64,000 nt of DNA, taken from the NCBI GenBank assembly GCA_001414485.1, contig LLEY01000076.1, positions 224,568 to 288,567 on the forward strand, in the 5' to 3' direction. The stretch is from Calycina herbarum. Its lineage: Eukaryota > Ascomycota > Leotiomycetes > Helotiales > Pezizellaceae. The first letter of the stretch is position 1, and each line of letters begins with the position of its first letter. The position numbers and the translations under genes were made by a program. Under the pieces are notes generated by a model. The model did no database searches. It had not been told where the DNA came from and saw nothing but the letters and a program-made list of their open reading frames with translations. This document shows, piece after piece, positions 1-64,000 of this stretch.

Positions 1-1214
1 GCAGCTGATCTAGTGATCTTCCAAAGAACAACAACCCGGACGGATGCAGGCACAAAAGAGGGAGACGAGGGACCCGGATTAATCGGATTAATCAACGGCG
101 AGGCGGGCCCTGGCTTCGAGGATGGAGGCTCGAGGAAGCAGGGAAAGCGAGGGAGGGGTTGACAGGAGATCTCGGTCGTTTTGCAGTCCAGCTGGAGGAA
201 AATTTGAAAGGAGATGTGCGGGGTCTCGTGGAGCTTGGTTTAAGATGCCGGCGGATAAATGACGAGGATTGGCGATGCTAGCTCGAGGATGCAATGCTTG
301 CACCCAGGATGGCAGGATGGAGCCTTGAAGATGCTTGGCTTGGGTGGTACTTGTACAGAGGAGTCGTAGCGGTGGGATATGCAGTGTTCAATTCCGAAAC
401 GTGAGGCGGCTAAGCGGTCAGTCTGGCCTACTGTGGCTTGTGAAGTTTTACTGTAGAGTTTGTGATCACGAAGAGGTCGAGGAGGCCAGAAGAAATTTAT
501 ATAGATGTAGTTCGGAGGGTGTGACTGTGGAGAATGACCTGCGAAACATTCACAAAAAAAGAGAGACCTCTTTCAAGTTTCATCGGTCGGTCCTGTATGA
601 ATCATCTTGAAGGATCCAACATACAGCTATTGACCACTCGTCAATATCACTTCGTTCCTTGATATTGACAAATCCTTCAACCATTGTCCCCCAGGTTTCG
701 GAAATATACTCCTACATAAATCCTCATCCTCTATGGCGATCTCAATGCCACAATAGTAAAGTCACAGTGCTTATCCACCATTGTCCAATCGCTCTCTTGG
801 GAAATAAATGCATGTCAATTACACAAACATTAATCCTAATCGCGAGTCACCATCCGCCTACAGTCAACGGCAATCACTTGAATGCCGTCATTTTTATACC
901 AAAAATCGTTATTCCCATTATACATTTTGACATCCCGCGTCGTATACAATAACACATTGATGAATCAGATTACCCAAGTAGCCGGCCGGGAAATATCAAG
1001 AAGTTTGATGTAGTGTCACCAACGACCCGCACTCGCGTGGATAAAAAAGGGATTGCGACAATCACTTGAACTGACGACCCGTACATTGGGAACCATCAAG
1101 ACCGAGCCGCTTCACACCTGCTTCCTTGGTTTCGCTAGGTGTTCGCGAAGGCTCAAGAGATAAATAAAAATCCAAATCAGCATCGAAACTATATTCTATA
1201 CAACGATACGTATC
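1..1214. other. Gene-free stretch downstream of the CLC gene
   Basis: No reading frame here resembles a protein, and splice-compatible frames are short. The first half is moderately GC-rich and the second half AT-rich. The stretch lies 3' of the CLC gene and probably includes its 3' untranslated region. I see no repeat or RNA gene in it. Confidence 0.5.
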
Positions 1215-3943
1215 CTATCGATCCTCAAGCTCAACTCCATCATCTTCATCATCCTCTGTCCCGTCCATCATATAACTCGTGGGGCCTGTATGCCCCCTTG
1301 GTGGACTCCTCAGAGGTTCTTCCTGGTTGCCTCCAATTCTTATTTTGCCTCTCGAAGCATGATGCACTCGATCACTTACCCATAAGGCACTCCTCTTCAA
1401 CACGCCCCAGAGCCTTTCTTGACTCTCAACAAGATGCCTATCATCTCTAGGATTCTCATTTGCCTCAGCTTTGAATTGATATTTTAGGCAATCCTTGACA
1501 GTAACAAGGCCGCTGAGTTTCCCGTGATATTCGATGAGGATGACCCGAGGACCAATCTTGCGGAAGAGTTCCATGACCGTTTCGAGCGGTAAACGTGGAT
1601 GAACCGTTACCGGCGTGGAATCGATAAAGCGGCTGAAGTCTACTGCCGAGGATGACATGCCCTCGAAGCTTGTAGGTCCCGGGGTTGTAGGAGTTGTTGG
1701 ATTTAGTGACGACGGAGGACTGAAAAAGCACTTTGCGCTTGGGCTAATATTGCGGTCTTTCTTGACTCGATCGATGGCATATCGTAATTCAGTACGCCCA
1801 ATGTATCCAACAAGGATTCTTGATACTCTGCTTTCAACAATCGGGAAGCCTTGATACTTGTCTTCTTTCAGTAATTGCTCGACATGCTTCATCGTCAGGC
1901 CAGCAGTTGGTAATGCCATGACATCGCTGGTCATGACTTGAGAAACTGGAACCCCGAAAGTATGTTCCTCTTTGTTATCCAGGAATGGGAATCCATTGAA
2001 CCAGATCATGCGATCTGCGATTCCTCCTTTGCCAAATAGCTCGCTGACTGCTTTAGTGACTCCAACAACAATCATTGTAGGCAAAATATAAGTCAGAGCT
2101 CCTGTAAGTTCAAACATGATGACAACCACAGAAACTGTGATGTGCATTATGCCGCTCAAGGCTGCGGCTGCACCCAAGAAAGCGTATGTTCCCGGTGTAA
2201 TACAGGGAACATCTGGCTCACATGCCGAAAAAAATACTGATGCCGGATACGCTTCATGTAGTGCCTGAACCAATATTCCAACGGTTCTACCAAATGAAGC
2301 TCCAATTGCCATAGAAGGCACGAAAATACCAGCCGGTACTTTGCAACCGTATGAAATGATAACGAGGAATGTCCGTAGAATCGTTGCAATAGTCAACGAG
2401 AGTACCATTCTCCACCGATTTTCCTTTTCGCAGATTCCATTGTAATCCTCGCCTCCTTCGCATTCCAGAAAGAGCACTTCCATACTTTCCGTCATGTCTA
2501 TTCTCAAAAACATATTTGGGTAGCACACAATGGCTGTTCCTGTTGCTAGCAAAGTAGCTTCGAGAAGAGCGTATTTGGTGAGGTACTTCTTTCGAAATGC
2601 TTGCGCCCTCAGATTCCACTTGATAACAAAGGCCCCATAAAGCCCGCCAAATATACCAATAATGATGTAGAAGACGACTTCGAAAAAGTGCCATGACCGA
2701 TCATAGCGAACTTGAAACATGACCAACTGCCCTGTGCGAAAGGGATTCATCATGGCTAGAACAGCTGTCGCAACCAGGGCGCAGAAATAACTCCTCCACA
2801 TCGTCTTCAGAGGGAAGTACGATGACATTTCCTCTAGAGAGAATAGCACTCCTCCAATAGGGCTACCAAAAGCCACTGCCACACCTGCTGCCGCGCAGGC
2901 ACTCAATATTTCTCGAGTCTTTGCTGCATTTCTCTTGTACTTTTCGAAAAGGCGCGAAATGACGTTTCCAGTACAGACCGCGTAATGTACGCTGGGCCCT
3001 TCTTTTCCAACAGATAATCCCGACGCAATCGCAAGTGGCAAGGCCACAGATTTTATAACCAATGTCCAGAATCCAAGAAACCCTTTCATAACGAATCCCG
3101 CTATGATACACTTGATCTCCGATATTCCAGAGCCGGCAGCGTAGGGTGCAAATAACTTTACTAAACTGGCAGAAGTAAGAGCGAAGATTGTCTGCGGTAG
3201 TTAGCAATGTGCGGAAAACGTCCGAAGATATACCCACGGCAAACATAATATACAACACATAATTGACAGGAGCCAAAGAACTCCACCGATGCCAATTCTC
3301 ACAACTATCTTCCCCCCAACAACAAAAGTTCTCGTTGAGATAGAACGCCGTATCGCAGTAACCCAGCTTTATATCCGAAAGCCATTCCGTGATAATATTC
3401 AGAAACGCCGCATTCATGCCAATCGCCGCGCCTGTCCTGTATCAGCACCCGTTATTGACTAATGCCAATAATTGCATACCTATCAGAGTAACCACAATCC
3501 ATCCTTGCGCCGCTTCATAAGATTCCCAAACTTTGTAACGCCATCCCGCTCGTCCTCCTCGTTCGAAGAAACCTGCAGTCTCTTTCCGCCGGACCTTTCT
3601 TCGTATTTGTTCTTTCGCCGCGTCCTGTACCCAATCTACTACTTGTCAACACCATATCCCCCATCCATCTATCGGGTTTGCGCCAGACATACCTATAGTC
3701 GTAAAATCCTAGGTATCATTAGCAGATTCCCCCAGATCCAGAGGAGGCTCGAAAGACATGGCATACCTCATAACGTTTAATTTCATCAATCTCCTCGTCT
3801 ATCTGAGCTTCCGCGTTCGTCGGGGCAGACGTAGCCTCGCCCTGTTCGGCATTGGAGATGGCAAAGGAGATCCTGGAGCTCACTGAGGGGCGGCGGTGGA
3901 GGCCAGGGGTGGGCACATTGAAAGAAGATGATCTGGAGTTCAT
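1215..3943 (-). CDS. Voltage-gated CLC-type chloride channel/exchanger (Gef1-like)
   Basis: Integral membrane anion channel or Cl-/H+ exchanger of the CLC family; the Gef1/ClC-3 type acts in Golgi-endosomal membranes. Five exons join in phase: 3767-3943, 3693-3708, 3480-3635, 3238-3431 and 1215-3191, giving about 839 aa, normal for fungal CLCs. The second exon is only 16 nt; its splicing yields DFTTIDWVQD, a typical fungal CLC motif. Visible motifs are GSGISE, GKEGP with the gating glutamate near residue 245, and GxFxP (PAGIFVP). Two C-terminal CBS domains follow (from VSQVMTSDV and from IDSTPVTV), then an acidic tail. The start is the in-frame ATG at 3943. Open frame continues upstream (EDWKNHGAFNNVQRV) to an acceptor-like TCTAG near 3991, so the N-terminus is uncertain and a 5' UTR intron is likely. 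Confidence 0.9.
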
Positions 3944-4897
3944 GACCCTTTGCACATTGTTGAAGGCACCGTGGTTCTTCCAATCTTCCTAGACTTCGAG
4001 GTCGATTCCAGGCGCAGTGGCTGGTGATGTGCCAAGAAATACTTACGTGATCCGTCCGATCCTGGGGAAGTTAGATTTGAGACCGTTTATGCAAAGGTTA
4101 TAATTTGTCTCGAGATCAAAATAGACAATCTTTCTATTGCAAACGTAGTCTCCGCAGTAGATGGACCTAGAGAACCTTGGAAGACAAACAGTTCTCGCAA
4201 TCGTTTCTTGACCGGAGCTTCCCACCACGGCTCGGCTTTGGCCCGGACCGAGACCAACTCGGTTTAGACTTAATTAACAATTTAAGACTATTAACCCAGG
4301 TGTTTTAGAACAACCATATTACAAAATACTGGTATTTACTGCCGCTTTTAATGTCCACTGCAAGCCATCCCATATATGATTTACACAAGTGAGTAGCAAG
4401 TAACAAGTCAGCCAAGATACCTGACAGACTTTGAACATGCAGATCCAGTCCACGTTTGTCTGATTTGCGCACTGTTTCCTTCTGATGGTGGCAGAATCCT
4501 TGATTTTCACTTATTGGGTACGGGGCGGGGGAGGGGGGTTGAACTTCATTTTCTGTTGCTGTTCGCTGTAGTGGGGTCAAGTCTTTTAAGTGAAGGTCGA
4601 GGCACGCGTTTTCCGGAACTCGAGAAAGTATGGTGAATGAAGGTGCCGTTAGCTGTTGTCGTGGAGTGAAGTTTGGCTTGTTTACTCCTATTCCATCAAA
4701 GCCCTCAAGGTTAACCGCGCGACATGCAACAAAACTCAAGACCAGCTATCATAGGCGGCCTGTAAATGCGGGGGCGGAACGGGAACAACCGAGCCGCTAG
4801 CAGCTATCTCTTAATCGCAACCAATCACTCACCGGCATCATTCATACGTTTGTTGATTTCTTCTATGTTTTACTCATCCCTGTTGCATTGCGACTTT
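3944..4897. other. Intergenic region with probable 5' UTR intron and a MITE fragment
   Basis: Lies between the CLC start and the GH43 stop. On the minus strand a GTAAGT donor near 4047 and a TCTAG acceptor near 3991 suggest a leader intron of the CLC gene. The part from about 4266 to 4365 is a fragment of the dispersed inverted-repeat element. No further gene is supportable. Confidence 0.45.
4266..4365. mobile_element. MITE-like family A, right-half fragment
   Basis: Contains the family's internal AT-rich motifs (TTAACCCAGGTGTTTTAGAACAA) and ends with the right inverted terminus TTTACTGCCGCTTTTA followed by TGTCCACTGCAAG. No matching left terminus was found upstream, so this is probably a truncated copy. 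Confidence 0.6.
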
Positions 4898-6761
4898 CTA
4901 GGTGCCAACAACTTGCTCCTTCCCAACGTAACTCCAATTACTCACATACGCATTGAACCCATCGCTCCTGCCGTTTGAAGTAGCATAAACACCTAGAAGC
5001 GCGCCTTCCATACTATTAGCAAGAATCGTCAAATTTCAGCCCACCTCCCTTCGGATTTTCGCTAAAGTAAACAAACCAAGTAAACATAACCTACCAGTAA
5101 AACCCCAAGTCAAGCCCAACCCATTTCCCCAACCAACAATAATACTCTCATATTTCTTCCCTACTGGCGCAGCACTCAAAGCATAATGAGTCAAATTGGT
5201 TGCTGTGATTCCAAATGAGAGTTTTTGGTCTCTCCACGCTGTCGGTACTGGCATAACTGCGAGAGTTGGAGAAACAAAAGTTGGGACCGTAGTGATTCCA
5301 CGAACGCGGAAGTGAGGAACTAATTTTGAAGGGTTCGCAGTCGAGTTTGCAAGCAACACAATCCCGAGATCGTAATGATGTAGCTTGCCAAAATCGTTAG
5401 CGAGCAAAATGATAAAAGGAGCTACCCACCTGATCCAAAAACACGCTCACACCTGCCTCTTGTTCCTCCTTTCTTAGCTCCCCAACATCAAGCTCAACAC
5501 TAAACTCAAAATGGGAATGTGCCTGCCGCCTGGCGACAAAAGTTTGACCCTCTTTCTCAGCGCTCCTGCCATCACTTCCCGTCAAATTACTCTTACTAGA
5601 GATCAGCTGCAATGAATTCGGGTGTCCCTCCTTCGACACCCCATAATTTCCAACCACAGGAAATCTCCAATACACAAACTCAGGTCCGAGGACATACCCC
5701 TCTTCAAACCTCGAAGAGAAATCTGAGTCCACCACCGATCCCTCCCCTTGCCCAATAACACCCTGAGAATCCAATTCCCAGCCCTCCATCCTCCCCGTAA
5801 CCTTACTGAAAACCGGCCACTCATTTTCTTTCCAGGTAACAGGCGTCAAAACAGTCTCCCTCCCCATCGGATAACTCCCATCAGGTCCCTGTCTAACACT
5901 CAAAGCAACAGCCCACCACTCCCCCCTCCTATCCAATAATAGGTCCGCATGTCCCAAATTTTGAAAATAATACTCGGGTCCACCATTCGTCAGCACAGGA
6001 TTATTTTCATACCCCTCATACGGTCCAACAATATTCTTTGCTCTAGCCATAGTAACCATATGGCCACTCCCCGTCCCTCCCTCCGCAATCAAAAGATAAT
6101 ACCATCCATCCTTCTTATAAATATGCGGACCCTCAGGCGCACTCGCCCCCGTCCCATTCCAGATATTTCTCACCTCTCCCATTTCCCCCGTCTCAAGATT
6201 CAATTCAAACATCTGAATCCCAGGACGAACCTCCCACGCATAAGTACCTGTAACGTATACTTTTCCATCATCCCAGAAGGGAGAAGTATCATACCCCTGA
6301 AACCCAAAATGCACCGGGTCCTCCCACGCCTCATCATCAAAAGGATCTCTAGTTTTGAAAATCAGATTATCAAACCTATTCGTTGCGTTTTTGGGATAGT
6401 CATCATAAACATGTGTAGTAACAACATAAAACAAATCTTCATCCTCCCGGTATCGTATAGTGGAAGCCCATATCCCACTCGTTGCTCGCTTGGTGGTATT
6501 CAGGCCTGGAAGTTGGGAAGGACGATTGAGAGCATTGCTTGCTAATTTGAAGGTGCGGAGATCTCGACTAGCGTGGATTGGGATACCGGGGAAGACGAGG
6601 AAAGAAGAGGAGGCGCAGAAGTAGGTGTTATTTTTGGAGGGGACGAAGATGCAGCTTGGGTCTGGGTGGAAGCCGGGGAGGATGGGGTTTTGGTATGTGG
6701 AGTTTTTTGCGAGAACTTGGACAATTATGACGAAAAGTAAGATGACAGATTGGAAAAACAT
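4898..6761 (-). CDS. Secreted glycoside hydrolase family 43 (beta-xylosidase / alpha-arabinofuranosidase type)
   Basis: Extracellular enzyme expected to release xylose or arabinose from hemicellulose. Exons 5430-6761, 5091-5383 and 4898-5012 join in phase to about 579 aa. The N-terminus is a hydrophobic signal peptide (MFFQSVILLFVIIVQVLA). GH43 five-bladed propeller hallmarks are the catalytic base Asp in PGFHPDPS, the pKa-modulating Asp in GYDTSPFWDD and the acid Glu in APEGPHI. The region after about residue 330 fits the C-terminal beta-sandwich common in fungal GH43 (HFEFSVELD, GVSVFLDQLHHYDLG, LLGVYATSNG). The last intron uses a GTTATG donor, chosen because it alone keeps the phase. Several N-glycosylation sites (NST, NKS, NTT) fit secretion. 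The exact subfamily and substrate cannot be read from the sequence. Confidence 0.88.
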
Positions 6762-7162
6762 CTTGGTAGATAGTTTTCGTGAAATAAAGTGTTTCCATCA
6801 ACTTGATCGTACTCGCTGGGGCATGTTGAAGTATTATGAGATGTATACTTTTTAGCCTAAATATAATGCCTTGGGACGGAAGAACCAAAGTTAGTGCGTG
6901 GTACTCCGCTTTTACTCCAACTCTTGGATTCCGTCGATCGAAGTTCATGAAAGATGGGGTAAAGTCGCGCTAAGAAAAAGATACAAGTTTTGTCGGTTAG
7001 TTCGGGTACGAAAACACGAGAGACGAGCTACTTTAGTAACTAGAAACCATACAAGGACATTGGTCCAAGAATGCCAGGCAATTTAATTGAAGGGAGATAT
7101 TTCATGTTACCTCAATGAAGTTCTTCCCTTGCCAGAATTGTTACAAAGCGACTGTTATGGAA

Positions 7163-7380
7163 GTAAGAGAGCTGGCCATTGCTCTGCGCACACCCACTTT
7201 TTTTCGATTGTGCAAAAAAGTCTAGACAACTACATTCATTCTCCGCCAACGTTTAGAAGAATTGGGAATTCGACCTCTCGAATCTTCTAAACGTTCTCGA
7301 AGAATGAATTTTATTGTCCTAGAACATCTGAGGAAATAGAGGGGAAGGGATGCACGGAGAGAAAAGTTCGGGATTCTTAC
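7163..7380. mobile_element. Foldback/MITE-like family B, full copy
   Basis: Long imperfect inverted repeat of about 218 bp. The ends are GTAAGAGAGC and the inverted CGGGATTCTTAC. Further in, TTGCTCTGCGCACACCC pairs with GGGATGCACGGAGAGAA. The centre is an almost perfect palindrome, CGTTTAGAAGAAT...ATCTTCTAAACG, near 7251-7294. There is no coding capacity, as expected of a non-autonomous element. Confidence 0.65.
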
Positions 7381-7716
7381 GGAAATTACAGTAATGTGGG
7401 TAGAATCATACATAGTTGTCGTCGTCGGCCCATACTGTTTACGACAAACAAACAAAAATAGCTTATTTTAAGTAATTGGCTAAGACCATCCGGATGATCG
7501 CGTTGATTTTGCCTCGTTCTTCGAACAATTACTTGAATTTCCTCAAAGCTAGGCTAACGAGAACAACAAAAAGCGAATCAAAATTTTCCCAAGATCAAGC
7601 TTGTAATCTCGATGGACTCTTAAAATATGAGTAATAATCTATCGCCTTCGAGAAATTAGCTTAGTCTTAATAATAGTTGGCAAGACTACGAAACAAACCT
7701 TGAACTTGTAACTGCC

Positions 7717-7970
7717 CTCGCGGTGGACAGAAAAAGCGACAGTGTTCGTGCCTGCCTACTTAGGTAAACAGAAGGCGAGTATACCTAGCTCGTTGTTCTA
7801 AATATCTCGGACAATTCCAAGTAATTACTCTAGATGCTTCAAACAATTTAGAATATTAACTTAGAAGTTTTAGAATAATCAAGCTAAATTGTTTTAGAGA
7901 GTTGGAACAACAAGCAAGTTAGGCAGGTAGGAACATAATATTTACTGCCACTTTTTCTGTCCACCGCGAG
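7717..7970. mobile_element. MITE-like family A, best complete copy
   Basis: About 254 bp with 27-bp terminal inverted repeats matching at about 25 of 27 positions. The left end starts CTCGCGGTGGACAGAAAAAG at 7717 and the right end is its inverse, ending TGTCCACCGCGAG at 7970. Inside are subterminal inverted blocks (GCCTGCCTA near 7751 and TAGGCAGGTAGGAAC near 7920) and an AT-rich middle. Possible 4-bp target duplication CTGC on both sides. It encodes nothing. Confidence 0.75.
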
Positions 7971-8013
7971 CTGCCATATCCCCCATTCATCTCCACTTCA
8001 TATCAAAGCCAAA

Positions 8014-11000
8014 TTATGCCTCCTCAGGAGAAGTGTAAACATCCTTCTTCAAAGCAACCCTTTCATCAGGCGAGAGTGGAATCCCAGTAATATCCTTTCG
8101 AAACAACTTCCCCGGCGGATTAACTGGAAGTCCTAATTCTTGCAGTCTACCATAACGACCTTGCCACTTTAAATGCACTCTCAGCAAAGGAGGATCATGA
8201 CCTTTACCCTTCCCGCCAGTTTCTGTCATCGGTAACTCAATTTCATCTGATCGATCGTTAGCTAATGTGTCTATCTCAGCAATGGGCCTCACTTACCATC
8301 AAAGCCATATATGAGACTCTTGTTAAGGAAGCTTGCTTCAACACCTGGAACGAAAGAAAAGGGAAGCCTAATTTTAGCAAGCTCCTTTTCAGCACCGACC
8401 ATGCGGTCGTGGACTTCGACATCGATGAACTTGCTGTTAGGAGCAAGTTCTATCACGAAAGTCTTGTTCCAGATCGGATTGTTGGTCTTTTCTGAGACCT
8501 CCGTTCTGAGCTCACCCAATCTTATGGAACCTCCAAATCGGTTCGGACCGTAGTACATTACTTTAGCAAGACATTTGGGAACTCGGAAGCTGGACTTGGG
8601 CAGGTTTGCAGCAGCGACCTGCAGGATCTCGGAGTCAGTATGGTTCTTTGGGTATATTTGAGGAGTAGAAGGAGCAAGAGTCTCAAGGACTGCTGTCGAA
8701 AGTTTAGGTAAGAGGAATGTCTCAGCTTTGGGATTTACGTAAAGTGACTATGTAAGAAAAGTGGGCATTGCTCTCCGACACCTGCTTTACTTGAAATTGT
8801 TTGAAATACTCTAGAACAATTATAAATATTGTTTGAGAAGGTTTAGAAGAATTAGAAAGTCGTTCTCTTGATTCTCTAAAACCCTCTAGAACAATATTTA
8901 CAATTGTGCGAGAATAGTCGCATAATAACATATAAGGCCAGGGAGTAATGACCGGGCGCCATTGTGGTAAAGTCTAGGATTTACCCAAAGAAGAAATTGA
9001 CTGGGAGAAGCTGGGTACTCACAACTGTGAACTCGATCGAATCTCGCTTCTCGCTTCCGGAAAGGACCTTTTCGGATTCCGCCCATTGTCTCAAAACTTC
9101 GAGGGATTCTCTTTGTATGTTTGGTTGTAGGCGATGCCAGTCTCGGCATCTAAATAACGCTTCGTCGATCTCGGTCCAACCTGCTATTTGCTTCTCTACC
9201 CAAGTTATTCTTGCAGCCATCATACTTTCTGTCCATGATTTCTCGAGGCTTCCCTTTGGACGAGTGATATATGTTCGACCAGGAAATACGATTGTCAATG
9301 CTTCCAGAATGCCCATTATATAGGTAAGCAGTCTGTAGTAGCTCTTCTGGACCAACGAAAAATCTCTCTCGGGCCACTGTAAACCAGGATCCAAAGCTGC
9401 AAGTGTGCTGATTTCAAAATCTAATTGATCCATGTCCGAGTGTCTCTCAATCTTAGAATTCAAAGGGTGACTGAAAGTCTGATTCTCCAACTGCGAGAAT
9501 TTATTCAGAGCAGTCGACATGACTTTCAAAGCTTGCAGGCCTTCGGCAACTATCTCCCAATCAGACTCGGTAGTTTTGTTCTCGAGAGATGTTCCAAACA
9601 ATCCATTCAATCTCTCTATCGTTTCTCTGCATCTTGGTACAGTTTCGTATGCCATGACTGTGAACGAATGCGGTTGTAATCGAGACACAATATCTTTGCG
9701 ACCCCGATATGTGTCTCGATTTTCTCTCGGAAGCCATGCCAGAGGCGAAGAGCTGAGTTCCGGATTATGTAACCTAGCATTTGCCTCATTCTCTATCGCC
9801 TTTTGGATGTAGCTTGAAAACTCGGCATCATTCACGGGATCTTCTCCGCTTTCTCCGCCAAATGTGTAGGGAGGTGGATCTGCTTTTGTTGCTGTAGGGC
9901 TCTCGACTGTTGTCAGGTCGCGTGCAAGTTTGACTAAGGGTTTAATTTGCTCATCGGCAGATATTAGGGATTCCAGGGCGTAATCAGGTCGTTGGGTTTG
10001 TTCATCGACGGGTATTAGGGATCCTAGGGCGTAATCAGGTCGTTGGGTTTGTTCATCGACGGGTATTAGGGATCCTAGGGCGTAATCAGGTCGTTGGGTT
10101 GGTTCATCGACAGGTATTAGGGATCCTAGGGCGTAATCCGGAAGGTCGTCCTGTGCTGGTGTTGGTGCGACCTCAAGTTCATCTCCACCTCCTTCCTTTC
10201 TATCCTTGAACCAATTATTGATGAAAAAGAACTCTTCCTGTAGAATATCTTTTGATAGACCATGCATTTGCAGCTCCAAAAATGTCCAGTCTGACGCAAC
10301 TGATGTTTGCGTTTCAGGGGGATCATTACCATGAATTTCTTCCAGGGCATTCCAAATTTTGTACTGCCGGTCTCTAAAAGTACAACATATTAGCAGCGTA
10401 AATAAAAGTTAAGCTGTTGCTGTTCTCCGTGTACGAAACATCCCGGGAAATCATAGCTATCCTCACGATGGACAGTAAAAGCGGTAGTAAATTTCCGGTT
10501 CATACCTGCCTACCTAGCTCGTTGTTCCAGCTATGGAAGGTAATTCAAGTAAATTACCTTGAACATTTAGAACAATTTAAAGTCTTAACCCAGATGGCTG
10601 GAACAATCAACTTCAATTACCCTAAAAAGTCGGAACAATGAGCTATGTAGGGCAAGTACGAACTTGATAGTTACTACCGCTTATATTGTCCACCAGGAGC
10701 TATTAATCGAGAAATTTAGAAGAATCGAGAAATCGAGTTTCTAACTCTTCTAAACCTTCTAAAATATTAACTTGAATGATTCTAGATGAATTCGCACAAT
10801 ATCTGGGGGGGAAAGTGAGGGAGGATAATGACAGAACCTCTTCCATCAAGTATACACGAAGTTAACTATATCTTCAGCTGCTTAAATGAAGCAAATCTTT
10901 CCGTGCCGTAAATCGTACATACCGTCGAATAAGCGCCGTGAATGCAGTAAGCTGACCCTGTGGATCCAGCTCCTTCTCTGTGATTGGCGAGAAGCCTTCT

Positions 11001-11497
11001 TGACTATGCCCTTTTTTGAGGTCATCAAGTTCAGCCTCAAGATCAGAAAAGAGAGAGTTGAGCCATATGCCAATCTAGAAGATGGGGAGTCAGTATTGCC
11101 TATCAAAAAATGTCTCGGGATTCTGCACACGATAAATGCTAGGGTTTAGGAGTGATTCAAGAGTGATTCAAGAGAAAGGAATTAGGAGAACAGTGTCCCC
11201 ATTACCTACGTCAACGAGTGTTCTTTTGTTTTCCGTAGATATTTCTCCTTTCTCTCTATGGTCTTCTATAACAGTTAGAGCGCCGATAATCGATAGAATC
11301 TGATCGCAAGTCGGCTTTAAATCTTTGGATGCTTTCACCAGAACTTTGTAGTTCTATTTCGGTTTAGACTTTGGTTGCAATATGGGATAGGAATATCATA
11401 CCGACCACGATCTTCTGGTGAGCTCGTGTACCAACCGAAGGCTTTTGTCCCCTCCCCGACTGGAAGTAGACGCGACTGAAGGACTCGGAGGAGGCAT
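8014..11497 (-). CDS. C2-domain protein with internal 17-residue repeats, function unknown
   Basis: Exons 11402-11497, 11210-11353, 10923-11074, 9023-10373, 8297-8720 (or 8297-8618) and 8014-8246 join in phase to 799 (or 765) aa. The start ATG at 11497 follows an in-frame stop. The N-terminal third is helical (NYKVLVKASKDLKPTCDQIL onward). About four tandem copies of a 17-residue unit with core PDYALGSLIPVDEQTQ follow. A helical middle follows, and a C2-like beta-sandwich near the C-terminus (FRVPKCLAKVMYYGP, RTEVSEKTNNPIWN, FIDVEVHDR) suggests membrane or protein binding. I do not recognise a named family. Introns 3 and 4 are unusually long (about 549 and 302-404 nt) because they hold mobile-element copies. 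The intron-4 acceptor is ambiguous: GCTGAG at 8721 or CTGCAG at 8619; both keep phase. Confidence 0.75.
8752..8940. mobile_element. Foldback family B copy inside an intron of the C2-domain gene
   Basis: Starts GTAAGAAAAGTGGGCATTGCTC, matching the left end of the 7163 and 50578 copies. Its palindromic centre (GGTTTAGAAGAATTAGAAAG and the inverse TTGATTCTCTAAAACC) is flanked by paired CTCTAGAACAAT blocks. The right end is degraded. It lies wholly within intron 4 of the C2-domain gene. Confidence 0.6.
9949..10139 (-). repeat. In-frame tandem repeat, 51-bp unit, about four copies
   Basis: Consecutive units of 51 bp are nearly identical, with only a few substitutions and the outer copies more diverged. 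Each encodes 17 residues with core PDYALGSLIPVDEQTQ. The unit is a multiple of three, so copy number can vary without breaking the frame. The TTAGGG inside the unit is coincidental and not telomeric. Confidence 0.9.
10462..10699. mobile_element. MITE-like family A copy inside intron 3 of the C2-domain gene
   Basis: Left terminus CTCACGATGGACAGTAAAAG at 10462. The right terminus is the inverse, ending near CCACCAGGAG at 10699, and subterminal CATACCTGCCTACCTAG / AGGGCAAGTACGAAC blocks are present. Possible 4-bp target duplication CTAT. The interior resembles the 41656 and 30100 copies (CTTCAATTACCCTAAAAAG). It lies wholly within intron 3 of the C2-domain gene. Confidence 0.7.
10700..10805. mobile_element. 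Foldback family B fragment beside the family A copy
   Basis: Contains the family B palindromic centre (AATTTAGAAGAATCGAGAAA and the inverse TTTCTAACTCTTCTAAACC) and a right-arm remnant with GAATTCGCACAAT. It follows the family A copy directly, within the same intron. The left arm is missing. Confidence 0.5.
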
Positions 11498-11662
11498 GAT
11501 GATTGATTTTGCAACTTCAAAGACGATGTATTGATTGTTCCAGTTTCAGGAGAGCTGGCGTGATATATCTTGGTTGGCAAGACGGGAGCGGCACAGGTCT
11601 GACACAGCCTGCAGATCCGGAGCTGAGCAGCAAAAGTTTCAACAACACCAAGGGAAATTTAC

Positions 11663-11998
11663 CTGCGTAAAGTCTCTGTCGTCCCGGAGGCAAGCACCAA
11701 GGAAGTGATTGAAGAGGACTTCGCTAGTTGAAGGATTTGGCTCGTAAAGGAAACGGAGACTGGCGAGGTGGGAGGCGCTTGGGTAAGGTTTGTTAAGGGC
11801 CCACCAGGTTTGTCACGTGGCCTGCCAAAGAACTTCCCGATTCTGAACCTCCCAGTCGCGTCGCGGCGAATTTCTGTCGACCATCCTCAAAGTCCACACC
11901 AACGCCCTCGACCCCAAGGTACGTGTTGTTTTCATCAAGAGTTTGTGTAGGAATATCCATTCAGCGAGAAGAAATGCATTGCAGTCTCTGTAGATCAA
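11663..11998 (-). pseudogene. Possible gene remnant: protein-like frame broken by one TGA
   Basis: On the minus strand a frame running from an ATG at 11998 to a GTAAAT donor-like site at 11662 reads like natural protein, with segments such as RRDWEVQNREVLWQAT and SASHLASLRFLYEPNPS. It is interrupted by a single TGA at about 11813-11815. No acceptor or ATG lies between that stop and the next conserved-looking stretch, so splicing does not easily rescue it. It may be upstream exons lost from the C2-domain gene, a separate decayed gene, or chance. Confidence 0.35.
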
Positions 11999-12447
11999 GA
12001 GAGTAGGCTAGTTAGTGCCACCAGCTCTCCTGTATCAGAATACATGGATCAGAGCCCACAACTACCCAAATTTTTCAAAGTTTGCCTTTTTAATGATAAA
12101 CTCCCCAGAATCACAATCTTTGTCATTTTGAAAAAGGAAGTACTTTCAAACCATCAAGAGTCATTTTACCTACCTTTTACTACTTCTGCTAGGGAGGACT
12201 TGCTTTATGATCCAACCCCACGTCACACTTTGAATGTTTGTATATCAAGCGGCTCTCATCTTTGTTGGGAATCTCTTCTCATACAAATACAGCTCATATT
12301 TACCCTTTCATACCTCTTACTAACTTTATTTCTAGACTTTCAAGTGTTCACTTCTCGAATCGCTCCCCTTTTCACACCGCTTGGCACCCTACCTGGTAGT
12401 CAATCAGAACCTGTGCACCAAGCAAACATCTGCACCTCAACATCAAT

Positions 12448-13335
12448 ATGCCTCCCAACAACGCACCCATCCCTCCACGGAAAGAGCCAACTGGAGCACC
12501 TCATCTTCCATGTAAGCAAAAGCGGAAACCCTTGCAATAAAAAACCTCGCTAATTTCGCTCGTAGTGGCACGAATCAAAAAGATGATTATGCTTGATCAA
12601 GATATCCATATTTGTGCAGCAAGCGCCGCCTTTACCATCGCGATAGCCACCGTGAGTCTCTCTTATATCTTCTCCCTGATTTCCCCAGAAGTGTAAATAA
12701 ATTCTAACATCCACTTTCTAGGAAATGTTCATCCAAAACATGGCTGAGCAAGGTCACAACGTCGTTAAATCCGAGAAGAAGCCCCGCCGTAACATTCAAT
12801 ACCGAGATCTCGGTATGTATTTCCTCGAACCCACCCTTCCAAAATCCCCACAACCTGTTCCCCTTCGTCCTCATTCCTTCCTCTTCCACAATTTCAATCT
12901 ATCTACCCCCTCACTTCGGCTCCCTCTCTAACCCTCAACACGATAATCCTACTAATCCCCCCACCAGCAAACGCGGTATCCCGCCTCGACAACCTCGAAT
13001 TCCTCACCGACGTAGTCCCAAAAACCATCCCCTTCAAAGAGATAAAAACCAAGAAGGTTCCCTCATCAACTGACCCCACCTCCGGCGCCACCGAGACCAC
13101 CACCCAAGGGCCACTCGACAACCTCGTCGCAAACGGTCACGGTACCAATGGAAATGCCAGTGGAAGTGGTGGTGGATTCTCGGCTATCAACGGAAACGGC
13201 AATGGCAAGGCGGCTGCGAGGGATGACGAGGAGAGAGAGGATGATCCTAACATGCAATTAGAGATGGAGAGTCGGAGACGATCGGGGGTTAGTAATGGTG
13301 GTGGGGAGACTTTGCAGGATGTTGAGATGAGTTAG
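12448..13335 (+). CDS. Histone-fold subunit, DNA polymerase epsilon Dpb3/POLE4 type
   Basis: Four exons (12448-12511, 12566-12651, 12722-12812, 12968-13335) join in phase to 202 aa. The histone fold starts at about residue 20 with LPLARIKKMIMLDQDI, then the helix ICAASAAFTIAIATEMFIQ, then RRNIQYRDLANAVSRLDNL. This is the NF-YC/CBF-like pattern of the small polymerase epsilon or CHRAC subunit, which pairs with Dpb4 and binds double-stranded DNA at the replication fork or in chromatin remodelling. A low-complexity Gly/Asn/Ser tail and an acidic C-terminus follow. Another NF-YC-like factor cannot be fully excluded, but the LEFLTDVVPKT extension after the fold fits Dpb3. It is convergent with the U2A' gene, with stops about 280 bp apart. 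Confidence 0.82.
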
Positions 13336-13617
13336 ATGGGCGTTTGACTGGTTGTTTAGTATGGGTTTCTACAGACTGATTGGCTAAACTTATTGCTTCT
13401 AGTCAGAAAAATGGAAACGAAAAGTTTAGTTCCGAGCGATGAATATGCATTCTTGATTCCCTTCAGCAAGAAAATAACCTATTCACATATAACTTTGTGC
13501 ATTCATATTTCCTAACGCCATAACTTTTTCGTTGAACCGACCAAAATAACGCCATTCATATGCTCCCTTCACGATGGAAAGAAAATGTGATATCCCCCCG
13601 CATACCCCAGAAACCCA

Positions 13618-14707
13618 CTACTCCTCCATAGCATCACCCTCAAATCCCTGCGCCGCAGCTGGAACTCTACCTTCATTCAATTCCTTCTCCAAACGCTGGA
13701 TATCCTGCAGACTCTTCGCATTTCGAATCAACTGCTCTACCTTCTTCCTCTCAATATCCGTAAGCTTCACGCGGTAGTTCTTGGATGTTGAAGCGGCCGC
13801 GATGCCATTTGCAGATGGTGTATCGAAAGTACGTGATTTGACGCCCATGATCTGTCTTCTAGTTAGTTCACTCTTGCGCCTAAAATATAGAAAGGGGTCC
13901 ACAAACCCTTGAAGCAAGTTCTGTAGGCTCCTCGAATGTGCCAAATAACTCCTTGGCGCGGCGTCTCTCCTCGTCCTTAACCTTCTTGTAATCCAAAAAC
14001 CGAACGGTAGGACATCTCCAGATAACCCAAGTGCGATAATGCTATAATCAATTAGCATCCAGCCCACAAACTCCTCAGTATCCCCTCCCTTTCATCCCCT
14101 CTCGCGCTAGATATATGGGAGAACTCACATCCTTTCTCGTAACCGGATTTTCATTCAAAACCAAATGCATCAACCTCGTCAACGTACTCAGTCCATCCAA
14201 ATCCGCCAACTCCTTAAAATCGTTCGACGCAAGGACAAGCATCGAAAGATTCGGCACCGAATTCGCCAACGTAGCTTGGATGCCCGAAACGCGATTGCGC
14301 GCCAGAAGGAGGGTTCGTAATCGAGGGGACAGCGGGAAGCCGCCTAGGAATTGGATATCATTGTCGGTGAAATCGATGGCATCATGTGGCTATCCCAATC
14401 GTAAATATTAGCCCTCTCTCCTCAATCAATTCCTCAATTCAATTCTTGTTGACTGGACAGGAAAGCCAGGAAAAGGAAGGAAACATACCCCAGCAACACC
14501 CAAATTCTCAATCGCCGGTATCTTATGACCTACAACCTCCCAGAAAAAAAGGATATGAATATCAACCAAAGCTCGCCTCAAAGTGTAGTATATCAGTTCC
14601 TTTCAGTTAAAAAAAATTGTGAACGAACCTCTGAGATCCAGTTCGCGCTCCTTGAGTGGGTTGAGATAGGAGAGGGAGTTTTGAATGAGCTCTGCTGTGA
14701 GCCTCAT
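13618..14707 (-). CDS. LEA1: U2 small nuclear ribonucleoprotein A' (Lea1)
   Basis: Spliceosomal leucine-rich-repeat protein that binds U2B'' and helps U2 snRNP recognise the branch point. Five exons (14629-14707, 14489-14529, 14129-14389, 13907-14041, 13618-13851) join in phase to 249 aa, the usual size. The N-terminus MRLTAELIQNSLSYLNPLKE is characteristic. LRR motifs follow (DNDIQFLGGFPLSPRLRTLL, NLSMLVLASNDFKELADL). Next comes the LRR cap, split by an intron: NENPVTRKD joined to HYRTWVIWRCPTVRFLDYKK. The C-terminal third is charged and probably disordered. Confidence 0.93.
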
Positions 14708-15641
14708 AGTGGCGTTGTTTACTTATCTGCGTATTTTGTGTGAAGGTGTGTTGGATTGTTGGAGGGGCGGGTTGTTGTTTAAAGGTAGTTTATGGGGACA
14801 AGGCTGACAATCTTCAGGTTCCCCTCCACTGGACTTGAGGGTTGAAAGTTGGCGGCTCTCATCTGCACTAGTCTGGATGGGGTTACAAGGCACAAGAGCC
14901 GATTTTGGGCCGACTCTTTCATAAATCTCTGGTGAGCACAAAATAAATAATAAGATTTTGCTCAATACCAACTATGACTCAAATGACAAATACTTGCGAT
15001 TTCCTTCTTTTAAGGTGTTGTTTAAACATACCACCAGCTCTGAGCACTGCCACATTTCAAAGTTTCCAATGCTAATTTAGAAGAAGAAGAAAGGCCATCT
15101 TCAGTTTTAATCACTTGCAAATCAAAGTTTAAAAGCTGGCGGTTCTTTCCTCAAATGAAGTGTTGGGAGGTTCATTAACAAGAAAGGAACAACTAATGGG
15201 TTCGCTCCTCGTAACACCTCCAGACAACAGAAATATGTAGTAAAAGAGACTCCATTCAAAACAAGTTAGAACACCACAAAGAATTTCTCTGAACTTTATG
15301 AACTTTGTGAACCGACATTTTAAGGAGTTGTATAACACTCTCTGCACTCTGTCAAAACCAGCTAGGTTTTATCACCTCTTAGACCACCGACCAGTTAAAT
15401 CAAATTCTACAAGGAGATTTCATATGAATTACTAATATATTCAACACTCTCCCCATTCTACCCAGCCAAACAAATTCCAATTATGATATCGTACTACACT
15501 TGAAGTCAAGCCTAGTCGAGGTCTAACCCCAATGTCGATCTACCTATTCCCAGCGCCTCCCAGTATATGCTCCCTAACAAACGCCTCCAAATATCCCCAC
15601 TCCTTCCCTGATGTAAAAAGCTCTCTTATTGGCCTTCCCCA
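14708..15641. other. Intergenic region between U2A' and Vps15 genes
   Basis: Contains the U2A' promoter (minus strand) and the Vps15 3' region. I see no protein-like frame, RNA gene or member of the repeat families in it. Confidence 0.5.
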
Positions 15642-18600
15642 TCACTGGAAAACAAAAACAACCCCCGACCGATCAACACTAACCACCATCCCATACGGAC
15701 TCTCCAGCAACGCAACATCAAGAATAGAATCTAAATGACTCCTCAAAAGCTGCTGCTGCTGCAAACTAATCACCGTACTCCTCGGCGGTTTACTCCCCAC
15801 ACTATTCCCACTGGTAACCGAGCTCCCCCTCCCGGACGCAGCATTCGGAGCCGTAGGACCCGGTCGTCCCATCGACTCCGTATTTAGAGTCATCGAAGCC
15901 GTCGGATGCGCAGAGTTGAAAGTAGGGGTCTTCTCCTCGACATCAAGGCCACTAACAACCATAGAATTCTCCACCCGAGTCACATCCCAGAAGCGAAGTT
16001 TCTTATCTGATCCTCCTGTGATAATGAATCCGTATTTTGAATCGCGGCTGTTATCGTGGTTATCAGTTCCAGTGATCATTGCACGAACGCCGCGGTCAGA
16101 GGTGCTGGCTCCTTTAGGCTCCAGAGATGTTGCGAATCGTCCTAACATGCCTTCTGGGCGATCTTCGTCAACCGTCCAAGGCTCGTACCCTTTAGGACCA
16201 TGCCGACTGCCAACTGCTCGGTAGACTTCTCTGCATTGTGTCTTCTCGACATCCCATACCGTGACCTCGCCCTCGCCAGTGCCACCAGCGACGCATACCC
16301 ATCTTCCCCGGCCTTTGGTAGGATGTATAGACATGCGATAAATAGATGTGCCATCTGGAATTCCCCAAGCCTTGAGTCGAAGTTTGAAGCGCAGATCCCA
16401 AAGATCCAATACACCGTGTGATGTTCCAAGCAACAGCCACTGTCTCTTCTTGTCAACCACAAAGCAAGTAGGTGCGCCATGGTGAACCGGATTCTCGAGA
16501 GTGTACATCACATTCATTGCTCGCAGATCAATAGCGATAATCCGTGACAGATTTGTGGCAATAATCAATGTCGAACTTGTCTCTGCTTTGAAATGAGTGG
16601 ACCAGACAGCCACCTCATCTTTTGGAAGTTGATACTCTCGTAACAGCTGAAGCCTACTATATCGCATTGAACCACTATTTGATACGCAATCAACTCGTAC
16701 GACGTTGATACTACCATCACTTGCGCAGCTGATGAAAGAGTGGGTATTCTCAACGAAGCACAAAGCCGTAATTCTAGTACCAGCAGCATGTTTATGGGTT
16801 TGTCTAGACCGATGAGCTATGTTGCGCTCAAGTCTTCCAGTATCCCACACTTTTACACAACCGTCATCCCCTCCTGTCAGAAAGAAGAGATGGTCGGGCG
16901 CAACAGCAATATGATGCAAGGGTCCAACATGCTCTGCAAAAGTTGCAACAAGCACTCCTTCCGGCTTCCAGGGTTGATTGACAGGTTGATTGGCACTCCT
17001 ACTGATGGTCTTAGGTCGGCTAGATGGTGCTATCATTGGACCAAAAGCAGCAACATCGATGGGATAATTATCCATATACATCGAATCCAGCATCTTCAAT
17101 ATGCTAGGATCATTCCCTGAATATGTATGTGCACCTCGATGTTTGATTTCATCGATTCCGTCTATTTCCAGATCTTTTGCTAAAGCGAGAGCTGAAGGGC
17201 CTGCAGGAGCATTTGAAAATGGGCCTTCGACTTTGCCAAAGACGGTGGCCGAAGTGGTGCCAGTCTCAGGAGATGATTTTGAGACCGCTTTGTTACCCAT
17301 GAGATTCATAGCGCTGCCTCTGTGCTTAATTCCATGGTTGTGTCCTCTGGAATTGACACTTGATAGTGAGACTTCGTCGTCACTCCCTTTACTGGTGCCA
17401 TTTTGGGCTGTAGAGGTACTGGATACCTTACCGGAGCCAGGAGCTGTGCCTGCATTACTAGCATCTTGAGGGGACGTGGGAGAAGGCTCGGTAGGTGACC
17501 CGGTACCGTGTCCATTTGATATCATCGGGGATCGCATTCCAGTGTTCAATCGAGCTTGATGGCTGTTGAATGCTGATCGTCGTCTGATGGCAATCGGGTC
17601 ATCGATCGTCATGGAGGCATCGAGCAACGCGTCTGCAATAGTGTGTGGGCGATTGCTTTCACTTGATAATCTGGTAGCTTGCTGGCCCATTTCCTCTTCC
17701 TTGGCCTTCTCATCAAACATAACTGTTTGTGGCGTAATGCCAAAATTGCTGTGAAGGCTGATGATATTGTTGAGATATGAAGGGTACGCAGGAGCCGACT
17801 CGCGAGGTTTGGATGCCGCAATGCGCCAGATGTACTCTCGCAAGCATATAAGTTTGAATTCATCCTCAGGAGCAAGGCCCATATTCCTAAGTTTAGATAG
17901 CCACTGCTCATCCTCTTCGTTCTTTGGCATCTTCTGCAATGCATGCTGGCCGAGATATTTTCCAGATGTCGTCGGGATCATGCTGGTGGAATCAAATGTG
18001 AAAGTGCGCAGTTTATGCACCTGTTTCCAGAATATACCCCGATCAACCTTCAAAGCCCAATTGATGGAGAGATCCAATAACGAGCGTGTAAAGGGCTTCT
18101 TCAAGTTGTCAAGTATTTCCAACTCGGAAAATCCATTGATAGAAGTCTTCAAATAAGGTCTGATCAATGGCAAGATAATGCAATGATTATCCGCAATGGA
18201 CAAGAACCTCGTAGCTGCTGAGATAAATCTAGCCGCCGCTTCACGGATCCATATGTTAGGATGCATTGTGAACCGCGCAACGACATCTACCAACTCCCAA
18301 GTCTTGGATCGCGAGAAGAGACCCAGTTCAGCCATACTAGCAAATGACTGTAGAACACTTTGGATCACGAACTCCTCCGGGTCAGTCAAAGCTTGCACCA
18401 TCAAAGGTAACATGAATTCTTCCAGACTTGTGCCACCAAGGAACGTAGCAACTCCAACAATGGTCTCAAAAAAGGCACACTTAAGCATCCAATTCCGGTC
18501 ATTGAGATATGTATTCAGATGACTCAAAATAATATCATTAGAGTCTGCTGTTCCGAAGAACATGCACAGCTCGGGAACAGATCCAAGAAATGCTCGTTTG

Positions 18601-20391
18601 ACCGCGGTGTCGGAATCCGTAATTAATGACTTTGTGTGCATCTCAAACTCGAGAATGAGGAGTGATCGCGTGCTATCAAATGAGCCTTCGAAAACAGGTT
18701 CCCCGCTAATAGCATCCTCTGTTTCCATTTCTGTGGAAGGGAGAGATCCGTCTGCTCTCAAGGTCGCCATCATATCAAGATATCGAGAGGCGGTTGTGGC
18801 AAGGCTGCCCAAACAAGCTGCATAGGTTGCTCGTACCAGAGGATTGGGGTCCTCTTGCGCTTCCGGGAGGAATTTCTTCATCCGTGGGAGAATGTAGGTG
18901 ATGAAAATTTCGGAATTCAATGGGGAGACCACAGTTACAAGTGCCAATAGCTGAGTCAAGGAACGAATTGCAGCAACCTTCACATTGTCCGATTTGTCAT
19001 TCAATAACATGACAATATGAGGAAGGATTCTGTCAAGTTTCGCTTCATCTGTCATTCGCGCAGCAAAAGCAAGGAGGAGATCACACCCTCGTATTTTAGC
19101 CGTCGCCCGAGCAGTATTTCGAAGAGATGAACAGACCAAAGAGAGAAATATGGGTGTGCCATCTTCCGCTGGTTTTTTACCAGTAAAATTCGAAAGTTGA
19201 TGTTCGTTGTTTGGAATATTCAGATGAACGGGGAAAAGGTCGAGGCCACTACCAGAGGAAGAGTACTTTTGTTTCTTTGGCTTTTCGGGCTCATACCCCA
19301 GAGAGTAGGAAATCTTATCGAAATCGTAGTATATCCGGTCTATGCGCTCATCGGGCTCTCCGAGATTTGCAGACGCTCCTGAAATTGGATTTCTGCCAGA
19401 TGATGGATCCGTTACAAGACCCATGTATTGGTGTAGGAAGCTGTAGAAGTATTCGGGGAACGCCTTATTTTTGTAGAAATGCAGATATTCGTCGGCGGAG
19501 TATCTCTTTTCAGGATCAAGTTGGATCATATGTGTGATCATCTCTCGAACCTCCTTGTCTGCAATCCGACTGAGTTGGGTCATGACAAAATCGGTGTCTC
19601 CGCGTTGATACTTGAATAAGCCTTCCAGAGTGAGAACGGGTCCTTCAAGAAACAGCTCTGCCATCACACATCCAGCACTAAATATATCCATCGCCCACGT
19701 TACGGGAGCCTCTGCATTCGCCACTTCCCCCGATGCCACAAATCGTTCCGGCGCGGTGTAACATGGCTGCGTTCTTTTCGTCGATGTAGCAAAGAAGTAA
19801 TGGTATTCCGCCGGGTTATCTGATGGCATATATGTAGGTTTAAATGACGAGGAAAAGTCCGAGAGGTATAACCAGTTCCACGAGGTGACCAATGTATTTT
19901 CCGACTTGATATCTCCGTGAAAGACCTCTCGAAAATGGCAATCTCGCAGGGCGCATAGAAGCTGGAAAGAGATCCATTTCTTCTCGATATCCTCGAGGAA
20001 GGGCCGAGTACTTATGCGATCGTAGAGGGAGCTGTGTAAGTACTGTCGAACAAGGTATCCGTTCGTTTCGGTCTCGACGATTCGTTGGTAGGCAAGGGCG
20101 TTGGGAACGTCTGCTAGAACTTTCCTTTCCTCTATTACATAGTCAGTATACTTGTAGCAGGATAGAAGGGTTCTACTAACCTATGATCTTAAGTCTGTAT
20201 TTCTTCAACGCCATTGGATATGGCTTGACCATAACCTTGACCAGTACCACTCCATCTCGATGCCGTGCACGGATACTCTTCATGAACCGCGCATTTCCCA
20301 TCGACTTCTCGTATACCAGATCATTCAGATCTTGCACATCGATACCTGCAGACCCCGCTGCCAGTGCTGTGAGGGAGAAGCCTTGTCCCAT
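15642..20391 (-). CDS. VPS15: Vps15, regulatory protein kinase of the Vps34 PI3-kinase complex
   Basis: Membrane-anchored pseudokinase-like subunit that recruits and activates the class III PI3-kinase Vps34 in endosomal sorting and autophagy. Two exons (20181-20391 and 15642-20131) join in phase to about 1566 aa. MGQG gives the N-myristoylation glycine at position 2. The kinase domain shows HGDIKSEN near residue 142 and LSDFSSSFKPTYMP, where DFS replaces DFG, as in the yeast protein (DFA). A long HEAT-repeat middle follows (ILPHIVMLLNDKSDNVKVAA; LVRATYAACLGSLA), then a Ser-rich linker, then C-terminal WD repeats (FFLTGGDDGCVKVWD; GFIITGGSDKKLRFWDVTR). The domain order and size are those of Vps15/PIK3R4. 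Confidence 0.96.
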
Positions 20392-20886
20392 ATTGGCGGA
20401 TATCTAGACCTCGAGGTCACCGAAGGGAAGTCATTTATGTTGAGATTCGAGGCAGCTAAGGACAAGATGAAATGTCCTCAAGCTGCAGAGTCGGCTAAAA
20501 GGGTCTACAACATTCGAAGTGAATTGTGTAAGGTTGGTGGGGTAACTTGGTTGTTGTTGCGAGTGAGGTATTGATGGTAGAATGGCGGAGTGCCCGCCTT
20601 CGCAGCCTTGCCTCACTGCCCGTGGTTTAGCGGTCCTTCGGGGTGTTACAATAATGCAAGCGAGCAACACAATATTACAACAAAATCACAACCATCACAT
20701 TTATTCACGAGTCACACAAGAGTTCTTTTGGAAATGGGAGAGAATGCTTTTTGGTCATGGCCATCATACAATCATTCGCATCTTCTCGAGATTTCCCGAT
20801 TTCCACCCTGTCCTTCATCCATCAACCATTATGATTCGCACTACTCCTCCCCTTATTGCTTCAGAGTACCCATCAGAGTAACCCGC
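20392..20886. other. Short intergenic region
   Basis: Holds the Vps15 upstream region and the 3' flank of the next gene. Overlapping frames on the plus strand have no recognisable content. Confidence 0.45.
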
Positions 20887-21401
20887 TCAAGCCTTTCCCT
20901 TCCTCTTCAACTCCTCTTCTTCCTCAGCCTGAATCTGAGCATCAATCTTGGCACCCTTCGAAGGCTCGTTTCCGTGGAGTTTGGCCTGGAAGAGGGTATC
21001 TCGTTAGTAAATGCCTAGCCTAGAATTGGTAATGGCACAGAAAAAGAGATAAACTTACAGGCAAAGTAGGATCCTTCTTCAGCGCCTTAGTCTCAGCAGT
21101 CTCTGGCTCGGGCTCTTGTTCTCTCTTCTCCTCACGCTCAGCTCTGTTGGCAAGAGATCTCTGATCCACTATCATATTGTCAGCAACGATTCAATTTCAT
21201 CACCACCCCTCAACAACTGCAAAGAAAAGTTTATGAAATGGAAAGTCAGAACTTACGAGGATCATTTGCCTTGTGGGCATTATCCTGACCCTCATGAAAT
21301 CTAGCCTCCTTCTTCTCCTCCTCAATCTCCTTGTTGGAAACCGTTCTCTGGTCCTTAGCTTCGTAGACCGAGGCCTGACCAACGTTGGAGTTTCCGCTCA
21401 T
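20887..21401 (-). CDS. Small charged protein, function unknown
   Basis: Three exons (21257-21401, 21059-21168, 20887-20985) with clean GTAAGT donors join in phase to 117 aa. It is rich in Glu and Lys and lacks a signal peptide or membrane segment. Two internal motifs resemble each other, DQRTVSNKEIEEEKKEA and DQRSLANRAEREEKREQ. The C-terminus HGNEPSKGAKIDAQIQ has the look of a conserved fungal protein of unknown function. It is probably disordered or helical. I assign no role. Confidence 0.75.
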
Positions 21402-23395
21402 GATGACGAGTTGACGGAGTTATCTGGGTAAGAAGTTTTCGTTTTGAGATGTTGATTTGTTTGGTATGAATTTAATGAGTTTCAAGAAAAGGAATTTTGT
21501 TTTTGTTTTGTTTGTATGTTCCCAAGGGGTGATTCAAAGCTTTTTCATGGTACAAGTAGCAGTGACCTAATTTTTATATCCTACGTCATAGTCTCAACCC
21601 CCTCCAACCCAACGCTTCTGCATACACCAAGGCGTGAAATGCAGCTGAGCTGAGGCAGGCTGCTGTAAAGATCGATCGGCTTCCAGAATTAATGATGTAC
21701 GGAATGCCCAAAAACGGGTACCTATTGCGTAAATATGGACCTGTCCTGGAGACGGTGGGGGCACGCCACCAAGTGAGTACAGATGACGATTTTACTCTGG
21801 AGAACTTTACAATAAACTTCACCTCGATTGTACAGAAAGTATTTGTTCGAGAAGGATTAGGATTGTGAGAACTGTCTTTCTTTATTCAAGATATACGGGG
21901 GAAAAAAGGGGGAGCAATACCCATTTCTATTACCATCTCTATACACCAAACCACCGGCCACAGTCGCTCACTTCTCTCACTTCCTTCACATGTCTCACTT
22001 CGTCAACAATCAATTCAAATAACCCAAAACTAAACAAGACATCTAACAAAAGTGCAATGTGCAATGTGCAATGTACAACAAAACTCCAATCCAAAATAAA
22101 TATTCACCATCTCTTTAAACATCAGCTCTGGGACAGTGAATCATGACTTTCTATTCCTCCACTACCAAGTTTCATACACTACCAAGCTTCAAATATTCAC
22201 GGATATCAACTTCACTCAATGCACGAAACTCAAAGACCTCTTCTCTTCTGTCTTAGTGTCTGCTCTTTTTTCTATTCCTCTCCTCTGCGAAAAGAGGGCC
22301 ATAATTTCTTGGATCCTCACTACCCAACTCAACAAAATTCATCTTCTGGTCATCGCACTACTATTCTGGTGAAAGGGGCCGGCGTCCAAGACAGAGGCCG
22401 TGTTGGTTTGCAAGGTAGGTGAACCCATCCTGGAGCTTGTTGAGTTACTCGTAGCTTCCTCTAACTAATCTTCTTACTCGTCACTCAATTGACAGCTGGC
22501 TGGCTGGCTACTCACCTGCACCCAGTCCTAAACACCCCACGAAACTAACTCCAAGTACGTCACAAAAACCAAGTCAATGAGCTACTATTTGATAGGGGAT
22601 TTCAATTCTTTAACGAAGCATTCCTATCCTATCATATCCTACCATCAACTCACTCACCACCCCCACACCTCAACTCTCTCAGTTCACACAGGTTCCAATT
22701 ACCTCCCCAGAACCCAATTAACTCTCCTCTCCCCCTAATATCTACCACTTCTCTCAAATATATAAACCTCAGTCCCCTCAAAATAAAAGAACTCGTCATA
22801 AAAACCACCAAGCCAATCAATCAAACCACCCTCTTCTCCTCATCTCATCCCCATCTTCCTCCCTTCATTTTCCCAACCAAGTGTGAATACAAGAATGTGG
22901 GTATATAGAAAAGGAAAAGAAAAAGAAAAAGAAAGAAAAGGTTGTATTTAATAAAGTCTCATTACCCGCATCTTGTCGAACCAGGTAGACCTTGTGGATT
23001 GTCGTAATATAGTATTATTAGAGACCGAATCGATGTATTCCGTCTCACAGCACATAAGCCATGGAGGCAATCTCGCGAAAGATCCAGTCGAAAGGTTTCG
23101 AATGCAAAAAAAAAATTGTAATGCTGCGCAAAATCGTAAAGTCTATAACATAATAGGCGTCAAAGTTGGGCGTGAAAAGGCGGGCACATATATATGTATG
23201 GTGATTTGCGCTCCTGGCCTCTTGGTTTGATCGAAGAAGGGTGGGTGTAGTGTAGGGTCGATGTTGATCTCTCCGTAAAAATAACGGTCAAAAAAGGACG
23301 AATCCGAGAAAAACTCCTGAAACCCAATAACACCATCGTCATAAGCCGTGCAATTAGAATGCGAGTAGTGGGGGGGGAAAACATTAGTCGGATAG
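21402..23395. other. 2-kb gene-free region with pyrimidine/purine tracts
   Basis: Promoter side of the small charged gene and 3' side of the SH3 membrane protein gene. It contains CT-rich tracts around 22.6-22.9 kb, a polypurine run near 22910-22940 and a short GTGCAAT triplication near 22051-22071. No protein-like frame with usable splice sites was found. Confidence 0.5.
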
Positions 23396-25340
23396 TCAGG
23401 TTTGACCTCCAAAGGGACCAGTGGATGCTGTTTCTGTTGAGCCATCACCTTCTATGGTTTTCCTCCAGTGGTCCGGTAAGCATACACAAACTAATGGGAA
23501 TGCTTTGATTTCACCACTGACGTTCGGTGAGTCGTCTCTTCGACCGGATGTGTTGGAAACACCACTATCCCGTTGGGCATTTCGTTTGGCGTCCCAATCC
23601 TCTGCATTCTCATCAATCAACACTCCAGTGGCCCATCCATCATCCCAGATACCCACAACCTTCAGCATATCACCTCTTTCCAAAGCAAACTCGTCTCCAG
23701 CCCGTGGTTGATATGCCCATAATGTGGCAACCTTGTCTCCAGGATGAATTTCGTCTGACGAATAATAATCTTTGAAAAATGGCAATTGCTCAGATTGTTG
23801 ACTGGCGGCAATTCCTTGAGGAGAGGACATGTCTCCACCGCTTCCAGAGTGCGGCGATTGCGGCTCGTCGAATCCAAGGGCGGATCCACTAGATAACGAT
23901 CCGGTCCGTCTCGCTGTTGGGGGAGGTCTCAGTACTCCTCCTTGATTGTTCGATACCGGACTATATTCATCTGATGAAGATTCATGTCTTCTACTACGTC
24001 CTGCTGTATTACTTGCTGGTGTTACTGCTGCAACGTTCCGAGGTGGTGATGATTCTGTGTGACCCTCCAAAGCCGACATACGTGCGATTCGTCCTCCTGG
24101 TAGCACCTCATATCCTTCTGGGGTCGTGCTCGCGGCAACTGGGTTATATGCCATACTTTGGCCTCTTCGGGCAGGCGATGGCTGGTTGAAAACACTACCA
24201 CTCTCTGTTCCACGGCGTTTGCGTAGACACAAGATTAGAAGGAAAATCAGTACTCCAATGATTGCAGCTGCGGCGACAGAACCAATTACGATTCCAGCAA
24301 TAGCACCTCCTGAAAGACCCTTGTTGGAATCGGAAGCTGGGACCGCGGAGCTTGATGCTGAAGAGGATGGCGTGGATGTCGATGATGCTGTTGGGGAGCT
24401 CGTGCTAAAGGTCATGAAAGCTGTAATGGTTGGTAGAGTTACACCTTTACATCTCTCCTCCGCTTTAGAATTATAACAGCACGTGTCAGTACTGTTTTGC
24501 CCTCCTGAGCCGCAATATTGGCAGAGGCCAATCGTGCTGTTTCCGAAGCCGCAGTTGTTTGGTTCATTGGTTGCGCCATCGATGCAGGTACCGCTCAACG
24601 AATTGGCGGGCAATGCACAGTTGGTGAAATCTGCTCGGATCTGTGTATCAGCACTGCTACTTGGATTCTTGCAAAGATCGTTATTGGCGATGATAATGGC
24701 CTCGCTTTCGGCTTGGTCGGCCTGTTTGATATTAATATCGATATTGATACGTTGTTTATATAGGGGGACTTACACATGTGGCAGCACACACAGGCCGGGA
24801 ATTGGCCGTTGACAGCCCACAAGGCGTCTTTGAGTTTTGTATTATTGCATTACATATTACGCTGGTTGTGAAGCGTGCGTAAAGGTTTGTTGTATTTGTC
24901 AAATCAACAGTGTCACAACCGAGGAGGGTTTGGTATCTGGGAAACCGTTAGCAATTGGCCTGGGAATGTAATTTATATCGAGAGACATACTTTTCTTGCA
25001 CGTAACTTGTCGCGACGTATGAGCGCATCTGCGTGTCGAAGGTCGCGGCGTTCGTTACGGATTTGAGGAATGGGCTAGGAGAAAAAAGTTAGTGGTGAAG
25101 TCCTCCCTTGGGCAGAGATCCAACGTACAAAAACCCTAGGACTGCGCTATCCGTGACGGATATTGACGCTGCACCAAAGGCAGGACATTGCGTTGACCCT
25201 GACAACGATATACAACTCTGAGCCATGGTGACTGGTGCCGTCGCGAGAATTGAAAGTAATGCGGTCCTGGCGGTGAATCCTCCTGTTGTTTGCTTTCGTC
25301 TGCTCGACCTCGACCCATCTTTCCTCCTTCGCGCTGCCAT
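23396..25340 (-). CDS. Single-pass membrane protein with Cys-rich ectodomain and cytoplasmic SH3 domain
   Basis: Four exons (25129-25340, 24991-25074, 24774-24936, 23396-24721) join in phase to about 594 aa. The start chosen is MAARRRKDGSR: a basic n-region then a hydrophobic stretch ending TMAQ, a likely signal peptide. The ectodomain is Cys-rich with N-glycosylation sites (NTTN, NSTIG, NSTDT). A Ser/Thr stalk precedes one membrane helix (AIAGIVIGSVAAAAIIGVLI, then CLRKRR). The tail is Ser/Pro-rich and contains an SH3 domain (VATLWAYQPRAGDEFALERG, IWDDGWATGV). The architecture resembles fungal cell-surface sensors or Fus1-like fusion proteins whose SH3 recruits actin or signalling partners, but the partner is unknown. 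Confidence 0.85.
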
Positions 25341-26995
25341 TGTCGATGACTGGCACGGTTCTAGCTCGACGGCGTTTGCATCGTAGGGCGACGACGTGTA
25401 TATGGTGTTGCTCTCGTGGCCGCGTTGGCAATAATCCTCCCTCATAATTCCTTAATCTCGTCCTCGGCGCAACCTCATCTACGCGCACCTCGATCGTCCG
25501 AGTCCTGCGGGTTGGTTGATCTTGTCCTCCTCTGGGTGCGACGTGGGAAGGTGAAATCCCAGGCTGGTGGTAAAACAATTGTCTGGTCTTCACTAACCAA
25601 AAAGACCCGGTGTGACGATGTCTCGAACACTTGGGGTAGTAGAAGAGAAGGGAAAAGGGAAATGCAAACGAATGACTGAGTCGTATCCAAAGGAGTGTGT
25701 GGTGGAACTGGTGGCTGGTCGGAGGGAAGAGAGAAAGAAGGGAGAGCAAGCGGGAGGCCGGGGCTGATGAAGCTGCTGGACTGTTGCTGCTTGTTGCTGC
25801 TGCTGCTTCTGTCGGTGTGCACACCCTTTTGGGGGAAGGGTCAAGAGAGATTTGGCTGGCCGTGCTCTGCTCTTCAGGTGCTCTTCAGACTTCGGAGGCT
25901 GGGCGTGGTGGTGGTGGACCTGGAAGGACCAGGGTGTGGCGGAAGGAAAGATTCAGGGATCCAGGGTCCCGTACCAGGGGCGTTGACAGACCCCCTTTTA
26001 GGTCGTTTTGCGCTTGCTTGAATGAGCGATTACAGGCTCAATTCCAGTGGTAGTGGCAGTGGACTGGGGTAAGCAGGACGGACGTGGACCGGGGAGGATA
26101 TTTTGGTGGTGGGAAGTGTTTGGTTCGCCAGGCCAGGTACGGAGTACCAAACGTTTGGAGTGGAAGGGTGTCAAACCATTGAACCAAGCGAGCGTGTCGA
26201 GGACGAGTTCGACTCCCGAGACTGAGAGAAGTTTGAAGAGAAGAAGTCGGAGAAGAAGTCGGAGAAGAAGTTTGTTGGGGTGGGAAACGTCAAGTGAGGC
26301 TCTCTAGAGTGACGGGTGTCGACTCGCGAGATCAACAACCAAGAGCAAGCGAGCGAGCTGGTGGTGGAAAGAGGCACTGCAGAGCTGCAGAGGACTCGAT
26401 GATTCGGAAATAAGGTATGCGAGTTGTACGTTGGTAACACTTCTTTTAGTTGTGTAAATGAAGAGATTGATTCAACTTCAATGCTGGGACGAGGGAAGTT
26501 GGTAATTCAACGAGACCCCATGTGTACCTATGGTATATGGTATGCTGCAGTCATTTCTGACGGCGGGCAGCAGCATGCATTTCAAGTAGAGAGCACCAAC
26601 ACTAACACGGCATGAAAGCCCTCCGTCTGCACACATGCAGCGCCAGCAGCCCGTCCTGTCAGCATTTGGTCAATCGTCTCGATGATATTATTCGACTTCA
26701 TACAAGTAGGTAGGATCAACAATCAACAGGATCAATAGGCCACGCCGAGAAGCGAGCAGGTCGCGAGAGGTTGGCGTGAAGCACATGATGTCTTGTCAAC
26801 TCCCCGAAGCGGACATTCGACTCCTTTTAGTCGCTAATCCTCAAACTTACTCGACTAGTTAGCAGAAGACTAGCAGTGGCTGACAGGTCTAGAGTTTCCC
26901 ATCTGCCACGGCTCAGCCTCTTGATGAAGCTACAAGTATCAAATGGCAAACTTCTACAACGAACGACGGTCCTCCGCAAGTTTATCCTCTAATCC

Positions 26996-27028
26996 TCATA
27001 CTCATCCTCATCCTCATCCTCATCCTGG
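26996..27028. repeat. CTCATC-type microsatellite
   Basis: About five consecutive units of the 6-mer CTCATC (first unit imperfect) within gene-free DNA. No coding role is visible. Confidence 0.8.
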
Positions 27029-29630
27029 ATACCCGGCCCGGATTCTATCTTTGAACTGGGACCAGTCTTGGGGAATGCCAGGAAGAGGTTGCGACAACTT
27101 GGCCCTTGATCCCCGTAACCTCACACAACCTCGTGGGAAATGAGGTGCTGCATCGCAATCCAAACGGCTGCAAAACCACCTGCAAACCTCGTCCAACCAC
27201 AGCCAACATCTGGTACCGACCGATTGAAGCTTAATCTCAACAGAGATATTGATAGTAACAATATCCCCCCATTGACCAATCGATGCTCGCCCATCCTCGA
27301 AGTTTATCATTAATGGCATGGAAGGTGACCTGACATGCCGTTGAATCAAGAACGTTTATCAAGCGCATGATGAGCCCTACAGAAACTATTTCGTACCAAA
27401 GAAAATCAAAATTGGGCTTCGCAAACCACGACGACTGACGATGCGCAACCCATTCTTGTTGACAATTATCCACATCAACAAAGCCTCGCAACAGCGAAGA
27501 ACCTGGGAACCAGGCGGCACCAAGAAAATCAATTCAAATTGATTTTCTTCCTTTCCGTCTCATCCTTTATCCCGTCAATCGCAACCGACAAAAGGCTGAA
27601 TTGTCGCCATCTGACAGACCAGAAACTCCTTGCCAGTTACAAAGTCTGTTCCAGAGCTTGCCTCCCATTTCATCCGATGTTCCTGGCTTCGCGGTACGAG
27701 TGTATCGAACTTCACCAGGAGGTGCAGCAATTCACGACTGACCAAGAGTGGAAAGCCAGCTATCTTCTCCTCTGGATGTTCGAGCAAGACTAGGAAAATC
27801 AATCTCGTTATCCTGAACGATTAGAATCATCAAATCAAAAAGATGTCCGTTCTCCCAAAAGTGTTAGAACAACTATGGAAGACAAGGTCTCACAGGCTAA
27901 CAGTCACGAATTCCTGCAGCCCCTGGTGCTTTCTCGGTCAACTTCTTCGCCATCCTGGAGGCTCAACAAAACGAAAGAAAAATAAGCTTACCAGAGAATG
28001 GGCACCTCCTACCAAGGACGTTTAATCGTTTAAGAATCGAAGAATTTCATCCACAGTCGTCAGAAGTAGCAACGCATCGTGGTCGAGTCAGAACTCAAAT
28101 CTCCAAACGCGTTTCCCATCTTTCCCCTTTCCCCGCATTTTTATGCATACCAAAGAAATCCACACGCGGCAATATCATGCGAACGCGACTGCCAATTCTC
28201 CCTTCTTCCTACCGGTATTCAAATCAATCAAACCATTGTCGAAAAGACCTTGGTCAGGAGAATTTGGGTTTGGGTTGTTCTGTTTTAATAAAGATTGGGA
28301 TATGAACTTATGCCGAGTTACTTCATAGTTTGGTTTGCGATTTGAATCGAATGAAACGCATATCCCACTCAATATTAACACCCAAAGGAGACGAGTTTGC
28401 GGTCGAATGAGAAGGATGTTTAGTTTTACTCTCTACTCTCTAGAAACGTCGAATCTCTTACACCTGGACCTCAAACAAATACCCAGCTACATTTCGAAAC
28501 GCAAAATTTCCCCCACCAACCCACTCGCCTAAACCCCCCTAACCACGTCCATATACCTCAACTACATATACCGTAATCTAATCTCTAATCCTCTCCTCTC
28601 TTCTGAGTTCTTACGAAGAAAAAAAAAGGTGTAAAATTCGTCACCCATTCGACGCTGGACGAGCGTGGAGATGAACCAGGATCCTTCGGAAATTGGAAAT
28701 TCCATAAGCGAGCAAAGGAGAGCGGCAGAGCGACGGGGCCATCCTGGGATCGCATATGAGAGATGTGATATAGTTTTATACGACGTTTGATCGTCTTTTT
28801 CTCTCTTTTTTTGCTTTGCTGCTCTGCTTTGTTTCTTTGCTCTGGCTGTCTAGCAGGCGCGAGTTGTGTTTTTTGCTGACGGAAATCGGGATGTATGGTC
28901 TTTGGAGGGGAGATGGGGAGGGAGAGGAATTTGGTAGGGAGAGAAGATATCAGACCTGGTTGAGCAGAAACTCAAATCCTTCGCATTCATTTCTCTCTTT
29001 CTCTGGAGGCACGAAAATCTACCCAGTCCTGACTCCTCGCTCTTTGATGGTGGAGACTGGGACGGGCCGGGGTGCTCATCTCGAGAGGGGGGGACGTTGA
29101 GGGGATCATGAACTGCGACGGAGAGCAATCAGAATGAACTCCTCCTCTCTCTCTCTGTCGATCAACAAGCCCTCTGATTTTTCCCTGAGAAACGAAACGA
29201 AACATCGTGAACTTCGAGTCGAGGTGAGATCTTTGCGAGAAAATAAGAGACATGTTATCTAAGCGTGGGAAGATACAAAAAAGGGTTCGAGCGCGTCTCC
29301 GCGCTTGTGGAGCGACGCGCCGACGGTTGGATTTTCCTTTTTTTTCGGCTTTTGTTGAATGGAGGAGAGAAGCGAGGAAGGAAGAGAGCTAGCTTCCAGA
29401 ATCATCTCCGAACCGAGCGAGTGAGTGAGCTATTTCGGAGAGGCGGCGATCTCTTCCTTCTTATCCCCCCCTCTCGGGAATTTCGTGGCATCGTGGTTCG
29501 GCCCTCGTAACTTCTCTTGGGAAACTTTCCGACCTGGCTTTCGGGATGTCGAGAACTCTCTGTCCGGGTCTCAAATGCAAGTCGGCGGGTTGGAAGGGAT
29601 TCTCAATCCTCGTTCATATTTCGAGGATCG

Positions 29631-29650
29631 AGAGAGAGAGAGAGAGAGAG
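29631..29650. repeat. GA dinucleotide microsatellite
   Basis: Uninterrupted GA run of about ten units in the gene-free stretch downstream of GMP synthase. Confidence 0.85.
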
Positions 29651-29933
29651 CTGAAAGAAGGACCTGAGATCAGACATTTCCCGAGGTTACGTGTATGTGC
29701 TGTGATGTACCGGACTTTCTTCAGCTCGCAATTGTGGGATTGACGGGTGGCGCTTGATGATGACGGAAAGAGTCTTTGGCGTTCGATATGTCTTAAGATA
29801 TGTGATATCAAAACGTATTGTAGAGTGGAGCTAATATTTCTTTTTTCTTCTGTTGTTGTAGTTTTTATGTCGTACTTTTGTTTACTTTGATTGTTGATAA
29901 GTGCAAGATAACCAACCAGTGGCTTTCCCTCCC

Positions 29934-30168
29934 TCTTAGTAGACAAGAAAAGCGGCAGTAAATAGCTGGTTGTGCCCCACCTTCTAGACATTACACAAAT
30001 ACTTTAGGACAATCGAACTCCATTGTTCTAAACTATCTAGGTAAATGTTAAATGGTCCTAAGTATTTAGGTTTGGGGTAATCACCTTGCATTACCCTAAA
30101 AGGTTGGGACAATGAGCTAGGCTAGGTAGGCAGGTACGAACCTGAAGTATTTCTTGTCTACCGCGAGC
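29934..30168. mobile_element. MITE-like family A copy
   Basis: Left end TCTTAGTAGACAAGAAAAGC; the right end is its inverse, ending TTCTTGTCTACCGCGAG at 30168. Subterminal GTAGGCAGGTACGAACCTG and interior TTACCCTAAAAGGTTGGGAC match other copies. The left terminus has diverged more than the right. Confidence 0.65.
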
Positions 30169-30174
30169 CTACGC

Positions 30175-30340
30175 CACCCACCACCTTTTCTGCTAAGGAT
30201 TATACAAAATGGTTTTTTGAAGATATCGTTATCAATGCTTAGAAGAATCAGAAGCTCAAAGTCTCAATTCTCCGAATCCTTCTTGGATGATAGCTACGAT
30301 TATCTGAGATTATTTGAAGTACCTATAGCGAGGGTGGGTG
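30175..30340. mobile_element. Foldback family B copy adjoining the family A copy
   Basis: The palindromic centre (ATGCTTAGAAGAATCAGAAG and the inverse TTCTCCGAATCCTTCTTGG) matches family B, and the right arm GGGTGGGTGTAGGAGGAGCA resembles the outer arm of the 7163 copy. It follows the family A copy within a few bases, as also seen near 10.7 kb. Confidence 0.45.
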
Positions 30341-30729
30341 TAGGAGGAGCAATGAGCGAGACTCTCACATCCTAACTATCAGCTCGATTCTATGTGTATA
30401 TCTTTTCTTTTTGTCTCCAGGGTCTCTTGTCTTAGAATTATCGGCCGTAGATACATAGTCAATATCACTTTAATGTAAAGTTTGTTGACTTGTCTCCATA
30501 AGACAAGAGACTCAAGTAACTCCCAGAAACAACCGTAGAAGGAAATTGAAGAAAACCTAGGCAAGAAGAATACATCTTCCTTAGGTACGTCTCTATTGAT
30601 CAATCCTGTAGAGGACTTGTGAAATCTATATTTTTCTAACCTTCAAAAGCAAAAAACGCCACCCAAAGCTCAAACCACTCAAGCAGGGTATTTCAGAAAT
30701 AGAGGACACAAAATTGGTATTAAAGACCC

Positions 30730-32398
30730 CTATTCCATTTCAATGGTTCCCGGTGGTTTACTGGTCAAATCGTACTCCACTCTGCAAACACCATCAACCT
30801 CGTTCACAATTCTAGTGCTCACTCTCTCCAAAAACTCCCAGTCGAAACGGAAGATATTCGCAGTCATGAAATCAGTAGTTTGAACAGCTCTTAGAGCAAT
30901 GACTTGTTGGTGAACTCTCTTATCACCCATTACACCCACTGCCTTTACTGGGAGGAGAGCAGCAAATGCTTGTGAGATTTGGTCATAGAGTCCGGCGGCT
31001 TTGATCTCTTCAATGAAGATGAAATCTGCCTTTCGGGCTATGGCGACTTGTTCTCTGGTAACTTCACCTAGGACACGGATGGCAATTCCGGGACCTGGGA
31101 AGGGATGTCTCATAACGAGATCGTGTGGGATACCAAGTTTTCTTCCCAACTCACGGACTTCGTCCTTGAAGAGTTCGCGAAGGGGTTCGATAAGTTTTAG
31201 GCCTTGGCCATTCATCATTCGCTCGGGGAGACCACCGACGTTGTGGTGAGTTTTGATGGTTGCTGAGGGTCCTTTGAAGGAGATGGATTCGATTACGTCT
31301 GGGTAGAGAGTTCCCTGAAGGAACCATTCAATTCTTCCAGCTTTTGGTGAGTCGATGGCAGCTTTTTCGATTTTGAGAGCCTCGGCCTCGAAGACATCAA
31401 TGAATTTTCCTCCAATGAATTTTCTCTTCTTTTCTGGGTCGTCATGGATTCCCTTAAGACCGTCGAGGAATAGGTCGGAGGCGTCGACTACGGTAAGGTT
31501 GATACCAAGATGTTTGGTCAATGTCTCCTTGACTTGTTCGCATTCGTTGAGACGCATACATCCGTTGTCGACAAGAACAGCGTGGAAGCGATCTCCAATT
31601 GCTTCGTGCATCAATTTGGCTGCTACGGTGGAGTCTACTCCTCCGCTGACGGCTCCGAGGACTTGTCCCTTTTCTCCTACCAATGCTCTGATTCTAGCGA
31701 TTTCCTTGTCTACGAATTTGTCCATAGTCCAATTTTGTTGGGCACCGCAGATGCCAACGGCAAAGTTCTCGAGAACCTTGGTTCCCCGAGGAGTGTGTGT
31801 CACCTCTGGGTGAAATTGGATACCATAAATTGGCTTTGTCTCGTGAGCGATACCGGCGAAGGGGGAGTTTTTGGAAACTGCGATAACGTGGAAATTTGGA
31901 GGAAGAGCACCAAGTTTGTCGCCGTGTGACATCCAGACCTTGAGGTCATCTTCTAAGCCTTGGAAGAGTTTGTCGACATGTCCATCGACTCTCTTAGCCT
32001 CCAACTGTGCGTGTCCGTATTCTCTTTCGGTTCCTGCAATAACATTCTTCCCATTGTGCCAGGCGATCTCTTGTAATCCATAGCATATTCCCAAAATTGG
32101 GACATTAAGATCAAAGAAAGCGGGGTCAATGTGAGGGGCACCGTCTTCGTAAACTGAGTAGGGACCTCCAGAGAGGATGATTCCTTTTGGTTTCCAGGAA
32201 AGGTCGGCTAGTTTCTGTGTGCAAGGGAGCATTTCAGAGTAGACATTGAGTTCTCGAAGTCTGCGGGTAATCAGATGCGTGTATTGAGATCTAGAAATAT
32301 GTTAGATGAATCTTTTGGCAGTTTCTTTCTCTGGCCTACCCGAAATCCAGCGTCAAGATGGTATCGAACGTCTTGTTGGGTTCATCGGGGAGGGCCAT
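30730..32398 (-). CDS. GUA1: GMP synthase (glutamine-hydrolysing)
   Basis: Converts XMP to GMP with ATP and glutamine, the last step of guanine nucleotide synthesis, in the cytosol. Exons 32340-32398 and 30730-32290 join in phase to 539 aa, the normal size. The N-terminal class I glutamine amidotransferase shows the nucleophile Cys89 in ILGICYG and the His-Glu pair in IQFHPEV. The ATP pyrophosphatase domain shows the P-loop AVSGGVDST, and the C-terminal dimerisation domain ends [17 protein letters not shown]. The first exon codes for only 19 residues plus two bases, which complete the Gly of DFGSQY. Confidence 0.98.
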
Positions 32399-32599
32399 AT
32401 TTGCTGGTGTATAAAGATGAGGTTTACGGGCAGAAGATTCGATAGGTGAGGTCGTTAAAAAACAAATAGGGTAGGAAAGAAGGAACAATGAGAGAGGGGA
32501 GGATCCCAAGAAGAGTCAAAAAGAATGAATTGTCGTCGACTATTTATGACTCGCCGCGTAGTGGGATGCGATGGCGGGGAAATTTTCCTTTATCAGAAT

Positions 32600-32830
32600 G
32601 CAGGCCGATAACAGGCCGACTTATAGAGCGGCAGTAAATACATGTTTCTTTAAGGCATACTCCTTGTTCTATCTAGGAAGAGAGTAATTTAAGTTATTAA
32701 GAGACACTCAAAGTGATTGTCTGCAAGGTCAGGGAAAGTTGAAGGTGTTTTCCTAAAACATATACGCTTGAATTGAAGGTTAGGACAAGGAGAATTAGCT
32801 GCCGCTTTAATCCTGTCGCGATAAGAGCCT
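32600..32830. mobile_element. Degenerate MITE-like family A copy in the GUA1-BCP1 promoter interval
   Basis: AGAGCGGCAGTAAATA near 32625 is inverted as TTAGCTGCCGCTTTAATCC near 32795, with AT-rich interior blocks (TACTCCTTGTTCTATCTAGG; GGTTAGGACAAGGAG) like those of other copies. The outermost terminal bases have decayed. It occupies much of the divergent promoter region between GMP synthase and Bcp1. Confidence 0.55.
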
Positions 32831-32920
32831 TAGGCATCAGAGGGGTCAAATTGTCAAGACGATTTAATAAATTCTTCAACATTACAAAGTTTGTGGTACA
32901 ACACCATCCCGAACCCAAAA

Positions 32921-33844
32921 ATGGTCAAAAAACGCAACAGAGACCCAGAAGTCCTTGAGGATGCTCCTGCACCTCAAAAGGGAGGAGACGATAGCGGTAG
33001 TGAAGATGTAATACTCTTCCTTACCCTTCGCGGACCATTGCTGATAATTTCACAGGATGTTGACATGGTCAATGTAGAATTCGAGTGGTTCAACTTCAAG
33101 TCCGAAATCGATTTCCACGGGACGAAAAGTCTTCTGAGACAATTACTCGACGTCGATCACCAATTCTTCGATTTATCGGCCCTCGCAGATCTCATCCTTT
33201 CACAACCTACTGTCGGTTCCACAGTCAAGGTCGACGGCGAAGAAACCGACCCATATGCCTTCCTTACAATCCTAAACCTACACGAACACCGCGAGAAGAA
33301 GATTGTTAAAGACTTGGCACAATATATCCTCGAGAAGTCAAAGTCGAGTTCAGACCTATCCGCTCTTGGGCCTATACTCTCGTCACCAAATGCGCAAGTT
33401 GGACTTATCCTCGCGGAGCGCTTGATCAATGTTCCCTCGGAAATCTCCCCACCAATGTACTCCATGCTCATAGATGAGATCGAGGCCGCAATTGAAGACA
33501 AGGAGCCTTACGAATTTACCCACTACCTCATCATATCCAAGAACTACCGAGAAATTGCTTCTTCCCTGGACCAAGAAGATGCGCCCAAAACGAAGAAGAG
33601 CAAAGGAGGAAAGGCTAGTAAGGAGGTGTTCTATTTCCACCCAGAAGACGAAGTTCTACAGAAGCACGCACTTTTGTCGGGGTCGTACGAATACACAAAA
33701 GATGAGGGTGATGGAATGGCGGATAGCAAAAGAGCATTTTCAGATCTGGGAATCAAGCCCCAAGGTTCGATGATACTCATAGAAGCAACCAAGTTCCAGG
33801 GAGCTGTGAAAGCCATTGGCGAGTATTTGGCCCCTCCGCAATGA
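32921..33844 (+). CDS. BCP1: Bcp1 / BCCIP family nuclear export and ribosome-biogenesis chaperone
   Basis: In yeast Bcp1 chaperones ribosomal protein Rpl23 and supports nuclear export of the PI4P 5-kinase Mss4; BCCIP is the animal counterpart. Exons 32921-33007 and 33056-33844 give 291 aa. Family hallmarks are the acidic N-terminus running into VNVEFEWFNF, then DFHGTKSLLRQLL and SVVK-like SKEVFYFHPEDEVLQKHAL. The intron at 33008-33055 is 48 nt with GTAATA...CACAG, and retaining it would not break the frame. I removed it because the resulting SEDDVDMVNVEFEWF matches the family. It is convergent with chorismate mutase, with stops 52 bp apart. Confidence 0.93.
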   Translation: MVKKRNRDPEVLEDAPAPQKGGDDSGSEDVILFLTLRGPLLIISQDVDMVNVEFEWFNFKSEIDFHGTKSLLRQLLDVDHQFFDLSALADLILSQPTVGSTVKVDGEETDPYAFLTILNLHEHREKKIVKDLAQYILEKSKSSSDLSALGPILSSPNAQVGLILAERLINVPSEISPPMYSMLIDEIEAAIEDKEPYEFTHYLIISKNYREIASSLDQEDAPKTKKSKGGKASKEVFYFHPEDEVLQKHALLSGSYEYTKDEGDGMADSKRAFSDLGIKPQGSMILIEATKFQGAVKAIGEYLAPPQ

Positions 33845-33896
33845 ATATCATACCCACCTAGTCTATTTTTTTTCCTTATTACCGCAGCTAGTGCTT

Positions 33897-34740
33897 CTAT
33901 TCTGCATCTAATCTCTGCATCAAGTATTCGACCTCGACTTCTTTAGTAAGGGGAATCACGAAATCCTTGTACATAGCAACCACAGCATCCACATTAATCT
34001 TGACTGGACTTTCAACACCTTGACTTGGATCTGTACCATACGTCCTGGCCTTGAGTCCTAGTCGTTCCAACACTTTCTTCTCTACAGCTTCATTTGTAAT
34101 CGCCCGACCAATTCCATCCCGGTCCTCTGCCTTAATCAACTTTGTGTATAACTCCTTCTCGGTCTGGAATTTCGATTCGGCCACGAACTTTCCAAAATGA
34201 ATTCTTAGTGAGAGTGCTTGCAGACAGGCGATATCGGCCGTGGCTGTGGAACCGTAGTTTTCCTCCGTCTCACCTCGATCCTCGTGTCCAAAGTCCGCGC
34301 ATGCCACAGGAAGGAAGTTTTCGATGTAGCTCTTCTTGATTTTATCGTTCACATTGACATTGTTGTCGTGGAGTATCTTCGGATAGTTCAAGGGTTTAAG
34401 AATGGGGTTTTGGACGGCATTTGGGAAGAAAGGATATTGATCGGGGGATTCGAAGCGTCGAATGAGGGAGTCGAGCTTTTCGCGTTCTTGTAGGAGCCAG
34501 TCGAGGAAGCTGAGATCGCTGTTTGGTATGCTGACAGCTCCTGGCTTGTAGATTGTGCCGTTGAGGGGGAATTGGACTCGCTCGATGAGGTGGTAGGTAA
34601 TAGTATCTTCTAATCGACTAGAAGTTTGTTAGCATGCAAATCTAGTGGGCGTTTGAAAAGGAGACTGGCATCAACTGGAAGCGGATATTCGAAAGGTCGA
34701 GAGCCTTGGAGGCATCGGAGAAATCTATTGTTGCATCCAT
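33897..34740 (-). CDS. ARO7: Chorismate mutase (Aro7 type)
   Basis: Converts chorismate to prephenate, the branch point to Phe and Tyr. Exons 34670-34740 and 33897-34617 give 263 aa, close to the yeast enzyme. Strong family features are the N-terminus [66 protein letters not shown] and the C-terminus [13 protein letters not shown]. This all-helical eukaryotic type is usually inhibited by Tyr and activated by Trp. The intron appears to start with GC, not GT: AT|GCCAGT...TTCTAG|T restores the conserved FQLIRLED. A GTTGAT donor five bases upstream would give FHRLED instead. An ATG three bases upstream, at 34743, is also possible. Confidence 0.95.
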
Positions 34741-35214
34741 CATTCTGGTTGTAGCGGGGTAAACGATGAAGGATCAGGGTCGCAGAAGACGGAGCGTGGG
34801 ATCGAGAAGGTGCTCGAAATTTTCGACAGATGTGTGTCGAGGAGGGAGAAGGAGTGTCAAATAGACAAGACAGCTGTCATATCAATCAATGGCTTATCGT
34901 TAGTGCTCACTCTGACTTCGCAGCTCAACCAGGTACGTGTACAAGATACCAGAAGTATTTCGTGCATGGCCAGCCAGAAATCCGATGCCCGGAGTGGTCC
35001 CTGTCGACTTCGGCCCGGCTGCATCGTCAACAACCTTGGAAGCCAGAAAGCATATGCGAGGCGAGATGGAAATGCATCATCGGATCAAGAACTCACACGA
35101 CCAGAACACCGCAAACTCCTGCGCAAACACCACACAGACTTCGCAGACGTCCCCCCCACGATTTGCCAAAAATCGTGAAATATTACATGTTTTGCCTACG
35201 GCCAAGAACCACCA
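34741..35214. promoter_or_regulatory. Divergent promoter region of ARO7 and MDV1
   Basis: The two start codons are about 470 bp apart on opposite strands, so this interval should hold both promoters. Overlapping open frames on the plus strand here do not resemble known proteins. I cannot name a binding site. Confidence 0.5.
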
Positions 35215-37341
35215 ATGGCTGGCTCCAGCAGCCGCAATGCCTCTCCAATAGGAGCTCCAGATGATTCTACAATCATATCTGTAGGCCTCTCTGATTGTAA
35301 TTTATCCTTCCTCCGTATGATTGCTAACAGTATCTGCTAGACTCGAGGTTTAGAAGCATTTGGACGGAAGGTTACCACCACGGCAGGCCAACTGATGGGG
35401 CCCTTAGATCCCACTTCGAGTACGCACTATCAAAATGCAATGAGTGACCTCCACAAGCAATTAAGGAGGCCGAACCTCCAGCGAAGCGTCTTTTCCTTTG
35501 CAAAAACCAGTCCCACGGACCTGGTTCGCTCGAAGCTCTCCACTTCTGAAATACAATACCGCGCCCTCACATTTCTACCTGACGAACTTTTACGAAACAT
35601 TCCTGACGATGACAATACATATTCCCTGTTCCAGGGCTTTCAAGCCACTCTACCCACAGCAGCGAGTCCCGATGGGAAACGGCATAGAAGAAAGGTATCG
35701 AGGGGTAGAAAGCTACTGGAAGACGATAAGTCGGAATCGGACAATACGCCACCGTCCCTGGGGAAGTTAAAAAAGGAGCAGAATTCTTTGAATCACCAGC
35801 TGGAAATGATGGGTATCCGAAAAAATATGGCGAGCAGCGAAATACATGAGATTGATAACAAAATCGCAAATCTCAACAGTATGCGGAAGATTGTGCTAGA
35901 GAGGCTGGCAGATTTGGAGCAAGAAGAAGCTATGCTCGAGCACGATAGTTGGTATAATCCTCCTAGATTTTGTATTATTACTAACCTTTGAAAAGTACTG
36001 GATCTTGAGAACAGACTTGAGGATGCTCAAGACCAACTCGAAACGGAGGAGGCTTTGAAGGCCGAGGTTGATTTAGAAGAAGCGGACGACCCCTCGATGG
36101 ATGCTTCATTCATGTCCGAGTCGATATACGAAAAGTTACCTTCAGCATCAAGTACGCCTACGAAGGCCAAGAGGCACAAGACTATTCGAAGGAAATCCAT
36201 GCCAATTTTACACGAGCACTTTGAGCCTGGGTCCATGATTAGAGAAATGAAATCACATGGCGATTCGATCACGGCTTTGGACTTTGATGTTCCATTTGGA
36301 ACTATGGTTACTTCGGCGTTGGATGATACTATTCGGGTGTGGGATCTGAATGCTGGAAGGTGTATGGGGCTTCTCGAGGGTCATACGGCTTCAGTGCGGG
36401 CGTTACAGGTAGAAGACAATATTGTGGCAACAGGGTCTATGGACGCAACCATTCGTTTGTGGGATTTAAGCAAAGCCCGTTATGAACCTCCGGATAACCG
36501 GATCAACAAAGACAGCGACGAGGAAGAAGATCATTTGGCATTTGGAGGGGAGGAGGACCAGCCTTTTGAACCTCCTGTTGGAACTATGAGAGATTGTCCA
36601 CTCTTCACTTTGGAGGCCCACGTGGATGAGGTTACCGCTCTACATTTCAAAGGGGATACCCTCATCTCAGGCTCATCGGATAAAACGTTACGGCAATGGG
36701 ATCTCGAAAAGGGTCGTTGTGTACAGACTCTAGATGTCATGTGGGCAGCAGCCCAAGCATCCGCAAGCATGGGCTCAAGTGAAGGAGCATGGAGATCAAC
36801 TGGCAGGGTTGCCGACGCAACTGCAGATTTCGTTGGAGCTGTACAGGTCTTTGATGCTGCTCTTGCTTGCGGAACTGCTGATGGGATGGTTCGATTATGG
36901 GATCTCAGAAGTGGACAAGTTCACCGAAGTCTGGTTGGACATACTGGTCCTGTGACATGTCTTCAATTTGATGACATGCACTTGGTCACGGGAAGTCTGG
37001 ATCGAAGTATTCGAGTAAGTTTCCGTTTTCTATTTCAAATGTTATATTGCTAATATTACACTCAGATCTGGGATCTCCGAACGGGAGCTATCCACGATGC
37101 ATATGCTTACGACCACCCCATAACAAGCATGATGTTCGACAATCGACGAATTGTTTCAGCTTGTGGCGAGGATGTAGCAAAAGTGTACGATAAAACGGAT
37201 GGTCGACACTGGGATTGTGGATCGGGTGTTACTGCTGCTGAAGACGGCAAGACACCTGCTATCGTTGAGAATGTCAGAATTAAAGATGGCTATCTGACCG
37301 AGGGACGGAGAGATGGTGTGGTTGGTATATGGACTTGTTAG
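35215..37341 (+). CDS. MDV1: Mitochondrial fission WD-repeat adaptor Mdv1/Caf4
   Basis: Adaptor linking the outer-membrane protein Fis1 to the dynamin Dnm1 during mitochondrial division. Exons 35215-35280, 35341-35947, 35996-37014 and 37066-37341 join in phase to 655 aa. The N-terminal part includes [15 protein letters not shown], then a coiled coil ([17 protein letters not shown] through [13 protein letters not shown]) continued after the intron. About seven WD repeats follow from residue 295 ([68 protein letters not shown]), with an acidic insert after the second. This order is that of fungal Mdv1. Confidence 0.95.
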
Positions 37342-39259
37342 ATAGATGGGGGGTTGGGGGCAGGCGTGGGGTCGCTGGTTGGTTCACTTGGAATTAAGGG
37401 TGTACCATATTTGAAGATGGGTAGATGAGTTACACTTTTGGGTGTGAGAGGCGTACAATTTTGATTTGGTGGGATGCAAGATGGGGGCGGGGTTGTAGAT
37501 ATATATATGTATGATTTTTTTGCCTTTTTTGAGAAGGACTTTTGTTTATAAGCTACTTGCTTCTCATGCTGTGAGGCTTTCATATTTTTGTTGGGTTTGA
37601 GCAACTAGGGCATAGGATGGAAAGGGGGGAATGTATATGACAGGAGCTACTCTGTATGTGGTTGAGTTCTTCTCGTTTTTCCTTGCATCAAAAAGGCCGA
37701 CTGAAGCACAAGCCGTAGAATTCGCCTTAGTACCACTGCTCTCACTAGCACACCTGCGGGTTGATAGGTCAGTAAGGAGAACGCAGAGAAAGGCTTGAAA
37801 CTCGTAAACATAGTCCAAGGCGCTGCTATTTTTATTTAGCATTTTTTGCCGTACTGTTATTGTCAATTGTTTTACCACTGTCAAACGTATATCGTTTCTA
37901 CTTTTTCCTCTGTTTCAAAGCCGTGATTCTGAATAGAACCAGCTGCGGGCACGCTTTTGCAAAGTGTAGGTAATTACAAAAAGGGATGACTACTAGCCAA
38001 TACTGTTCATTCTAGGATACCATAAGTATTCCGCTCCAGATGTGAAGTCATTGTGGATTTGGATCCAGGTGTTTCTTGAGATTCGCTTAAAAACGGGGTT
38101 TCCTGTGGAATGTGTTTGTGCTGAAGGGACCGTTTCGTTGAGCGAGTTATGGAATGCAGTAAGTCGTTAAGTTTTTAAGTACACCTTGTATTCTTCCAAC
38201 AGAAATGAAATCAACACAGAGAGCTGTGATATCAGAAAAGACTTAGGACAAGATATTAGGATTCTCAGTTTGCAGATTTCAAGTTCTTAGTCACTCCAAT
38301 CATCTTGAGTCTTCTTGACCAATGACCTATATGATTGCATTCTTCTAGACGAAGTAGAAGAATCAACTAGTCACCCAATCCAACGGGTCAAGGAAGAGCC
38401 TTCAGACCAATTCACCTATTGATGTTTAAAATTCATCACATCATACATTTGCGACTTCAATAACTCGAATCTCGAATTCGTAGGCGTAAGTTCGCTTCGC
38501 TATAACCCTATGTCAAGGTGTATGCAGGTTGAAGTATTTGGTAAAGCTACGATACATCAAAATAATTGCCTTGCTGTTCTCAATCCAATAAATTTAATTC
38601 TTCAAGGTATGTCAGAGAGACATCAATAATAAAGTGAATTACGACGACCTGGAGTGTAAATTTTTTTTTTTTTGCTATTCAATAAATTTCATTAGCCGAA
38701 AGACATGAAGCAAGAAAAAATATTAAAGAAACTTACGATCAACGTCAAGTTAAATCTTCTGGACATTCTGATATTCACTTGGTTCTCGAGTCATGAAATT
38801 TTTCTTATTCCAAACAGTTGAAACGAAAAAGTCACGCACAAGAAGTTACAAGGAAATATATCTTATCTCGGCAAAATAATCGTCACTTCACTGGCAATCT
38901 TGCGATTCTCTGGAAGTCCATTCAAATTAGACAATAGTAAATTCAGGTAGAAGAGTAAACAAATTTCATTTTTCTAGTAATGGATAAAATAATTTGGAAG
39001 TGTAAATATACACAAGCATTGTTGGTAAAAATATGGCCCCAAGGGGTAAGAAGACTCTAAATATTCAAAATCATAAACCGAAATTCCAAGTAAAATGCAG
39101 ATAGATAAAGGGCAACACCATGTACTGTATCTCCAATCTCTGTACGCGTGACACCAAGATAGAGAAGTTGTCGTTCGCTTTTTCGAACTACTCAAGTCCC
39201 AAAGTGGCTCGCGGGTCCAGGAACACCCCACGGACCTTGGAATAGAGTATTGAATGTCT
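37342..39259. other. AT-rich gene-free region
   Basis: Separates MDV1 from the MFS gene, which points toward it. The 38.1-39.2 kb part is distinctly AT-rich with homopolymer runs, including a T run at about 38660-38673. That could reflect repeat-induced mutation or an old decayed insert. No frame is recognisable. Confidence 0.5.
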
Positions 39260-41221
39260 TCAATAGACCATATTGAGCTTCCACCCAACTTTCAAGACCC
39301 TTGCTGCGATAAGACAAGCGCAAGCTGCAGTGTAAGCTAGACCAGCGAAGATAATTACACCATCATAATTTCCACCATTGGCAGTAAGAACTTGACCCGC
39401 AATCGGGAGGGCTGTTAGCGTACCAAATGCAACAAGCTAAACAATCTCGGAGTCAGTATTATCCTTTCTAGAAGTATGTTTGAAGAAAATGAACCAGAAG
39501 CAGGGGAATGAGAAGAGGAAGTAAGGTGTCTGAGGAGGAAATGGTGTCTTAATCCTCCCGAAACCAATCGAAAGGGAGAAAAAGAACTCAGAGACTACCC
39601 ACCATCCAGCAAGTAGCGAAATATCTGCCATAGTGCTCTGTTTTGCACATTTGACCCACGCAGACTGGACTCAGGCTCAAGTTGCTTCCACTGACGAAAC
39701 CAAATATGACAGCGAAGACGACAATCATTGGTGTGGACTCTCCAGCTGGAAGCCAAAGTCCGAAGCAGGCGATGGCGCATAATGCGATAGAGATGATGAG
39801 AGTGTTTACTCTTCCCATCATATCAGCGACGACACCAGCAAGGAAACGTCCAAAGAAACTTCCTCCATTCAAGATTGCTAGGATCTGAAAACCGAATTTG
39901 TTTGAGTGACCGTGTGTAGTTGTATAATTTGTGATAAATGTTAGAGGGACGAATATTCCCCATTCCATGAGCAGTACTTTGTTTTCGAGTTAGTATTGCT
40001 ATTTCTAGAAGTAGGTCTAAGGAAGTAACGCTGCCTGAGGAGGAAATAGTGTCTTAATCCTCCTGAAATAACCGGAAAAAGAGAATAAGAACTCGGAGAA
40101 TACCTACTACCTAATGTTAACAAGGCGAAAGGAAGATCTTTTAAAGCCGAGAGATCTGGGGAGATCTCTTTCAAACTAGCCATCTTCTTGCGTGGTAATC
40201 GACTTCGGACTGTCATGTTCGCTATGACGAGCAGGACGAAAAGTATTCCGCCGAGTATGCGCATTGAGTTTTTGAAGCCAACCTTCGGAATTAGAGGTTG
40301 AAGTATGAGAGGGAATAGGATTCCTCCAATGCTGCCACTCGTCATCGCTATTCCGGTTGCATTTCCACGCTTTAGGTAAAAATAATGCCCTACGCTAGCA
40401 ACACAAGGAGAGACGATGAGACATCCCCCGATGCCATTGAGAAGACTGTAGACCATGAAGAAATGCCAGTATTCTAGAAAAAAAAAGTTAGCCGTGTAAT
40501 GATGGCGAAGAATCGAAGGGAGCTTACGGGTGCATTCTCCTAATAGAAACATGCTGAGTACTAATAGAACACTTCCAGCTAAAATCAGGACTCGAGGTCC
40601 ATAGGCATCGAAGATTGGTCCGACTGGTGCTCCTATACATGAGGATCTCGGAGTCAGTTTACTTCTTTGAAAAATATTCAAGAAGTTTCGAGTATGTCTC
40701 GGGAGTAAGAAAGAAACATAACCCGCGAAACCACCAGAACAGGGAAAAACTGCCCGAGAATATCACTTACCAAGAAAGAAGGTAGCGAAGAGACCGAGCC
40801 CAAAGATCCATCCTATTTGACTTGGTGTTTTATCTTTGAGCTGGTTTTGCTGGAAGTAATCGAGAAGAACAGCAGTGCTATTGATGATTCCGAAGACAGA
40901 AAAGCTACCACAGAATGCACCCGCAACAACACTCCATGCTTTCAAGCCGCCTTCTGGAAAATTATCCTTCTCCTCGAGGCCGGTGAGAGAACAGTTGTCC
41001 GATTGTGGCGTATGGTTTTCATCGAATAAACCCTTTTCATTTGCTGTTGTAGAGGTACTTTGAGTCTCAGTTACAGGCTTCCCCGCAACTGGACTGGCGG
41101 TTTCCTCTTTCACCCCGCCCTTTTCCACATCGTGGGATTGGACATTTGTGACGTCGACATCGTTATATTGGTATTTTATGAAGCTGCTGTCCTCAGCTAA
41201 ATTATGACCAATGTTATTCAT
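39260..41221 (-). CDS. MFS transporter, monocarboxylate-permease (MCT/Mch) type
   Basis: Twelve-helix secondary transporter of the plasma or vacuolar membrane. Exons 40771-41221, 40528-40632, 40111-40473, 39603-39976 and 39260-39436 join in phase to 489 aa. A hydrophilic N-terminus of about 90 residues precedes the conserved DNFPEGGLKAWSVV, then APVGPIFDAYGPR, GGCLIVSPCVASVGHYFYLK, RGNATGIAMTSGSIGG and GRFLAGVVADMMGR. The C-terminus RVLKVGWKLNMVY is typical of the family. Substrate cannot be inferred; fungal relatives are often annotated as monocarboxylate or riboflavin transporters. Introns 1, 3 and 4 are 134-166 nt and related in sequence, while intron 2 is an ordinary 54 nt. Confidence 0.9.
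39437..39602 (-). repeat. Introner-like intron A of the MFS gene
   Basis: Intron of 166 nt, donor GTGGGT, branch-like ATACTGACTCCGAGAT, acceptor TTTAG. It shares with intron B the block GGAGGATTAAGACAC, one mismatch, then ATTTCCTCCTCAG, plus AGTTCTT near the donor and CTACTTCTAGAAA-like sequence before the branch site. GGAGGA and TCCTCC form a small inverted repeat. Confidence 0.75.
39977..40110 (-). repeat. Introner-like intron B of the MFS gene
   Basis: Intron of 134 nt, donor GTAGTA, branch-like AATACTAACTCGA, acceptor ACAAAG. It matches intron A at about 28 of 29 positions in the GGAGGATTAAGACAC / ATTTCCTCCTCAG block and again in CTACTTCTAGAAA. It is shorter than A by an internal deletion after TTACTTCCT. 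Confidence 0.75.
40633..40770 (-). repeat. Introner-like intron C of the MFS gene
   Basis: Intron of 138 nt, donor GTAAGT, branch-like AAACTGACTCCGAGAT, acceptor TATAG. It shares TATTCTC near the donor with intron B, GGTTTCG with intron A, and the extended 3' signature ACTGACTCCGAGAT with intron A. It is more diverged than A and B are from each other. Confidence 0.6.
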
Positions 41222-41526
41222 TCGCCACCAAAACGAAAAATAGGGGAATTGAACGGCAATGTGAATTCTTGAATTGCAACAAACCTGGGAAATAGATGGT
41301 TTTTATGAAGGAGAAGAGAAAAGAGTGGGGGATTGGGAAAAATGATGGGCTCTTCCCCGGCCAACTTTCGGCCGGGGCCGTTCACCGTTTTTTCCTTCTT
41401 CTTGCCAATGAGAAGTGTTATTACCCAATTGAAAGCCTACACGTGATTGTCTTTACCGTGACGTGCTCTTGATGAAGAGGAGTACAGTCTCGAGTGCTAG
41501 TACTGTTCGGCGACCTCCTAGCGTTG

Positions 41527-41651
41527 AGGGGATTGAACGTCAATTGCAGTAAAAAGATGAACTTGGTAGAAGAAGAAAGAAGCAGCAGGACAAGAGAGAG
41601 TCCCTAGAAACGATTAGTACAAGAATTGGATCAAGTGAACGATTCGCACCA
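41527..41651. repeat. Direct repeat, copy 1 (left of the MITE)
   Basis: Shares AACTTGGTAGAAGAA, AGAGAGTCC, CAAGAATTG, ATCAAGTGAACGATTCGCAC and other blocks with 41849-41984, in the same order and orientation. A few bases separate its end from the family A left terminus. Confidence 0.7.
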
Positions 41652-41654
41652 CAG

Positions 41655-41846
41655 GCTCGCGATGGACATGCAGTAATTACTTTAGGTTCGTACCTGCTTA
41701 CTTAGCCCTCGTTGTTCCAATTTTCTGGGGTAATTCATGTAAATTATTGTAAACAATAATATTGACCTAGATATTTTAGAACAATCAACTTCAATTGTCA
41801 TAAAGTATCTGGTAATTAAGGCTAGAACAACGAAATGTCCACCGCT
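41655..41846. mobile_element. MITE-like family A copy between two direct repeats
   Basis: Left end GCTCGCGATGGACATGCAGT; right end is the inverse ATGTCCACCGC. Subterminal TTCGTACCTGCTTACTTAG and the interior TTTTAGAACAATCAACTTCA match other copies. The right inner arm is shortened. Confidence 0.65.
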
Positions 41847-41848
41847 AT

Positions 41849-41984
41849 AGGGGTTTGAACGCGGATTGAGAAAGTGTAGTATAAAAAAAGATCAACTTGG
41901 TAGAAGAACAAAGCTGCAAGAGAGTCCTTGGAATAGCATTGGGTGCCCTTGTGCAAGAATTGATTCAAGTGAACGATTCGCACA
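41849..41984. repeat. Direct repeat, copy 2 (right of the MITE)
   Basis: Second copy of the 41527-41651 block, beginning AGGGGTTTGAACG just after the MITE right end and running through TCAAGTGAACGATTCGCAC. Small insertions and deletions distinguish the copies, so the duplication is not recent. Confidence 0.7.
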
Positions 41985-42922
41985 CCGCAGGCAATCACCT
42001 GCATACGTCGATTCGAGCCTCAATCGTCACCGTGAAGTCAGGGCAAAGCTGCGTGTTGCTAAAAGAATGGAAAGGTGTGCGATAAGACAATATCTCGGCG
42101 GCAGTGAGGGAATGCCTCCAGATTTACGGAAACCCTGCTGCGAGAAGCTGACGGAAAGACCCAAAAACGGTAAGAAATGTAAGCCCAAAACCTTAATACA
42201 ACCTTAAACACCAATATAAAGGGAACCACGTTAGAATAGCGGTCTATTTTAACTTTAGGAAGCCTACTACTCGTACTCGTATGGAATTAACAAGTATAGA
42301 GAAGATTCAAATCCACTCTCCGACGGACATCGGGGATAGCAATACTTGCATCCGGCCATACGCACCATACCCCCACCACCTCGTCATTGACCCAAAGCAA
42401 CACCTACAAGTGTCAGCTTTTAGTGTAGTTTCACAGTATTCAATTACCAGTACATATGCTTTTATAAATCAATCAGATAGCGCTTCCCCGCGGTAGCAGT
42501 AAAGTTTACCTGTAAGGCTAGCTCAGATGTAGAATATCCAATTGGCTAAAAACAACATATATTATGTCCAGTCAGCGAACCGGAGATAATAAACGTAAAA
42601 AAATCCTGTAAACTAGTAATGTTATTAAAGCTGAATTCAGGTGTTGCGGGTCGATCACAAGCAGTACAAGCGCTTCATTCTTTTTTGTCACCGGTGCACT
42701 TCGAAACGAACACCTAGTTGGGAGCTGGGTGGTCTCGGCTAGAGTTGTGTCCGGATATGAGGTTGGTTAAATCCATGCATGGAAGATGCAGGTCTGGCCC
42801 TTATGTTATGAAATACCCCTCTCTGCCTACAACAGAACTTCTCATCCCTCAATCCAAACTCTTCACAGCTTCACAATCAAAACTTACAAGATCTTACCTC
42901 CCTACCCACCAAACTAATCATC

Positions 42923-44299
42923 ATGGTATTCCCACCTCCTAAGCCAGATTTGAGACCACTTGGTCAATACCGTATATTGTCGCCAACGGCTTCTGTGAGG
43001 GTCTCCCCGATTTGCTTAGGCACTATGAATTTCGGCAATGCCTGGTACGTTCAGACTTCTAACAAACTCTCTAATGTATTTAAATCCTTATCGCTAACCA
43101 TGAAATCTGCTTAGGGTTGATTTCTTGGGAGAGTGCAACCAGAAAACCACAGAAGAAATCCTCGACTACTTCTATGAAGTTGGTGGAAACTTCCTCGATA
43201 CCTCAAACAACTACCAAGTAAGTGATTGGTCGCTCATGAATCGTCGGCATAACCCTAATGTTGAACAGGACGAAGAATCCGAGAAGTGGATTGGAGAATG
43301 GATGGAAAAGAAGAAGAATCGTGATGAGATGATAATTGCTACTAAGTTCACCACAGCCTATAGAGCTGGACATGGAAACGAAGAGATTATCATCAATTCT
43401 TCAGGAAATGGAACCAAATCCCTTCACGTTTCTCTCGAAGCCAGCTTGAAGAAACTCAAGACTAGCTATATCGATATTCTTTATGTCCACTGGTGGGACT
43501 TCACCTGTTCGATCCCTGAGCTGATGCAATCTCTCAACACCATGGTGATGCAAGGGAAGGTATTATATCTTGGTATCTCAGACACACCTGCGTGGGTCGT
43601 TTCCAAAGCCAATGAATACGCGAGACAAAATGGATTCCGCCAGTTCTCTGTCTACCAAGGACGCTGGTCAGCTGAGAATCGAGATTTTGAGAGTAAGTTC
43701 CGTAATTTCCGCAGATAAAACACAATGCTAACAACCGACTAAAGGGGAGATTCTCGGCATGTGTCAAGCTGAAGGCATGGGCATTGCACCTTGGGGTGCA
43801 CTCGGTGGCGGCCACTTCAAGACGGACGAGCAGAGAAAGAATGCAGAGGCCAAGAGCCGAGGGTCACGTCAGGCCAGCGAGGCTGCTATTAAGATCAGCA
43901 AAGTCCTTGAAAAGATCGCCAACAGAGAGAAGACCCAGATTACCAGTGTTGCCTTGTCGTATGTTATGCACAAAGCTCCATACGTCTTTCCAATCATCGG
44001 CGGACGAAAGCTTGAACACCTCAAAGGTAATATTGAGGGTTTGAGTTTGAGCTTGAGTGACGAGGATATCAAGGAGATTGAAGGAGCGAACGCTTTCGAC
44101 ATTGGTTTCCCATTAAGCTTTTTGGGTGGACCCGAGGGTGTTAAGAGCCCTGAGGATCTGTGGCTTATGAACTTTGCAGGACATCAACAACATGTTGCCT
44201 GGCCAAAGGTATGTCTCTCCCTCAATCCCAATCCGCGAAATAAAAATAAAATTGACAACAATATAGGCAATTGGACACACCAACAAGCCAAGCAAGTAA
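42923..44299 (+). CDS. Aldo-keto reductase, aryl-alcohol dehydrogenase / norsolorinic acid reductase type
   Basis: NADPH-dependent cytosolic carbonyl reductase of the AAD/AKR9-like group. Exons 42923-43044, 43115-43217, 43269-43692, 43745-44208 and 44267-44299 join in phase to 381 aa, the usual length. Catalytic residues are visible: Asp and Tyr in NFLDTSNNYQ, Lys in IIATKFTTAY and His in LYVHWWD. Cofactor-side motifs follow (YLGISDTPAWVV, FSVYQGRWSAENRDFER, APWGALGGG, VFPIIGGRKLEHLKGN). The last exon is only 33 nt and ends at TAA 44297-44299. Relatives act in secondary metabolism or aldehyde detoxification; no cluster genes adjoin it here, so no pathway is assigned. Confidence 0.93.
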
Positions 44300-44431
44300 G
44301 AGGCCAAAGCTAGTTTTAGCTCCTAGCCAACACATTCAATAATAAATTGTGGAAGATGATGTTTTCAGAGTGATATAAGAGACAGTGCTCGTGAGCGTGA
44401 AATCTGGTCTGAAATTTATGTTTGAGTGACC

Positions 44432-44600
44432 TCGCGGTGGACATCAAAAGTGGCAGTAAATTCCAACTTCAATTATCCAATACTTTGGGACAATTAAATT
44501 CATTGTTACAAACATCTGGTTGAATATTTTAAATTGTTACAAATGTTTAAAATAATTGCTTTGAATTACCCTAAAAAGCTAAAAAAACGAGAGCTAGGTG
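44432..44600. mobile_element. MITE-like family A, left part only
   Basis: Left terminus CCTCGCGGTGGACATCAAAA followed by GTGGCAGTAAATTCCAACTT, then the AT-rich interior and TGAATTACCCTAAAAAGC. No right inverted terminus was found before about 44.7 kb, so the copy is truncated or degraded. Confidence 0.6.
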
Positions 44601-44991
44601 GGGTGTGTAAACCTTCCTGCTTGCCTCATCCGCCAAGACAAATAAAGCCCCACATCCCGTGACCAGGCGATTAATGTTCCGAGATTCGAGGGTCAATCTA
44701 AGAATCAACAACACTCGAATCGCTGTCCAGTAACTCGAAACCTCCATGGCCGAAATCATGATAGTTCTTGCACTCAGTCTACAACGATCGCAAAAGTACC
44801 CAAGCTGTTCACCAGCTTGATCCAGCCTATCTACCGGCAAACACCTCGACAATTCCGAAGTAAACACCAACAGCCTCACCTTCACTGTAGCCTCGCAACA
44901 AGTCGCAACTAGCCAATTTCCTTTCCCTACGCGATTTATATTTCGAGTTGATCACACCTCCAACTGTGCGACGACTCTCGAGTAGACGCCC

Positions 44992-46651
44992 ATGATGGAC
45001 TCGCTCTTTCGCCTCAAAGATACGATCGTGGGGTTGATCACGCCTTCTCCCAAGCGCCAGCGGACTGCCGCCGAATCTACAAGCACCGCGCCAGACGAGG
45101 AGCACTTTTTCGTCCCAAGACCTCCAATCAACAACAATGTACAGGTCGACGTACAGCACCAAGGATGGTCACCATCTGCAAGGCTAAACCCCCTTAAAAG
45201 GAGGAGAAGCGACGATTCGGAGGAGAGGGAGACGGTTTTACCCGAAGATTCTATTTCGCAGGTTATGGCATCGATCGAGGTTGATTCTGTTGTGATGAGC
45301 TATGATAGGAAGATCAAGGTGGAATACATAAGCGGGGAGTCTGAGCTAGCTGTTTCTGGGGCGAATGACGAGGAAGAAGACGTTGTGATGGGATCAGGTT
45401 CCGAGGAAGAGGAAGAAGCAGAAGTTGCATACGATTCAGATGGAAGCGAAATTGAGGTCGAGTCGGCCTCCGAAGCAGAAGTAGAGTACGATTCGGACGG
45501 AAATGAGATCGAGGTTGAAGCAGAAGTGGAGTACGATTCCGACGGAAACGAGATTGAGCCAAAATCCGAGGCAGAAATCGAGTACGATTCAGATGGAAAC
45601 GAAATCGAAGTAGAAGAGGTCGATAGCGAAGTTGAGCTTGATTCGGATGGGAATGAGGTAGAATATGAGGTTGAGGAAAGAGAGGAGGAAGAGGAGGAAG
45701 AAGAAGGATCAGACTCCGACGTGGAAATAAAGGAGGAAGAGTTTGAGGAATCGCCCGAACCGGACCCAGAGCAAGTTGCAGCAGAAAAAGAACAGGAACG
45801 CCTTGCCCGAGAAGCCGATCTTGTCGCTAGACTCGAGGACATAGAGAATGCCAGGTTAGAGGGGGGCTGGCATCCAGACGAGCTATATCTCTACGAGAGA
45901 CTCGCAATGCGTGGCTTTGAACCCTTGTTACCCCTCGAGTGGAAAATCGATTTTCCGTCAATCCCCTACTATCTATTCATTGACCACAATGTGCAGCAGC
46001 CACTTATCGGTTTCAATTACTCAAGTCACTACCATGGTAAGCTATCCAGATGTTATGTTGTTTAATTGACTAACAGTCCTACCAGGCGTAAGAGTATTGC
46101 AACCTCTCATCTCAGCTGGTTCTATGGTGGCATTCGATGAGAGCATCAACGCGCCCGATGATACAAGCGAGAGACGGATGTACAGAGTTATCTTCCAATT
46201 CAATAGGTGGGCCGAAAAGGACGGAGACTACTGGAAACGGCGCATCCTCCCAGTTCTGACTCTCATCAGAAAGAAACCTGGCCAATCAACCGACAGGATT
46301 CTCAAAAACATCACAAATCAGATGACATTCCTTGCCAAGAGACATCGAGAATATCTTGGAGCTGTCGAAAATGAAGATGGGAGTGTTAAATTGGATCCGA
46401 ATAGGAGAACACCACCGCTCCTTTATGGCATTCTAATTATGAGCCGTCTTGTCATCGTCGTTACTCTTGACTCGGCGGACCCCAAGGCATCCATCAAAAC
46501 CATGCGAGACTTCAATTTAGCGGAAGGAACTCAAAGCGTTTGGAATGGTCTAGGGATTGCCATGGTCGTTATGGTGGCTCGCAACTACCTATTGGCCATC
46601 AAGGATGAGTTTGAGATAGACGATACCCCAGAGCAAGATGACGATCTCTAG
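44992..46651 (+). CDS. Acidic-repeat protein, function unknown
   Basis: Exons 44992-46036 and 46086-46651 join in phase to 536 aa (535 if the second ATG is used). The N-terminus is basic (RLKDTIVGLITPSPKRQR), then comes a highly acidic middle of about residues 130-285 with five degenerate repeats of the form EVEYDSDGNEIEVE. The C-terminal half (from about 300) looks globular: WHPDELYLYERLAMRGFEPL, then RRMYRVIFQFNRWAEKDGDY, then KKPGQSTDRILKNITNQM. I do not recognise the C-terminal domain. The acidic tract and KRRR motifs would suit a nuclear or chromatin-associated protein, but this is inference. The opposite-strand Ser-rich frame is a shadow. Confidence 0.8.
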
Positions 46652-47168
46652 GGTACTGGTTCTGAAATGGAAAGCTGGCTAGGTATCTGTGTTTCTGTAT
46701 TTTACAGGTACCAAAGTTTGACATACTAGCGCGGGAAGGATGTGTCTGAGTTACAGGGTTTTTCTTTTGATTTGGGATGTGTCAGGCACATGGAGTGAGA
46801 GAGTGAGTGAGCGTCAATTACGTGGTGGTTTTGTTTGTCGCGGATACCCAATACCCAAACCCAACCGTTACATAGCAATGAGTACATTTTCAGAATGAAG
46901 CTATGAATATATGAGAATTTCAGAATAATCGAGATACCATCACTGTATAATGTTTATAGGTAAAAACTTGAAGTTACTGAAATAGAAGGCGACCTGAGTA
47001 GGGAATATATTTTTGCGGGTCGCTAAGCTGGGTCGGCCAATCAAAGTAGGTATCCATTAGCAAATCACCTGCCGTGAATTCCTAACCTTGCCGAAGTTGT
47101 CCAAAGCATCAAAAACCTGAGATTATCAACTCCTCTCCCGCAATTGCACAACACCAACAACCGTCACG
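46652..47168. other. Intergenic region before the Rieske gene
   Basis: Contains the 3' flank of the acidic-repeat gene and the Rieske promoter. No repeat or protein-like frame was found. Confidence 0.45.
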
Positions 47169-48140
47169 ATGGCCTCACTCTCACAAACCTCCCGCACACT
47201 ACTGAGGGCCCTCCCACGGCGCGCCTGCCCATCTACGCTACCCGTACGAGCCCTCTCCGTCTCAACCAAGAAAGCCGATGCCACGAGCTCGTTCGATAGT
47301 CCCTTCAAGGGCACCGCAAACGATAAAGCTGGAAAGATTCCCGATTTCAGCAATTATAGAAGCAAAAATGGAACGACCAACAACCTCGTCTTTCAATACT
47401 TTATGGTCGGAACGATGGGTGCGTTGACGGCGGCTTCGGCGAAGGGCACAGTACAAGGTACGTTTTGACCGGATGCGACAAAGGGGTCTGAGGATGGGAT
47501 GGAAAGCTCTCTGTTGGGCTGAGGCTGGTCTTGGGAGGCTTTAGGGGGGGAATTGAAGCCATTGGAACGAGTCGCTGATGTTTTTCGATTGTAGATTTCT
47601 TACAGAACATGTCCGCCTCCGCCGATGTTTTGGCCATGGCTAAGGTCGAGGTCGATCTCGCATCTATCCCAGAGGGAAAGAACGTACGTAATCGCATACA
47701 TTGGGTTGGCATGTTTTAGCAATTGGGGTACTGACCATAGCAGGTCATTATTAAATGGCGTGGAAAGCCAGTCTTCATTCGCCACAGAACCGCAGATGAG
47801 ATCAAGCAAGCCGAGAGCGTCAAGGTCGAGACATTGAGAGATCCTCAAACCGATGCTGAGCGTGTTAAGCAGCCAGAGTGGTTGGTTATGGTTGGTATGT
47901 TATACAATTCTCCACTCAGAAAACAGCATCGGGAACAGTATGTTCTAACGTAATCCAGGTGTCTGCACACATTTGGGATGTGTACCAATTGGTGAGGCTG
48001 GTGATTTCGGAGGATGGTTCTGCCCTTGCCACGGTTCCCATTACGACATTTCTGGACGTATAAGAAAGGGACCTGCTCCACTAAACCTCGAAATTCCAGC
48101 ATACGAGTTCGCAGAAGAATCATCGCTTGTGATTGGTTAG
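47169..48140 (+). CDS. RIP1: Ubiquinol-cytochrome c reductase Rieske iron-sulfur subunit
   Basis: Complex III subunit whose 2Fe-2S cluster accepts electrons from ubiquinol and passes them to cytochrome c1, at the inner mitochondrial membrane. Exons 47169-47457, 47595-47683, 47744-47894 and 47959-48140 join in phase to 236 aa. A basic presequence ([19 protein letters not shown]) is followed by the membrane helix ([19 protein letters not shown]). The cluster boxes are CTHLGC (Cys179, His181, Cys184) and CPCHGSH (Cys198, Cys200, His201), then [10 protein letters not shown]. Cys184 and Cys200 should form the stabilising disulfide. All essential residues are present. Confidence 0.98.
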
Positions 48141-48794
48141 AAGGGGTTAATTGTATATTGTGGCCAGAAGTTTTCTTTGTGGGAGGGGAGGGTGCGATAG
48201 ATGGGAGGGGCGAGAAGGGACGCTGTAGAAGGGAAGAGTGCAGAGATGCCTTTGTACAAAAGATTCGAGAATGCATTTCAAAACGACTTAAGAAGACTGT
48301 TGAGTTCTTGGACAAGTGATTGACTGGCCTTGGAATAGGAAAATCAAGGATTGGAATGACTTGGTATTTTTGAGGTGCTAACAAAATTTATAGTCTCCTC
48401 CCTTTTCGGAAGACCGCATCTACGACATCTACCGTCATGCCTGGAAAAATTGCCAGAAGTTTCCGGAATACAAGGATTTACGAGCATGGTCAACTGCAAC
48501 ATATTTCTTCGATTTACCTAGATCCTACACCACCTCTCGGAGTTGTCCAGATTCTCAGATTCTCAGATTCTCAGTATTCTAGGTACTTATATTGTTTCTT
48601 TATTAACTTGAACTATGAAAGAAACACATGCGAGTGAGGACAAGAGTTCTTGTATTTGTGTTACGTTGAACATGCGTTGCAGACAGCCTCACCAATCGGG
48701 GTTAGAAATGACCATAAGCCCACTTCCAGCTCTCATTCCTTCCAGCCTCGTTCACCTCTTTAATTTCACTTTTATCAATATAAAGCTGCCAAAA
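48141..48794. other. Gene-free region downstream of the Rieske gene
   Basis: Includes the Rieske 3' flank and a short AGATTCTC triplication near 48552-48572. No recognised gene. Confidence 0.45.
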
Positions 48795-49612
48795 ATGTCA
48801 GTAGGCTTCGGTTTTTCAACCGGCGACTTCATCGCAGCAATCGATCTCGTGGGAAAAGTAATCGACGCACTGCGCAGTCCGAATTTCGCGAACTTGTAAG
48901 CCAGCTTTTGGGTTTGGAAACGGCATTGCTGCAAGTGAAGAATTCGAAATTCGAGGATAATCATATCAAGAGGTAATTGCTCTGCAACAGGCGGCAGTGC
49001 AATGTCGGAGGACTATTAATAATTTTTGGGAGAAGATGAAAGGTTTCAGCCTTCTTTGGGAACCCCGAGAGATGATGGGAGGACGAGCGGGGTCAGAGAA
49101 AGTTGGATGAGAATCAAATGGGTTCTTTGTAAAAAGGAGGATGTTGTTAGGTTTAAGTCGGATTTGATGGGGCATACACAGAGTATTTTGGTCATGTTGG
49201 GTGGTTCAGAGGTTGGTGTATTCCCTTCACGAATCATATGTGTGGGCGTTAAAATTCGTCGTATGCAGAACCACACAAGATATCTACGAGACTAGAGAAT
49301 GTCCGTCAAACCACTCTCGCTAGAAGATTCCAAGAAAGCGGTTTTGGTTGCATTCAGAGATTAACTGCTGTACTTGACCAAGGAAGAGAAATCCTCAAGT
49401 TTGCAGTGAAGATTTTATGAGCACAGTCATTTATACCAGTCTAGTATGCATAGCACGCAATACTGATATCTTGGTCAGCCGTATGAACGTCATGATTTTC
49501 CATATAGTTCTCCGCATCCTGAATATTTTGACCAACGTTCCTGGGCAAGTTGGGCGTCAACAGCCCGTTCTCTTGGTTGATGCTTTGGGGAGACATTCAA
49601 TCCAATGAAAGC
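48795..49612 (+). pseudogene. Frameshifted relic of a fungal STAND-N-terminus-like protein
   Basis: Begins as a good start, MSVGFGFSTGDFIAAIDLVG, like the helical N-terminal domain of a large fungal family (resembling N-termini of NACHT/STAND proteins; recalled, not searched). The frame shifts near 48876 into SEFRELVSQLLGLETALLQ and VIALQQAAVQCRRTINNFW, then again near 49035 into GVRESWMRIKWVLCKKEDVV and RFKSDLMGHTQSI. Further stops and shifts precede QESGFGCIQRLTAVLDQ and finally VPGQVGRQQPVLLVDALGRH. The conserved order of segments spread over several frames marks a decayed gene. No intron placement I tried joins all pieces. Sequencing error could explain one shift but not all. Confidence 0.75.
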
Positions 49613-50577
49613 GCGCAGCGAACTATTTGGACCCCTGCGACAGAATGAACTAATTGTTTTACATTTAAACCCTAGATGACTCAAATTCGCTGGTCTTTCA
49701 GCCTTTGATAATTGAGAGAAAGCAAATTGAGGATATGTACTGGAACAATTCTCTACACAGGGCAATTACAAGACTTCACAACAGAGCTATTCCAATTGAA
49801 AACGTCAAATTATCCACCATTCTGTAGTGAAGAAGGGTTCATGGTACTCAAGTGCTATCTTGCTAAGCAAGTCGACGAGTGGAAGTATTGTATGCAATAA
49901 TACATTTATAGCAAAGGCAGGATGCTATGATACAGTAGAGTCGCACTCCTCATCGTGGGTAGGGACCTAGCAACGTCTGCAAGGGATTTTGAGGTCGGAT
50001 GCACGTAGACAGTGGATACCCAACTTTGACGCACGAAGTTCCTGCTAGAAGCTTCGACCGCCAAAAGAACAGTGAAGATTATGTTAATGTGTTACTAGCA
50101 ATTCCAAAGGTCGATATTGAGTAAGCTGCCAACTCATTTTTCGAGTAAGCTATGAGTTACTCGCTAGTAACCCACGAGTAACCCACGAGCAAGCCACCAT
50201 CCTTTTCACAGGGGCCGGACCTTAATAAAAAGTTAAGAAAATAGAGAGATACCGTGGATTTCGCAAACGCGTATACTCCAACCTCTCCATTTGCCCAATA
50301 ACTCTCCAAGGGGCGAAAAGAGAGGGGAGCGATCAAGGGTTGAAAGTCAAAGGTACGGAAGATGAGAGTGAAAACCGCTTTCTAATTTACTGTCGAATCT
50401 TGAAGTGTTGTCGAGTATCTAGTAACTTTGAGCTTCCCTCTCCTCTCCTCCCTTTTTTGGCCTGTGTGATTGATTTTGCGTCGGTATATGGACTTGACTA
50501 ATGATATGAAGGCCTTTGGCTACCTATTTCTTACAAATTTATCCAAGTTATTCAAATGACAATCGGGTTAGTAACGT

Positions 50578-50798
50578 GTAAGAATCCTGAGCTTTGCTCT
50601 GCGTACCCCTCCCTTTTTTTGATTGCCTCAGCAACTCTTAGACAATCTAAATGATTGTGCGAGAGCGTTTAGAAGAATTAGGAAGTCAAGTTCCTGATTC
50701 TCCTAGACCTCGTCGGACAATAGATGTAGTTGTCCTAGACCCCTTCGCACAATGTTTACGAAAACGGGTGTACTCAGAGGAAAGCCTGTCTCTCTTAC
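50578..50798. mobile_element. Foldback/MITE-like family B, full copy
   Basis: About 221 bp, left end GTAAGAATCCTGAGC, right end CTGTCTCTCTTAC, with paired arms CTTTGCTCTGCGTACCCC and GGGTGTACTCAGAGGAAAG. The palindromic centre is CGTTTAGAAGAATTAGGAAG and the inverse CCTGATTCTCCTAGACC. Intermediate arms GATTGTGCGAGAG and CTTCGCACAATG also pair. Confidence 0.7.
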
Positions 50799-50969
50799 GT
50801 CGATATCTTTTACCTTCTATTGAAGTGATTCAGATTCAAAAAAGGCGACTATGCTAATCGGGAAGTCAGCAAAAGTGCATTATGTTAGTAAGTTTTTTTA
50901 AAACACATCCGAATCATTGATTTCCCATTGTACTTTCCCAAGGCATTCACAAAGTGATAAAAAGGTCGT

Positions 50970-50978
50970 TATATAAAT
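50970..50978 (+). promoter_or_regulatory. TATA box of the 51036 ORF
   Basis: TATATAAAT lies 58 bp before the ATG at 51036. A clear TATA box at this distance supports the small ORF as a transcribed gene. Confidence 0.6.
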
Positions 50979-51035
50979 CTCGGTGTTCTCAATTTCACAT
51001 CCAAGAGCAACAACCAAAAGCTCACAAGAACTCTC

Positions 51036-51431
51036 ATGCATTATAAAAGTGCCCCCGTCATATCCCCCAAACAGTCCAACCTTCCCGCCTACGTAACATC
51101 CAACCCTCCTCCAAAGAACATAAGCGAGCATGGCTTTATGAAAATCTTCCGCAATAGACATATCCGCACAGCTGGCTTACCCTTCACTTTCACCCAACTG
51201 CTATGGAGGATCCATTTCTTGGGAGCAGACTTTCTAGGCCCTATAGATGAATTCCCATCAATGATTTTGAAAGAGCTAAAAGATGGAACTCTAGTCAAAT
51301 TTGAGGTCCCGGGGGATGATGATTTGGCGTGGTATGTTTTTGACCCTAAAAACAGGCATAATCTCGCTTGTGCTAGGAGGGACGGAGGGGTGACGAAATG
51401 GAGGTTCCCAGGGGGTGAGATAGATGTTTGA
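51036..51431 (+). CDS. Orphan intronless protein, 131 aa
   Basis: Uninterrupted frame preceded by a good TATA box. The N-terminal 35 residues are Pro/Ser/Asn-rich and the rest looks globular (LPFTFTQLLWRIHFLGADF, GTLVKFEVPGDDDLAWYVFD, GVTKWRFPGGEIDV). No signal peptide, membrane helix or known domain was recognised. The opposite-strand frame of similar length is regarded as a shadow because it lacks a comparable promoter. It may be lineage-specific. Confidence 0.5.
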   Translation: MHYKSAPVISPKQSNLPAYVTSNPPPKNISEHGFMKIFRNRHIRTAGLPFTFTQLLWRIHFLGADFLGPIDEFPSMILKELKDGTLVKFEVPGDDDLAWYVFDPKNRHNLACARRDGGVTKWRFPGGEIDV

Positions 51432-51966
51432 TTTGAGGTCTGAGTAGATATTGATGTTTTTGTGGTGAAGTAACGAATCCTCGAATGTGAGTGAAGTGTG
51501 TTTATTCTAAGTTCTTGTTGCACCTCGCACTTTTCTTGACTTTTTTAATTTCTCGTTTATTTGTTATTCACGAATGCTAAGCCCCTTTGCGTTCCTTTGT
51601 CTTTTCCCAATCACCGCTGACCGGACACTCGGCTTGGTTTCTTCTGTAAACTTGAAGAGTAAGGGTCAATTTTATGCAGAGTATCTTTGATTTGAAAGCT
51701 TGGAATACTGATATATACCACTTTCTTTCCAATAAGAGGGAGAGTTATGACCACGTGATTCTCCGCGTCCCTTACCTATTTTTATCCCTCTGCGAAGCTT
51801 TGGCGTTTATTCAGTAGACGACGTAATAAGGTTTATAAGGTTTATAATCGGAATCAGAATACTTGTATTCCTACAAAGGCGGGTTGTCTATCAAGAGTAG
51901 ATGGCGTATTAATCACTCATTTTCAAGACTGAGCTGTGAATCACTACAGTCCGTGTCTCTCAAAAC

Positions 51967-51973
51967 TATAAAT
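51967..51973 (+). promoter_or_regulatory. TATA box of the 52056 ORF
   Basis: TATAAAT 83 bp before the ATG at 52056, followed by pyrimidine- and CAA-rich leader sequence typical of ascomycete transcription starts. Confidence 0.6.
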
Positions 51974-52055
51974 TGACCTTCATACTACTCTATTTTCTTA
52001 AAATTCCATACCAAACTCAATCACTAGTCTAAAACTTTCCAAAAGCCAAAACAAA

Positions 52056-52688
52056 ATGAAGCTAGAAACCACTCCTAACTTGAATGATAAAGAGGAGACA
52101 CTTCAAGTCCAGAGCCCACCACCGGAAGCCTTTATCAGGAGCACGAATCAGAAATCAGGTGAAGGCAATCGTCGTTCAAACTGCCAGCCAAAAGCACAAT
52201 GTACAGCAAAAGGAACAAAAAGAACGAGGCCCAAAAACAGCGAAAGCGAAACCAGATCAGCTAAGCGAAGTCGAAAGGTACGGTTTTCTACGAATGAGAA
52301 CGACCCACAAGGTCAAACCAGAACTCAAATACCAAGAGAAGATACCGCCTACACTCAATACTATCACGGTTTCTTCCCACTCCAAGTTCAAATGTTTATC
52401 CAGAACCCCATGTTCATTCAAGCGGAGAACAAAGTATACTTCACAGCCTTTGTACCAACAACTGGCACCTGTTTTCTCAGCGGGGAAACTGCCTGGAATA
52501 CATATCATTGCAGGTATTTCTGGGTCCCACGGGAGGTATTTGAAAGCGTTTACGCACCTGCTTTGTTTAATGGTTCTATTCTACAGATTGGAGAGAGCGT
52601 TGGGGGTAGTTGGTTTAGAACTTATCGACGTAGCGAGACTGAATGGCTTACTGCGGGAGAAATTGCTTTTCGGTGTGTTGAATCATAA
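52056..52688 (+). CDS. Orphan intronless protein, 210 aa, basic N-terminus
   Basis: Single-exon frame of 210 aa behind a TATA box. Residues 1-90 are polar and basic with nuclear-localisation-like patches (KGTKRTRPKN, RSAKRSRKVRF). The C-terminal 110 residues are rich in aromatic residues (YTQYYHGFFPLQVQMFIQ, ENKVYFTAFVPTTG, CRYFWVPREVFESVYAP). The start context CAAAATGAAG is good. No domain or secretion signal was recognised. An overlapping frame of 220 aa (52084-52746) is judged a shadow because its composition is less protein-like and it lacks its own promoter. Confidence 0.55.
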   Translation: MKLETTPNLNDKEETLQVQSPPPEAFIRSTNQKSGEGNRRSNCQPKAQCTAKGTKRTRPKNSESETRSAKRSRKVRFSTNENDPQGQTRTQIPREDTAYTQYYHGFFPLQVQMFIQNPMFIQAENKVYFTAFVPTTGTCFLSGETAWNTYHCRYFWVPREVFESVYAPALFNGSILQIGESVGGSWFRTYRRSETEWLTAGEIAFRCVES

Positions 52689-53263
52689 ACAAAACTGTAC
52701 TTGGAGAACGCTTGAGCTTGAGCAAGATTGGTTTTACTTGCATTGAGCAATTCTTAGAAATACGAAAATTACAGGCTTTTTCCTGAGTAAAAATTCCAAC
52801 GTTACAGAGTGAATTACTATTCGAAAAAGTGTGTAATTATTCTCAATTCAGGACTATCTAATCCTCCTCATAAGAAACGCCTAATCTCTCGCATAACAGT
52901 TCAAATTTTCATGGCAGTCTTAACATTTTGGATACTACAGCCCACAAATCACCAGGGGTTGCAAGAATTCGTGACTGTAGCCCGGTCGCTCTTTCCCTTC
53001 TACAATTGTCCCAAAACTTCTCGGAGGATGAAGATAGTATAAATATAAATGTTTTAGTAGTTTAGGACAGTTGAATTGATTTTCCGAGTTTTAGTCGAAC
53101 AATCGGGGATTCAGAGCAGAGGAATCTACTCTTAATCAGTTACGAATTCCTGCACCCCCTGGTGCATTATTACATCACCTCTCTCTCTCAATACACCGCT
53201 TAGGTAAACAAGTCCCCTAAATTAAGCCTGTGGTATCTCTTCTCTAGCTTCCTCTCTACCAGC

Positions 53264-53632
53264 CTAATATTTATCCATCTTTGCACGCCTTACCCCTAAG
53301 TGCTCATCAATATTTTTTCGTTTACGAGTCTTACTTCCACTACTAGCTCCTTCACCCATAAACTCCTTTCCCGTAAATCTGTAAACCTTTCCCTCAACAA
53401 GAACTTCCATGTTTCCCTTCTCAACTTCTAAAGCAATATCGCTCTCAAAATCTTCACGGCACTCGTAAACCCAATATTCAAAACATGCTTCGTAGAACTC
53501 TGCTAGGAGAAAGGCAGACTTTTTGCTACAGAGATAGGCGATTTGGTCCAGAAAGCCGAGATTTTTGGGAAGTTCTGCGAAACGGAGTAGGGTTGAGAAA
53601 GTATTCCCAGTACAAGGAGCTGTTGTTGACAT
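53264..53632 (-). CDS. Orphan intronless protein, 122 aa
   Basis: Minus-strand frame of 122 aa. The N-terminal two thirds look helical and globular (LLRFAELPKNLGFLDQIAYL, FLLAEFYEACFEYWVYECRE), followed by GNMEVLVEGKVYRFTGKEF and a basic Lys/Arg-rich tail (KTRKRKN). No known family was recognised. No intron is needed. It is opposite in strand to its orphan neighbours, and I see only a weak CATAAATT upstream, so it is less certain than they are. Confidence 0.45.
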   Translation of the reverse strand: MSTTAPCTGNTFSTLLRFAELPKNLGFLDQIAYLCSKKSAFLLAEFYEACFEYWVYECREDFESDIALEVEKGNMEVLVEGKVYRFTGKEFMGEGASSGSKTRKRKNIDEHLGVRRAKMDKY

Positions 53633-54002
53633 CTCTGACGCTTGTTTGTATTATGAAGGTTCTGTAAGTTGTTATCGAATTCGGATTTCAGTAAATTCAA
53701 GGGTTTGATTGAGAAATTTCAAGAAATGTCGAGCGCTTTCAAAATTTATGCAAGAGACTCCAAAAAATAAAAGCCAATCCTTCTGCTGCTCGAGATGTGT
53801 GGTTCGAATAATCGCAAGTACTCACTTGCGGATTCATCACGTTCATCTATCCCATTCGAGGAGGTGATTGGACATGGACTTGGAAAAAGGAATGTAGTGA
53901 TGCAATTAAGTGGAGATAAACGCAATTGGGGAATCATCCAAAACAATGAATAGCTGACACAGACCTCGTCAAAACTCATTCACACAGTTCCCGGATTTTT
54001 TG

Positions 54003-54009
54003 TATAAAA
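54003..54009 (+). promoter_or_regulatory. TATA box of the 54113 gene
   Basis: TATAAAA 104 bp before the ATG, followed by a CT-rich tract and an ACAACAACTAG leader. Confidence 0.65.
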
Positions 54010-54112
54010 GTACACCTCTTCTCCCAGATCCTGCACTTTCTTCTTCTCCCACAACGCATCTGAACATTAGACTCTTCTTCGCCATACAGACAACAACTAG
54101 ATCAATCCCAAA

Positions 54113-55705
54113 ATGTCCTCTCCACAATCGCCAACTGGATGGGTTAATGTCTCTACGGAGGGTACTTCTTCATCCCCTTCACAAAGTGCTACATCTCCCC
54201 CAACAGGCTCATCAGTTAGATCACGAGCTCCTTCGCCTCCTTCACGAACGAGCTCACCTGCACCTTCTGTCATTCGTGCTTCTTCCACTTCCCCTCCACG
54301 AATGAGCTCGCCTTCACCCTCTGGCGGTCGTGCTTCTTCGCCACCTTCACGAATGGGCTCGCCTGCACCTTCCGTCATTCGTGCTTCTTCCACTTCTTCG
54401 CAAAGGCTCTCGCGCGCACCTTTTGTTACTCGTGCTTCCTCACCTCCTTCACGAAGCCCATCGCGCACACCCTATGCATTCCGTACCTCTTCGCCTTCAG
54501 TAGGACGCTCTCCTCCACCGCGGTTGGTTTCGCCTGTTCCATCTGTCGAACCAACATACTCCAACAATGAAACTACCACCCAAACAAGTCGCCACGGCTT
54601 TCGTCACCGTCGAAATCGCTTCCATCCTCTTTATTCGACTCCTCCAAGAAGCCTCTCGCGCACACCTCAGGATGACTTTCGAGTTTCTTCGCCTCCAGCA
54701 GGACGCTCTTCTCGGATTCCTTCCAGATTGGTTTCGCCTGCTCCAACTGTCGCAGCAACCAACCCCGAGAATGGAAGTACTCAAGGTTATCGTCACAACC
54801 CTCGCCACAATCGCCGTCATCGTTTCTGCCCCCCAGAAAGCCTTTACGCTGTGAGCCTTACTGAGGATCGTTTTAGGGGAGGCTCTCGCGTCATCTTCGA
54901 TTGGGGGAGTGAAGCGAGCAATTCTGGAACCGAACAATCTTCTAGACTAACTCCACGGCGTAGCTCCTTCACTATGCCTAATAGAACACCATACAATAAT
55001 TCGGCGAGATGGGGGAACAGCGCCAGAACCCAATCACCTTATACGTTCACAGCCCCACGTACCCTTGTAGATGGAACCTTGCCATTATCGGGAATTCAAA
55101 GCAACGAGGACGTCGTTAGAGCCAACCGAGGAGAAAGACTCGATCCCTTTCCAATCAACAGATTATTAGGAATGCGTTCCATGGAACACCTTCAGCGATC
55201 AGGAGAACAATTTACTACTCTCGAGTTCATTGGGGGTTTTGCTAGAGAAAGAAAATCTGACGATTTCGACCTTATCTCTAGTCTGAACCAAGCACTTCTG
55301 GGAGGGGAGATTGTTGACCTTGGTGAGGGTATGTTCCAGTACAATAAGAACCATCCATCTCTAGTCGACTTTTTTGCGAGGCTCGATCTGGAAGATGCCA
55401 TGGAGGATGACGAGGATGATGATTCTGCGGATGCCGTGGCTTACGGACCCCTCTACGGAAACGTCAACAATGTTCTCCCAGAGGACACTTTTTTGTTGTG
55501 CCCCAATGGAAGGCTCTTGATTGTGCCACGCGACGGCAGGGAACCATTTCAGCTTCAAGGCCGCCATGGTGTAGAATACCGTTGGGGCTTTGACGGAAGT
55601 GTAACACTTTTTCCAACCGATGGAAAGCACCCATTCAACATGACACTAAACAAATTTCCCCATCACCACCCTGCTTACATCCCTTACATCCCTTACTTTA
55701 CTTGA
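54113..55705 (+). CDS. Ser/Pro/Arg-rich repeat protein with globular C-terminus, 530 aa
   Basis: Single uninterrupted frame of 530 aa with a TATA box upstream and good start context (CAAAATGTCC). Residues 20-240 form degenerate tandem repeats of the kind SPAPSVIRASSTS and SPPSRMGSPAPSV, giving an SR-like disordered region with many S-P sites. Residues 320-530 look folded: LDPFPINRLLGMRSMEHL, EQFTTLEFIGGFARERKS, LGEGMFQYNKNHPSLVDFF, an acidic run EDDEDDDS, then LPEDTFLLCPNGRLLIVPR. No family was recognised. It could be a lineage-specific regulatory or RNA-associated protein, but that is only composition-based. Confidence 0.65.
   Translation: MSSPQSPTGWVNVSTEGTSSSPSQSATSPPTGSSVRSRAPSPPSRTSSPAPSVIRASSTSPPRMSSPSPSGGRASSPPSRMGSPAPSVIRASSTSSQRLSRAPFVTRASSPPSRSPSRTPYAFRTSSPSVGRSPPPRLVSPVPSVEPTYSNNETTTQTSRHGFRHRRNRFHPLYSTPPRSLSRTPQDDFRVSSPPAGRSSRIPSRLVSPAPTVAATNPENGSTQGYRHNPRHNRRHRFCPPESLYAVSLTEDRFRGGSRVIFDWGSEASNSGTEQSSRLTPRRSSFTMPNRTPYNNSARWGNSARTQSPYTFTAPRTLVDGTLPLSGIQSNEDVVRANRGERLDPFPINRLLGMRSMEHLQRSGEQFTTLEFIGGFARERKSDDFDLISSLNQALLGGEIVDLGEGMFQYNKNHPSLVDFFARLDLEDAMEDDEDDDSADAVAYGPLYGNVNNVLPEDTFLLCPNGRLLIVPRDGREPFQLQGRHGVEYRWGFDGSVTLFPTDGKHPFNMTLNKFPHHHPAYIPYIPYFT
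54200..54480 (+). repeat. Degenerate in-frame tandem repeats in the Ser/Pro-rich gene
   Basis: Repeated 39-42-bp modules encode variants of SPAPSVIRASS and SPPSRMGS. The blocks CACCTTCTGTCATTCGTGCT and CACCTTCCGTCATTCGTGCT about 120 bp apart show the higher-order copy directly. All units keep the frame. Confidence 0.75.
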
Positions 55706-55938
55706 ACTGGGAAGTTTCAATAACGTCGACAGGCGAGGAGAGATAGATAAGTAGATAGATATACAACTAATAAAACTATGCCTGTTTAAAAAAACACGAC
55801 GGGATAAAACTTTGAGTGAAATTCGAAATAGTAATCAAATAAAAATAACAGGTGAAGTGGAAGTATGGGATGCGACATGATATTTATTCGGATGAGGTAA
55901 AAACTGGACTGTGTGGTGCCGAGGTGGCGACAATATCT

Positions 55939-57296
55939 TTATAACTCGTGGGTTGCAGAAGACCTGAAACTTCTCAAAATATGAATCATTTCATCGATGA
56001 AACTTGGCATTTGCTTCGTTGCCACAGCCCTTGAATTGTAGACAAACGCCATCATATACCTCAAGCTCCATGAAAACCAGAGAAAGACCCAAACTTGGCC
56101 CAGAACTTTGGTTTTCCCTACTCAATGAGATAAGTTATTTAATAAATGTTACACTGACGGAGACGTAGACTTACAAGACCTCTTGATCCCCCTTCTTTTC
56201 CCAGTGTATATGACCAAATCTTCAAACATTATGGCAAGCGGTTGGACTATGAAGAAGGTAAGCTGTTTTCGATTGTTCTCTGTTGAACTCAGGGGCAGAT
56301 TCAACGCTCCAAATTGGTGAATACAGCCTGATGCAAGAAACGTGAGACCCAGTTGAAGGTATCTGGAAAGGAGAGTCCCATGATTGATTGGAATGACTTT
56401 CGTGAGAAGGTCAAATGGAATTCCAAGTGTCTGTTTATTATTTTAGCTTAAGTGTGTTTGTGAAAGGGATAGAATGAATTGAAACACTCACTCGACGTAA
56501 GTATTGATGCCAAAATTTTCCCCAGAGATCTCGTATCGTCGAGACGTCTCTGAGACGACCCATAAGTGGTGGCCAATCTTGTGGAGTATAGAGTCCAGAT
56601 AGCACTGTTTCGGCAGAAAGCCCAGAGATTTGCATATTCATGGAGTAGTAGGACCCAACCGCAGGTATCCAGGCAAAAAAGACTTGTCTGGGCAAAGTGT
56701 CGGAGAATATGTCGGGTGCAGAAAGAGAGCCATAAGCAGAAGCTCGAGTGATGACACCTGTAGCATCAAATAAGAGATAGAAGAGGATTGCCTTTCCAAT
56801 TTCCTTTCGTGCGAACTCCCTGTTTCAGATTAGCTTGTTGGCCTTCCTTAGGTACTAGGTAGCCATTTTCAACTTCCCATCTTGTTGTACCTTTTGGGCA
56901 CCCCTCCCGCACATTTTTCACTTGCCAATTCCACCCAATCCCTCTGAGTGTAAGATTCAGATGCCACACCCATATGAATCTCTCAAAGAACGTCTTTGGT
57001 CTTTGTCCACCGTTCTTCTCACGAAAATATTGATCCGGTGAGTGTATAATAAAAAAGTCGACCCAGTGGATAATCACGAGAAGCGATTGAATCGGAAACA
57101 AATAATCTTCATGTGGTTTTCCATACGTATATTTTGGTATTTGGAACAACAAATAGATAGAGAAAATCGGGACTGCGGCGGTGCGGATTTTTGTAGGCAA
57201 TAACGAGCCAAATATGCATGCGAGGAAGATTGATGGGACGAGATAGGGCCGAGAGGCGTGAGGTCGATCTGGATCAGGGAATAGCGATGGAAACAT
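55939..57296 (-). CDS. Wax-synthase-like membrane O-acyltransferase
   Basis: Multi-pass membrane acyltransferase of the fungal wax synthase-domain family, members of which acetylate terpenoids and other secondary metabolites. Exons 56856-57296, 56492-56815, 56175-56430 and 55939-56117 join in phase to 399 aa, typical for the family. Motifs are FIWVWHLNLTLRGIGWNWQV, WPPLMGRLRDVSTIRDLWGK, FWHQYLRR, the likely active-site His in LASGCIHQFGA, FFIVQPLAIMFED and VLGQVWVFLWFSWSLRYM. The first intron was chosen to restore frame (GTACCT...GGGAG). No synthase, cyclase or P450 gene adjoins it, so a cluster role is not supported here. Confidence 0.85.
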
Positions 57297-60200
57297 CTTG
57301 CTACTCAGGGCCTTTAGGATGTCGTGTGGGGAAAGTACAATAGGTGTACAACTATGCAGAAAACTTTGTAGATGATCGCATCAAACGCGAAGATGGCATG
57401 CTGTTATATCATGGTGAGTGAATTCTCAGCCACGGCTCAAATGTCAAGCCGTCTGATGTCTTGCCAAGAGCGTTGATCACGAGTTCTGAGGAAATGTACC
57501 AAGAGAAAATAACAGCAAACAATTCGAATTGCTTTCACGAACTAGAATGGTTATGAGAACCTTTTGTGTTTGCTTGAAATTCAAAGTTGAAATCGGCATG
57601 CGACACGTGATGATGTTTTTCGTGCTGCTGGTGTGCTGCTGTCATATTATCTCTCTGCCTTTCGTAAGAGAGCTCTTAATAAGCAAATCAAGTACTGGCG
57701 ACTAGAAAGTATTCTGCTTCAATTTGAATCCTGAGAAAATAAGCGAAGAATGGGAACCCGCTGGCTACAATCTCGCTCAAGGCTCTGAAAGTAGCTCCTT
57801 TCTAATAATTCCCCACCTAGCAATGATTCCATCACACTGGGGGGAAAATCGCGTGAATCACGACTCTTGAAGTCTTCTCCATGCCGAGAATTCCACCAAA
57901 GAAGCGACACTCATTACCTATATATCATCCTAGATATTGAAAACTAATTTATGGTCAAAATATACGATAAGAGAAGAGCCGGAGATAAAAGGTACCCCAC
58001 ATCAGAGAGAAAAGAAATCTAAACCTTGAACCAACAAGAATCAAAGTCCCTACTTAAGATCACCCCTTCTACTGACCTCCTCGAGTCAAGTATATCTATC
58101 CCACCACCGAGAAGTTTACGAAACAATACCAGTTTCAATGACGAAGGCAGGTACACTCTAGGTAGGATGTCACTCAGTAGGAAGAGAGAACAAGAAACCA
58201 GAGTGGCCAAATTCACATTGCCATTCCAACGAAACGCAAGGAACGTCGCCTAGCGAAAATCATTGTCGTAGATCTGAATGTAGAAGGAATATAGATATGA
58301 GAACCGACAGCACACCCAAAATCGATAGTAGAAAATCTCAGAACCCCCAGCACTTTCAGAACTTCAAGATAGTAGTTAATCCGCCCTTCTCTCCCATCCT
58401 CTGTCAGATCCACAAGTGGGGAAGTACATACAAGTGGTGGAGAAGTCCATCAAACCTACCCAGAACAGTCCACATTCAGCTTGACCCCCAGAAAGTAATA
58501 CTGCTTGCTGTCTCCACTTCTCGAAGACTCTCTACATATATACCCGCACCTCATTCCAGCAGCCCGAAAAAATGGTTTCACACCCTCACCTCTTTTCCCC
58601 AAACCCAAACCCAAGCCTTCACATGAACAACAAAAGCCATGGCTAACATATACAAATGAAGAAAAAAAAGCCGAAAACGTCGAGTAAAAAAATAAAAAAC
58701 TTGAACGGCAAATAAAATGAATATTTCCACTGGAGAATAACGAGAATTAAGATACCTCCGATATCTCTTTCTCTTTCAGGTCACCTATATAATCCCTTCT
58801 ATCCACGTAAGGTTTACCCAGCTTGCACGGGTTGATTAAATTCAACTACATTGGGTTGGGATGAGTTGGTGACATTGACGACAAGAAATCAGTGCGTCTG
58901 TATTCTGGAAGCTATTCCTCTCCATTCTTTATTAGACTTGCAGGCCTCCGGTTCAGGAGACTCGATTTTCGAACCAGCAAAATGAAAGTGAAAGTACTAA
59001 ACGACAACAGAAACAAAAGCGATAGCAAACAATATCATCTTCTGAAGAAGTTCAACTACTAACAATTTCCAGACTTGGTATACTTACAAAGTCTCATTAC
59101 AAATCGACTTTCTCCCCGCAGAAGGATATCTTACCTACCTTACTTTTGGGCTCTAACTATACTTGCTTGCGAGCATAGAGATAGCTGTCGTCGTAATCTT
59201 GACTACTCTACAGCTGGATCAGACGACCATTTTTAAAATACTCTGGTCAGTTGTGGGGGCAAGGTTCATGTCGTTCCTCAACATGTGCGAGCACTCCGAC
59301 CACTTTATTGCACTTCTGTATTCTCACAGACACTCATCATCGTCAAGCGATAGAAGCCAGATAGCCAGCCTCCACCCTGAATCAAGAGATCACGGAGCCC
59401 ACTTGAACTCAATCAAACACACCAAGAGCACGCACATTGACAGGAGCACCAATTCAATCAACAAACGAACTCCCTCTCAACCTCTTTACACTCGCAAGGC
59501 AGGGCACTAGCCAGCTCACGCACGACATCAACATCACCACACCATCACCCCAACCGAATCTAACACACAACAACCACTTCATCATATGCCGTACCTCCAC
59601 CCACAAACCCATCTAGACTCAATTCTCCCCAATTCTCCCCGTACCTTCCTATCCCATACCTCAACTACCCACCCACCCACCAGTCAATAACCAGCTCACC
59701 AATCTACTTTCCCATCCCAATCATCCCAATCATCCCTCAATCCCGGCAAATTTCCACGCTTAAATACCGCCACAATTTAAAATTCCCAAGGTACCGGGTT
59801 TGAGGTAGTGCGTCAACGGCGGGAAGGGGTAGTGGGAATTTTGGAATTACACAAGGGAGGTGTGGAGGAGAGGAGGTGTATGTAGATGTATGGATGAAAG
59901 CGGTTGAAATGTAAACTATCAAAGTCATTAGCTTTGAACCTCTCAAAGGCAGGCAGCAAGGAGGAGGAGGTAGGAGGAGCACGCACCCGGGTTCCACAGC
60001 TCAAAGTAACGTAACCCTCATTTCTATTATTTCCATGTCCTCGAGTCGAACTCTTCGTCCAGAAGTCGAGACCTGATGACTCGCGATCTGCCAAGCGCGT
60101 CTCTCGTCGATCTCAAACTCGGGAATTTGGCTAGAAGATGGCAATCAAAACCCCCATCGTATCGACATCAAAATGCCTATAGCAAGATTAATAAGTCCCG

Positions 60201-63200
60201 TATATACAGCGGGAGAAAGCGGAGTGTCGCGCAGAAGTCGAAGCTTAACGCATGGTGACTTGTTCCCACCCAAGGAAAACCAGGACCGAGCTGCTGGTAT
60301 TCCAATAGCACTCACAAATAACCAGACACCATCTCACGCCTAGAGCAGAAGCAAGCCGCCTCGAACACTAAGGAACTATTTGATAATGCGGTGCCTGATT
60401 TAGTGGGTTCGTTGACTGGCAGTCGTTTCGGCCTGAGCGGTAGTTGAAAGCAGAAAAATCTCGCGAGACCGAGACTGTAATTCGACCATTCGGTCACGCC
60501 GAAACTCTGGTGGTGTGCCTTTGCTTTCGTACCCAGTACCCAAAGCTATAGAACAGGACAATATCATGCATTATTCTGGGTCTTGACCCCCACCAGGGGT
60601 AAAGACCCAATTGAGCCTGTCGAAGCCCGCCACTTGGAATGCAATATTGGGTAGGAGGCACCATTGGTCCATCTCAGAATGCCGGAAGCTGGAATCCGTG
60701 AAAGCAAACTTTCTCGGGCTTGATGGAAAAAGCGGCAAAGACGACGAGTACGGACGTAGAGAATTGGAGGCCCAAGTCAACAAACTCCAAAACTGGTCGA
60801 GATATCCCTTGAACCATATACTATGGTAAAAGTAAAGTATAAACAGACGAAGAGCGAGTACTTGCGACACCAGGGAACAATCTCTGGTAAAGTTATGTAT
60901 GCAATGCAATGCCATGCCTTGCTTGGGTATGGGTATTCGTTAGGAACGAGTCCCTCTAAGTCACACCGCGTGCCCTTACAAATACGAATACAGCTCGCAA
61001 CCGTATTGTGCGGGACGGCTCGTAACATGTGGTGTCCTTGAAGCATGGCTCCTAAGATCTTACTTGGTGGGGTGAAAATAGGAAGTTGCTCATACCCAAC
61101 TCACTTGAGTGGACGAGAGGCACTCAAAGTGCCTATTGGCTCCAGGACAGAGAGGGGTCAGTCAAGCTGTGCTAACCAAGACGAGCACCAAAGAAACAGC
61201 AGTCTAAATCCAGACATTACTCACAGTGGTCGTCGCAATCGAGTGATGGTTGCACTGCCGCTGGCAAGCCCGCCTTTCTTCATGTAGAAACATATATATT
61301 CATGGATATAAATGAATCCGCATAAGAATTTCCACACAAAAACACAGCAGTCGATACTATTCGTCGGAACCTCCGGAACCAAGCTCGAAATTCCCCGAGT
61401 CCAATCGTGAAGTACAAGATGTGAGCTAAGATAAACGTTTGGTCCTCTACTCACCATACAATTTGAACAAACCATACCTGCCTTGATGTAACTTACATCT
61501 GAGCCCACGCTAGATCGAAAAGAGCCAGGCGACGAGTCCAATGTCAGCATGACATTTTCAGACTTGGAAAGTTTTTGAGTGACCTGGGTGGTATTGGTTG
61601 GCGCCGTAATTCAGCGTTTCATTTTGTTCATAAAATTTAATACGTAAGTTACGTAGTTTTGACGGAAGATCTGAGGGTAATTATAGCAACCCCATGCAAT
61701 AACATACGCCGAAAACGCCGAAAACGCCTTACTGATAGATACTCATGAGAGCATTCTAATTCGAGTGGGCAACGAAGCTGGTCACGTGAGACAACAGTAA
61801 TGTACCAAGGACATTTCGACGGCATGTCGATGAGCTTCAACTCAAGTCCCAGGCTGGCTACGCAAGTTGAAGAAAGCGGAACGACCAATACGAGCAGCTA
61901 TATTTGTAAAGTGAAGCATAATCGCGGTTCGGGGCGCCGCTCCGCTTGAAATGTATGGCATTAAAGACGATACCGAGAGTTATAAAGTGAAGCATAATCG
62001 CGGTTCGAGGCGCCGCTCCGCTTGAAATGTATGCCATTAAAGACGATACCGAGAGTTATAAAGTGAAGGACCCCCCTCCCCCTATCTCTATATATGACGT
62101 ACGATTTGTAGAGGCCTCTTTTCGACTTGAAGAGATCCTTGTCAGTCCAGTTTTGCTCAAATGATGTGATGATGTGAGGCAATATAAATTCCCCATGCCT
62201 TGAACCAAGACACGTTTTTTTGACTTGATAGAATTACCAAAGCGAAACAATGGCTCGGTGATAATTGAATGTCATAAAGTTGTCTGGTACTCAGTGGAAC
62301 TATCAGATAGGGGTGCCAAAGATCCTTGATCTTAAAGCCGACTACATATCGTGGGGTATACGTGGGATGTTAAGCAGCAAGCCAAGCCAAAAATCAGATG
62401 TGGCAGGTCTTCCAAACTCTCTCACACACCCACCCAGGTGCGCAACTGGCAAATGGCATAGGATATTTCTTTTTCTTGCTTCTTGCAGTGAACGAGGATA
62501 ACGAGCTCGCTCGGCCAAGCTCACCGCGCGGGGGTTATCACCCGTTCGCTCGTGCTCTATGTCTCAGGAGCTGCCGTCATTGCTGGTATTTATGTGGACT
62601 TGGACAGCCCGTCATGTCTTTAGACTATAATATATTCCACCTCTCTCTCTCTCTGTGGTACTTGGTACTCGGTATGCAGTCGAATGAGAATTTGGGACCG
62701 CTCAAAGGTGGGTTGTCGATTCTGGGCTATTTTAGTTTCGTAGGCTTGTCTGGAAGACTCGCATCGCAGATGGGCTCCATCTTCCGAGTGGTGGGAGTGA
62801 GGCGGTTTGATCTCAAACTCGGTAGATTTTAGGTGGTACCTACCGTCTGTAATCTGCATCTGCACCCATCTGCATCTACATTAGGCGCCACTCAGACTGC
62901 GAAGAGGATGTCGACATACCGGACTGAGACCAGCCGCTTGTCAGTCAATTGCTGGTCCAAATGATGATGCAAGTTCTTGGATTGTGACATGATGCCATTA
63001 AGTGAGGATTGAAAACCCCGAAAAAAGAGGTTGGTCGTTGAAGCTTACAGTACAAGTACCAGCAGCTTTGGCAGCTTTTACCGTCATTCTGCAGCCTTTG
63101 AGACGGGACAGCAAAGGTCACATCCGTCGGCAAGCCACCATCGGAACAATAACGAGGGATGCTTGGACTAAGCCACTGGGTGATGTACATGTTGTGGCCG

Positions 63201-64000
63201 AGTCGAATCCATAATTCTTGATTCCTGTGCCGCTCGGAAGCTGTTGGGCAGATACATTGCGGGTTGAGGTCTCCAGCCGGCGGCGGAAGCTCGACAGCCT
63301 CGTACAGTAGTAGCTAGGTGTCTTAGGACCCAAAATTCGACCGGGCCATTGGGCGACCGTTGAGGGACTCGTACCCCGTATCTATGGTCCACGGTCCAAG
63401 TGTCGTGGACAGCAGAGAGGGAGAATTGGTATGTTTGAGCGAAGACGTCTAATCGGCTCTAATCTACCACTCCCATCTGCTGTGGCGCCGGCGGTGTCAA
63501 AAGATGTCTTCGATCTCTTCGTGGGGGAGGGACTTCGCTTGCGGGGCCAAAAGAAAAAGAAGCTGCTGCTGCTGCATTGCTCATTGCACCATACGGAATT
63601 CGCGGTGCTGTCCTTGACCGATTGCCGCAAAGAAAAGAATAGGAAATGTTTTTGATTTTCTGGCGGCAAAGGCGATAGCGGATAACTCCCGGAAGGTGTC
63701 TCCCATTAGGAAATCTCGTGCGGTCGGAGCATCGTGCGTGCAAGAGAGGGTTGAGACCATAAAGATCCGTCCATGGAATGGAGAGGAGCCCACCAACCCC
63801 TGTCGGTCGAGTTCGAGAATCGAAGCAATTAATGGATACTCCAGGGTGTTGCACGAGAATTCGAAGGGAAGGGTTCAACTGTTCATCAGGGGTTGGAGGG
63901 GGAAGAGGGGGAAGAGGGGGGGTCGCCTTTGCTGGCTTCCCAATGGAGCTGCTCCTTTGGTGATTGGATGCAAGGGGGAGAGAGAGGACTGGAGGTGAGG
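57297..64000. other. 6.7-kb region without a supportable gene
   Basis: Dozens of short frames exist on both strands, none with recognisable motifs, convincing codon pattern or splice-joined continuity. It contains the wax-synthase promoter at its left end and a 76-bp tandem repeat at 61908-62068. GC-richer and purine-skewed sequence near 63.4-64.0 kb may be the leader or promoter of a gene beyond the window. Confidence 0.5.
61908..62068. repeat. Tandem repeat, 76-bp unit, two full copies
   Basis: Unit beginning AAAGTGAAGCATAATCGCGG recurs at 61908 and 61984 with only two or three differences, and a third start (AAAGTGAAG) at 62060 is cut short after nine bases. Each unit holds the GC-rich palindrome GGCGCC within an otherwise AT-rich context. 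Confidence 0.9.

Follow-up and report, generated by a model that had tools for sequence, protein, structure and literature searches.

Introner-like introns in a transporter gene of Calycina herbarum and related families across its genome

The origin of new spliceosomal introns is an old question, and a genome with many young copies is a natural test for it. Introner-like elements have been described in the Dothideomycetes Fulvia, Dothistroma and Zymoseptoria (PMC4457414), where, according to the available text, they insert seamlessly and without duplications. For Xylariales, the accessible parts of PMC8469720 and PMC12403724 describe sister stwintrons and cropped sister introns, which are also seamless, lack a target-site duplication and occur in sense only; they also have complementary near-terminal arms able to join both ends and a long distance between branch point and acceptor. 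DNA-transposon introners (Gozashti 2022, PMC9860276) are repeated introns with imperfect inverted ends which create intron gains, and in the available part of that study the ascomycete introner families are outliers without terminal inverted repeats (TIRs) or target-site duplications (TSDs).

The repeated introns of Calycina herbarum described here put introner-like elements in Helotiales. With the Dothideomycete elements of PMC4457414 they share the seamless, duplication-free insertion, although they come from another fungal class (Leotiomycetes) and the comparison is with the available description. The features named above for the Xylariales introns recur as well; however, as far as the accessible text tells, those are symmetrical twin introns, whereas the present elements are canonical introns, and the near-terminal stem proposed in PMC12403724 thus has a counterpart in canonical introns of another class. 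Like the DNA-transposon introners in the available part of PMC9860276, they are repeated introns with imperfect inverted ends which create intron gains, but they show no general TSD and carry both splice sites within the element, and they would fit the ascomycete group without TIRs or TSDs. A full-text literature search for introner together with Hymenoscyphus, Leotiomycetes or Botrytis, with the supplementary tables of PMC9860276 outside its scope, points to no earlier report from Helotiales; the sole co-mention with Leotiomycetes or Botrytis in the text covered was PMC3510045, which deals with Cladosporium and Dothistroma.

Three related introns in a major facilitator gene

The window, a stretch of 64,000 nt from contig LLEY01000076.1, contains on its minus strand a major facilitator gene (39260..41221, monocarboxylate/riboflavin-transporter-like; Pfam MFS_1, E 1.7e-41) with five exons, encoding 490 amino acids when the donor of intron B is corrected as given below. 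Among the matches listed, the best named relative of the protein is P0001 of Hymenoscyphus fraxineus (83% identity, 100% covered), and the next named ones come from Glarea, Cudoniella and Lachnellula. Three of its introns, all on the minus strand, are introner-like, namely intron A (39437..39602, 166 nt, phase 0) and intron B (39977..40107, 131 nt, phase 1, boundary from homologues) of family A/B and intron C (40633..40770, 138 nt, phase 1) of family C. In contrast to these 131-166 nt, the one ordinary intron of the same gene (40474..40527, minus strand) measures 54 nt; it is ancestral and not introner-like.

A sequence-only reading of the same DNA had proposed boundaries for introns A to C and a length for the fourth intron. 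Exon joining and homologous proteins confirmed its coordinates for introns A and C, and the length of 54 nt for the fourth one was correct. For intron B, which had been placed at 39977-40110 (134 nt), the homologues show 39977-40107. The donor at 40110 leads to the protein sequence TL-VLLMEW, one residue short of TLGIFLMEW in the homologues, and with the donor at 40107 (GTAGGTATTC) the missing residue is regained in phase 1. Because the first choice drops a residue which is present in the homologues, intron B starts three bases further in. The sequence sharing among the introns was found as that reading had described it. Introns A and B are identical at 28 of 29 positions of the block concerned (counted by eye), B and C have TATTCTC in common, and A and C share the 3' signature ACTGACTCCGAGAT, located by sequence match on the minus strand at 39444..39457 in A and at 40645..40658 in C. 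In intron A this signature comprises a branch-point-like ACTGAC and the 3' arm of a near-terminal stem, and in intron B the block is decayed. The fungal branch-point consensus is CTRAC, and by likeness to it we take ACTGAC to be the branch point.

To follow the introns in relatives, 34 homologous ORFs, mostly from metagenomes and 13 of them on contigs of at least 10 kb, were picked by hand from 120 listed matches. The site of intron B is uninterrupted in all 34, that of intron A in 31 (three are partial) and that of intron C in nine (24 are partial and one has a small gap). Introns A to C are therefore absent wherever an ORF covers the site, in a sample biased by the fact that ORFs split by these introns would be too short for detection. 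The 54-nt intron is read straight through, unspliced, in five of the 34 ORFs, which indicates that those ORFs derive from genomic DNA and that the intron itself is an old one. Judged from these alignments, introns A to C are missing at the homologous positions and are gains. In two homologues (P0030, P0033) the ORF ends near residue 438, and in two others (P0044, P0105) homology starts near residue 146. These ORF ends suggest other introns in the relatives, placed within a few codons of where A and C sit and possibly gained in parallel.

Copies, reading frames and junctions across the genome

The genome searched comprises 68.8 Mb in 379 contigs. Intron A as query gave at least 41 matches including itself, i.e. 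at least 40 further ones (the top one with 89% identity over 162 nt and E 1.7e-54), and intron B at least 49 rows including itself, both counts being lower bounds with 40 candidates scored in each search. Intron C gave 20 matches including itself, thus 19 further ones, of which the best-scoring is 85% identical. The 14-base 3' signature ACTRACTCCGAGAT occurs 130 times exactly, compared with one occurrence of the reversed control, and 309 times with at most one mismatch (control 27). Further matching introns thus exist for each of the three queries as well as for the signature. Profile searches of the fetched loci led to 81 distinct copies, of which 75 are full-length with splice signals (donors GT or GC, acceptors AG); five partial copies and L072, which has no CTRAC motif, were left out of the counts. 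Since ACTRACTCCGAGAT is carried exactly by 38 of the 75 and with at most one mismatch by 57, the genome-wide signature counts translate into probably a few hundred related copies in several families.

An iterated profile of intron A reaches intron C (E 7.2e-5) and the layouts of both correspond, so families A/B and C look related, the profile match in itself being short of a proof of common descent. The proposal that the host gene gained its introns by copying is supported by these genome-wide families, but not the proposal of one source copy: by family assignment, the introns appear to come from at least two subfamilies (A/B and C). The closest pair of copies is 97% identical, and L036, L018, L023 and L030 form a cluster with 94-97% identity to L028.

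As a second sample, 20 further listed signature sites were oriented by the signature and searched on that strand. All 20 match an element profile (E <= 6e-5, to which the signature itself contributes), in 15 of them one or more candidate donors (several were tried at some sites) leave the joined exons open over 75+75 nt, and four (L085, L088, L093, L101) show a further family, F. One 10-kb stretch picked without regard to copies contained none, an Rfam search of the window gave no match, and viral contigs searched with a 25-base core gave 0 matches. Copy classification, closest-pair identity, junction profile, arm pairing and the hairpin test are based on the first automatic splice-site picks. 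Later, the donors of L016, L046, L047, L048 and L053 and the acceptor of L057 were corrected by hand, and these picks were used for junction match length, open-frame test, branch distance, flank and paralogue comparison, target letters and near-terminal motifs.

The copies run in sense with open reading frames. When the flanks are joined, 58 of 75 copies give a frame open over 90+90 nt; on the antisense strand the same junctions do so in 20 of 75, and random placements within these loci in 29%. Without splicing, the frame stays open over this length in five of 75. Among the 61 copies with decidable phase, 36 are in phase 1, 14 in phase 0 and 11 in phase 2. Nine joined-exon peptides besides the transporter were compared with Pfam, and seven match a family, one of them below the curated cut-off. 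For a sugar transporter, a GH47, a short-chain dehydrogenase, an alpha-galactosidase and two GH28 genes the match extends over the junction; for a 2OG oxygenase it stops short. In a GPR1-like gene (L028) the junction codon is A|TG, and the resulting Met is the residue of the closest relative, Amylocarpus. Splicing of these introns is predicted from the splice signals and the frame-restoring joins. For introns A, B (corrected) and C and for L028, removal of a single GT..AG unit leads to a homologue-like protein, which rules out a [D1,2] stwintron in these four cases.

Landing is seamless at all three elements of the host gene (B corrected), in the GPR1-like gene and, by eye, at both sites in the polygalacturonase paralogues L003 and L016, where each gene has an element at a site which is empty in the other and the exon length is kept at both. 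The junction identity profile over positions -12 to +11 of 72 of the 75 copies, those with joined exons open for at least 45 nt on each side, revealed no duplication (z at most 1.5 compared to shuffled pairs). Junction matches have a mean length of 1.79 in all 75 copies compared with 1.70 after shuffling (P 0.05; two copies match over 7 bases) and of 1.56 compared with 1.50 in the 16 youngest copies (P 0.29). Between the upstream and downstream exon flanks of the 72 copies, neither the longest direct repeats (4.36, shuffled 4.21) nor the longest inverted repeats (3.99, shuffled 4.18) stand out. In L004, L006, L008, L052 and L060 the last three bases of the exon are those of the intron (by eye), and across the copies as a set, position -3 matches about as often as after shuffling (z 0.2). 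Junction profile and match length rule out a TSD as a general feature, beside which there may be a weak excess of junction matches. Because the closest pairs are 97% identical, the absence of a duplication is not due to decay.

Of the 75 copies, 46 have G and 20 have A at position -1, and the downstream exon starts with GT in 18 (background 4.7%). These letters divide by subfamily: an A|T site is found in 11 of 26 copies ending in CGYAG and in one of 49 others, a downstream GT in one of 25 and 17 of 50, respectively, and AYA|T in eight cases, all of the CGYAG class (background 1%). The class has 26 instead of 25 members where the acceptor of L023 was set back by three bases (A|T and motif counts only), and the target-letter tests, like those of the near-terminal motifs, were framed after viewing the data, with statistics that ignore the kinship of the copies. 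Fungal splice junctions are not known to favour A at -1 or T at +1, and for this reason the letters look like a choice of site rather than a requirement of splicing.

Composite introns with a passenger repeat

In a C2-domain-like gene (domain by eye) on the minus strand, the window contains a composite introner-like intron of family F (8619..9022, 404 nt), which carries the 3' signature ACTGACTCCGAGAT by sequence match at 8626..8639 (minus strand) and is split by a repeat of about 234 nt (8739..8972, minus strand). This passenger, about 1.5 times as long as its host intron, has on both sides an imperfect direct repeat of 12 nt of element sequence (GTAAATCCTAGA / GTAAATCCCAAA, 10/12 by eye), and its core (about 8751-8957) has other copies in the genome at 77-84% identity. 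A second composite, L102 446-863 (418 nt), immediately follows an open frame. Over aligned letters the two are identical at 31 of 33 positions in the 5' part, 207 of 232 in the insert and 113 of 120 in the 3' part (94, 89 and 94%), gaps being ignored (17 nt for the largest in the 5' part, 30 nt for the largest in the insert). The similarity runs from GT to AG, and the flanks are unrelated except for the GT which opens both downstream exons. The simplest reading would be that the GT-to-AG intron was copied whole, passenger included. A passenger common to two unrelated loci marks the copied unit, a situation not met in the available text of the papers cited here. Two other repeats were seen nearby, a partial copy of the hairpin-rich passenger repeat at 10721-10786 (76% over 66 nt) and a short tandem repetition of GATTACGCCCTAGGATCCCTAATACC at about 9950-10180 (minus strand) within the open frame that precedes the composite intron.

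Intron ends and the possible route of copying

The ends of the introns are partly complementary. In 53 A/B copies the mean pairing energy of the ends is -20.9 kcal/mol compared to -12.4 kcal/mol with a shuffled 5' arm, and in 20 C copies -16.0 compared to -9.9 kcal/mol; this test omits introns of 175 nt or more, which concerns two of 55 A/B copies. Arms from the same copy pair no better than arms from different copies in family A/B (P 0.51), which leaves the A/B stem without covariation support, and weakly better in family C (P 0.03). The 5' motif TCTCNGAGT (at most one mismatch) is present in the first 30 nt of 56 of the 75 copies, compared with 1.2% after shuffling and none of 75 in an inner control window; its partner ACTCNGAGA is present in the last 30 nt of 51 copies and both together in 44. 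In 65 of 74 copies the predicted branch-point A is 18-21 nt upstream of the acceptor. Compared with dinucleotide shuffles, the whole fold of intron C is significant (z -3.96), and those of introns A (z +0.29) and B (z -1.22) are not. An internal hairpin with 7/7 pairing is found in 44 of 55 A/B and 18 of 20 C copies compared with 24% of shuffled introns, the best hairpin being variable. In the fold predicted for intron A, the stem takes in the branch-point region, unlike that of the Xylariales sister introns as given in the accessible text.

Copying of whole introns is well supported by these sequence comparisons, and we consider it quite probable that introns A to C represent introner-like elements which multiply as whole introns, with reinsertion of excised intron RNA into DNA as the favoured route. 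The comparisons establish the families and their dispersal, the unit from GT to AG, a seamless landing at the sites checked and the absence of these introns in relatives, while splicing, an RNA intermediate and a role of the stem are inferred. The mobile unit is the intron, from GT to AG, which lands seamlessly in the sense strand of coding sequence and would then be spliced out, so that the protein stays unchanged. The ends of the excised intron RNA would be held by the short near-terminal stem, and the RNA would go back into DNA, either through reverse splicing where a site is transcribed or through ligation at a break, and would then be copied into DNA. The RNA route seems the likeliest one, although the subfamily target letters, which are not obviously given by sequence-blind reverse splicing, count against it. 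Against the role of the stem count the whole folds of A and B near the shuffled level and the A/B arms, which pair no better within their own copy. The marginally longer junction matches, the two copies matching over 7 bases and the second sample, with a suitable donor at no more than 15 of 20 sites, also count against the explanation as a whole.

The same target letters would be expected if copies arose during DNA break repair by template switching from a resident copy, guided by short matches between the target and the donor flanks and thus with subfamily-specific flanks. Both the A|T sites of the CGYAG-ended copies and the downstream GT of the others agree with this, and a DNA template would easily carry the passenger repeat. 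However, flank similarity in the youngest cluster appears to end after about 3-4 bases (by eye), and the exact GT-to-AG limits and the sense orientation would need extra selection; we regard template switching as rather unlikely. Non-autonomous, MITE-like DNA transposons with imperfect inverted ends doubling as introns, comparable to many algal introners, would also account for partly complementary ends and for subfamilies with target preferences, and most non-ascomycete introner families show signs of DNA transposons in the available part of PMC9860276. In the present copies the similarity to terminal inverted repeats is limited to the imperfect complementarity of the ends. These ends coincide with the splice sites, the copies have the orientation of open reading frames, and there is no general TSD in the 72 copies of the junction profile, in all 75 (where the excess is marginal) or in the 16 young ones. 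The 12-nt repeat around the passenger of the composite intron demonstrates that duplications are detectable in the same genome. A transposon origin of the introns is judged improbable.

Old introns of ordinary origin, or introns spread by gene duplication, are a very improbable explanation. Two of the loci, L003 and L016, are indeed gene paralogues, but their elements lie at different sites. The flanks of the copies are for the most part unrelated. Six locus pairs have similar 300-nt flanks, and besides this paralogue pair they include L006/L063 with a match of 31 nt and L046/L057 with a match over element sequence; the other three are presumably neighbouring copies. An old age of introns A to C is contradicted by the homologous ORFs, which do not have them where the sites are covered.

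As an extension of whole-intron copying, and a doubtful one, the landing site could be encoded in the intron itself, with the CGYAG subfamily directed to (A)YA|T and the rest to G|GT. Part of the intron RNA would read the target, the spliceosome or a remnant of it would carry out the insertion, and the whole intron would be copied even with a passenger. A likeness for such reading is given by group II introns, in which a segment of the intron RNA reads the target. A subfamily-specific target preference, which is not met in the available text of the cited papers, could separate the mechanisms.

Two details of the intron ends were observed in addition. Family A/B carries TTCTAGAAA near its 3' end, which resembles the palindrome WTTCTAGAAA of the Hypoxylon sister stwintrons in the accessible part of PMC8469720, although the latter is found at the centre; this likeness is possibly due to chance. 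A divergent C-like copy, L046 1742-1885 (plus strand), has a different yet complementary near-terminal arm, AGTCCCAG / CTGGGACT (by eye).
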